A stretch of 35,090 bases of DNA from the IMG/VR virus record IMGVR_UViG_3300002447_000010, positions 1,963 to 37,052 of that record. One strand, 5' to 3'. Origin of the DNA: a virus. This document shows positions 1 to 35,090 of the stretch, piece after piece; position 1 is the first letter of the stretch; each line of letters begins with the position of its first letter. The translations under genes and the position numbers were made by a program. The notes under the pieces were generated by a model. The model made no database searches. It was not told the origin of the DNA and saw nothing but the letters and a program-made list of their open reading frames with translations.

Positions 1-241
1 TATTCAACTCTTTAAGGATCTCATCAAATTGTTCTTCAGTTATTAAACCTGCAGATCTGCGAACTTCTTCACCATCTTTTAAAAAAACTAAAGCAGGAAT
101 TTTTCTGACACCATATTTAATTGCAGTTAGATGATCTTCTTCTATGTTGATCCCTGTCAATTTTTTATTCTCAAGTCTTTGAGAAAGTATCTTACATGGA
201 GCACACCACTCAGCGTAAAATTTTAAAACTTCTATACTCAT
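1..241 (-). CDS. Small thioredoxin (C-terminus cut by window edge)
   Basis: The reverse strand from ATG 241-239 encodes a thioredoxin-fold dithiol oxidoreductase. The active-site WCAPC is at residues 12-16 and the cis-proline region KIPAL has Pro at residue 49. The 80 visible residues end in a helix (FDEILKELN) that normally closes the fold, so only a few residues should be missing. The active site lies only 12 residues from the start, against about 30 in cellular TrxA, so this is a short phage-type thioredoxin or glutaredoxin-like form. It would reduce disulfides in the cytoplasm, for example as electron donor to ribonucleotide reductase; that role is inferred. It is the only gene on this strand and diverges from the + strand cassette across about 100 bases. 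Confidence 0.9.
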   Translation of the reverse strand, partial: MSIEVLKFYAEWCAPCKILSQRLENKKLTGINIEEDHLTAIKYGVRKIPALVFLKDGEEVRRSAGLITEEQFDEILKELN

Positions 242-271
242 AATTTTAAAGATATTTATTAATTAATAATA

Positions 272-303
272 CAAATATAAAATAAATTTGTAAAAGTTAA
301 ACT
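272..303 (-). promoter_or_regulatory. Candidate Bacteroidota-type promoter for thioredoxin
   Basis: On the minus strand TATATTTG (279-272) fits the Bacteroidota -7 consensus TAnnTTTG and sits 31 bases upstream of the thioredoxin ATG. The -33 element is weak: I see no clean TTTG at the expected 19-22 base spacing. It is back-to-back with the plus-strand promoter. Confidence 0.45.
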
Positions 304-319
304 TTTCTTTCTATATTTG
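287..319 (+). promoter_or_regulatory. Bacteroidota-type promoter for the 346-1279 genes
   Basis: TTTG at 287-290 and TATATTTG at 312-319 match the Bacteroidota sigma consensus TTTG / TAnnTTTG with a 21-base spacer. The transcript should start a few bases after 319. That places the in-frame ATG at 322 at or before the transcript start and supports ATG 346 as the real start of the first gene. Confidence 0.65.
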
Positions 320-345
320 TAATGTTAAATTTAATAAACATATTT

Positions 346-735
346 ATGAGCACAGAAACAACAGAACAAAAAGTTCCAACTAGAGAACAAGTATTAAAAT
401 TTTATGCTGAACAAATTGAGATTGCAGGTTTAAGAAAAGACCTTGCTGAATTGTTAGCAGTTACTGCAGAGTTTGATGCACGTAGAGCTGAAGCTGTTGC
501 TAAACAAGCACATTTTGCATCACCAAGACCACAAGCTTCTGCTGATCAGATGCCTGAAGGTATGATTGAACATGTAGTATCACAAGAAGATATGGATAAT
601 AATCCTGAATTAGCAGAACAAGGTATTAAAGTAGGAGATGTAATTGGCATTAGTAACAATGCTGCAGAGGCTCAACCACAATCTGAAGTTGATCCTGCAA
701 ATGAAGTACCAGTAAAAAAATTAAAAAAACAATAA
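346..735 (+). CDS. Acidic/helical phage protein of unknown function
   Basis: 129 residues starting at MSTETTEQKVP. An in-frame ATG lies at 322, but the promoter -7 element ends at 319, so the start at 346 is preferred. Residues ~8-50 (REQVLKFYAEQIEIAGLRKDL) form a predicted amphipathic helix. A Pro/Ala/Gln-rich linker follows, then a compact segment ending KVGDVIGI, an acidic stretch and a Lys-rich tail (KKLKK). I do not recognise a named family. Similar helical proteins with a GMIEHVVSQEDM-like segment occur in Bacteroidota phages, from memory only. Its stop overlaps the next start as TAATG, so the two are probably translationally coupled. Confidence 0.75.
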   Translation: MSTETTEQKVPTREQVLKFYAEQIEIAGLRKDLAELLAVTAEFDARRAEAVAKQAHFASPRPQASADQMPEGMIEHVVSQEDMDNNPELAEQGIKVGDVIGISNNAAEAQPQSEVDPANEVPVKKLKKQ

Positions 736-986
736 TGAGTACAGAAGAAAAAACAACAGAAGAGTTGACATTTGGTCAACAGTTAGCTGGGGTAAGTTTT
801 AACCCATCAGGTATACCTGAAGTAGATACTGTTAAAATGATGTGTGCAGGTTTAATTGACGCATTAGCAAACAGTTTTGATAACAGAGAAATTGCACCTA
901 TGCATGGTAAACTTATAGATAGTGCAATCATGAAGATTGTAGATGCACAGATGTCAACAGTAAAAGCATTAACCTTTAATAGATAA
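735..986 (+). CDS. Small helical protein, possible Acb2/Tad1-like hairpin
   Basis: 83 residues, started by a TAATG overlap with the gene before. Residues 20-26 (VSFNPSG) precede helix EVDTVKMMCAGLIDALAN. A second helix runs over residues 57-80 and ends DAQMSTVKALT. The layout of FNPSG-x-PEVD-x-K, a D-x-R turn and a final helix with AI-x2-I-x-DAQM-x2-VKA-x-T resembles small phage proteins of the Acb2/Tad1 hairpin family, which sequester cyclic nucleotide signals of CBASS and Thoeris defence. This is recognition by eye. The usual Trp in the final helix (AxMWAxKA) is Ser here, which weakens the call. Otherwise it is a small protein of unknown function in a host-takeover cassette. Confidence 0.45.
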   Translation: MSTEEKTTEELTFGQQLAGVSFNPSGIPEVDTVKMMCAGLIDALANSFDNREIAPMHGKLIDSAIMKIVDAQMSTVKALTFNR

Positions 987-988
987 TT

Positions 989-1279
989 ATGTCACAATCA
1001 TTCAAGTCACTAGAAGGAAGAAGAATCCTTATTACTAAACCTGTAAGAAAAGAATCTCTTATTGAGTTGTCTCCAGAAGCAAGCGCATCATTAGATGCAG
1101 ACGCTATGAAAAGTTGGACAAATTTAGAAATATACGCTGTAGGAGAAGAAGTTACTAAGTACAAAGTAGGTGATAAAGTATATCTTTCAACATCTGCATT
1201 ACAAAGTGCTGAGATCTTAGAGGTTGATGGAGCATTGAGATTGATGGTGTCAGACTATGACATTGCAATTGTTTGGTAA
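989..1279 (+). CDS. GroES-like co-chaperonin (Cpn10)
   Basis: 96 residues with the Cpn10 layout: an N-terminal strand GRRILITKPVRKES (residues 10-23), a variable region in place of the GroEL-binding mobile loop, then EIYAVGEEVTKYKVGDKVYL (47-66) and the closing strand SDYDIAIVW. VG-x2-V-x2-YKVGDKV and the terminal DIAIV match GroES signature positions. The mobile loop lacks the hydrophobic tripeptide I would expect, so binding to host GroEL may differ, as with T4 gp31. The likely role is to cap host GroEL and assist folding of the large capsid protein; this is inferred. It lies two bases after the previous gene and is followed by the structured RNA region. Confidence 0.75.
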   Translation: MSQSFKSLEGRRILITKPVRKESLIELSPEASASLDADAMKSWTNLEIYAVGEEVTKYKVGDKVYLSTSALQSAEILEVDGALRLMVSDYDIAIVW

Positions 1280-1421
1280 TTAGACCTCTGCTAGTGCACT
1301 AGTAAGTATCGAAGACAGAGATTACAGATATCTCCTTAAAAAGAGTATGTTGGCGTGGATGCTCTCTAAATCGTAGGTTAGCACAGTTAGTAGTTCTGGG
1401 GGTATTCAAAAACTACAAAAT
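1280..1421 (+). other. Non-coding, structured stretch before the tRNA
   Basis: No gene is apparent. A perfect 12-base palindrome CTAGTGCACTAG lies at 1291-1302, flanked by the complementary CTCTG (1286-1290) and CAGAG (1316-1320). A second stem pairs GTAGTT (1390-1395) with AACTAC (1411-1416). The pentamer GCGTG at 1353-1357 recurs as the tRNA acceptor strand at 1423-1427. This may be a leader or processing region, or a decayed tRNA; I could not fold a clean cloverleaf here. Confidence 0.4.
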
Positions 1422-1493
1422 TGCGTGAAGGTGTAAATGGTTGCATACAGGTCTCATAAACCTAGAGGGGTGGTTCAAATCCACAACACGCTA
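1422..1493 (+). tRNA. tRNA with anticodon CAT (Met or Ile2)
   Basis: The cloverleaf can be drawn by hand. The acceptor strand GCGTG (1423-1427) pairs with CACGC (1487-1491). The D arm is GTGT/GCAT. The anticodon stem AGGT/ACCT encloses loop CTCATAA (1453-1459) with anticodon CAT. The T arm is GTGG-TTCAAAT-CCAC, with discriminator A1493. The terminal pairs 1:72 (T-T) and 7:66 (A-A) are mismatched and position 8 is A instead of T. CCA is not encoded. The 1:72 mismatch recalls initiator tRNAs, but the anticodon stem lacks the three initiator G-C pairs. An elongator Met or lysidine-modified Ile tRNA is equally possible. Confidence 0.75.
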
Positions 1494-1507
1494 CTAAATT
1501 TAATGAT

Positions 1508-1699
1508 ATGTTACAATTAAATCCTATGATTCCAATTAAAAGAGTATCTGACAATATGGAAGGTTATGCTTTTTTAGTTATTGATTACTCACAAGAACAT
1601 GATTTGCTATTTACCTGTGCAATGGACAATGGTGAAATCTGGACACTGAATAATAAGGAAGTAAGATTTTGTAAAAACATATCTTTAGATAGACGTTAA
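1508..1699 (+). CDS. Small conserved phage protein of unknown function
   Basis: 63 residues lying between the tRNA and the tmRNA. The sequence looks like a small beta barrel: PIKRVSDNMEGYAFLVIDYSQEHDLLFTC, followed by GEIWTLNNKEVRFCKNISLDRR. The end pattern EIW-x3-N-x-EVR-x-x-KN-x-[ST] recurs in short proteins of many unrelated tailed phages, as I recall, but no function is established to my knowledge. A second in-frame ATG at 1526 is an alternative start. There is no signal peptide or membrane segment. It ends three bases before the tmRNA 5' end, so it is probably co-transcribed with it. Confidence 0.7.
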   Translation: MLQLNPMIPIKRVSDNMEGYAFLVIDYSQEHDLLFTCAMDNGEIWTLNNKEVRFCKNISLDRR

Positions 1700-1702
1700 A
1701 AT

Positions 1703-2124
1703 GGGGGTGACTGGTTTTGACAGGTTACCAATAGTTAGTACAATCAGCACAGAGAGATAACTGTATAAAACTAAGGTGAATCATTTTAAATGGAAACACA
1801 AAAGAGAATGCCCAAGTACAAGCTAATATGAATGTAGTATTTAATCTTTTAGGAGATGATACACAAGAAGAAGCTTCTTATGAAGTAGAACTAGCTGTGG
1901 CTGCCTAACCAAAGAATAGGTGATTACCTCAACACTGGCAAGAGGTTAAATTTGCCATAGAAGGTTTGTATGATTCCTTTAAAAACATTCTGGTGGAATT
2001 GTTTACTTTACAGTAGACCCTAGAGTGCGCCTGTAGACTCTTTAAATAAGTATGGGGACAAAAGCTGTATAAATTGTATTAATGAAAGTAGATCTGGACA
2101 GGGGTTCGACTCCCCTCACCTCCA
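1703..2124 (+). ncRNA. ssrA: Phage-encoded tmRNA
   Basis: The 5' end GGGGGTGACTGGTTTTGACA is the near-universal tmRNA start. The 3' part GACAGGGGTTCGACTCCCCT with CACCTCC gives the T arm (stem 2100-2104/2112-2116) and the acceptor strand (2117-2123 pairing with 1703-1709, one G-U), with discriminator A2124. CCA is not encoded. Between them is a reading frame ending TAA 1906-1908. With resume codon GGA at 1852 the tag is GDDTQEEASYEVELAVAA, 18 residues; Bacteroidota tags usually begin with Gly, are near 10 residues and end ALAA. The ending AVAA should still be a degradation signal. The same frame is open further upstream to GCC 1810, so the exact resume codon is inferred. tmRNA rescues stalled ribosomes with SmpB. 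Confidence 0.95.
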
Positions 2125-2141
2125 CAAGTATAACTAACATG

Positions 2142-2178
2142 TTAGCTAATGATTGATAAATCATGCATTAATAGCTAA
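2142..2178 (+). repeat. Imperfect inverted repeat downstream of tmRNA
   Basis: TTAGCTAATGATT, loop GATA and AATCATGCATTAATAGCTAA form a bulged A+T-rich hairpin 18 bases after the tmRNA. There is no U-tract, so it is more likely an RNA processing or end-protecting structure, or an operator, than an intrinsic terminator. Confidence 0.4.
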
Positions 2179-2220
2179 TATAATAGTTAATGAATGAATT
2201 AACCAACATTAAGAAGAGAA

Positions 2221-2616
2221 ATGGAAGTAAAGAAAATTAATAAAAAGTTGAGGTTGTCAACACCTGACATAGTCAGATACCAACTCTTAACAGAAATACT
2301 GTTTTTTAAAAAAGAATACTTAATACCTTCTGATTTAGAAATACTTACATTACTTGTAATGTGGGGACCTCTTGAATTAGGAGGCTTTTGTGCATCTGCT
2401 GCAAAGGTTATATATCCTGAGTCTTTGCCTGAAGAGTTATCTACACGTGCACAGAACATTAGAAATAGAATTGTTAAGTTAGAAAAACGAAACATAATTG
2501 TAAAATCTAAAACAGGTAGAAAAGTTATTGCTTTAAATCCTGATATTGAAGTACAATCTAAAGGTAACATATTGTTAGACTATAATTATTTAGCAGTTGA
2601 AACCAGTAAAGCGTAA
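2221..2616 (+). CDS. Possible winged-helix protein next to the IHF-like gene
   Basis: 131 residues, not a family I can name. Helices around LSTPDIVRYQLLTEILFFKK and SDLEILTLLVMWGPLEL lead to ELSTRAQNIRNRIVKLEKRNIIVKSK-x3-RKVIALNPDI (residues ~80-111). There a helix containing R-NI-x-NRI-x-KLEKR is followed by two strands, as in the recognition helix and wing of winged-helix regulators. No catalytic motif is seen. Its 3' end overlaps the IHF-like gene by 20 bases, so the two are translated together. A DNA-binding role in late gene control or in packaging initiation is possible, but this rests only on fold-like pattern and context. Confidence 0.65.
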   Translation: MEVKKINKKLRLSTPDIVRYQLLTEILFFKKEYLIPSDLEILTLLVMWGPLELGGFCASAAKVIYPESLPEELSTRAQNIRNRIVKLEKRNIIVKSKTGRKVIALNPDIEVQSKGNILLDYNYLAVETSKA

Positions 2617-2989
2617 GTACATAATAGATGCAACAGCCTTGCAACTTAATATATCTAGAGATGTAGTGGATGATGTAGTGTCATATTATTATCAAACAGT
2701 TCAAAAAAAGTTATCTCTTGCTGATCATCACTCAGTAACTATTCCTAGATTAGGAACATTTGTTGTAAAAAGAAAATCTTTAGAACAAATGATTTTAAAA
2801 CATCAAAGGTTTGTAGCAAAGATTGAACAAGACACAGATATCTCTGTTCAGACGTATGAGTTAATATTACAGAAACGTGCTGAGATAGAGAGACTTACAC
2901 AATTACAAGAGAAGATGGCAGAGGAGACTGTTAGAAAAGAAGATGTAAATTTAAAAAAACAAATATATAGAGATGGGAAACTTAATTAA
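2597..2989 (+). CDS. HU/IHF-family DNA-binding protein
   Basis: 130 residues beginning at TTG 2597, inside the previous gene; no ATG exists in the conserved N-terminal region. The N-terminal helices (IIDATALQLNISRDVVDDVVSYY) and strand segment VTIPRLGTFVVKRK (residues 47-60) match the HU/IHF core, where the LG-x-F turn leads into the DNA-binding arms. The arm region is short. Residues ~61-130 form a charged, Glu/Lys/Arg-rich extension, probably helical or coiled coil, which ordinary 90-residue HU proteins lack. IHF-like genes beside the terminase block are a recurring crAss-like phage feature. The protein would bend DNA, possibly for packaging or gene control. Confidence 0.75.
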   Translation: MKPVKRKYIIDATALQLNISRDVVDDVVSYYYQTVQKKLSLADHHSVTIPRLGTFVVKRKSLEQMILKHQRFVAKIEQDTDISVQTYELILQKRAEIERLTQLQEKMAEETVRKEDVNLKKQIYRDGKLN

Positions 2990-3281
2990 AATTTGGAAAA
3001 GTCGTGGTCAGATTGCAGAAGGTGTTATGAATAACATCTTTAAAAAAGAACACGTAGAAGACATTGCATTTTATAGAAAAGAGATTTGCAATTCTTGTGA
3101 GTTTATAGATACTATTGGTGCAAAATGTGCAGTACCTGGCACACAACCTTGTTGCTCAGAGTGTGGATGTTCTTTAAAGTTAAAAACAAGATCCCTTTCT
3201 TCTAATTGCCCTAAAGGCTTTTGGATGGGTGAAGTTTCACAAGAAGAAGAAGACGCTATTAATAACCAATTAAATAACTAG
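2973..3281 (+). CDS. Cys-rich, zinc-ribbon-like small protein
   Basis: 102 residues overlapping the IHF-like gene by 17 bases. The cysteines are C39-x2-C42, C52, C60, C61-x2-C64-x-C66 and C79, in the order ICNSC ... KCA ... CCSECGCSLKLKTRS ... CPKGFW. These suit one or two structural zinc sites. The N-terminal ~30 residues are a basic amphipathic helix and the C-terminus is acidic. The CGCSLKLKTRS pattern recurs in Bacteroidota phage proteins, as I recall, without assigned function. It could act in DNA or protein binding in the late module. The stop is TAG, followed two codons later by an in-frame TGA. Confidence 0.7.
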   Translation: MGNLIKIWKSRGQIAEGVMNNIFKKEHVEDIAFYRKEICNSCEFIDTIGAKCAVPGTQPCCSECGCSLKLKTRSLSSNCPKGFWMGEVSQEEEDAINNQLNN

Positions 3282-3283
3282 TT

Positions 3284-3481
3284 GTGACAGAAGAAAAAAA
3301 AGAAGAATGGTATTCTAAAATCAAAAAAGCATCTGCTATTTGGTTTAAAAAGAATCCTAATTATCATCCTGCATTTAATCATTATGATACAGGTGAAATT
3401 TCAATTCCTAATGATTCTGAATATTATAGAATACCTATGGTAATGTGGACACAATATCATGAAGAATTATATAATAAATAA
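3284..3481 (+). CDS. Small hypothetical protein (GTG start)
   Basis: 65 residues starting at GTG 3284, two bases after the preceding stop; there is no upstream ATG in this frame. The N-terminus is a Lys/Glu-rich helix, and the rest is rich in aromatics and Pro (WFKKNPNYHPAFNHYDTGE, YYRIPMVMWTQYHEELYNK). It is cytoplasmic in character with no signal peptide. I recognise no family. It sits tightly between the Cys-rich protein and the nuclease in one operon. Confidence 0.6.
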   Translation: MTEEKKEEWYSKIKKASAIWFKKNPNYHPAFNHYDTGEISIPNDSEYYRIPMVMWTQYHEELYNK

Positions 3482-3500
3482 ATAATTAAAAACAACAACA

Positions 3501-4346
3501 ATGGCAATAATATTTGAAGCAGATACGCATTCATACGTATCAATAGATCCAGAAGATAAAACTAAATGGGTATCAGTTACTACTTTACTTGGTGCATTAA
3601 AGCAACCCTTTGATTCACTGGCAATTGCAACTAAATGTTCTCAAAATCAAAAGAAAACAAATAAGTGGAAAGGCATGAGTATACAAGATATTCAGCAAGC
3701 TTGGAAAAATGAAGCTGATAGAGCTTGTAATTTAGGTAACTGGTATCATGATCAAAGAGAACAAGACATCATTGGATGTCAAACTATTGTAAGACATGAT
3801 GTAGAACTTCCTGTTATCAAACCTTTGTTAGATGGTAATGGTAAAAAACTGGCACCTTTACAAAAGTTGATTAATGGTATATATCCTGAACACATGGTTT
3901 ATTTAAAATCAGCAGGTATATGTGGTCAATCTGATTTGGTTGAAGTCGTGAATGATACTGTACATATTACTGATTACAAAACAAACAAAAAGATTGATAA
4001 GACTTCTTTTGTAAATTGGGAAGGTGTATCAAAGAAAATGCTGGGACCAGTTGCGCATCTAGATGATTGTAATTTAAACCATTATAATCTACAATTAAGC
4101 ATTTATATGTATATTATATTGAAGCACAACCCTAACTTAAAACCAGGTAAGCTTATTATTCATCATATTAGTTTTCATGAAAAAGAAGAAACAGATGAGT
4201 TTGGTTACCCTATAACAGAATTATCTGCAGAAGGAGAACCAATAATTAGAGACATTGAAGTATATGAAATGCCTTACTTAAAAAATGAAGTCATTGCATT
4301 ATTGAAATGGTATGAGAATAATAAAGATAAAGTAAAGAAAAAGTAA
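3501..4346 (+). CDS. PD-(D/E)XK (RecB/Cas4-like) nuclease
   Basis: 281 residues. The metal-dependent nuclease core is visible: His/Glu helix GNWYHDQRE (79-87), E130 in PEHMVY, D145 in GQSDLV, D158-Y-K160 in TDYKTNK, and a downstream QLSIY motif (198-202), the QxxxY element of RecB-family exonucleases. The order H...E...D...DxK...QxxxY is complete, so the enzyme should be active. Such nucleases sit beside the terminase block in crAss-like phages and may process replication or packaging intermediates; the exact substrate is unknown. The start at 3501 (MAIIFEADTHSY) is the only reasonable ATG. It ends in a TAATG overlap with the next gene. Confidence 0.85.
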   Translation: MAIIFEADTHSYVSIDPEDKTKWVSVTTLLGALKQPFDSLAIATKCSQNQKKTNKWKGMSIQDIQQAWKNEADRACNLGNWYHDQREQDIIGCQTIVRHDVELPVIKPLLDGNGKKLAPLQKLINGIYPEHMVYLKSAGICGQSDLVEVVNDTVHITDYKTNKKIDKTSFVNWEGVSKKMLGPVAHLDDCNLNHYNLQLSIYMYIILKHNPNLKPGKLIIHHISFHEKEETDEFGYPITELSAEGEPIIRDIEVYEMPYLKNEVIALLKWYENNKDKVKKK

Positions 4347-4861
4347 TGGTAAAATTATTTGATATACATAATGGTACAGTTGTACCTACAGAGCATTGTC
4401 ACACATTGAAAGACCTTGCGATTATAATGGACTGTTACCCAGAAGATTATAATAATGTTTATGCTTATTTGTTTTACATGACTTGTCCAAATCCTGACCT
4501 TAATCCATTTTTTGACATACAAGAACATGAAAAAGAAGAACTTATTATTTCGCAGCTTTCTATCACTTTTAGTTTGGAAGATGATGTTGTCATTAAGGCT
4601 AAAGAGTTTTGTGAAAAGCTTTACCAAACTCCTACATTTCGCGCGTACATGGGTATCAAAACTATGCTAGATAAACTTGCAAGTTACATGGAAACTAGTG
4701 AGATAACTGCTGGTAGAGATGGAAATATAAACTCAATTGTAAATGCTGCTGCTAAGTTTGAACAGATAAGACTCTCATTTAGAGGTGCTTATAAAGATCT
4801 TATGGAAGAACAAAAGTCTTCTGTAAGGGGTGGTCAAAACGTAGCTTATGATCAAATGTAA
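4346..4861 (+). CDS. Unknown protein upstream of TerL (possible small terminase)
   Basis: 171 residues, mostly helical and soluble, with no motif I can name. The N-terminus is mixed (VKLFDIHNGTVVPTEHCHTLKDLAIIMDCYPEDYNN), the middle helical (KAKEFCEKLYQTPTFRAYMGIKTMLDKLASYMET). The C-terminus has a predicted helix and a Gln/Gly-rich tail. Its position two genes before TerL, its size and the all-helical middle are what one expects of a small terminase subunit, but no helix-turn-helix is convincing. The call is by context only. It is coupled to the nuclease gene by TAATG. Confidence 0.55.
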   Translation: MVKLFDIHNGTVVPTEHCHTLKDLAIIMDCYPEDYNNVYAYLFYMTCPNPDLNPFFDIQEHEKEELIISQLSITFSLEDDVVIKAKEFCEKLYQTPTFRAYMGIKTMLDKLASYMETSEITAGRDGNINSIVNAAAKFEQIRLSFRGAYKDLMEEQKSSVRGGQNVAYDQM

Positions 4862-4863
4862 TT

Positions 4864-5055
4864 ATGAAAATAGAACAACAACTATATGATTGGTTATTTC
4901 ATTATAACTCATATGCAGGACAGTGGACAGCATTTCATAAAGAAGATCATGACGCTTACTGGAATGGTTCAGAACCTAAATATCCTATGTACAAAAATAA
5001 ATTGTTCCATAAAGTGATAAGTCAACTACATCATTTTGAATTAGATAAATCATAA
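4864..5055 (+). CDS. Small hypothetical protein before TerL
   Basis: 63 residues, rich in His, Trp and Tyr (YDWLFHYNSYAGQWTAFHKEDHDAYWNG). There is no signal peptide or membrane segment and I recognise no family. Its stop overlaps the terminase start as TAATG, so it is coupled to TerL translation. It could be an accessory packaging protein, but that is context only. Confidence 0.6.
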   Translation: MKIEQQLYDWLFHYNSYAGQWTAFHKEDHDAYWNGSEPKYPMYKNKLFHKVISQLHHFELDKS

Positions 5056-7262
5056 TGTATATATCAGTACCAACATATGATGATGTTACTAATCTATGGT
5101 CACACACAGATTTTACAACTAGAGAAGAATTTGTTGAGTTTATGTGGACTATGTTTAAAGAACCTGGCAAATATGAATTTGATGAAACTTCTTTAAAGTT
5201 TAATGAACAAGCTGTATTGTTTGATAAAAATAACAAGGTATATTGTTATGCTCCAATGCGTTCAAAAGACTACACTATATACTGGGATACAGAAAAAGAA
5301 AAATGTAGAAAAGGTGTAATATTTAAGAATGCTAAAAATAGTTGGTACTTACCACGTGATTACTACATGTGGTTAAACTTTCTTCCTATCTATAATAAAG
5401 AGATTTCTAAGTTTGGTTTTGCTGATGTAAGGGATGCCCAATACCATATGGCATTATATGAAGAGTTAGGTAAGCACAGTTACAAACATGCTGCTATATT
5501 AAAGAAACGTCAGATAGCATCTAGTTACTATCATGGTGCCAAGATGATTAATTACTTTTGGTTTGAAGAAGGTAGTATCAATAAGATGGCTGGATCTTTA
5601 AAAGACTATATTGGTGAGAAAGGTACTTGGCGTTTCCTAGAGGAATATAGAAACTTTTTAAACACATACACTGCTTGGTATAGACCTTGTACTCCTGATA
5701 AGATTTTTAACTGGGAACAAAAGATTGAAATTAACCAAGGTGGTAGAAAAAGAGATATAGGTTTAAAATCTGTAATTACAGGTCTTATTTTGGACAAAGA
5801 TCCTACAAATGGTGTAGGGGGTCCCTGTACGTTTTTCTTTCATGAGGAGGCAGGTATTGCTCCTAAAATGAATCAAACAATAGAGTACTTATTACCTGCT
5901 ATGAAATCTGGTATGATTTATACAGGGCAGTTTGTTGCAGCAGGTTCTGTGGGGGATTTAGATCAATGTGAACCTTTACGTAAAATGTTAGATAATCCTG
6001 AAAGTAAAGATGTACTTGCAGTTGAAACTAACCTTATAGATGAAACAGGTGAGATAGGAATGAGAGCTTTGTTCATACCTGAGCAATGGTCAATGAAACC
6101 TTGTATAGATGATTTTGGTAACTCTCAGGTAGAGAAGGCTTTAGAGATGATTATTGCAGAAAGAATTATTTGGAAAAAGTCATTGGATCCTGAAGATTAC
6201 CAATTACGTATTTCTCAAAAGCCTATTAACATTAAAGAAGCTTTTGCAAGTAGAAAAGTATCTAAGTTTAATCCTGGACTAGTTACTGCACAAATGAGAA
6301 GAATAGAAGACAATGCTTACTATAAAGAATTTTTAGAATTAAGCAGAAGTGAAACTGGTCAAATAGTTGCTAAAAATTCAAATAGAATCCCTATATCAGA
6401 ATTTCCTATATCTCCAAGAACTGAACACAAAGAAGGTGTACTTGTAGTATGGGAACGCCCAAATAAAGATGCTCAGTTTGGACATTACTACGCATCTATT
6501 GACCCTGTTGCAGAAGGAAAGACAACTACCTCAGACTCACTATGTTCCATATACGTTTACAAAACAGCACAAGAAATTACAAAACATAAAGCAGATGGTA
6601 GCATAGAATCATCAATTGAAAGAGATAAGATTGTTGCTGCATGGTGTGGTAGATTTGATGACCTTAATAAAACACATGAGAGGTTAGAAATGATTATTGA
6701 GTGGTATAATGCGTGGACTATTGTAGAGAATAACATATCTTTGTTTATTCAGTACATGATTGCTAAACGTAAACAAAAATACTTGGTACCTAAAAGTCAG
6801 ATTTTATTCTTAAAAGAACTTCAAAGTAACACCAATGTATTTCAAGAATATGGTTGGAGAAACGTAGGTACATTATTTAAAGGAAACTTAATATCATATG
6901 CTCAACAGTTTATTGAAGAAGAATTAGATCATGAGACAAAACCTGATGGTACTATTGTAAAAACTACACATGGTGTAGAAAGGATTCCTGATATTATGTT
7001 GCTTAAAGAAATGCAAGCTTATAGAGATGGACTGAACGTGGATAGACTTGTTGCATTTTGTGCAATGGTTGCCTTTGCTAAAGTTCAAGAATCCAATAGA
7101 GGATATGCTAAACGTACTGAAAGAGAAGATGATAATTTGCAAAAATCAAATAATTATGGTAAATTAAAAATGAACCCTTTCAGGCATATGGGTAGTACTA
7201 ATCATACTTCTCAAAACGCTGCTATGAAAAAGCCTCGCAACTCATTTAGAAACTTGAAATAA
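5055..7262 (+). CDS. terL: Large terminase subunit (TerL)
   Basis: 735 residues, the ATPase-nuclease motor that packages phage DNA through the portal. The Walker A-like segment KRQIASS is at 151-157, a crAss-type variant lacking the classic GKS. Walker B is FFFHEEAG with E264/E265. The C-terminal RNase H-like nuclease has D483 in SIDPV, E558 in IVENN and D663 in NVDRL, so all three acidic metal ligands are present. The N-terminal ~100 residues are an extension before the ATPase. It is followed after 15 bases by the portal gene. No frameshift or truncation is seen. Confidence 0.9.
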   Translation: MYISVPTYDDVTNLWSHTDFTTREEFVEFMWTMFKEPGKYEFDETSLKFNEQAVLFDKNNKVYCYAPMRSKDYTIYWDTEKEKCRKGVIFKNAKNSWYLPRDYYMWLNFLPIYNKEISKFGFADVRDAQYHMALYEELGKHSYKHAAILKKRQIASSYYHGAKMINYFWFEEGSINKMAGSLKDYIGEKGTWRFLEEYRNFLNTYTAWYRPCTPDKIFNWEQKIEINQGGRKRDIGLKSVITGLILDKDPTNGVGGPCTFFFHEEAGIAPKMNQTIEYLLPAMKSGMIYTGQFVAAGSVGDLDQCEPLRKMLDNPESKDVLAVETNLIDETGEIGMRALFIPEQWSMKPCIDDFGNSQVEKALEMIIAERIIWKKSLDPEDYQLRISQKPINIKEAFASRKVSKFNPGLVTAQMRRIEDNAYYKEFLELSRSETGQIVAKNSNRIPISEFPISPRTEHKEGVLVVWERPNKDAQFGHYYASIDPVAEGKTTTSDSLCSIYVYKTAQEITKHKADGSIESSIERDKIVAAWCGRFDDLNKTHERLEMIIEWYNAWTIVENNISLFIQYMIAKRKQKYLVPKSQILFLKELQSNTNVFQEYGWRNVGTLFKGNLISYAQQFIEEELDHETKPDGTIVKTTHGVERIPDIMLLKEMQAYRDGLNVDRLVAFCAMVAFAKVQESNRGYAKRTEREDDNLQKSNNYGKLKMNPFRHMGSTNHTSQNAAMKKPRNSFRNLK

Positions 7263-7277
7263 AAAACATACATAGTT

Positions 7278-10013
7278 ATGCCAAAATTATATAATGCACT
7301 ACAACTAAAATCAGGTGCAACTACAGAATATAATAGAATGGGTACACTTACCCAGCCTATTCAGTTTTTACTTGCTTCTCAAAAAAATGAGCAATGGGGA
7401 GCTTGGAATCTTGACTGGTTAGAAATGCAGGGTTTAAAACAAATCAGACGTAATGCGCGTAGATTGTTAAAAAACTACAAACTTGCAAATGGTATAATTG
7501 ACAAATCAGATTACATCGTTGAAGAAGATAATGAGTATTCAGAACTTATTGATACTCTTACAAAAGAGGATGTATCAGCTTTTGAGTTAAAGTTTTTTCC
7601 TATTATTCCTAATGTAATTAATGTTCTTACAGGTGAGTTTGCTAAAAGAAATGATAAGATTACATACAGAGCTGTAGATGATACATCTTTTAATGAGATG
7701 CTTGACAAAAAACGTGCAATGATTGAGGAAACTCTTGTTTCATATGGTGAACAAACTATGCAAGAAAATATTGCAAAGATGGGACTTAACCCTGAAGATC
7801 CTAAACAAGCAGAACAAGTACAACAAATGATGTCCCCTGAGAGTATTAAAACTCTTCCACAAATTGAGCAATTCTTTAAAAAAGATTATAGATCAATGGT
7901 TGAGCAATGGGCAGGTCATCAACATGCTGTTGACTCTGAAAGATTCTATATGAAAGAATTGGAGAACATGGCGTTTAGAGATATGCTTATTACTGATAGA
8001 GAGTTCTGGCATTTTAAATTAAATGAAGATGATTATGATGTAGAGGTATGGAACCCTGTTCTTACATTCTATCATAAATCTCCTGAAGCAAGATATGTAT
8101 CACAATCTAACTGGGTAGGAAGAATAGACTTAATGACTATATCTGATATTGTTGATAGATATGGTTACCTTATGGATAAAGATCAGATGCAACAACTTGA
8201 AGCAATCTATCCTGTAAAATCTGCAGGTTATGCTTTACCAGGTGTTCAGAATGATGGATCATTTTATGATTCTACAAGATCTCATGACTGGAATGTTGAA
8301 GGACCTTCTTTAGGTATGAGACAATTTATTGCACATAGAGATGCTGTACTTAATACAGGAGATGATATTATTTATAGAATCCTTAATGAGTCTGAAGATT
8401 TAATGGACTTTAGTAACTACTCTTTATTACGTGTTACTACAGCATACTGGAAATCTCAAAGAATGCTTGGGCATTTAACAAAGATTGATGAGAATGGTAT
8501 GGCGCATCAAACTATTGTTGATGAGAACTATAAGGTTACTGAAAAGCCTGTATATGATAACACTGTTCTTAAAAAGAAAACAAAAGACACTTTAATTTAT
8601 GGTGATCACATAGACTGGATTTGGATTAATCAGGTATGGGGTGGTGTTAAGATTGGTCCTAACAGACCTTCATTCTATGGTAACAATGATAACATGGGAT
8701 TCAAACCATTGTATCTAAATGTTGAACCTCTTAAGTTTCAGTTTAAAGGTGATAGCACATTATATGGTTGTAAGTTACCTGTTGAAGGATCTATATTCCA
8801 TGATAGAAATAGTACATCAAGAGCATTGGTTGATAAGATGAAACCATTTCAAATTGGATACAATCTTGTAAACAATCAGATATCAGATATCCTTATTGAT
8901 GAGCTAGGTACAGTTATCATGTTGGATCAGAATGCTTTACCACGTCACTCTATGGGTGAAGACTGGGGTAAAAACAATCTTGCAAAAGCATACGTTGCAA
9001 TGAAAGATTTTCAAATGTTACCTTTAGATACATCTATTACAAATACTGAAAATGGATTAAACTTTAACCATTATCAAGTTCTTAATTTAGAACAGACAAA
9101 CAGATTAATGTCAAGAATACAATTATCTAATTATTTTAAACAACAAGCATTTGAAGTTATTGGTATTACACCACAACGTATGGGTCAAACTCTTAGTCAA
9201 GAAACTGCTACAGGAGTTGAGCAAGCTATTAACATGAGTTTCTCTCAAACAGAGATGTACTTTGTTAATCACTCAGAATACCTTATGCCACGTGTACATC
9301 AAATGCGTACAGATTTAGCACAGTACTATCATAGTAATAAACCAAGTGTTAGATTACAATATATCACAAGTCTTGATGAAAAGATTAACTTTGAAATGAA
9401 TGGTACAGATTTATTATCAAGAGATTTAAATGTGTTTACATCTACAAAAGTAAATCAACGTGACATTACTGAAAAAATAAGATCTCTTGCGTTATCTAAT
9501 AACACAGCTGGTGCATCTATATATGATTTAGGAAATATTATCAAAGCTGATTCTCTTGCAGAAATTACTCACACTCTTAAAACTATTGAAGAAAAAACTA
9601 ATGCACAACGTGAACAAGATCAACAAGCTCAACAACAGCAGATTCAAATGCAAGAGCAAGCAGAGACTGAAAGACAAGAATCTAAACAGAAGTTTGATGC
9701 AGAACAAAATGCTCTTACTAGAGAGTCTAATGAGCGTATTGCTGATGTTAGAGCATCTGTTGCAACAGGGTCTCAAGATTTTAATCAGAATAGTCAAAAT
9801 GATTATATTGACACCTTACAATATCTTGATAAAAAAGAAGTTAACAGTCAAAACATTAACTTCAAGAAACAACAAGAAATTAATAAGCAAGCCAATGCAG
9901 AAATCAACAATAATTTAAAACGTCAAGAGTTACAAACAAGAGAGAACATTGCCAATAAACAAGTTCAAATTGCAATGACAAACAAAAACAAATATGACAA
10001 AAAGAAGTCATAG
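7278..10013 (+). CDS. Portal protein
   Basis: 911 residues, placed directly after TerL where portals lie. The body has the long alpha/beta pattern of portals: RNARRLLKNYKLANGIIDKSDY near residue 60, a stem region before it and a central wing. The ending of the body is the long LNLEQTNRLMSRIQLSNYFKQQAFEVIGITPQRMG segment, with the typical GITPQRMGQ-x5-ATG motif. The last ~150 residues are Gln/Asn/Glu-rich coiled coil, fitting the barrel domain of P22-type portals. It forms the ring through which DNA enters and leaves and to which the tail rings attach. The stop is TAG, followed by a 110-base gap. Confidence 0.88.
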   Translation: MPKLYNALQLKSGATTEYNRMGTLTQPIQFLLASQKNEQWGAWNLDWLEMQGLKQIRRNARRLLKNYKLANGIIDKSDYIVEEDNEYSELIDTLTKEDVSAFELKFFPIIPNVINVLTGEFAKRNDKITYRAVDDTSFNEMLDKKRAMIEETLVSYGEQTMQENIAKMGLNPEDPKQAEQVQQMMSPESIKTLPQIEQFFKKDYRSMVEQWAGHQHAVDSERFYMKELENMAFRDMLITDREFWHFKLNEDDYDVEVWNPVLTFYHKSPEARYVSQSNWVGRIDLMTISDIVDRYGYLMDKDQMQQLEAIYPVKSAGYALPGVQNDGSFYDSTRSHDWNVEGPSLGMRQFIAHRDAVLNTGDDIIYRILNESEDLMDFSNYSLLRVTTAYWKSQRMLGHLTKIDENGMAHQTIVDENYKVTEKPVYDNTVLKKKTKDTLIYGDHIDWIWINQVWGGVKIGPNRPSFYGNNDNMGFKPLYLNVEPLKFQFKGDSTLYGCKLPVEGSIFHDRNSTSRALVDKMKPFQIGYNLVNNQISDILIDELGTVIMLDQNALPRHSMGEDWGKNNLAKAYVAMKDFQMLPLDTSITNTENGLNFNHYQVLNLEQTNRLMSRIQLSNYFKQQAFEVIGITPQRMGQTLSQETATGVEQAINMSFSQTEMYFVNHSEYLMPRVHQMRTDLAQYYHSNKPSVRLQYITSLDEKINFEMNGTDLLSRDLNVFTSTKVNQRDITEKIRSLALSNNTAGASIYDLGNIIKADSLAEITHTLKTIEEKTNAQREQDQQAQQQQIQMQEQAETERQESKQKFDAEQNALTRESNERIADVRASVATGSQDFNQNSQNDYIDTLQYLDKKEVNSQNINFKKQQEINKQANAEINNNLKRQELQTRENIANKQVQIAMTNKNKYDKKKS

Positions 10014-10056
10014 CGTTATAGTATGCAAAATGTAAAAATAAATTTTAAGCATTATT

Positions 10057-10071
10057 AAATCTTTAAGATTT
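10057..10071 (+). repeat. Short palindrome in the portal-scaffold gap
   Basis: AAATCTT-T-AAGATTT is a perfect inverted repeat in the 110-base gap 10014-10123. With its one-base centre it is better suited to a protein-binding operator than to a stable hairpin. No clean -7 element was found nearby. Confidence 0.3.
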
Positions 10072-10123
10072 ATTTGGTAGATTATATATGAAGAAGAATT
10101 AGAAACCAATTTAATATTAAAAC

Positions 10124-11377
10124 ATGAGTGTAGAAAACAAATCTCAGGTAGAAGATGCAATCATTGACAACATTGATGATTTTTTACCTATGCCAGGAGC
10201 AGAGAGTGTTGTTACTTCAGATGATGAAGAAAGCAAACCTAATCTGTTTAGTGCAAACAGTAAGCCAGTTAATCTTGATTTCTTAGATAAATCAGATGAT
10301 ACTGAAGATTCAAAACAAGCAGCTGATGAAGCTCTTGATGAATTAGACACTGTCCTTAAAACAGGTGAAGACTTTGAAGAAGAAGATGAACCTAAGAAAA
10401 AAGGTGGTAGAGCAAAGACAGATAAAAGTGGTCTAGTATCATTTTTGAAAAAGAGAATTGAAAACAATGAGATGTTTGCTTTTGATGATTATGATGAATC
10501 TAAACAATCTATAGATGATTATTTAGGTAACTTATCAGAAAAAGATGTTGAAGAACTATGGACAGCTAATGTTGACAATTTAAAACAAGAGGTTGCAGCA
10601 AAGACTCCAAAAGAGTTTTTTGAATCTCTACCTAATGAATTACAATATGCTGCTGAGTATGTTGCTAAAGGTGGACAAGATTTAAAAGGTTTGTTTAGAG
10701 CTCTTGCACATGTTGAAGAAGTTCGTGATTTAGATGTAAGAGAACCTGAGCATCAAGAAATGATTATTAGACAATACCTACAAGCTACAGGTTTTGGAAA
10801 TAATGATCAAGAATTAATTGAAGATCAGATTCAAGAATGGGCAGAAAATGGTAACTTGTCTAAAAAAGCAAATCAGTTTAAACCAAAACTAGATGATTTG
10901 CAAGAAGAAATGTTACAGTCTAAGTTAGCACAACAAGAACACTTTAAACAGCAACAACAGGCTAAAAAAGAAGCATACATGTCAAACATATATGAGACTT
11001 TAAAACCTGGAGAATTAAATGGTGTAAAGCTTGACAGTAGAAGACAAAAATTCTTATGGGATGAACTTACAACTGTTAAGTATGAAAGTGTTACAGGGAG
11101 ACCTACAAACATGTTAGGTAAACTTTTAGAAGACTATCAATTTGGTAAAGAGCCAAGATATGATTTAATTGCTGAAACCTTGTGGTTACTTTCTGATCCA
11201 GAAGATTACAAAGAAAACATTAGAAAGCAAGCAAAGAATGAAGTAGTTGCAGATACAGTCAGAAAACTCAAAACAGAAGAAAGTCGCAAGATATCTTCTT
11301 ACACAAGAGAAGAAGATGAAGACTCTAAACCTAATTCAAGAAAACTTTCAAGACAAACAAATATATTTAAAAGATAA
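10124..11377 (+). CDS. Scaffold-like / capsid assembly protein
   Basis: 417 residues. The first ~110 residues are very acidic and low in complexity (DDEESKPN, KTGEDFEEEDEPKKKGG). The middle and C-terminal parts are helical and rich in Gln/Lys/Glu (EEMLQSKLAQQEHFKQQQQAKKEAYM), ending in a basic stretch (RKLSRQTNIFKR). The position between portal and major capsid protein and this acidic-helical-basic layout fit an internal scaffolding protein, whose basic C-terminus contacts the coat protein. No protease domain is seen. The assignment is by context and composition, since scaffolds diverge too far to recognise by sequence. Confidence 0.7.
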   Translation: MSVENKSQVEDAIIDNIDDFLPMPGAESVVTSDDEESKPNLFSANSKPVNLDFLDKSDDTEDSKQAADEALDELDTVLKTGEDFEEEDEPKKKGGRAKTDKSGLVSFLKKRIENNEMFAFDDYDESKQSIDDYLGNLSEKDVEELWTANVDNLKQEVAAKTPKEFFESLPNELQYAAEYVAKGGQDLKGLFRALAHVEEVRDLDVREPEHQEMIIRQYLQATGFGNNDQELIEDQIQEWAENGNLSKKANQFKPKLDDLQEEMLQSKLAQQEHFKQQQQAKKEAYMSNIYETLKPGELNGVKLDSRRQKFLWDELTTVKYESVTGRPTNMLGKLLEDYQFGKEPRYDLIAETLWLLSDPEDYKENIRKQAKNEVVADTVRKLKTEESRKISSYTREEDEDSKPNSRKLSRQTNIFKR

Positions 11378-11405
11378 TAAATACTAACCTTAATTAAATT
11401 AAACA

Positions 11406-13055
11406 ATGAGTACTCCTGTATTAAACAATGGTCTCTTTTTGCGTGACACTACTTATAAAGTAAGCTCGCATGTAGATTCATACCATTTGCAAAATATGCT
11501 TAAGACTTCAGAGCCTATGGATTTAGGACCTGTAGATTTATGGGCAATGACGCAAAAGGTTGAAATGCCTCTTTATCAGATGGCATCTTTTGGTGGTAAA
11601 AACACCATAATGGTAGACAATGCTCGTGGAGAGTATAAATGGCAAACGCCAATTGTACAAGATCTTCCATACATTGTAGAAGATGTTGAACCTACGCAAG
11701 CTTCTTTAGGTGCTGATGGTACAAACTTCAAAATTAAAATTAACAGACGTATATTTGGATCAGGTGATATCATCACTTATGACAAATATAAAGGTCTAGA
11801 GCTTTACATTGTACCAAGTGAAGACATCCTTCCTACAGGAGATGGTTTCATCTATACAGTACAATTAGTAAACAACAACAACACTGCAACATTAGACAAA
11901 AAGTATCTTAAGCCTGGTACTAAATTCTTCAGAAAAGGTTCTGCAAGAGGTGAGTATGGTGAAAGATTCTCTGACATTGGAGAATTGCAGAATGGTTTCA
12001 GAGAGTACTACAACTTTGTTGGTGGTGCTGAAGCTCACGTACACTATTCTATTTCTTCACGTGCAGACATGATGATGAAAGGTGGTCTTAATGCAGATGG
12101 TACAGTTCCTGTAACAGAAATCTGGAGATCATTTGATAAAAACCTTGATCCATCTATCACTAAGATTGATGACATGGTTAAGTCTATGGGTAAAGAGTGG
12201 ATCAAAAAATCTTATGATAATGGTAACTTGACTAGATCATTTGTTACTAATCTTGAAGCTGCTCACTTATCTAAAGTTGCTAATGACATTGAGACTTACT
12301 TGATGTGGGGACAAGGTGGTAGAATTAAACAAGATGGTCCAGATGATATCAGATTATCTGTAGGTCTTTGGTCTCAATTAGATAACTCTTACAAGAGAAT
12401 CTATAACAAAGGTACTTTCAACTTGGAATTGTTCAGATCTGAAATCTTCAATTTCTACAATGGTAAAGTTGAATTCAAAGGTCCAGATCCAAACAGACAA
12501 ATCATTGTTCAAACTGGTATGGCTGGTATGAGAATGGTTAATGAAGCTATCAAGAAAGAAGCTTTCTCAGGAACTATTGGTGGTACTACTGGCTTAATTG
12601 CTAACATGGATCAATCAGGTACTGGTGCTATTTCAGGTAAAAATGCAATGGACTTGAACTTTGGATTTGCATTTACATCTTACACAATTCCTTTCTTGGC
12701 AAATGTTAAGTTTGTATTGAACCCTGCATTTGACAATGTTCACACAAATGATATTGAAAATCCTATCATTGATGGGTACCCATTATCATCTTACAACTTC
12801 ATTGTATTTGATATTACTGACAATACTAATGACAACATTTACTTGTTGAAATTAAGTTGGGATAATCAATTGAAATGGTTCTACCAAAATGGTACTATGG
12901 ATTACATGGGTAGATCTCAAGGATTTGCTTCTTCTGGAAACTTCAATGGTTATAGAGTATTTATGACTCAAACTATGCCAAGCATCTGGGTAAAAGATCC
13001 AACTAAAGTATTGAAAATTGTTATGAGAAACCCTGTAACTGGTGGTTCATTCTAA
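11406..13055 (+). CDS. Major capsid protein
   Basis: 549 residues, after portal and scaffold and ended by a strong hairpin. The N-terminal arm (MSTPVLNNGLFLRDTTYKV) is followed by an extended region with MASFGGKNTIMVDNARGEYKWQ and later beta-rich segments (GFREYYNFVGGAEAHVHYS, YLMWGQGG, GYPLSSYNFIVFDI), consistent with an HK97-fold coat with the insertion typical of crAss-like capsids. Codon use differs from neighbours: more GGT, GCT, AAC and ATC, as expected of the most highly expressed gene. No cleavable prohead peptide is evident. Assignment rests on context, size and codon bias. Confidence 0.85.
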   Translation: MSTPVLNNGLFLRDTTYKVSSHVDSYHLQNMLKTSEPMDLGPVDLWAMTQKVEMPLYQMASFGGKNTIMVDNARGEYKWQTPIVQDLPYIVEDVEPTQASLGADGTNFKIKINRRIFGSGDIITYDKYKGLELYIVPSEDILPTGDGFIYTVQLVNNNNTATLDKKYLKPGTKFFRKGSARGEYGERFSDIGELQNGFREYYNFVGGAEAHVHYSISSRADMMMKGGLNADGTVPVTEIWRSFDKNLDPSITKIDDMVKSMGKEWIKKSYDNGNLTRSFVTNLEAAHLSKVANDIETYLMWGQGGRIKQDGPDDIRLSVGLWSQLDNSYKRIYNKGTFNLELFRSEIFNFYNGKVEFKGPDPNRQIIVQTGMAGMRMVNEAIKKEAFSGTIGGTTGLIANMDQSGTGAISGKNAMDLNFGFAFTSYTIPFLANVKFVLNPAFDNVHTNDIENPIIDGYPLSSYNFIVFDITDNTNDNIYLLKLSWDNQLKWFYQNGTMDYMGRSQGFASSGNFNGYRVFMTQTMPSIWVKDPTKVLKIVMRNPVTGGSF

Positions 13056-13063
13056 TATTAATT

Positions 13064-13102
13064 TTGCAAACTAGGAGGTGTAAAATCCTCCTAGCTTTTG
13101 CA
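13064..13102 (+). terminator. Hairpin terminator after the major capsid gene
   Basis: CTAGGAGG (13071-13078), loop TGTAAAAT, CCTCCTAG (13087-13094) form a perfect 8-bp stem. It is extended by GCAAA/TTTTGC outside a one-base bulge. The following T-run is short (TTTT), so it may act partly as an mRNA 3' stabiliser. Confidence 0.75.
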
Positions 13103-13118
13103 ATTAAATAAAGTAATC

Positions 13119-13244
13119 ATGGCAGGAAAAAATAAGGCAGCTATGAGCAATAAGATTGTAGTTAAGAAACCTACATCTGCTCAATCAGGTCCTAAAACTC
13201 AAAAACTTGCAGGTGCTACACCAAGTAAGTATAAAAAGTGTTAA
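13119..13244 (+). CDS. Tiny basic protein 1
   Basis: 41 residues from ATG 13119 (MAGKNKAAMSNKIVVKK...) to TAA 13242-13244, ending SKYKKC. It is Lys-rich and probably disordered, with no motif. Two similarly small basic ORFs follow further downstream (14456 and 14615), and the second also ends in a Lys/Arg plus Cys tail. It may be a DNA- or capsid-associated minor protein, without proof. The frame stays open for 30 codons beyond the stop. Confidence 0.6.
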   Translation: MAGKNKAAMSNKIVVKKPTSAQSGPKTQKLAGATPSKYKKC

Positions 13245-13421
13245 ATTTGCTTATGCAATAAAGAGATACCCTCTCTCCCAAAGTTGACTTGGTCAACAGA
13301 TGCCTACAGAAATGTAGGTGTTTCTCCTAAAATGTAATAACCTTGACGTGGTTTAGGAGCTTTAAACTGATAATTACAAAAAGAGAAAGAAAGAAAAACA
13401 CAACAAACTAAATTATTACAG
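13245..13421 (+). other. Non-coding region with three tandem hairpins
   Basis: Hairpin 1 is GTTGAC-TTG-GTCAAC (13283-13297). Hairpin 2 is CCTACA-GAAA-TGTAGG (13303-13318) with a GNRA tetraloop. Hairpin 3 pairs CTCCTAAA (13324-13331) with TTTAGGAG (13352-13359). They lie between the MCP unit and the 338-residue gene. This looks like a structured RNA element, perhaps a leader for the genes downstream. No clear promoter is present. Confidence 0.55.
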
Positions 13422-14438
13422 ATGGAAATTACAATGATCGACAAGCATCAGTCGCTAAAAAGAAGCAGCTCTTTGACAATTAGACCTTTTGTTGATAACA
13501 CACATGACAACATGGGTTTAGAAAAATATCAAATGGTATTGTTTGAAGGAGTGTTTCATGAAGAGCAAATTATATGTCTTGAAAACAATGGTATCAAACG
13601 CTACATTACAGGTTTAAATGAGTTTGCTCCTGAAATTAAGAATCTGTCACCAGAGGAAAGAGATGCTACTATTAAAGACATTAGAACTACTGTTGCACAA
13701 TTAGAAAGAGAATTGGCAGCAAATGTATTAGACATTGAAGATAAAGATTTTTGGAATAAAGTAAAATTACTTAGTCCAACTAATGATGAGTTCTGGGGTA
13801 AAATTGTAATGAGATTTGGTAATGATCCTGTATATCTTGATCCTGCAAATGATCCTTATGATCTTATTAAGTTAAGAGCTATAGAGAATGGTGGTTTTAG
13901 TATTGTAGCCAAGTCTTTAGAATTTGCAAGAAAAGAAGCTCCTAAGTTTAAATTTTATTTAGATAAGTTTGAAGAAACAGCATCTATCAAAACTGAACTT
14001 AAGAAAATTAAAAACAAAGCTTTTGCTGAGTTGCAAAAAATGTTTGATAAAAATGCTAATAAGTTATTTTATGTATGTAAAGTAATTGATGCAAACTCAA
14101 CACAATACAAAAAATCTACACCACTTGATGTGTTATATGATAACATGGATAAGTTTATTAGTGGTGAGACTGAAGAAAGAAACAAGCGTCAGACTGCACA
14201 AAAATTCTTGGATGTATCAGCATTAGATATGGAAACTCTTAAATTGAGAGCTGTAATCAAAGATGCTAACTTTTACAAGTTAATTGCTACAAGAGGTGAT
14301 GGTAACATCTACCACATGAAGTCAGGATCAATGCTTGGTAAGAATCCTTCAGATATTTTACTATACTTGAAGAATCCTTTAAATGAAGAAATTCTTTCAG
14401 ATGTTGTATCAAATACTGAAAAATATTGGGCAGTGTAA
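13422..14438 (+). CDS. Late-module protein of unknown function
   Basis: 338 residues. The start may be ATG 13422 or 13434 (MEITMIDKHQSL). The N-terminal third is mixed (RPFVDNTHDNMGLEKYQMVLFEGVFHEEQI). The rest is helical with charged segments (KIKNKAFAELQKMFDKNANKLFYVCKVID). It contains no catalytic motif I recognise. It belongs to the virion gene block, between the capsid gene and the ring-like gene, so a minor capsid or portal-associated role is likely but inferred. Highly basic and acidic patches alternate. Confidence 0.7.
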   Translation: MEITMIDKHQSLKRSSSLTIRPFVDNTHDNMGLEKYQMVLFEGVFHEEQIICLENNGIKRYITGLNEFAPEIKNLSPEERDATIKDIRTTVAQLERELAANVLDIEDKDFWNKVKLLSPTNDEFWGKIVMRFGNDPVYLDPANDPYDLIKLRAIENGGFSIVAKSLEFARKEAPKFKFYLDKFEETASIKTELKKIKNKAFAELQKMFDKNANKLFYVCKVIDANSTQYKKSTPLDVLYDNMDKFISGETEERNKRQTAQKFLDVSALDMETLKLRAVIKDANFYKLIATRGDGNIYHMKSGSMLGKNPSDILLYLKNPLNEEILSDVVSNTEKYWAV

Positions 14439-14455
14439 TTTAAAAACAATATATC

Positions 14456-14602
14456 ATGTCATTCAACAAAAAACAATTAGATGCAGATTCAAAATTTGCT
14501 AAGAAACCAGTGAGTAAGCCAAAACCTATAATCCCTGCTTCAAAAAGTATTGCTACGCCAAATGTAAAGAAAATGGGTGGTGGTGTTAAAAGAGGTTGTT
14601 AA
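14456..14602 (+). CDS. Tiny basic protein 2
   Basis: 48 residues from ATG 14456 (MSFNKKQLDADSKFAKK) to TAA 14600-14602, with a Lys/Pro-rich middle and ending KKMGGGVKRGC. It starts 17 bases after the previous stop and is followed by tiny protein 3 after 12 bases. The C-terminal Cys next to a basic tail matches tiny protein 1. Function unknown. Confidence 0.6.
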   Translation: MSFNKKQLDADSKFAKKPVSKPKPIIPASKSIATPNVKKMGGGVKRGC

Positions 14603-14614
14603 TACATACAAGTC

Positions 14615-14761
14615 ATGGCAAAGCAAATGATTAAACGTAAAGATGGTTCTACTTCTCAAAGAGGTATGTGGGATAACATCAGAGCTAATGCAGGATCAGG
14701 TAAGAAGCCTACAGCTGAAATGCTTAAGCAAGAAAAGAAAATAAAATCTAAAGGTAAATAA
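14615..14761 (+). CDS. Tiny basic protein 3
   Basis: 48 residues, MAKQMIKRKDGSTSQRGMWDNIRANAGSGKKPTAEMLKQEKKIKSKGK. The KRKDGSTSQRGMWDNIRA segment followed by GSGKKPTAEMLKQEKK is a pattern I have seen in small Bacteroidota phage proteins, without a function. It is strongly basic. The next gene starts three bases after its stop, so it is in the same operon as the ring-like gene. Confidence 0.65.
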   Translation: MAKQMIKRKDGSTSQRGMWDNIRANAGSGKKPTAEMLKQEKKIKSKGK

Positions 14762-14763
14762 AC

Positions 14764-15477
14764 ATGACAAATGCTTTATTACAAATAAAAATAAAAGAAC
14801 GCTTAAATAAAATTGCCTCACTTGATTATGATAACATTGAGTGTTGGCAAATAAGCGAAGCATTTAATAAAGCACAATTGGAATGGGTGCGCAGGCAAGT
14901 ACATGGTCACAATCAGAGTAAAGAAGGTGATGAGTCTACTAAAATGAATATTGATGATGTTCAGTTGTTACTTACTGATACTTTGCAATCACCTGTTGTA
15001 TTAACTAAATTTGATAACTATTATCAAACAGGTTTGTTACCAGCTGATTATTTGTATTTCAAAAGATTTGCTGTAAAGTCTATGGCTGCATGTTGTCCTG
15101 ATCCTAGAAGAATGATTGTATATCTTGCACAAGTTGCAGATGTTGATAATCTTTTAGCAGATGATTTTAGAAAACCAAGTAATGTATGGGCAGAAACATT
15201 TTGTACATTATCTGGTAATAAGATTAAAGTATACACTAATGGTGAATTTGATCTTGTACAACCTGTATTATTTTATTACAGAAAACCTAGAGAAATTGAA
15301 TTTTTAAATTGTGTAAATCCATCAACAGGCAATGCATCTGCAGCTAATGTTACTTGTGAATTTAAAGATGATATTGTAGAATTATTAGTTGATGAAACAT
15401 GTTCTATTCTTGCAGGAGATATAGAGTATATTAATCAATATCAAAGAACTAAACAAAACGCAACACTAAACAATTAA
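14764..15477 (+). CDS. Head-tail connector / ring-like structural protein
   Basis: 237 residues. The N-terminal helices (LLQIKIKERLNKIASLDYDNIECWQISEAFNKAQLEWVRRQ) and the beta middle with LPADYLYFKRF fit ring proteins of short-tailed phages. The C-terminal helical segment (ELLVDETCSILAGDIEYINQYQRTKQN) points the same way; these proteins stack below the portal (P22 gp4 / T7 gp11 type). The LPADYLY-x-KR pattern recurs in tail-tubular-like proteins. A second ring-type gene is at 24648. The call is by pattern and context. Confidence 0.6.
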   Translation: MTNALLQIKIKERLNKIASLDYDNIECWQISEAFNKAQLEWVRRQVHGHNQSKEGDESTKMNIDDVQLLLTDTLQSPVVLTKFDNYYQTGLLPADYLYFKRFAVKSMAACCPDPRRMIVYLAQVADVDNLLADDFRKPSNVWAETFCTLSGNKIKVYTNGEFDLVQPVLFYYRKPREIEFLNCVNPSTGNASAANVTCEFKDDIVELLVDETCSILAGDIEYINQYQRTKQNATLNN

Positions 15478-15479
15478 TT

Positions 15480-15914
15480 ATGGATTTCTCATCAGGCTAT
15501 AAATTAAAAAAACCAGCATCATCTGGAAACTCTTCTTTAGAAGGTCAGACTGCTGCATTGGTTTCAGAACTAATGAATGCTGCAACAAGCATTCACAAAA
15601 TGCATTTAAAGATTACAGGTCTAGGATCATTTGCTGGACACACAGCTTTAAATGAATTATATGATGCGTTACCAGGACATGCTGATACTTTAGCAGAAGG
15701 TTTTCAAGGTGCTGCAGAAAAGTTATTAACATATGAAGATTCTGCACCAAGAGTTTTGAATTCTGTAGAAGAATCATTATCTTATATGAGAGAATTGGCA
15801 ACACAAGTAGTTTCATTACAACAAGTTATGCCATACTCAGAGATTGTAAATGATTTAGATACTATTAAAAGTACAATCAATGGTGTCAAATACAAACTAT
15901 TATTTTTAAAATAA
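15480..15914 (+). CDS. Dps/ferritin-like protein in the virion block
   Basis: 144 residues, all helical. The N-terminal ~20 residues are a disordered tail. Helix 1 holds H39 and H42 in IHKMHLKITG, and H54 follows in FAGHTALNELYDALPGHAD, with D69 and E73 in ADTLAEGFQG. The spacing H42-H54 (12), H54-D69 (15), D69-E73 (4) equals that of the E. coli Dps ferroxidase ligands H51, H63, D78 and E82; the fifth ligand (D67) is replaced by N58. Dps proteins oxidise and store iron and bind DNA. Here it could protect packaged DNA or act as a small virion protein. It lies two bases after the ring-like gene. Family-level homology is inferred from the spacing, not from a search. Confidence 0.75.
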   Translation: MDFSSGYKLKKPASSGNSSLEGQTAALVSELMNAATSIHKMHLKITGLGSFAGHTALNELYDALPGHADTLAEGFQGAAEKLLTYEDSAPRVLNSVEESLSYMRELATQVVSLQQVMPYSEIVNDLDTIKSTINGVKYKLLFLK

Positions 15915-15943
15915 ATTTTTTATTAACCTAAATATATTATACA

Positions 15944-17611
15944 ATGGCTTATTTTCCACATGCCTATCAGAAATCTTTAGTAGCTACTAACGCTACGCCT
16001 TTGATTTCAGCTGCTGGCACAGCAAGTTCTGCATTATTAGCAGGACAAGTTGCATTAATTGATGCAACTACAAATTTATCTGTAGCATTGTCTACATCTG
16101 CACCAACTTATTCTGGTACTCCTTTGGCTTACTTGGCACAAGGTAGTTTCCACACAAAAGATAAGATGGGACCTTTTCATGGTGGTTACCAAGAATCTGT
16201 TAAATCAAAAGGAATCAATCCTAAGTACATCAGTGCTTTTACTGTAAGTGAGCCATCTGCTCCTATTCAAGACATTCACCAAGTAGTTGCTACTGCTGGT
16301 TGCAATGTTACTTGTAATACTACTTACAGATTAAGAGTTGATTTAAAAGGTTCTCCTGCTCTACGTTTCTTAACTCACAATGCTTACTACACTTTAGATG
16401 CTGACACAGGATGTTGTGATGGTAGTTCTAATAATGTAGATCCAAACATTGTATTGTTAGGATGGGCAGATAGATTGGCTTTGTACCCAACTGTTAAAGA
16501 TTTTGTACAAGGAACTGTATGGAACCAAGTATTATTAAGTACTGGTCTTGGTGCTACAGCTACTGCTACAGGAGCTACTGCTTTGACTGTTTCTGATAGA
16601 ACAGGTATTGCTGCTGGTGATAGAGTTGTGTTTACTCCTACAAGTGCTACATCTGCAACTGGTTCTACAATTGCTGGTAACTTGTTTACTGTAGGTACTG
16701 CTACAACTGCTTTGTTTTCTGTAGGACAAGTTCTTACTGGAGCAGGTCCTGGTGGTGGTGCTCCTGGTGTTGCTGCTGGTACAACTATTGTTTCTAGAGT
16801 ATCTGGTGGTGGTGGTACAGGTTCAACTTTCTTAGTTAACATTTCTCAAACTGTTGCTTCTTCTACTATTGCATCTGCTTCTCCTGTAATTGCTTACGTT
16901 TCTTCAGCTTATGTTGCTGCTACTGGTGGTGGTGCTGTTGCTTTATTTGCTGCTGATACAGTTAACACTTCTAGTGCTACTGCTGTTACTGCATTTACAA
17001 CTACTTCAATTACTCCTAAGATTTATGAGCCTATTACTAGTGCAAGTTATGTTCCTTTAACAGGTGCTACCGCTCCTAATACTGTAAACTCTTTCTTAGA
17101 AATTGTTGGAGCTTATGTTGATACTACTTTTGGTGATGCTTCATTCTCTCCTAGAGATCATGTTGAATATCAACCAATTGAAATCTACACTTCTGTTACT
17201 GCATTAGATCCATTAGGAAATCAATGTTTAGCAGCATGTTTTGCAAGTGTTGAAGCTCAACAAGCAATCCAAGGTAGAGGTTTTGGTGAAACTCTTGTAA
17301 GAGAATTAATCTTAGCTAAGAGATACCAACAAGAGCCATGGCAACAAGATCCACGTTTGAGAGAGGTATTAGACTATACTGTTGCAAATTCATCTATAGC
17401 TACACCTGAACTTGTACGTGCTAATAAATATTACATTTATAACTTGTTACACAGTGTTCCACGTAAATCTAATCCATCTGGAACAATGGATAATGATCAA
17501 TACTTAATCAGAATCTATTCTTCTGTACGTTTGACAGCTTTAGAGCAAGGTATTACTTATTGGTTAGCACAAGCTAATAACTATGATACAACTTTTAAAT
17601 TGTTACCATAA
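15944..17611 (+). CDS. Virion structural protein with beta-rich insert
   Basis: 555 residues. The N-terminal part (MAYFPHAYQKSLVATNATPL...) and the C-terminal ~150 residues (EYQPIEIYTSVTALDPLG through YNLLHSVPRKS) look like a globular virion protein. Residues ~200-340 are an A/T/S/G-rich insert resembling the beta-sandwich segments common in phage decoration and fibre proteins (FTVGTATTALFSVGQVLTGAG, then GGGGTGSTFLVN). The GGTGGTGG-rich codons of the insert contrast with the A+T-rich flanks. It is likely a capsid decoration or tail protein. It is the last gene before a strong terminator. Confidence 0.75.
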   Translation: MAYFPHAYQKSLVATNATPLISAAGTASSALLAGQVALIDATTNLSVALSTSAPTYSGTPLAYLAQGSFHTKDKMGPFHGGYQESVKSKGINPKYISAFTVSEPSAPIQDIHQVVATAGCNVTCNTTYRLRVDLKGSPALRFLTHNAYYTLDADTGCCDGSSNNVDPNIVLLGWADRLALYPTVKDFVQGTVWNQVLLSTGLGATATATGATALTVSDRTGIAAGDRVVFTPTSATSATGSTIAGNLFTVGTATTALFSVGQVLTGAGPGGGAPGVAAGTTIVSRVSGGGGTGSTFLVNISQTVASSTIASASPVIAYVSSAYVAATGGGAVALFAADTVNTSSATAVTAFTTTSITPKIYEPITSASYVPLTGATAPNTVNSFLEIVGAYVDTTFGDASFSPRDHVEYQPIEIYTSVTALDPLGNQCLAACFASVEAQQAIQGRGFGETLVRELILAKRYQQEPWQQDPRLREVLDYTVANSSIATPELVRANKYYIYNLLHSVPRKSNPSGTMDNDQYLIRIYSSVRLTALEQGITYWLAQANNYDTTFKLLP

Positions 17612-17635
17612 CAATATAAAATGTATAAACACTAT

Positions 17636-17670
17636 AGAGGGGACATTAATTTGTCTCCTCTTTTTGTTTT
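17636..17670 (+). terminator. Strong intrinsic terminator
   Basis: AGAGGGGACA (17636-17645), loop TTAATT, TGTCTCCTCT (17652-17661) form a 10-bp stem with one G-U pair, followed by TTTTTGTTTT. It closes the virion operon. Confidence 0.9.
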
Positions 17671-17671
17671 A

Positions 17672-17700
17672 TATCAAAAATTTTTGTAAATTCTTATTGT
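17672..17700 (+). promoter_or_regulatory. Candidate promoter/regulatory motif for the fibre operon
   Basis: TATCAAAAAT (17672-17681) followed by TTTTTGTAAATTCTTATTGTAA lies right after the terminator. The same pair of elements recurs before the operon at 24058. The -7 is a poor match to TAnnTTTG (TCTTATTG), so a phage-specific polymerase or altered sigma site is possible. Confidence 0.5.
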
Positions 17701-17724
17701 AATGATGTTAATACTGAATCAATT

Positions 17725-18309
17725 ATGGCAATTAAACACACACTTGCATTAGATATTCCAGATACAGCTTGTGAGAATATATTAAGAATATGGGATGCTT
17801 CTGTATATGGTGCAGGATTAGCAGTAGATTGTCCAAGATTGGACATCTATTTACCTGGTTATTCATTACCTATTTACTATACAAGTAACTCAACATTAAC
17901 ACCTCCTGTAGTTTTAGCACCAGGTTTTGTAAAAAATCTATCTACTACTGATTTAGGAATAACACATGCTGATGATGAGCCTGGTAATTTTACTGATGGT
18001 TTATATACTATAAAATATAGTGTATCACCTAACAATCTTGTATATGTACAGTACTATCATTTAAGAGTAACAAGTTTAATGAATACTTATTATGCAGAAG
18101 TGTGCAAGATTCAACTAGAAGCTTGTGAACCAACAGCTGAACAACATCAAAGAATGCATGACTTAAGATATATTAAGATGTATATTGATGCTGCAAAAGC
18201 AAAAGCAGAATATTGTCATGCACCTGTTCAAGCAACTGAAATGTATGATTATGCTAAAAGATTACTTGACAAGTATTTAACTGGATGTTGCGTATCATGT
18301 AATAACTAA
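17725..18309 (+). CDS. Conserved virion-associated protein, unknown role
   Basis: 194 residues; first gene of the fibre operon. The N-terminal ~130 residues are beta-rich (HTLALDIPDTACENILRIWDAS, YTIKYSVSPNNLVYVQYYHLRV), like a small jelly-roll or Ig-type domain. The C-terminal ~60 residues are helical and Cys-containing (AEYCHAPVQATEMYDYAKRLLDKYLTGCCVSCNN). It is probably a tail or baseplate adaptor, by context. I do not recognise the family. Confidence 0.7.
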   Translation: MAIKHTLALDIPDTACENILRIWDASVYGAGLAVDCPRLDIYLPGYSLPIYYTSNSTLTPPVVLAPGFVKNLSTTDLGITHADDEPGNFTDGLYTIKYSVSPNNLVYVQYYHLRVTSLMNTYYAEVCKIQLEACEPTAEQHQRMHDLRYIKMYIDAAKAKAEYCHAPVQATEMYDYAKRLLDKYLTGCCVSCNN

Positions 18310-18327
18310 CTTTAAATATTAAACCAA

Positions 18328-18456
18328 ATGTCACAATGTCAAAACTGTAAATCTACATTAAGTTGTGGATGTCAAACAAGAACTGCATCTAATGGTGCAT
18401 CAGTGTGCGCAAATTGCGTAGCAATGTATGAAGCACAATTAGCACAAAAAAAATAA
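18328..18456 (+). CDS. Tiny zinc-ribbon-like protein
   Basis: 42 residues with C4-x2-C7-x4-C12-x-C14 and C27-x2-C30 (MSQCQNCKSTLSCGCQTR...VCANCVAMYEAQ), ending in Lys. The cysteine layout suits one or two zinc sites. It starts 18 bases after the previous stop. I have seen CGC-x-R-x-AS...VC-x2-C small proteins next to tail genes of Bacteroidota phages, without a function. Confidence 0.7.
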   Translation: MSQCQNCKSTLSCGCQTRTASNGASVCANCVAMYEAQLAQKK

Positions 18457-18469
18457 AACACTTATAGCA

Positions 18470-18694
18470 ATGGATCCACTTGTACGTATAACTGAAGTAT
18501 TTGCTCAAGCTGTTTATGCTAACTATAAAAGAAAAAGATATGGTTTAAAAACATGTTCTGCACTTATTAATGAAGAACTTGCTGATGACTTAAGAAACCT
18601 TCTTATACGTAGTAATGAAAGAACAGCATGTAATTCTGCACCAGTAGGATTTTGTACATTATCTAAAATTCAAGAAAAAATAAACACAATATAA
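18470..18694 (+). CDS. Small hypothetical protein
   Basis: 74 residues, helical and Lys/Arg-rich at first (VRITEVFAQAVYANYKRKRYG), with three Cys in all. There is no recognisable domain. Its stop overlaps the next start as TAATG, so it is translationally coupled to the FN3 protein gene. A small adaptor of the tail fibre operon is the only suggestion from context. Confidence 0.6.
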   Translation: MDPLVRITEVFAQAVYANYKRKRYGLKTCSALINEELADDLRNLLIRSNERTACNSAPVGFCTLSKIQEKINTI

Positions 18695-20298
18695 TGGCAA
18701 CACCTTCTATACCTAATTCTGGTTCAAATAGGGACAATTGTCCTAAAATATCTACAGCATGTGTGATATGGCAAGGACCAAACATCCCTTGTATTAGTTT
18801 ACAAGCTGGTGACTCTATTGATGAAGTTGTATTTAAATTAGCAACACTTTTATGTAATGTTACACAAAATCTTATTAATGTTAGTTCATTAGACTTTGAG
18901 TGTTTAGTTGCAAGTGGTGCTCAAGATCCAACTACATTATTACAAACATTACAACTTATCATAACTAAGGTTTGTGATATGGATGCTAATGGTACTACAG
19001 GTGATCAAGGTAGACCTACAGAAACTATTACAGATGATCCTATTATACCTTTGCCTCCATGTTTATATTTTGATCAAGATGGTGATACTATAACATCTTT
19101 ACCTCTTTCAGAATATGCACCATACTTAGCAAGTGTTATTTGTACTATACTTATAGATGTTGCAAATCATACATCTGCAATAAGTAATTTAACAACAAGA
19201 GTTATTTCTTTAGAAGAAGCTGTTGCAAATTTAACAGAGTACACATATAACATATTTGTTGAATCTCAGTGTGCAAGTTCAGGTACTCCAGGTGAAACAC
19301 TGTTAATACAAAATGCATTTGTAAATTTAGAAACAAGTCTTTGTAATTTAATGGGAACTGTTGGTATGTCAACACTGCTTATTGCAGCTGTAAATAGACA
19401 GTGTCCTGGATTAAATAGTGCACTTCAATTAAATGATAGTGAGTACATAATGAGTGAGTTATCTGGATGGGTGACTACACCTGCTACAGTTGCTGATACT
19501 ATTTCAAATATGTGGTTGACTATTTGTGATATGCGTACTAAACTTTCAACTTATTTTGCAACTCCTATAACTACACCTTGTATATTAGCTGTTCCTGAAA
19601 ATGTAACAATAACAACTATTGGTACTACTAGTTCTACAGTAGAATGGACAGCACCTAGTTATTCAGGAATTGAAGCACCAACAGGTTACAGAATAGAAGT
19701 TTTTGAATGGACAGGAACTGCTCCTACAGGACCTTCTGTTTATGATGCAACACTTTCTACTTCATTTCTTACTCATAGTTTTCCAGTAAGCACTTTAGTT
19801 GTTGGTCAAGACTATGTAGTTTATATACACGCTATTTATTCTTGTGGAGAATCAAATGGTGCTAGAGTAATTAGTGATTTAATTGTACCTACAATTCTTT
19901 ATAAAGTTACAGTTCTAGATGTAGAAGTAACACCTACTTCAACTGAATGTGTTGAAGGTGGTCTTCCTATAGAAATGGAAGTAACTAATAATACTACAAC
20001 AGTTACACTTACAAATGCTATAACAGGAATACCTGTTACAAATGGTACAGGTTTACCAATGAATGTTGTAATTAGATATGTAGTGAACAGTTGTTCTTTT
20101 TATGGTCCTGTATATGACAATGTAACAATTGCAATTCCAGATGGATCTAGTTTTGCAGATTATACATATCCTGCACTTACTTATAATAATTGTGGTACAG
20201 CATTATGTACAGAAGTAACTAAAGTGATATCTTGTGGAGTATCAACAGGATACATAAGTTCAGAATTTGATACAACAACAATAGCAGTTTGTTTATAA
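18694..20298 (+). CDS. Tail/virion protein with anchor module and FN3 domain
   Basis: 534 residues. The N-terminal module (residues ~22-54, CVIWQGPNIPCISLQAGDSI) is shared with two downstream proteins. A long helical/Thr-rich middle with 8-10 Cys follows. Then residues ~300-395 form a fibronectin type III domain (VPENVTITTIGTTSSTVEWTAP ... GYRIEVFEW ... YVVYIHAIYSCGESN) with the typical W, Y and Y-x-Y/V-x-I positions. The C-terminal ~120 residues are another beta-rich domain. FN3 domains in phages usually sit on virion surface proteins that bind carbohydrates. It is probably tail- or receptor-associated. Confidence 0.75.
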   Translation: MATPSIPNSGSNRDNCPKISTACVIWQGPNIPCISLQAGDSIDEVVFKLATLLCNVTQNLINVSSLDFECLVASGAQDPTTLLQTLQLIITKVCDMDANGTTGDQGRPTETITDDPIIPLPPCLYFDQDGDTITSLPLSEYAPYLASVICTILIDVANHTSAISNLTTRVISLEEAVANLTEYTYNIFVESQCASSGTPGETLLIQNAFVNLETSLCNLMGTVGMSTLLIAAVNRQCPGLNSALQLNDSEYIMSELSGWVTTPATVADTISNMWLTICDMRTKLSTYFATPITTPCILAVPENVTITTIGTTSSTVEWTAPSYSGIEAPTGYRIEVFEWTGTAPTGPSVYDATLSTSFLTHSFPVSTLVVGQDYVVYIHAIYSCGESNGARVISDLIVPTILYKVTVLDVEVTPTSTECVEGGLPIEMEVTNNTTTVTLTNAITGIPVTNGTGLPMNVVIRYVVNSCSFYGPVYDNVTIAIPDGSSFADYTYPALTYNNCGTALCTEVTKVISCGVSTGYISSEFDTTTIAVCL

Positions 20299-20315
20299 TT
20301 TAAAAAGTAAAAAAG

Positions 20316-20906
20316 ATGTCTTGTACAAGTCCTAATTGTAATGGTGGTTGTGGTTGTCCTGGAGGTTGTCCTCCAATAACTCCTCCTACACCTCCAACTC
20401 CTCCAACATGTGTTGGTACAACCTGTGAAGAAATATATGATGGAAAATGTGTAATTTATACAGGTCCAACATTAACTTGTTTTGGTATACAAACAGGAAG
20501 TAATATGAATAGTATTGTACAATTACTTTCAACTAAAATATGTACAGTTGTACAAAATTATGAAGCTACAGCAAGTGCTACTGTATACTATTGGCAATTG
20601 GCTAATGTAGAAGATGATATTGATCAAGTAGTACCATTGATTACACCTTCTTATTTATCTGCTAAACCTTCACTTCCTTATGCTAGATTTAATGAAGGTG
20701 AAGTAGTTGCGTATACCCAAATTGGTAGAATTGTTTTTGTAATAGCTTCAACCCAAGCAGTTACGTTTGCTATTACAGATGCTTTAAATAATGATGTTAC
20801 AGATGAATTTGATAAAGATGTATCTATTACTAATACAGTAATATATGTATCTAAAAACCCATACAGTCATGGCAGCATGTACTTTAATTTTAAAAATATA
20901 TCATAA
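20316..20906 (+). CDS. Cys/Pro-rich tail protein with shared anchor module
   Basis: 196 residues. The N-terminus is Cys/Gly-rich (NGGCGCPGGCPP), then a PPTPPTPPT linker. The shared module follows at residues ~44-78 (KCVIYTGPTLTCFGIQTG). Behind it is a C-terminal beta-rich domain (ARFNEGEVVAYTQIGRIVFVIASTQAVTFAI). This resembles a short fibre or spike with an N-terminal attachment module. It ends in a TAATG overlap with the fibre gene. Confidence 0.7.
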   Translation: MSCTSPNCNGGCGCPGGCPPITPPTPPTPPTCVGTTCEEIYDGKCVIYTGPTLTCFGIQTGSNMNSIVQLLSTKICTVVQNYEATASATVYYWQLANVEDDIDQVVPLITPSYLSAKPSLPYARFNEGEVVAYTQIGRIVFVIASTQAVTFAITDALNNDVTDEFDKDVSITNTVIYVSKNPYSHGSMYFNFKNIS

Positions 20907-22288
20907 TGAGTGCTAATAATATACCTGCAGGTTTAAAAGTACCTACTCAAACACCTTTAGATGCAAAGGTGCATGTTGCTTCTCAAGCAGTATTAAGTAA
21001 TTTAGGAACTAGTAACAATCTTGCATTCACTTACTATGAAGGAATGATTGTGTACTGTGTAGCAGAAAAAACTAGATGGGAATGGAGAGAAGTAGGTGGA
21101 ACAGGAACTAAACTATTAGTTACTGATTTTACTTACCCAAACAATTTAGTTGTAGATGGTGTTACTTATTCTAATAGAATATTTAACTTTTATCAAATTT
21201 CTGTACAAGGACCATTAGGTTCAGGTACGTTAAATTATGTTTCTAAATGGACACCTGATGGTAATACACTTGGCAACAGTCAAATACAGGATAATGGTAA
21301 CAGCGTAAGTGTAAATTCTTCTTTAAATGCTGACAGAAGATTATCAATAATAACGTCTGCTGGGACACCACAAACTGCTGTTTATGGTGAAACTGTAACT
21401 AGTGGTCAGATTGGAGTTGTTGGATCTAATATAGGAGCAGGTGCTGGAAGCAACACAGGAGTATATGGTACTGCACAAGGAAGTACAGATTATAATTATG
21501 GGGTTAGTGGTTCTGGTGTAAGTACTAGTACAGCTACTGGTATAGGTGTAACTGGTGATGCTTATGGAACAGGTCTTAGTATTGGGATAAGAGCAAATGC
21601 AATAAGTGGTTCTCAAAAATACGCAGCACAGTTAATGGATGGGACAGAAGGTATTGGTAAAGTTTTAACATGCGTAGGATCTCAAGGTAAAGCTAACTGG
21701 GTAACACCAACTACAGGAGTTGCAGGTTCAGGTACTACTAATTATGTAGCAAGATGGACACCTAATGGAACAACTTTAGGAATAGGATTAATACAAGATG
21801 ACATCACATCTATAGGTGTAAACCAAAGTCCATTACCAAATTTTAGAATGAGTGTATCAGGGGTAACATTAAATGGAATTTATACTCAAACAAATGCAGT
21901 AGCTACATTATCAAGTGGTGCTTTTGGAATAAATGCTGTTTCAAATGGTGTAAGTGCATTAGGTGAAAATGTTGGTGTATTTGGAAATGCTGCTAGTAAC
22001 ACTAATGTCAATTATGGTGTATATGGCGGTTGTAGTGGTACTACTACTGGTAAAAACATAGGTTTACGTGGAGTAGCTAGTTCAGGTGCAGCAGGAAATT
22101 ACGCTATACAATTACAAGATGGTACACAAGCAGCTGGAAAGTTTTTAAAATCTATAACTAATAATGGAGAAGCTAATTGGGCAAACATTACTTCTAGTGA
22201 TACAACAGGTGCAACAGGATCATTTACATCTCAGGATGGAAAAACAATTACAGTAACAAACGGATTGATAACTGGTATAACACCTTAG
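20906..22288 (+). CDS. Tail fibre protein with tandem duplication
   Basis: 460 residues, Gly/Ser/Thr/Asn-rich. The N-terminal ~100 residues contain a compact domain (YYEGMIVYCVAEKTRWEWREVG). Two repeats of about 169 residues follow. Each begins GSGT-[LT]-NYV-[SA]-[KR]-WTP-[DN]-G, runs through a Gly-Val-Tyr-Gly-rich stretch and closes with a DGT-x2-x-GK-x-L...ANW motif. The 37 C-terminal residues are a Ser/Thr/Gly-rich tip (DTTGATGSFTSQDG). The layout fits an elongated beta-structured receptor-binding fibre. It ends with TAG TAA in tandem. Confidence 0.8.
   Translation: MSANNIPAGLKVPTQTPLDAKVHVASQAVLSNLGTSNNLAFTYYEGMIVYCVAEKTRWEWREVGGTGTKLLVTDFTYPNNLVVDGVTYSNRIFNFYQISVQGPLGSGTLNYVSKWTPDGNTLGNSQIQDNGNSVSVNSSLNADRRLSIITSAGTPQTAVYGETVTSGQIGVVGSNIGAGAGSNTGVYGTAQGSTDYNYGVSGSGVSTSTATGIGVTGDAYGTGLSIGIRANAISGSQKYAAQLMDGTEGIGKVLTCVGSQGKANWVTPTTGVAGSGTTNYVARWTPNGTTLGIGLIQDDITSIGVNQSPLPNFRMSVSGVTLNGIYTQTNAVATLSSGAFGINAVSNGVSALGENVGVFGNAASNTNVNYGVYGGCSGTTTGKNIGLRGVASSGAAGNYAIQLQDGTQAAGKFLKSITNNGEANWANITSSDTTGATGSFTSQDGKTITVTNGLITGITP
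21218..22195 (+). repeat. Tandem coding duplication in the tail fibre
   Basis: The segment starting 21218 and that starting 21725 (period 507 bases) encode the same two-part repeat, NYV...WTP.G.T(L)G...IQD at the start and QL-x-DGT...GK...ANW at the end. DNA identity looks moderate, so the duplication is old; protein motifs are retained. Confidence 0.7.
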
Positions 22289-22327
22289 TAAATAAAGTAT
22301 TACACTGTTAATAAATAAATAAAAGAT

Positions 22328-22576
22328 ATGTATCCAAATACACCTTGTTTAACTTGTGCAGATTGCCCTACTGGGGTAACACCTACACCACTACCAAACT
22401 TTTATGGTATATGTGGTGATGCTTATCCATTATCTTGTGTGAAATACACAGGTGAAAATATTGAATGTTTAGGTATAACAACAGGTATGTCTATCACTCA
22501 AATATTAAACATTTTTCAAACAGTATTAGAAACAAATCGTTATTGTAATTGGGATTATTTTTACAACAGGTCTTAA
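22328..22576 (+). CDS. Short protein with the shared anchor module
   Basis: 82 residues: CLTCADCP N-terminus, then the module at residues ~36-66 (SCVKYTGENIECLGITTG), and then an early end (NWDYFYNRS). It is the same module as in the proteins at 18694 and 20316, here with almost no C-terminal domain. It could be a free-standing anchor or adaptor, or a decayed fibre. It is the last gene before the terminator. Confidence 0.65.
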   Translation: MYPNTPCLTCADCPTGVTPTPLPNFYGICGDAYPLSCVKYTGENIECLGITTGMSITQILNIFQTVLETNRYCNWDYFYNRS

Positions 22577-22627
22577 TTAAAATTATATCAGAAATGGTTT
22601 GTTGGTTTTCCATATTCTGAGGAACTT

Positions 22628-22656
22628 CCCTTGCATAACAGCAAGGGTTGTTTTTT
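22628..22656 (+). terminator. Intrinsic terminator of the fibre operon
   Basis: CCCTTGC (22628-22634), loop ATAACA, GCAAGGG (22641-22647), then TTGTTTTTT: a perfect 7-bp stem with a U-tract. Confidence 0.9.
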
Positions 22657-22680
22657 ATATGATAATATTTCTTACATTTG
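22648..22680 (+). promoter_or_regulatory. Promoter for the metallophosphoesterase gene
   Basis: TTG (22648-22650) and TACATTTG (22673-22680) match the Bacteroidota -33/-7 pattern with a 22-base spacer. It lies right after the terminator and 24 bases before the ATG at 22704. Confidence 0.65.
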
Positions 22681-22703
22681 TATAACTATAAACACTTAAT
22701 AAT

Positions 22704-23996
22704 ATGAGTATTACTAAAGCAATTTACTTAGGGTTAACAAGAAAAAAGTCAAATCAAGATGAAGCTAACAGAATTAATCTTTCTTTACAAGATTATAAGT
22801 TCTTTAAAAAAATAATGTTAGCACATATTAAAGTGTTAGATACAAATGAAATGCCAGATGATTCTTTCTTTGTACATTTAGATCACAAGTTACTAACAAA
22901 AAAACCATTAAAAGTTGCAAACAATGATGAGGTTGAAAACTCAAAAGTAATTGAAACACATCAAGATTTAGATAAGGGTACAAGTAAGATAACAGGGATG
23001 TCTACTACAGAACCTAAAACACCTGAAGAAATTATAAAGCTTTTAGGCATTGATACTACACAATGGAAACTTTCACAGTTTTGGAATAAAGAACAAAACA
23101 ATAAATGGTTAGTTTCAGCACTAATTACAAAACTTCCAAAAGAACAAATAATTCAGTCTTCTTTTTTAGAAGAACTTTCTAAATATGAATTACCTGTTTA
23201 TGATAAAATTGACCCCAAATACTTAAATGACTCAGCAAGTGAGAAAGTATGTGGGGTTATTTCTTTACAAGATCTTCACTTTGGTAAACCTGGTAATGAA
23301 AACATGGGTGATCTTATGGATAAAGCAGTATGTTATCTTATAGGAAAAGCATATGCTAATTATAATCTTGAAAAGATTATATTTGTTATAGGACCTGATA
23401 CTCTTAACATGGACACTTTTGATGGTACTACTACAAAGGGAACTCCTGTAGAAAATTCAGAGACTGCTACTAAGGCATATATGAAAGCATTTGATGCTGT
23501 ATGTTTAGTAATAGGAAAATTAAAACATTTTTGTAATAAACTTGAAGTAGTTTTTATTCCAGGAAATCATGATAGACTATCTTCTTTTCATTTAATACAT
23601 GCTGTATCTCAAGTTTTTAAATTAACAACTGATATAGAGTTTAACACTGAGTATAAAGAAAGAAAGGTTATTACTTATGGTAACAACATGATTGGTTTAG
23701 AACATGGTGATGTATCTTCTAAAAATAATCCTTTAGTATTTGCAACAGAGTTTGCTAATCAATGGGGAACATCTATTCATAGATTTCTATATACAGGACA
23801 TTACCATGGTAGAAAAACAAAAGAAGTTATAACTGAAAATGAAGAGCAAGGTTTTGTAACAAGGATTATTCCTGCACTTACATCATCAGATTATTATCAT
23901 TATCATAACAAATGGACAGGTAATCAACGTGCTGCAATCATACATGTTCATGACCATGATAAAGGTTTAATATCAGAATTTGTGTTTGCAATCTAA
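22704..23996 (+). CDS. Calcineurin-like metallophosphoesterase
   Basis: 430 residues. The metal-binding motifs are in order: D-x-H in LQDLHFGK (D190, H192), GPDTLNMD (D232, usually GD), GNHD (287-290), H344 in EHGD and GHYH (365-368). All the ligands of the di-metal site can be placed, so the enzyme should be active. The N-terminal ~170 residues hold a linker and a W-x-W-type segment (TTQWKLSQFWNKEQNNKWLVSAL), seen in phage proteins of this class. The substrate is unknown; a nuclease (Mre11/SbcD-like) or phosphatase role is possible. It stands alone between a terminator/promoter pair and another regulatory motif, in a late region. Confidence 0.85.
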   Translation: MSITKAIYLGLTRKKSNQDEANRINLSLQDYKFFKKIMLAHIKVLDTNEMPDDSFFVHLDHKLLTKKPLKVANNDEVENSKVIETHQDLDKGTSKITGMSTTEPKTPEEIIKLLGIDTTQWKLSQFWNKEQNNKWLVSALITKLPKEQIIQSSFLEELSKYELPVYDKIDPKYLNDSASEKVCGVISLQDLHFGKPGNENMGDLMDKAVCYLIGKAYANYNLEKIIFVIGPDTLNMDTFDGTTTKGTPVENSETATKAYMKAFDAVCLVIGKLKHFCNKLEVVFIPGNHDRLSSFHLIHAVSQVFKLTTDIEFNTEYKERKVITYGNNMIGLEHGDVSSKNNPLVFATEFANQWGTSIHRFLYTGHYHGRKTKEVITENEEQGFVTRIIPALTSSDYYHYHNKWTGNQRAAIIHVHDHDKGLISEFVFAI

Positions 23997-24001
23997 GATA
24001 G

Positions 24002-24053
24002 TATCAAAAATCTTTTAATATGTACATAATTTTTAGTAAATTCTTAATGTAAA
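24002..24053 (+). promoter_or_regulatory. Candidate promoter/regulatory motif for the tail operon
   Basis: TATCAAAAAT (24002-24011) and TTTTTAGTAAATTCTTAATG (24030-24049), followed by TAA, repeat the two elements seen at 17672-17700, with ~18 extra bases between them. It lies in the 61-base gap before 24058. Confidence 0.45.
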
Positions 24054-24057
24054 CTAT

Positions 24058-24642
24058 ATGAATGAAATAAAAAAACCAGATCTTAATGCTCCTAGATTTA
24101 GAAAAACAAGTTATGGAACTTTAACAACAGAATTTATAAAAGGTTTTAGAACAAGGTTTCCTCAATATGATAGTTTATCTAATGCAGATATAAAAAATAT
24201 TATAAACTCTTTTAATGAAAATGTTTGGAAAACAACAATAGAGTTAAGAGATGGTGTTGAACTACCTTCACAAATTGGTCATATCTTTATAGGTACATGT
24301 CCTCCTCCTAAAAAAAGGTACAACATGGATATGAGAACTAGTTTAGAATACATGCAGAAAGTAAAGCATAGAAACTGGGAAAGTGATCAACACATTGCTA
24401 AAATATTTTTTACAACATTTGCTAACAAGTATAAGTTTAGAAATCATGAGTTATGGGCATTCAATGCTACTAGAGATTTTAGTAGAAGTGTAAGTGCTGC
24501 ATATCCTGAAAATTGGAAAAAGTATGTAGAAGTTGATCCTTGTATAAAAATTTCAAAAGTGTTTAACAGTAATAATTATAGACTTGAAAGAACAGAGGCA
24601 ACTGAAACTCTTTTGCAAGAATATGATGAATTTGATATATAA
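24058..24642 (+). CDS. Conserved protein at the start of the tail operon
   Basis: 194 residues, soluble. Features are KPDLNAPRFRKTSYGTLT at the start, then a helical segment ending NENVWKTTIELRDGVELP, then SQIGHIFIGTCPPPKKR and a helical basic region (NWESDQHIAKIFFTTFANKYKF). I recall proteins with APRFR...RDGVELP...G-x-IFIGTC beside the ring and muzzle genes of crAss-like phages, but no function. It is probably a virion or assembly factor. It is followed after six bases by the ring gene. Confidence 0.7.
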   Translation: MNEIKKPDLNAPRFRKTSYGTLTTEFIKGFRTRFPQYDSLSNADIKNIINSFNENVWKTTIELRDGVELPSQIGHIFIGTCPPPKKRYNMDMRTSLEYMQKVKHRNWESDQHIAKIFFTTFANKYKFRNHELWAFNATRDFSRSVSAAYPENWKKYVEVDPCIKISKVFNSNNYRLERTEATETLLQEYDEFDI

Positions 24643-24647
24643 ATATT

Positions 24648-25319
24648 ATGGTACCAATAGGTGAAGTTTTATCAAGAGTTCGTAATCAGATTAAAGCAGT
24701 AAAACAAGATGCGTTTCTTACTGATAGATTTTTGTACTCTATGGTAATGAAGCATGCTAAAATGCTTATCAGACGACAAGATATTCAGAATAAAATAATG
24801 AAGTTTAACAGTGTGTTTCAAGTGTTAAACTTTGTTGAACTTATTGATGTTGACAGAGCAGAGTCTCAATGTCATTGCATTACTACTGGTTGTACGTTCA
24901 AACGTACAAAGGTTAAAATCCCAAGAACATTTGAAGGTCATTTTGGACCTATTTTTAGATCAGTGATGTCTATAGACCTTTCTGAAGAATTAGTGCCTAT
25001 ATACTCTTCTGTGTTCCAAAAAATGGCAAATCAAAAAACATTCAGGTATAATAAGAAAAAATACTACTGGTATATAGATGGTCATTTGTATTTTCCAAAC
25101 TTAGAATGGGATGCTGTAAGAATTGAAGGTTTGTTTGAAGGAGATATAAGTTCTTACAATTGTGATCCATCTGATGATTGCACATTCATACAAGATACTA
25201 TGTTTACAATTCCTGAATACTTATATGCTGAAATTGAACAAGCAGTCATTAGAGATTTAGGTGTGATGATGAGTGTGCCACAAGATCAACAACAAGATAA
25301 TAGAAACATTGTAAATTAA
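24648..25319 (+). CDS. Tail ring / tubular protein (P22 gp4-like position)
   Basis: 223 residues. The N-terminal helices (SRVRNQIKAVKQDAFLTDRFLYSMVMKHAKMLIRRQ) and beta middle, and the closing helix FTIPEYLYAEIEQAVIRDLGVMMSVPQDQQQDN, fit head-to-tail ring proteins that dock under the portal. The order ring - structural protein - muzzle corresponds to the tail genes of crAss-like phages. Comparable helices occur in the 14764 product. Confidence 0.7.
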   Translation: MVPIGEVLSRVRNQIKAVKQDAFLTDRFLYSMVMKHAKMLIRRQDIQNKIMKFNSVFQVLNFVELIDVDRAESQCHCITTGCTFKRTKVKIPRTFEGHFGPIFRSVMSIDLSEELVPIYSSVFQKMANQKTFRYNKKKYYWYIDGHLYFPNLEWDAVRIEGLFEGDISSYNCDPSDDCTFIQDTMFTIPEYLYAEIEQAVIRDLGVMMSVPQDQQQDNRNIVN

Positions 25320-25324
25320 TAATT

Positions 25325-26470
25325 ATGCCATTAACAGAACCTAAATACAGAACCTTTGATGATTTAATGGATAGTGTCAAAATTGATTTATATTCATGGG
25401 ATCTTGAAGGACTCTTAAACCCTCAACAACTTATTAAAGTTGCAATGCGTTGTAACTATGATTTAGGACTGCGCATTAATATGCAAAAGTCAAGAGTTAT
25501 TGAGATACAAAAAGGAAAAGGAAAAGTACCTGAAGACATGGATGTTTTAAACTTTGCACTAGTGTGTGAAGATAAGTTTGTTTCAGAAATACCTTATCAT
25601 AATAAAACATATACTGATGGTGTTTTAGAAGGTACTACACTTGCTCAAAACTTTTTACAAGAAAAGTTTGTTAGACAAGCAGTTGTTTATTCAGATATAC
25701 CACTAGGTGATACAGTAATCAATCATTACTTAGAAACCTATAATGTAATAGTACAAATATTTAATCCTGATGGTACTCTTTTAGATTGTGATATTACAAT
25801 TTTAGGTGACAACTGTATTAGGTTAACTTCACAAACAATTCAAACAGTTGTTAACTGTAAGATTGTTATAATAGGTGCAAAGAAAAATACTGATGGTACT
25901 AGTAATTCTTCTTGTGCTGCATTTTTAGATATAGAATCAACAGGAACACCTGCTATTCATTATACTACTAATGGTAGAAGAATAGAAAGTAAAAGACCTG
26001 TAAGATTACACATTTATAAAACTAAGTCATTGTCTCCTGAGCCAATTGATAAATATAATAATAAATATGATGATAGCAACATTACTGGTTTGGCTTCTCC
26101 AAAAGGTAACTATTATGATGCATATTTAAAGAATGGATTTTTACATGTAAACTTTGATGAAGGTACTGTGTACTTAAACTATCAATCTGTAATGGAAGAT
26201 GATGATGGTAACTTGTTAGTGCTTGACAATCCTTATACTAATGAGTATTATGAATACGCTTTAAAACAACGTATCTATGAGAACTTGTATTTAGCAGGTG
26301 AGCAAGTGCAAAATCATTTACAGTTGATGTCAGGTCAATTAAGACTGGCTAGGAACAATGCATTGTCATTTGTGAATACGCCTGACTTTGCAGAAATGAA
26401 AAAACTTCATGAAGTAAATAGAAAAGCACAGTATCATAATTATTACAATATGTTTAAAAATTACATGTAA
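25325..26470 (+). CDS. Tail structural protein next to the muzzle gene
   Basis: 381 residues. The N-terminus is helical (PKYRTFDDLMDSVKIDLYSWDLEGLLNPQQLIKVAMRCNYDLGLRI). A beta-rich middle follows with C-terminal helical segments (NEYYEYALKQRIYENLYLAGE), ending MFKNYM. The position between the ring protein and the muzzle, with TAATG coupling to the latter, suggests a tail hub or ring component. I cannot name its family more precisely than crAss-like tail protein. Confidence 0.7.
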   Translation: MPLTEPKYRTFDDLMDSVKIDLYSWDLEGLLNPQQLIKVAMRCNYDLGLRINMQKSRVIEIQKGKGKVPEDMDVLNFALVCEDKFVSEIPYHNKTYTDGVLEGTTLAQNFLQEKFVRQAVVYSDIPLGDTVINHYLETYNVIVQIFNPDGTLLDCDITILGDNCIRLTSQTIQTVVNCKIVIIGAKKNTDGTSNSSCAAFLDIESTGTPAIHYTTNGRRIESKRPVRLHIYKTKSLSPEPIDKYNNKYDDSNITGLASPKGNYYDAYLKNGFLHVNFDEGTVYLNYQSVMEDDDGNLLVLDNPYTNEYYEYALKQRIYENLYLAGEQVQNHLQLMSGQLRLARNNALSFVNTPDFAEMKKLHEVNRKAQYHNYYNMFKNYM

Positions 26471-29400
26471 TGGCTGATAACACAACAAATCAAGATGCTT
26501 CTTTAAATCAAGGAAGCAGTACAGGAAAGACAAATGTTTTCATGAAAGGTATGATTAAAGATTCATCTGAAATCTTTGTACCTGAAGGTGTTTGGACTAA
26601 TGCTATCAATGCTGTTAATATTTCCCATAAAGGGGATGAAGGAGTTATCGGTAATGAACAATCAAATCTTTATTGTACTACTGCACCATATACTATAATT
26701 GGCATACTACACAAGTATAAAACAGAATGGATAGTATTTTCTACTAACAATGTTTCTTCTGAAATTGGAACTTTTGATGAAGCTGACTGTTCTTATACAA
26801 CACTTGTTAATGATTCTTGTTTGAACTTTAACACAAAGTATATGATTACAGGTGCTGTAAAATATAATGCAGACTGTACATATTCAGTATATTGGGCAGA
26901 TAATAACAATCCAGATAGAACTATGAATCTGGATCCTACACGCATACCTTACATATGTAGTCTAGATTTAGATCCCAATGCGTGTGGTGCAGAAATTTGT
27001 ACTAATGCAATAGATTGTGAGCAACTAAGATTACATCCTTTAGTTGAGCAACCTTGTATTACAGTGAGTACATCTATTGGTGCAGGTCAATTACAAAATG
27101 GTAGTTATCAAGCAGTCATAGCATATTCATATAATGGAATAAAACTTACAGATTATTCTACACCATCTCAACCACAAGCGTTGTGGGATCATTCAGGTGT
27201 AGGAGGTTCTATTGATATTAAGATTTCTAATTTAGATTTAAATTTTGAAGAGTATGAACTTGTTGTAATCTCTGTGATTAACCAACAAACAATTGCTAAG
27301 AAAATAGGAAACTATAATACTATGCAATCAAGTGTACATTTAGATTTGTATCTTGAAAGTTTAGTGACAATACCATTATCTCAAATACCTTTAAAATCTC
27401 AAATTTATGAGAAGAGTAAAAAGATGTTTTCTCTTAATGGATATCTTATTAGAACCAGTGTTACAACACAACCTTATTTTAATTATCAACCTTTTGCTAA
27501 TGCTATAAGAAGTGAATGGGTTTCAGCAAAATACCCTGCAGATTTTTATTGGAAGAAAGGTAATACTGTTGGATACATGCGTGATGAAGTATACTCATTT
27601 TTTATTAGATGGGTATATAAAACAGGAGCAAGATCTGCTTCATTTCATATACCTGGAAGAGAAGCAACAGCTAGTGATTTAGTTACACTTAGTAATAACA
27701 ACACAGATGTTGTTGATCCACTACAAAATAAAGTATGGAATGTATATGACACTTCTACAAGTGTTGGGTATGAGGGTGGTACTACTGATGATGGAGGAGT
27801 TATACTTCAAAAAGGTAGAATGGCTTACTGGGAATCAACAGAGTTGTATCCTAACAAACAACCTGAGATATGGGGAGATTTATGTAACAAACCTATTAGA
27901 CATCATAAGATGCCTTCTAATGAGACAACTCATATTCATTCAGATGGTGGTAATAGCATTGTTGTACTTGGTGTACAGTTTAGTAATATTAAACACCCTA
28001 TAGATAATCAGGGAAACCCTATTGCATCTATATCAGGTTATGAAATTCTTAGAGGATCTAGAGAAGGTAATAGAAGTATAGTAGCAAAAGGCATGTTTAA
28101 TAACATGCTTGAGTTTAACATACAAGGTTCTACTTCTAAAGGGTTAATGCAAAACTATCCTTATAATGATTTAAGAATTTCAGGAAGTAATGATGCTTAC
28201 TTAGAAGGTGTTGCTCCTAGAAAAGATGTCTTTAGTTTTCATTCACCTGAAACAACTATTGTTAGACCTTATTTAGGTGCAGGTGTTTATTCTAAAATAT
28301 ACACAGAAGAAATAGGTGATGCAAAAGGTTCTTTTATGGTACCTTATAGACATCCTAAAGAAAAAGTACTTGGTAATTGGGGGTTTGCTTCTGCAGCAAT
28401 TATTGCAACAGGAATTGGTATTGTTAGCACTATGGGTAAAACTACAACTGCACAATCTTCTACAGGTCATACAACAACACCTGCAGGTGAATTTACACTT
28501 GGTACAGCAGCAACAGGTTATACCATGACTAGGATTAATACTCCTTTTACACCTTTTATTAATTTTGATACAGGAACATCTATGACTACCGAAGGTGGAA
28601 CTTCAACAGCTGTATCAAATCTGTTGGCTACTACTGTTTTTGCAGGAGCTAATGTTACAACAGCTAGTACTGCTGGAACTGTTTCAGTAATAAAAACAAT
28701 AGTTGATTTAATAACTATGGCTTCACAGTTTGTTACATTTTTCTATGAAGCATTAGAAACAGTGTTAGATATATGGTATAAAATTATACCTTTTAGAGAT
28801 TATGTTTTGCAATCTAATAGTCATGCTTTTTATAATTCATTTGATAAAATTACTAATACAAATAGTTTACCAAGTGGTGTGACTAACTTTTCTATTTCTA
28901 GAAAATTAAATTTATCTAAATATACAAGTTCAGGTTTACAAGACTTTAACGCAAACTTTAGAATTAATAATTTATATAGAAATAAATTTGTAACAGTGCA
29001 CTTAAACAAAGAGTTGCAGAATCCTATTAATCAAGATTCAAGTAAAATAACTGCAGCAAATGGTATTGGAATTAATAATGAATATACCACAAGGACAGTT
29101 GCTTATTATGGTGCATTAAAACTTGATTATCAAAATCAGTATGGTCAGTTACAAGCTGTAGTGCAGATACCTACTGATTCATGTGTGCGTAAAACTGAAA
29201 GTGTTTTAAATAGAACACATTTCACAGGTGCTATATTTGGAGGAGATGTGTATATTAATAGATATACTGAAAAAAACATGTATGCTTTTTTTAATACATG
29301 GGCATATGATTTACCAGATGGTACACCTTTTAATTATAACTTATACAATAATGGTCCTAAACCTAGATATAGAGCAGATTTTAGACACTTTAAAGCTTCT

Positions 29401-30600
29401 GACTTTGGTGTAAATTTTAGCGGTAATATAAGCAATCTTATAAGTTTTAGTGATCCTGATGATTTATATGAGTTTGATACTATAGGTAGTTCAGGTTCTA
29501 TAAATCTTTCTGTTAAAGGTAAAGTGATGTATTTGTTTAACAATGGTGTAAGAGACTTCTTTACAGAGTCTGAGTTAAACATGGCATTTAGAGATTATGG
29601 TGAGAATGAATGGGAAAAGTTTTATGATGTTTATGGTAACTCATTTAATGATTTAAATGTAATGTTTAGATCTGATATAATAACTAGACCTATTTATTAC
29701 AGATATGACTTATCGCTAAGTACTTCAAAACTATATAACAACTTTGCATCATGGGCATCAATACTTCCATCAGATTATGATCCTGTATTGTATGATACTT
29801 GTTACCAGTATTTTCCTTATAGAGGTATATACTCATTGCAACAACAAGATGGTTTAAAAAGAGATAACTGGAGAAACTTCTTACCTCTTAACTATTACAC
29901 ATTTGAAGGCATAGTAACAAACATCAAAGCTGTAAACTCAAGTGGAGCTTTAATCCTTTATGAAGATTTTACACCTTCTCAATTTGTAGGGGTTGATACT
30001 CTTAAAACAGAAGCTGGTACTAAAGTAACAATTGGTGATGGAGGTTTGTTTGCTAATAACATTCAATCTCTTGCTAATGCAGAAGATGTTTTAGATTATG
30101 GAGCTAGTATATCTAGCAGAGCTACATTGAATACACCATATGGTACATTTTATGTATCTCAAAAAGCAGGTAAGATTATACAGTATGGTTCACAAGGTTT
30201 ACAAGAGATTTCTAAAGCAGGTATGAAGAACTGGTTTCTTCAAAACTTACCTTCAGAACTGTTAAAATCTTTTCCTAACTTTACAGAATATGATAATCCT
30301 GTAGATGGTATTGCTGTACAAGCTGTATATGATGCTCAATATGAGTTAATGTACTTTACTAAAAAAGATTATAAACCTAAATCTCCTTGTATAGGATATA
30401 CTCCTGAATTAGGTTTTTATGATAAATGTAATTGTCCTAACACTTGCCCTAGTGGGTTTGCATTAAATGTTGAAACAGGTCTATGTGAAAAAATAGTTGA
30501 TGCACCTAGATGTCAAACTGGATTTTCATATAATCCTGAAACAGGTAACTGTGAAGCAATTGTCAGAACTGTTGCATCATGTCAAATAGATAATGAATAA
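26470..30600 (+). CDS. Tail muzzle / stabilisation protein (P22 gp10-like)
   Basis: 1376 residues. The start NVFMKGMIKDSSEIFVPEGVWTNAINAVN and following NISHKGDEGVIGNE-x-SN are the hallmark N-terminal segments of crAss-like gp10-type tail proteins. The rest is largely beta structure with two short hydrophobic stretches near residues 630-760 (AAIIATGIGIVS, TIVDLITMASQFVTFFYEALET), which could be membrane-active or buried. The C-terminal ~60 residues form Cys-rich repeats (CP-x-GFALN-x-ETGLCE and GFSYNPETGNCE). In other such proteins, as I recall, a further C-terminal domain follows; here it lies in the next gene. Confidence 0.85.
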   Translation: MADNTTNQDASLNQGSSTGKTNVFMKGMIKDSSEIFVPEGVWTNAINAVNISHKGDEGVIGNEQSNLYCTTAPYTIIGILHKYKTEWIVFSTNNVSSEIGTFDEADCSYTTLVNDSCLNFNTKYMITGAVKYNADCTYSVYWADNNNPDRTMNLDPTRIPYICSLDLDPNACGAEICTNAIDCEQLRLHPLVEQPCITVSTSIGAGQLQNGSYQAVIAYSYNGIKLTDYSTPSQPQALWDHSGVGGSIDIKISNLDLNFEEYELVVISVINQQTIAKKIGNYNTMQSSVHLDLYLESLVTIPLSQIPLKSQIYEKSKKMFSLNGYLIRTSVTTQPYFNYQPFANAIRSEWVSAKYPADFYWKKGNTVGYMRDEVYSFFIRWVYKTGARSASFHIPGREATASDLVTLSNNNTDVVDPLQNKVWNVYDTSTSVGYEGGTTDDGGVILQKGRMAYWESTELYPNKQPEIWGDLCNKPIRHHKMPSNETTHIHSDGGNSIVVLGVQFSNIKHPIDNQGNPIASISGYEILRGSREGNRSIVAKGMFNNMLEFNIQGSTSKGLMQNYPYNDLRISGSNDAYLEGVAPRKDVFSFHSPETTIVRPYLGAGVYSKIYTEEIGDAKGSFMVPYRHPKEKVLGNWGFASAAIIATGIGIVSTMGKTTTAQSSTGHTTTPAGEFTLGTAATGYTMTRINTPFTPFINFDTGTSMTTEGGTSTAVSNLLATTVFAGANVTTASTAGTVSVIKTIVDLITMASQFVTFFYEALETVLDIWYKIIPFRDYVLQSNSHAFYNSFDKITNTNSLPSGVTNFSISRKLNLSKYTSSGLQDFNANFRINNLYRNKFVTVHLNKELQNPINQDSSKITAANGIGINNEYTTRTVAYYGALKLDYQNQYGQLQAVVQIPTDSCVRKTESVLNRTHFTGAIFGGDVYINRYTEKNMYAFFNTWAYDLPDGTPFNYNLYNNGPKPRYRADFRHFKASDFGVNFSGNISNLISFSDPDDLYEFDTIGSSGSINLSVKGKVMYLFNNGVRDFFTESELNMAFRDYGENEWEKFYDVYGNSFNDLNVMFRSDIITRPIYYRYDLSLSTSKLYNNFASWASILPSDYDPVLYDTCYQYFPYRGIYSLQQQDGLKRDNWRNFLPLNYYTFEGIVTNIKAVNSSGALILYEDFTPSQFVGVDTLKTEAGTKVTIGDGGLFANNIQSLANAEDVLDYGASISSRATLNTPYGTFYVSQKAGKIIQYGSQGLQEISKAGMKNWFLQNLPSELLKSFPNFTEYDNPVDGIAVQAVYDAQYELMYFTKKDYKPKSPCIGYTPELGFYDKCNCPNTCPSGFALNVETGLCEKIVDAPRCQTGFSYNPETGNCEAIVRTVASCQIDNE

Positions 30601-30615
30601 TAAAAACTAAATAAA

Positions 30616-32904
30616 ATGGCGTGTTTTTGTCCAGATGAGTCTTGTACTCAAATAGTTATAGGGGAAGTTACATATTGTGATTGTTTAGTATCACAAAGTG
30701 GAGTATGTCCTGATGGTTCAGAACTTGTTGACATTGGTGGTGGTGTAATGGTTTGTAGAACCATAGTCACTGTTGAACCACTACCTTGTGGTATAATAAC
30801 ATGTGATGTTGCTAATGGATATGTTTATAATCCTGTTACAGAAAAATGTGAAAAAAGAGTATTGACTGATCCTTGTCCTCCAGGTTATGAATTTGTACCT
30901 ACAGATGATGGTGTGGGTAAATGTCAAGCAGTTGGTGGAGGTACAGGTGAGTTGGTATGTCCTGTTGGATACACATATTTTAATGGTCAATGTACAAAAA
31001 TAACAAGTACACCTGCAGCAGCAACTGTTATAACCAGTGGTTGTAAGGCTGACATAGTAGTTGCTTTTGGAATAACTGAATCTGTAACACCTGCACATCA
31101 GGCAACTTTTATGCACAGGTTTATTGATAATATTGCCTCTGGAATAAACACTTCAGATTGTAATTATAGAGTAGGTGTAGTAAGTTGTGATCAACAACCA
31201 ACCTTTTATTCTGCATCTTTGTATTCAGGAAATGGTAATAGTTATACAAATTCTGCAGGAACTGTTACTGCAACATCTGCATCCGCGTGGCTTAAACAAT
31301 ATTTTCCTACACCTAACACTCCTGTTTCAACACGCCCAAACAGTATAGCTCAAGGTTTGACTGTAGCGACAAGAATGTTATATCAATCACAAACAAACAC
31401 TGGTAATTCTGGACTAGGATTAGTATCTGCTAGACTAGGTGTTAGAAAGATTATAGTTTTAATTACTGATAGAGGACCTACATCAGTAGGTGCATATACT
31501 GTTACACCTTTTGGATTATGTAATGGAGGTAATACTACACAATATAGTGCTAACTATCCACAGTATGCACCTTTGAATTTTACAGCTTCAAAGGAAATGA
31601 GTAGAACTATTAATCAAGCTAAATGTTTACTTGCTAATAATCCTGCTTTAGAAATATTTGTAGTAAACATTGGTACTGCTGGAGATCCTGCTTTCTTTGG
31701 TGGTAAAGAAGGTCAGTTTTATTTTGATGTAAAAAGTGTTGGTTCTGTTTATAATGCTAACCCTGGTAATGCTGTTGCATTAGCTGATACTTTAACAGCT
31801 GACTTTTTAGCACTAGCTGCTAAAACAAATGCACCAGCAGTGTGTGGTAATATAACTACAACCTACAGTTGTCCTATTGGTCAAACATTGGTAGGTGATC
31901 AATGTCAAATATTAGATGTAAAAAATGCAGACATTTGTAATGCGCCTTGTACTATTGTACTTGATGGTGACAACGCACGCTGTGCATGTCCTCCAGGAGA
32001 AATACCTACAACATGTGGTGACTGTGCTGTTGTTAATCAAAAGTGTAGTTGTGTTGATACACAAAATCCTGTATTTGTACCAGTAACAACACCAATTAGT
32101 TTAGATGATCCTAAATATTTTGATAAGATTGAGTGGACTATTAGTTATGATCCTAAAGAAAAGATGTGGATAAGTTTCCATGATTGGCATCCATCATTAT
32201 TAATTCCTGCACATTCACATTTCTTTACAATAAAAGGAACAAGTTTTTGGAAACATAATGAAAGATTTGATAGCTTTACAAGTTATTATAACTCTAATTC
32301 TCAATATGATCCTACAAAAGATTATGGTTGGGAAGTAGAATATAATGTTGTAACACCAAATCAAATCACTACTTTTAGAAGTGTTGAATATTACATGGAG
32401 GCTTATAAGTATTTCAATGATGGTAAAGATGCATTCCATGTACTAGATGAAAACTTTGACAGAGCTATAATTTATAATTCTGAACAAGTATCACCATTGT
32501 TATATCTTAAGATTAAAGATAAGAATAGACCTTTAGAGTCATTATCTTATCCTATCATTAGTGCTACATATACACAGATACTTGCATCTAAAGAAGAAAA
32601 CAAATACAGGTTTAATAACTTCTATGATGTTACAAGAGATAGACATGAGTTCTTATCATCAACAATAGCAGTTCCAGGTTTTATGACACCAAGTACTGTA
32701 CCTGTAACATCTATGTTTATTACAGCACCTGATGGTTATCATAAAACAATTAATCCTGCATATGTAGATGTTCTTAAACCAGCTTTAGAGCATAAGAAAT
32801 TTAGACACTTTGGTAATAAGATTGTTCTTAGAAAAACAAAGAGTGGAGATAAAAAGATGCTTCTTAAAATAGTAAATAGTAAAATGCTTAATAGTCCAAG
32901 ATAA
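30616..32904 (+). CDS. Cys-rich, vWA-like tail protein with muzzle C-terminal domain
   Basis: 762 residues. Residues ~1-130 have Cys-rich CP-x-GY repeats like those ending the preceding protein. Residues ~143-405 resemble a von Willebrand A domain: ADIVVAFGITES where DxSxS is expected, YRVGVVSCD, RPNSIAQGL, VRKIIVLITDRG (D285) and EIFVVNIG. The MIDAS metal site is degenerate (first Asp is G152). Residues ~410-490 are Cys-rich again. Residues ~500-762 (DKIEWTISYDPKEKMWISFH, then HPSLL and HFF, WKHN, FHVLD, NSEQVSPLL) resemble the C-terminal domain of crAss-like muzzle proteins, to my recollection. It starts 15 bases after the muzzle stop. Confidence 0.8.
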   Translation: MACFCPDESCTQIVIGEVTYCDCLVSQSGVCPDGSELVDIGGGVMVCRTIVTVEPLPCGIITCDVANGYVYNPVTEKCEKRVLTDPCPPGYEFVPTDDGVGKCQAVGGGTGELVCPVGYTYFNGQCTKITSTPAAATVITSGCKADIVVAFGITESVTPAHQATFMHRFIDNIASGINTSDCNYRVGVVSCDQQPTFYSASLYSGNGNSYTNSAGTVTATSASAWLKQYFPTPNTPVSTRPNSIAQGLTVATRMLYQSQTNTGNSGLGLVSARLGVRKIIVLITDRGPTSVGAYTVTPFGLCNGGNTTQYSANYPQYAPLNFTASKEMSRTINQAKCLLANNPALEIFVVNIGTAGDPAFFGGKEGQFYFDVKSVGSVYNANPGNAVALADTLTADFLALAAKTNAPAVCGNITTTYSCPIGQTLVGDQCQILDVKNADICNAPCTIVLDGDNARCACPPGEIPTTCGDCAVVNQKCSCVDTQNPVFVPVTTPISLDDPKYFDKIEWTISYDPKEKMWISFHDWHPSLLIPAHSHFFTIKGTSFWKHNERFDSFTSYYNSNSQYDPTKDYGWEVEYNVVTPNQITTFRSVEYYMEAYKYFNDGKDAFHVLDENFDRAIIYNSEQVSPLLYLKIKDKNRPLESLSYPIISATYTQILASKEENKYRFNNFYDVTRDRHEFLSSTIAVPGFMTPSTVPVTSMFITAPDGYHKTINPAYVDVLKPALEHKKFRHFGNKIVLRKTKSGDKKMLLKIVNSKMLNSPR

Positions 32905-35090
32905 TGAATAAAGATTTAGAAATTTTAAAAAGGTTCCTTGATCGTCAAAAGAATGACATTTCAAAACAAGGATACAAGGATGACTCTCCATATAGAAACA
33001 ATCCTTCTAATACTATCTATGGTACACCACAAGGTACACCTATAACAATGAAAGGGGTTAGCACTCCTCTTATTGGTATGGATGAGTTTGGTAATAAACA
33101 ACACATGATGCCTGGGCAAGAGTATCAGTTTCCTGGTTCACAAGTTACTGAGATGCCCATTGCGCAAGTAGGAAAAAATATAACAGAATCAACATCTGTA
33201 TATAAAAAACCTTTTAATGACAAAGAGTTAAAAAATATTTTAAAAGATAATAAAGAACTAGTAAGAACTGGAGATATAAAAAATCCAAGAGCAGAAGCAA
33301 ATAAATTTGAAAAATATTTACCTACAAAAGAAACTGCTAATTTTTTTAAAAAATTAAAAAAAGACGTAGGTCCTGAGTTATTTAAAGAAGCTTTAAAAAT
33401 ACAACATGAAAGAGGAAATCCTGCAGTTAATGTAGGAACAAATAAAGGTTTACCATTTCACAATAAAAGAAATTATAATCCTTTTACTAATGAAGTAAAT
33501 ATTCCAAAACCATTAGATGATACTAGTGATTTAAAAAATTATTTAAAAGAAGTTGCACATGCTGGACAACCTTTGTCAGAAGTTATTCCTAGATTTTTAA
33601 AAAATGATATTCCAGGATATATTAAAGCATATACAACTGAAGGAGATAGTGGAGACAATATAGAACAATATGTTTATGACAATCCTAATACAGTAGAAAA
33701 CTATACACATCATATAATTCAACCAAAATTAGAAGAACGAGTGTATTCATCTTTTAAAATACCAATGTCAGAGGCAGAAGAAGCAGAAGATGTAGAATTA
33801 TATAGACAATATTTTAATAAACCAATGTATCAAATGGGTGGTACAGGTATGATGTATGCTGATAGAAATTATCAAATGGGAGGCAATCTACCTTTTGCTC
33901 AAGTAGGTAAAGAAACAGGTAAACCATTTAAAATTCCTAATGAAAGATATGAAGGTCTTGCTGTAAGAGATAACTTGGAGGATAGAAATGTATTAGGTTT
34001 TAATAAGGCTGAGGTATCAAGAACAGTTGAAAAATTACAACAAGATCTTAAAAATGACAAACTTAAATTACAAAGATCTGCTAAAAATCCTAAAGTAGTA
34101 ATTTTTGCAGAAAGTCCTAGTGACCAACGTCTTGGAGAACTTTATAATAAATCTTTAAACATTCCTCATTTAAAAAAAATTCAAGATGAATTTTTTAAAA
34201 CTAAACAACAAATTGATTCTATAAAAACTAATGATAAAAATTTTAAATCTTTAACTAAAGAAGCAAAGGTTCTTCAAAATAAATTTGAAAGTTATACAAC
34301 TAACCTTGCAGGACCAGATGCTAAAAGCCAAAGACTTTTTGATGAGTTTAATGATGCACAAAGAAAAGCAAATGACTATGAAAATGTAACTTTATATAAA
34401 AAAATACTACCATATAGTAAAAAACTTGATGACATTACAGAAAAGTTCTATGATGAAAAAGTTAATCCTGTAACTATGGATAGTACATTTATAAAAGAAG
34501 GAGAAAATGTAAAAAAGTTTTATAACAGAACACAACCAGGTGTTAAAGTAGATGTTGTTCCTTTATATAAAAATAAAAAATTATTGCAAGATAAACTTAA
34601 AGGTATGACGCAATTTGATAAAGTTGCTTTTTTTGCGCATTCTGGTCAAAGTTTATCAGGAATACCTAATGATACTATTGCTAAATATTTAGATAAAAGT
34701 AAAGTTAAAGATTGTTATTTTGGTTCTTGCTATTATGAAGAGTATCTTAATAACTCTTCTTTAAAAGATTTAAAAAATAAAACTCTTAATTATAGACCTG
34801 GTCAATCAAAAACTAATCCTAATTTTTGGTATGGTTTTAATCCTGATGCAAAAACTTTTGATGAAGGGATGTGGTCAAGAACTGGAACTGATCATTATAA
34901 TGCTAAAGTAACACCTATTAAACAAGGTGTAACACATATAGTAAAAAAATCACAAGAAGGTGGTGATGTAGATTTAGATGCTATGCGTGGTATGATGAAA
35001 TCTAAAATAGGAATGGGTAATGCTTTTGGTCACCCTGCTATTAAAAGAATGTCACAGTTTATGCCTAAGACAGGTATGACTCCTGAAGGT
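32904..35090 (+). CDS. Large virion-type ORF with two peptidase-like segments (3' cut)
   Basis: Open from ATG 32904 (TAATG overlap with the previous stop) to the window edge, 729 codons without a stop. The N-terminal 100 residues are Gly/Pro-rich with MPIAQVG. Residues ~150-290 hold EVAHAGQ (E216-H219-Q222) and later TVENYTHHIIQP (E265, H269), an arrangement reminiscent of zincin metallopeptidases. Residues ~308-334 have the repeated YQMGG...PFAQVG motif common in large Bacteroidota phage proteins. A coiled-coil-like stretch and an alpha/beta region follow, with strands VVIFAES (~398), VKVDVV (547), VAFFAHSG (H579) and KDCYFGSCYYEEY (C609). Together these look like a His/Cys clan CD peptidase. 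It may be a virion-packaged polyprotein. Confidence 0.7.
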   Translation, partial: MNKDLEILKRFLDRQKNDISKQGYKDDSPYRNNPSNTIYGTPQGTPITMKGVSTPLIGMDEFGNKQHMMPGQEYQFPGSQVTEMPIAQVGKNITESTSVYKKPFNDKELKNILKDNKELVRTGDIKNPRAEANKFEKYLPTKETANFFKKLKKDVGPELFKEALKIQHERGNPAVNVGTNKGLPFHNKRNYNPFTNEVNIPKPLDDTSDLKNYLKEVAHAGQPLSEVIPRFLKNDIPGYIKAYTTEGDSGDNIEQYVYDNPNTVENYTHHIIQPKLEERVYSSFKIPMSEAEEAEDVELYRQYFNKPMYQMGGTGMMYADRNYQMGGNLPFAQVGKETGKPFKIPNERYEGLAVRDNLEDRNVLGFNKAEVSRTVEKLQQDLKNDKLKLQRSAKNPKVVIFAESPSDQRLGELYNKSLNIPHLKKIQDEFFKTKQQIDSIKTNDKNFKSLTKEAKVLQNKFESYTTNLAGPDAKSQRLFDEFNDAQRKANDYENVTLYKKILPYSKKLDDITEKFYDEKVNPVTMDSTFIKEGENVKKFYNRTQPGVKVDVVPLYKNKKLLQDKLKGMTQFDKVAFFAHSGQSLSGIPNDTIAKYLDKSKVKDCYFGSCYYEEYLNNSSLKDLKNKTLNYRPGQSKTNPNFWYGFNPDAKTFDEGMWSRTGTDHYNAKVTPIKQGVTHIVKKSQEGGDVDLDAMRGMMKSKIGMGNAFGHPAIKRMSQFMPKTGMTPEG

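Follow-up and report, generated by a model that had tools for sequence, protein, structure and literature searches.

RESULTS

A complete tmRNA gene in the window

The stretch of viral DNA analyzed here (the window, 35,090 nucleotides) derives from a 42-kb virus fragment and carries a complete, one-piece tmRNA gene on its plus strand, ending at position 2124 or 2125 (Table 1). The gene at 1703-2125 was the single gene call made by ARAGORN in the window, and the covariance model RF00023 (Rfam release 15) matched the same gene over model positions 1 to 374 with 77.8 bits (E value, 1e-28; curated cut-off, 47 bits). Both programs therefore confirm the tmRNA that had been proposed at 1703-2124 from the letters alone, and the acceptor pairing, the T arm and the tag frame ending AVAA-TAA described in that sequence-only reading are all present. 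The acceptor stem comprises 7 bp (GGGGGUG/CACCUCC) and includes the G3-U70 pair, which marks tmRNA for alanine charging; GGGGUUCGACUCCCC forms the T arm. In place of an encoded CCA the gene has ACAA. The sequence of the first pseudoknot region, PK1 (CAGAGAGATAACTGT...AAACTAAGGTGA), was common to the phage tmRNAs with long tags in our alignment and differed from that of the host tmRNAs, which lack it. The window region 1703-2124 is thus a true tmRNA.

Two further features were seen near this end of the window. A tRNA-like gene with a CAU anticodon (1422-1493, plus strand) scored 27.0 bits, against the Rfam cut-off of 29, and was not called by ARAGORN; an open reading frame that resembles thioredoxin and contains the motif CAPC lies on the opposite strand at the window edge (2-241).

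Table 1. Features of the tmRNA gene and its tag frame, in window coordinates
Feature	Position	Strand	Basis
tmRNA gene, mature part to discriminator A	1703-2124	+	ARAGORN; RF00023, 77.8 bits
Acceptor stem, 5' strand GGGGGUG, carrying G3 of G3-U70	1703-1709	+	Sequence; RF00023 alignment; stem geometry in relatives
PK1 region, CAGAGAGATAACTGT...AAACTAAGGTGA	1749-1779	+	Host and phage tmRNAs aligned
Resume determinant TAAAT, A at -4	1787-1791	+	84 tmRNA frames; host alignment; precedent of A86 in E. coli
Tag reading frame, 38 codons, GNTKENAQVQANMNVVFNLLGDDTQEEASYEVELAVAA; resume codon GGA 1792-1794	1792-1905	+	Comparison
Conserved core NAQVQANMNVVFNLL, predicted amphipathic helix	1807-1851	+	dN/dS of 0.24; AlphaFold2 helix, residues 3 to 22
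Variable linker GDDTQEEASYEV	1852-1887	+	Length differs among relatives
C-terminal ELAVAA, host-type degron-like end	1888-1905	+	AVAA in 45 family tags; host ALAA/AMAA
Tag stop TAA	1906-1908	+	Sequence
Acceptor stem, 3' strand CACCUCC, carrying U70	2117-2123	+	Sequence; RF00023 alignment; relatives

Resume codon and tag length

Comparison with about 80 relatives and with host tmRNAs gave, after the tmRNA-borne alanine, a predicted tag of 38 residues, GNTKENAQVQANMNVVFNLLGDDTQEEASYEVELAVAA. Its resume codon, GGA 1792-1794 (tmRNA position 90), follows PK1 and comes directly after TAAAT, with A at -4, and leads into an open frame and a stop (1787-1794; 1906-1908). In Escherichia coli, the choice of resume codon depends chiefly on A86, the A at -4 (PMC2481249). 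All 84 phage tmRNA frames had T at -5 and A at -4 and read TAAA(T/C) followed by GGC, GGA or GAC, a count in which the peptide rule partly presupposes the motif and for which the host alignment is the independent check. In the Flavobacteriia sample, A at -4 was present in all 35 host tmRNAs, and the resume codon of the hosts, located at tmRNA positions 94 to 99, was in most cases GGC with TTAA before it. This host codon aligns with the window's GGA 1792-1794; hence we take the window tag to be 38 residues long.

The alternative is a short tag of 17 or 18 residues that resumes at GAT 1855 or GGA 1852, the upstream segment being merely single-stranded RNA. GAT 1855, which also has A at -4, was the choice of ARAGORN and yields DDTQEEASYEVELAVAA (17 residues). 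The tag proposed in the sequence-only reading, GDDTQEEASYEVELAVAA (18 residues), corresponds to residues 21 to 38 of the frame read from GGA 1792. Immediately 5' of DDTQ, however, the window frame reads ENAQVQANMNVVFNLLG; codons upstream of 1852 are open, in frame and under amino acid selection in relatives, 1792 is where the resume codon of the hosts aligns, and the start points called by ARAGORN in close relatives (e.g., ANAQIEANMNKVFSLLGEEVAVAA) are inconsistent even among near-identical sequences. On these grounds the ARAGORN resume codon was rejected, and we consider a short tag very unlikely. The view that the tag is unusually long therefore survives in a stronger form, at 38 residues, while its proposed boundaries, length and start do not; a normal-length tag had been named as the outcome that would count against the reading, and the comparison moved the resume codon in the opposite direction. 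These sequence comparisons give good support to a tmRNA whose tag has 38 codons.

Tag lengths of 8 to 35 residues are given in reviews (PMC3968760, PMC8012679), and the commonest length is 10 in the 2025 tmRNA database (PMC11915505). The window tag, at 38 residues, is longer than the former span, a described range rather than a requirement, and the tags of its family have 26 to 50 residues. Tags of 9 residues, mostly of the GENNYALAA kind and ending in ALAA or AMAA, were found in 33 of 37 host tmRNA calls, which combine a class sample with ten chosen genomes, the latter, unlike the class sample, picked by tag pattern.

A family of long tags with a conserved core

Four routes were used to gather relatives (terminase gene, tmRNA 5' end, tmRNA similarity and tag-core patterns), and the pooled collections contained 79 distinct tag sequences. 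These share a layout of linker, core, linker and degron, in which the N-terminal linker has 1 to 12 residues, the core follows the consensus [NT]AQ[IV][EQK]ANMxxV[FHY][NS][LI][LI], and the part after the core has 8 to 31 residues. Most family tags keep the host-type xAA end, usually as AVAA, GLAA, GVAA, LVAA or QMAA; others end in AVGV (Calle, phi38:1), AMVA (phi14:2) or, in some cases, AEAA. AVAA, which had been singled out as an oddity, is the commonest ending in the family. The strong acidity noted earlier applies to the window tag (net charge, -6) and is particular to the window's lineage, the family mean being about -1.9.

AlphaFold2, given the alignment as input, predicted a helix over residues 3 to 22 (pLDDT of about 84 in residues 11 to 20) followed by a loose tail, a prediction of moderate confidence for a short peptide (mean pLDDT, 65.5). 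In such a helix V9, M13, V16 and L20, spaced by 4, 3 and 4 residues, would lie on one face.

Several relatives (L020, L025, L084 and others) have compact tmRNAs of about 320 nt. In many phage relatives about 127 nt follow the tag stop, compared with about 240 to 275 nt in Flavobacteriia hosts; the compact forms probably reflect loss of downstream pseudoknots alongside tag expansion.

Selection on the tag frame

In a set of 31 tags that had been found without using the tag, dN/dS was 0.24 in the core (0.13 to 0.41, bootstrap over columns) compared with 1.07 in the N-terminal linker. In the larger set the core positions Q, ANM and V were set by the search patterns; the 31-tag set is free of this effect, and the same positions were invariant there too. 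The +1 and +2 frames contained many stops and gave 0.66 and 2.07. When the set was thinned to nine representatives below 85% identity, the values were similar (core, 0.30; linker, 1.08). The C-terminal five residues (0.64) were less constrained than the core. These substitution patterns indicate that the long frame is translated and that its core is under amino acid selection.

Conservation for the sake of the RNA, either for its folding or for internal initiation at ATG 1828, would be an alternative account, and this ATG is indeed invariant in the set, with codons fairly uniform among close relatives. Synonymous change is nevertheless no less frequent in the core than it is in the linker (dS of 0.40 and 0.27, respectively), so that the constraint appears to act on the peptide, and the part of the core before the ATG is itself under amino acid selection (dN/dS of 0.18, 31 tags). 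We therefore regard an RNA-level explanation as highly improbable.

Distribution and phage context

The core was seen in at least three phage groups, represented by the cultured phages phi14:2, phi38:1 and FpV4. Among named phages it is carried by Cellulophaga phage phi14:2 (Steigviridae, Crassvirales), by phi38:1 and Calle_1, both Cellulophaga phages of the Pervagoviridae, and by Flavobacterium psychrophilum phage FpV4 and its relatives. In the latter (L003, 3006-3420) the tmRNA has a 35-residue tag and scores 58.2 bits with Rfam, is missed by ARAGORN and, where public records are annotated, coincides with no annotated feature. Contigs from 84,980 species of bacteria and archaea gave no match to the core pattern, and a profile HMM of the tag gave only two matches, both at chance level, in 99 Flavobacteriia genomes; a host origin of the long tag is thus unsupported. 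The tag profile had no match among solved structures and isolated weak matches only in Pfam, and a search for plasmid copies of the tag found none.

The window comes from a virus of Bacteroidota-type bacteria. Its terminase, portal and capsid bear only a distant resemblance to those of crAss-like phages: the terminase is about 25% identical to those of cr1_1 and cr55_1 over 86 to 88% of its length, and the capsid is 28% identical to that of Leptolyngbya phage Lbo-JY46 and about 22% to those of crAss-like phages, with no DNA similarity to named phages at the nucleotide level. The position of the tmRNA gene, about 3 kb upstream of the terminase, is conserved in near relatives. The same flanking genes are present in a sister group (L036, L040, L043, L051 and L053), and the members tested gave no tmRNA above the cut-off; since some sister phages do without it, the tmRNA gene is not essential. 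SmpB was not found in 22 relatives, and no phage-encoded SmpB was seen. One contig (G022, the record of L201) has two tmRNA genes (7947-8326 and 103911-104311) whose tags differ in their linkers and share the same core.

Other observations concern individual contigs. In L221, whose tag frame has the core, a GOLLD RNA (RF02032; 6195-6708) overlaps tRNAs; dense tRNA arrays adjoin the tmRNA or tag frame in L205 (7148-10038) and L219 (3148-8847); and L105 and L129, among the matches to the tmRNA 5' pattern, were called as tmRNAs of the permuted type with tags of an ordinary 10 residues (GEQVELAMAA).

DISCUSSION

We propose that, during infection, stalled ribosomes would be rescued by the phage tmRNA acting with SmpB and alanyl-tRNA synthetase from the host, the use of host SmpB being implied by the phages in which no SmpB was found. 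A rescued protein would gain alanine and a 38-residue tag in two parts, consisting of a short neutral linker, the conserved amphipathic helix NAQVQANMNVVFNLL, a variable flexible linker and the ...ELAVAA degron. The C terminus would be engaged by ClpXP-like proteases, and the helix may serve as a docking site for a conserved partner, for example, a protease domain or an adaptor. Because the core is conserved across phage groups, we infer that this partner is more likely to be a host protein than a phage protein. A structured, conserved segment joined by a free linker to a host-type xAA end is what would be expected of a two-part degron. The role of the tmRNA in infection, its use of host SmpB and docking by the helix are all putative, and we assign a probability of roughly 0.45 to the reading as a whole, that is, a functional phage tmRNA adding a tag with a host-type degron and a helical docking site. 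The earlier suggestion that tagged proteins could be sent to another protease fits in here, as a redirected or supplemented route of proteolysis is plausible; the companion suggestion that phage proteins might be spared gained no support.

The closest analogy is with the E. coli ssrA tag, which has an SspB-binding part and a ClpX-binding part; in both tags a partner-binding part would precede the C-terminal degron, and the phage helix would act like the SspB-binding half. The two tags differ in sequence, and the phage linker varies in length. The one-piece tmRNAs of Flavobacteriia (RF00023) share with the phage tmRNA the tRNA-like domain with G3-U70, PK1, the xAA tag end with its stop and, in almost the same position, a TAA(A/T)(T/C)-GGC resume site; however, their tags have 9 residues rather than 38, their PK1 differs in sequence, and the conserved, predicted helical core was seen in the phages but in none of the host genomes searched.

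Long tags are also known from Mycoplasma; these tags, as Gur and Sauer reportedly showed in 2008 (cited in PMC11986505), are degraded by Lon. Like the phage tag, they are well above the usual 10 residues, and the phage core is hydrophobic on one face, so that the helix could itself be a degron for Lon or another single protease, with no adaptor. To our knowledge, however, the Mycoplasma tags are unrelated in sequence to the phage tag and lack a host-type xAA end, an end that most family members keep and that would be needless in a pure Lon degron. We regard this explanation as unlikely. A further possibility is that the core is a nondegradative mark that serves to inhibit a host factor, or for sequestration or protection, with the AVAA end a relic. 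The variation in endings (AVGV, AMVA and AEAA) and the looser constraint on the last five residues are consistent with such a mark, but the xAA end of host tags is retained in most of the family, and we rate such a mark as rather unlikely.

The proposal can be taken one step further, although here we are decidedly tentative: many aquatic phages of Flavobacteriia may use their own tmRNA to equip every rescued protein with a helical peptide dedicated to docking, and its partner, a new adaptor, protease or host take-over route, may be one that host trans-translation does not use, which would make this a separate, phage-made branch of trans-translation.

tmRNA is known in 402 phages (PMC9004378), and phage-encoded tmRNAs have been described in mycobacteriophages, cyanophages and phage Melnitz as well as in Crassvirales cr7_1 and cr124_1. 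The existing annotation in the latter two, and in Cellulophaga phage Calle_1 (Pervagoviridae), runs counter to the notion that tmRNA is rarely described in crAss-like genomes. Ordinary tags without the core occur in cr7_1 (about 13 residues) and Streptomyces phage Faust (13 residues, by its annotation). In the passages found in two reports, the Calle tmRNA is simply counted (PMC8776804) and a Maribacter phage tmRNA is treated as an attachment site or spare copy (PMC11590407), with no mention of a tag; the 2025 tmRNA database scanned RefSeq viruses (PMC11915505). We found no description of a class of long, two-part tags in the open literature searched. Phage tmRNAs, including those of crAss-like phages, are thus already known, and the long two-part tag class appears to be new. 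These long phage tags are overlooked or misread by automatic tag calling and in existing records.

In conclusion, a selected core that several phage groups have in common, and that no host genome searched contained, suggests a role for the phage tmRNA beyond that of a replacement copy of the host molecule. The core peptide (GNTKENAQVQANMNVVFNLLG) is a concrete bait for the missing partner, and the cultured phages phi14:2, phi38:1 and Calle make the tag testable now.
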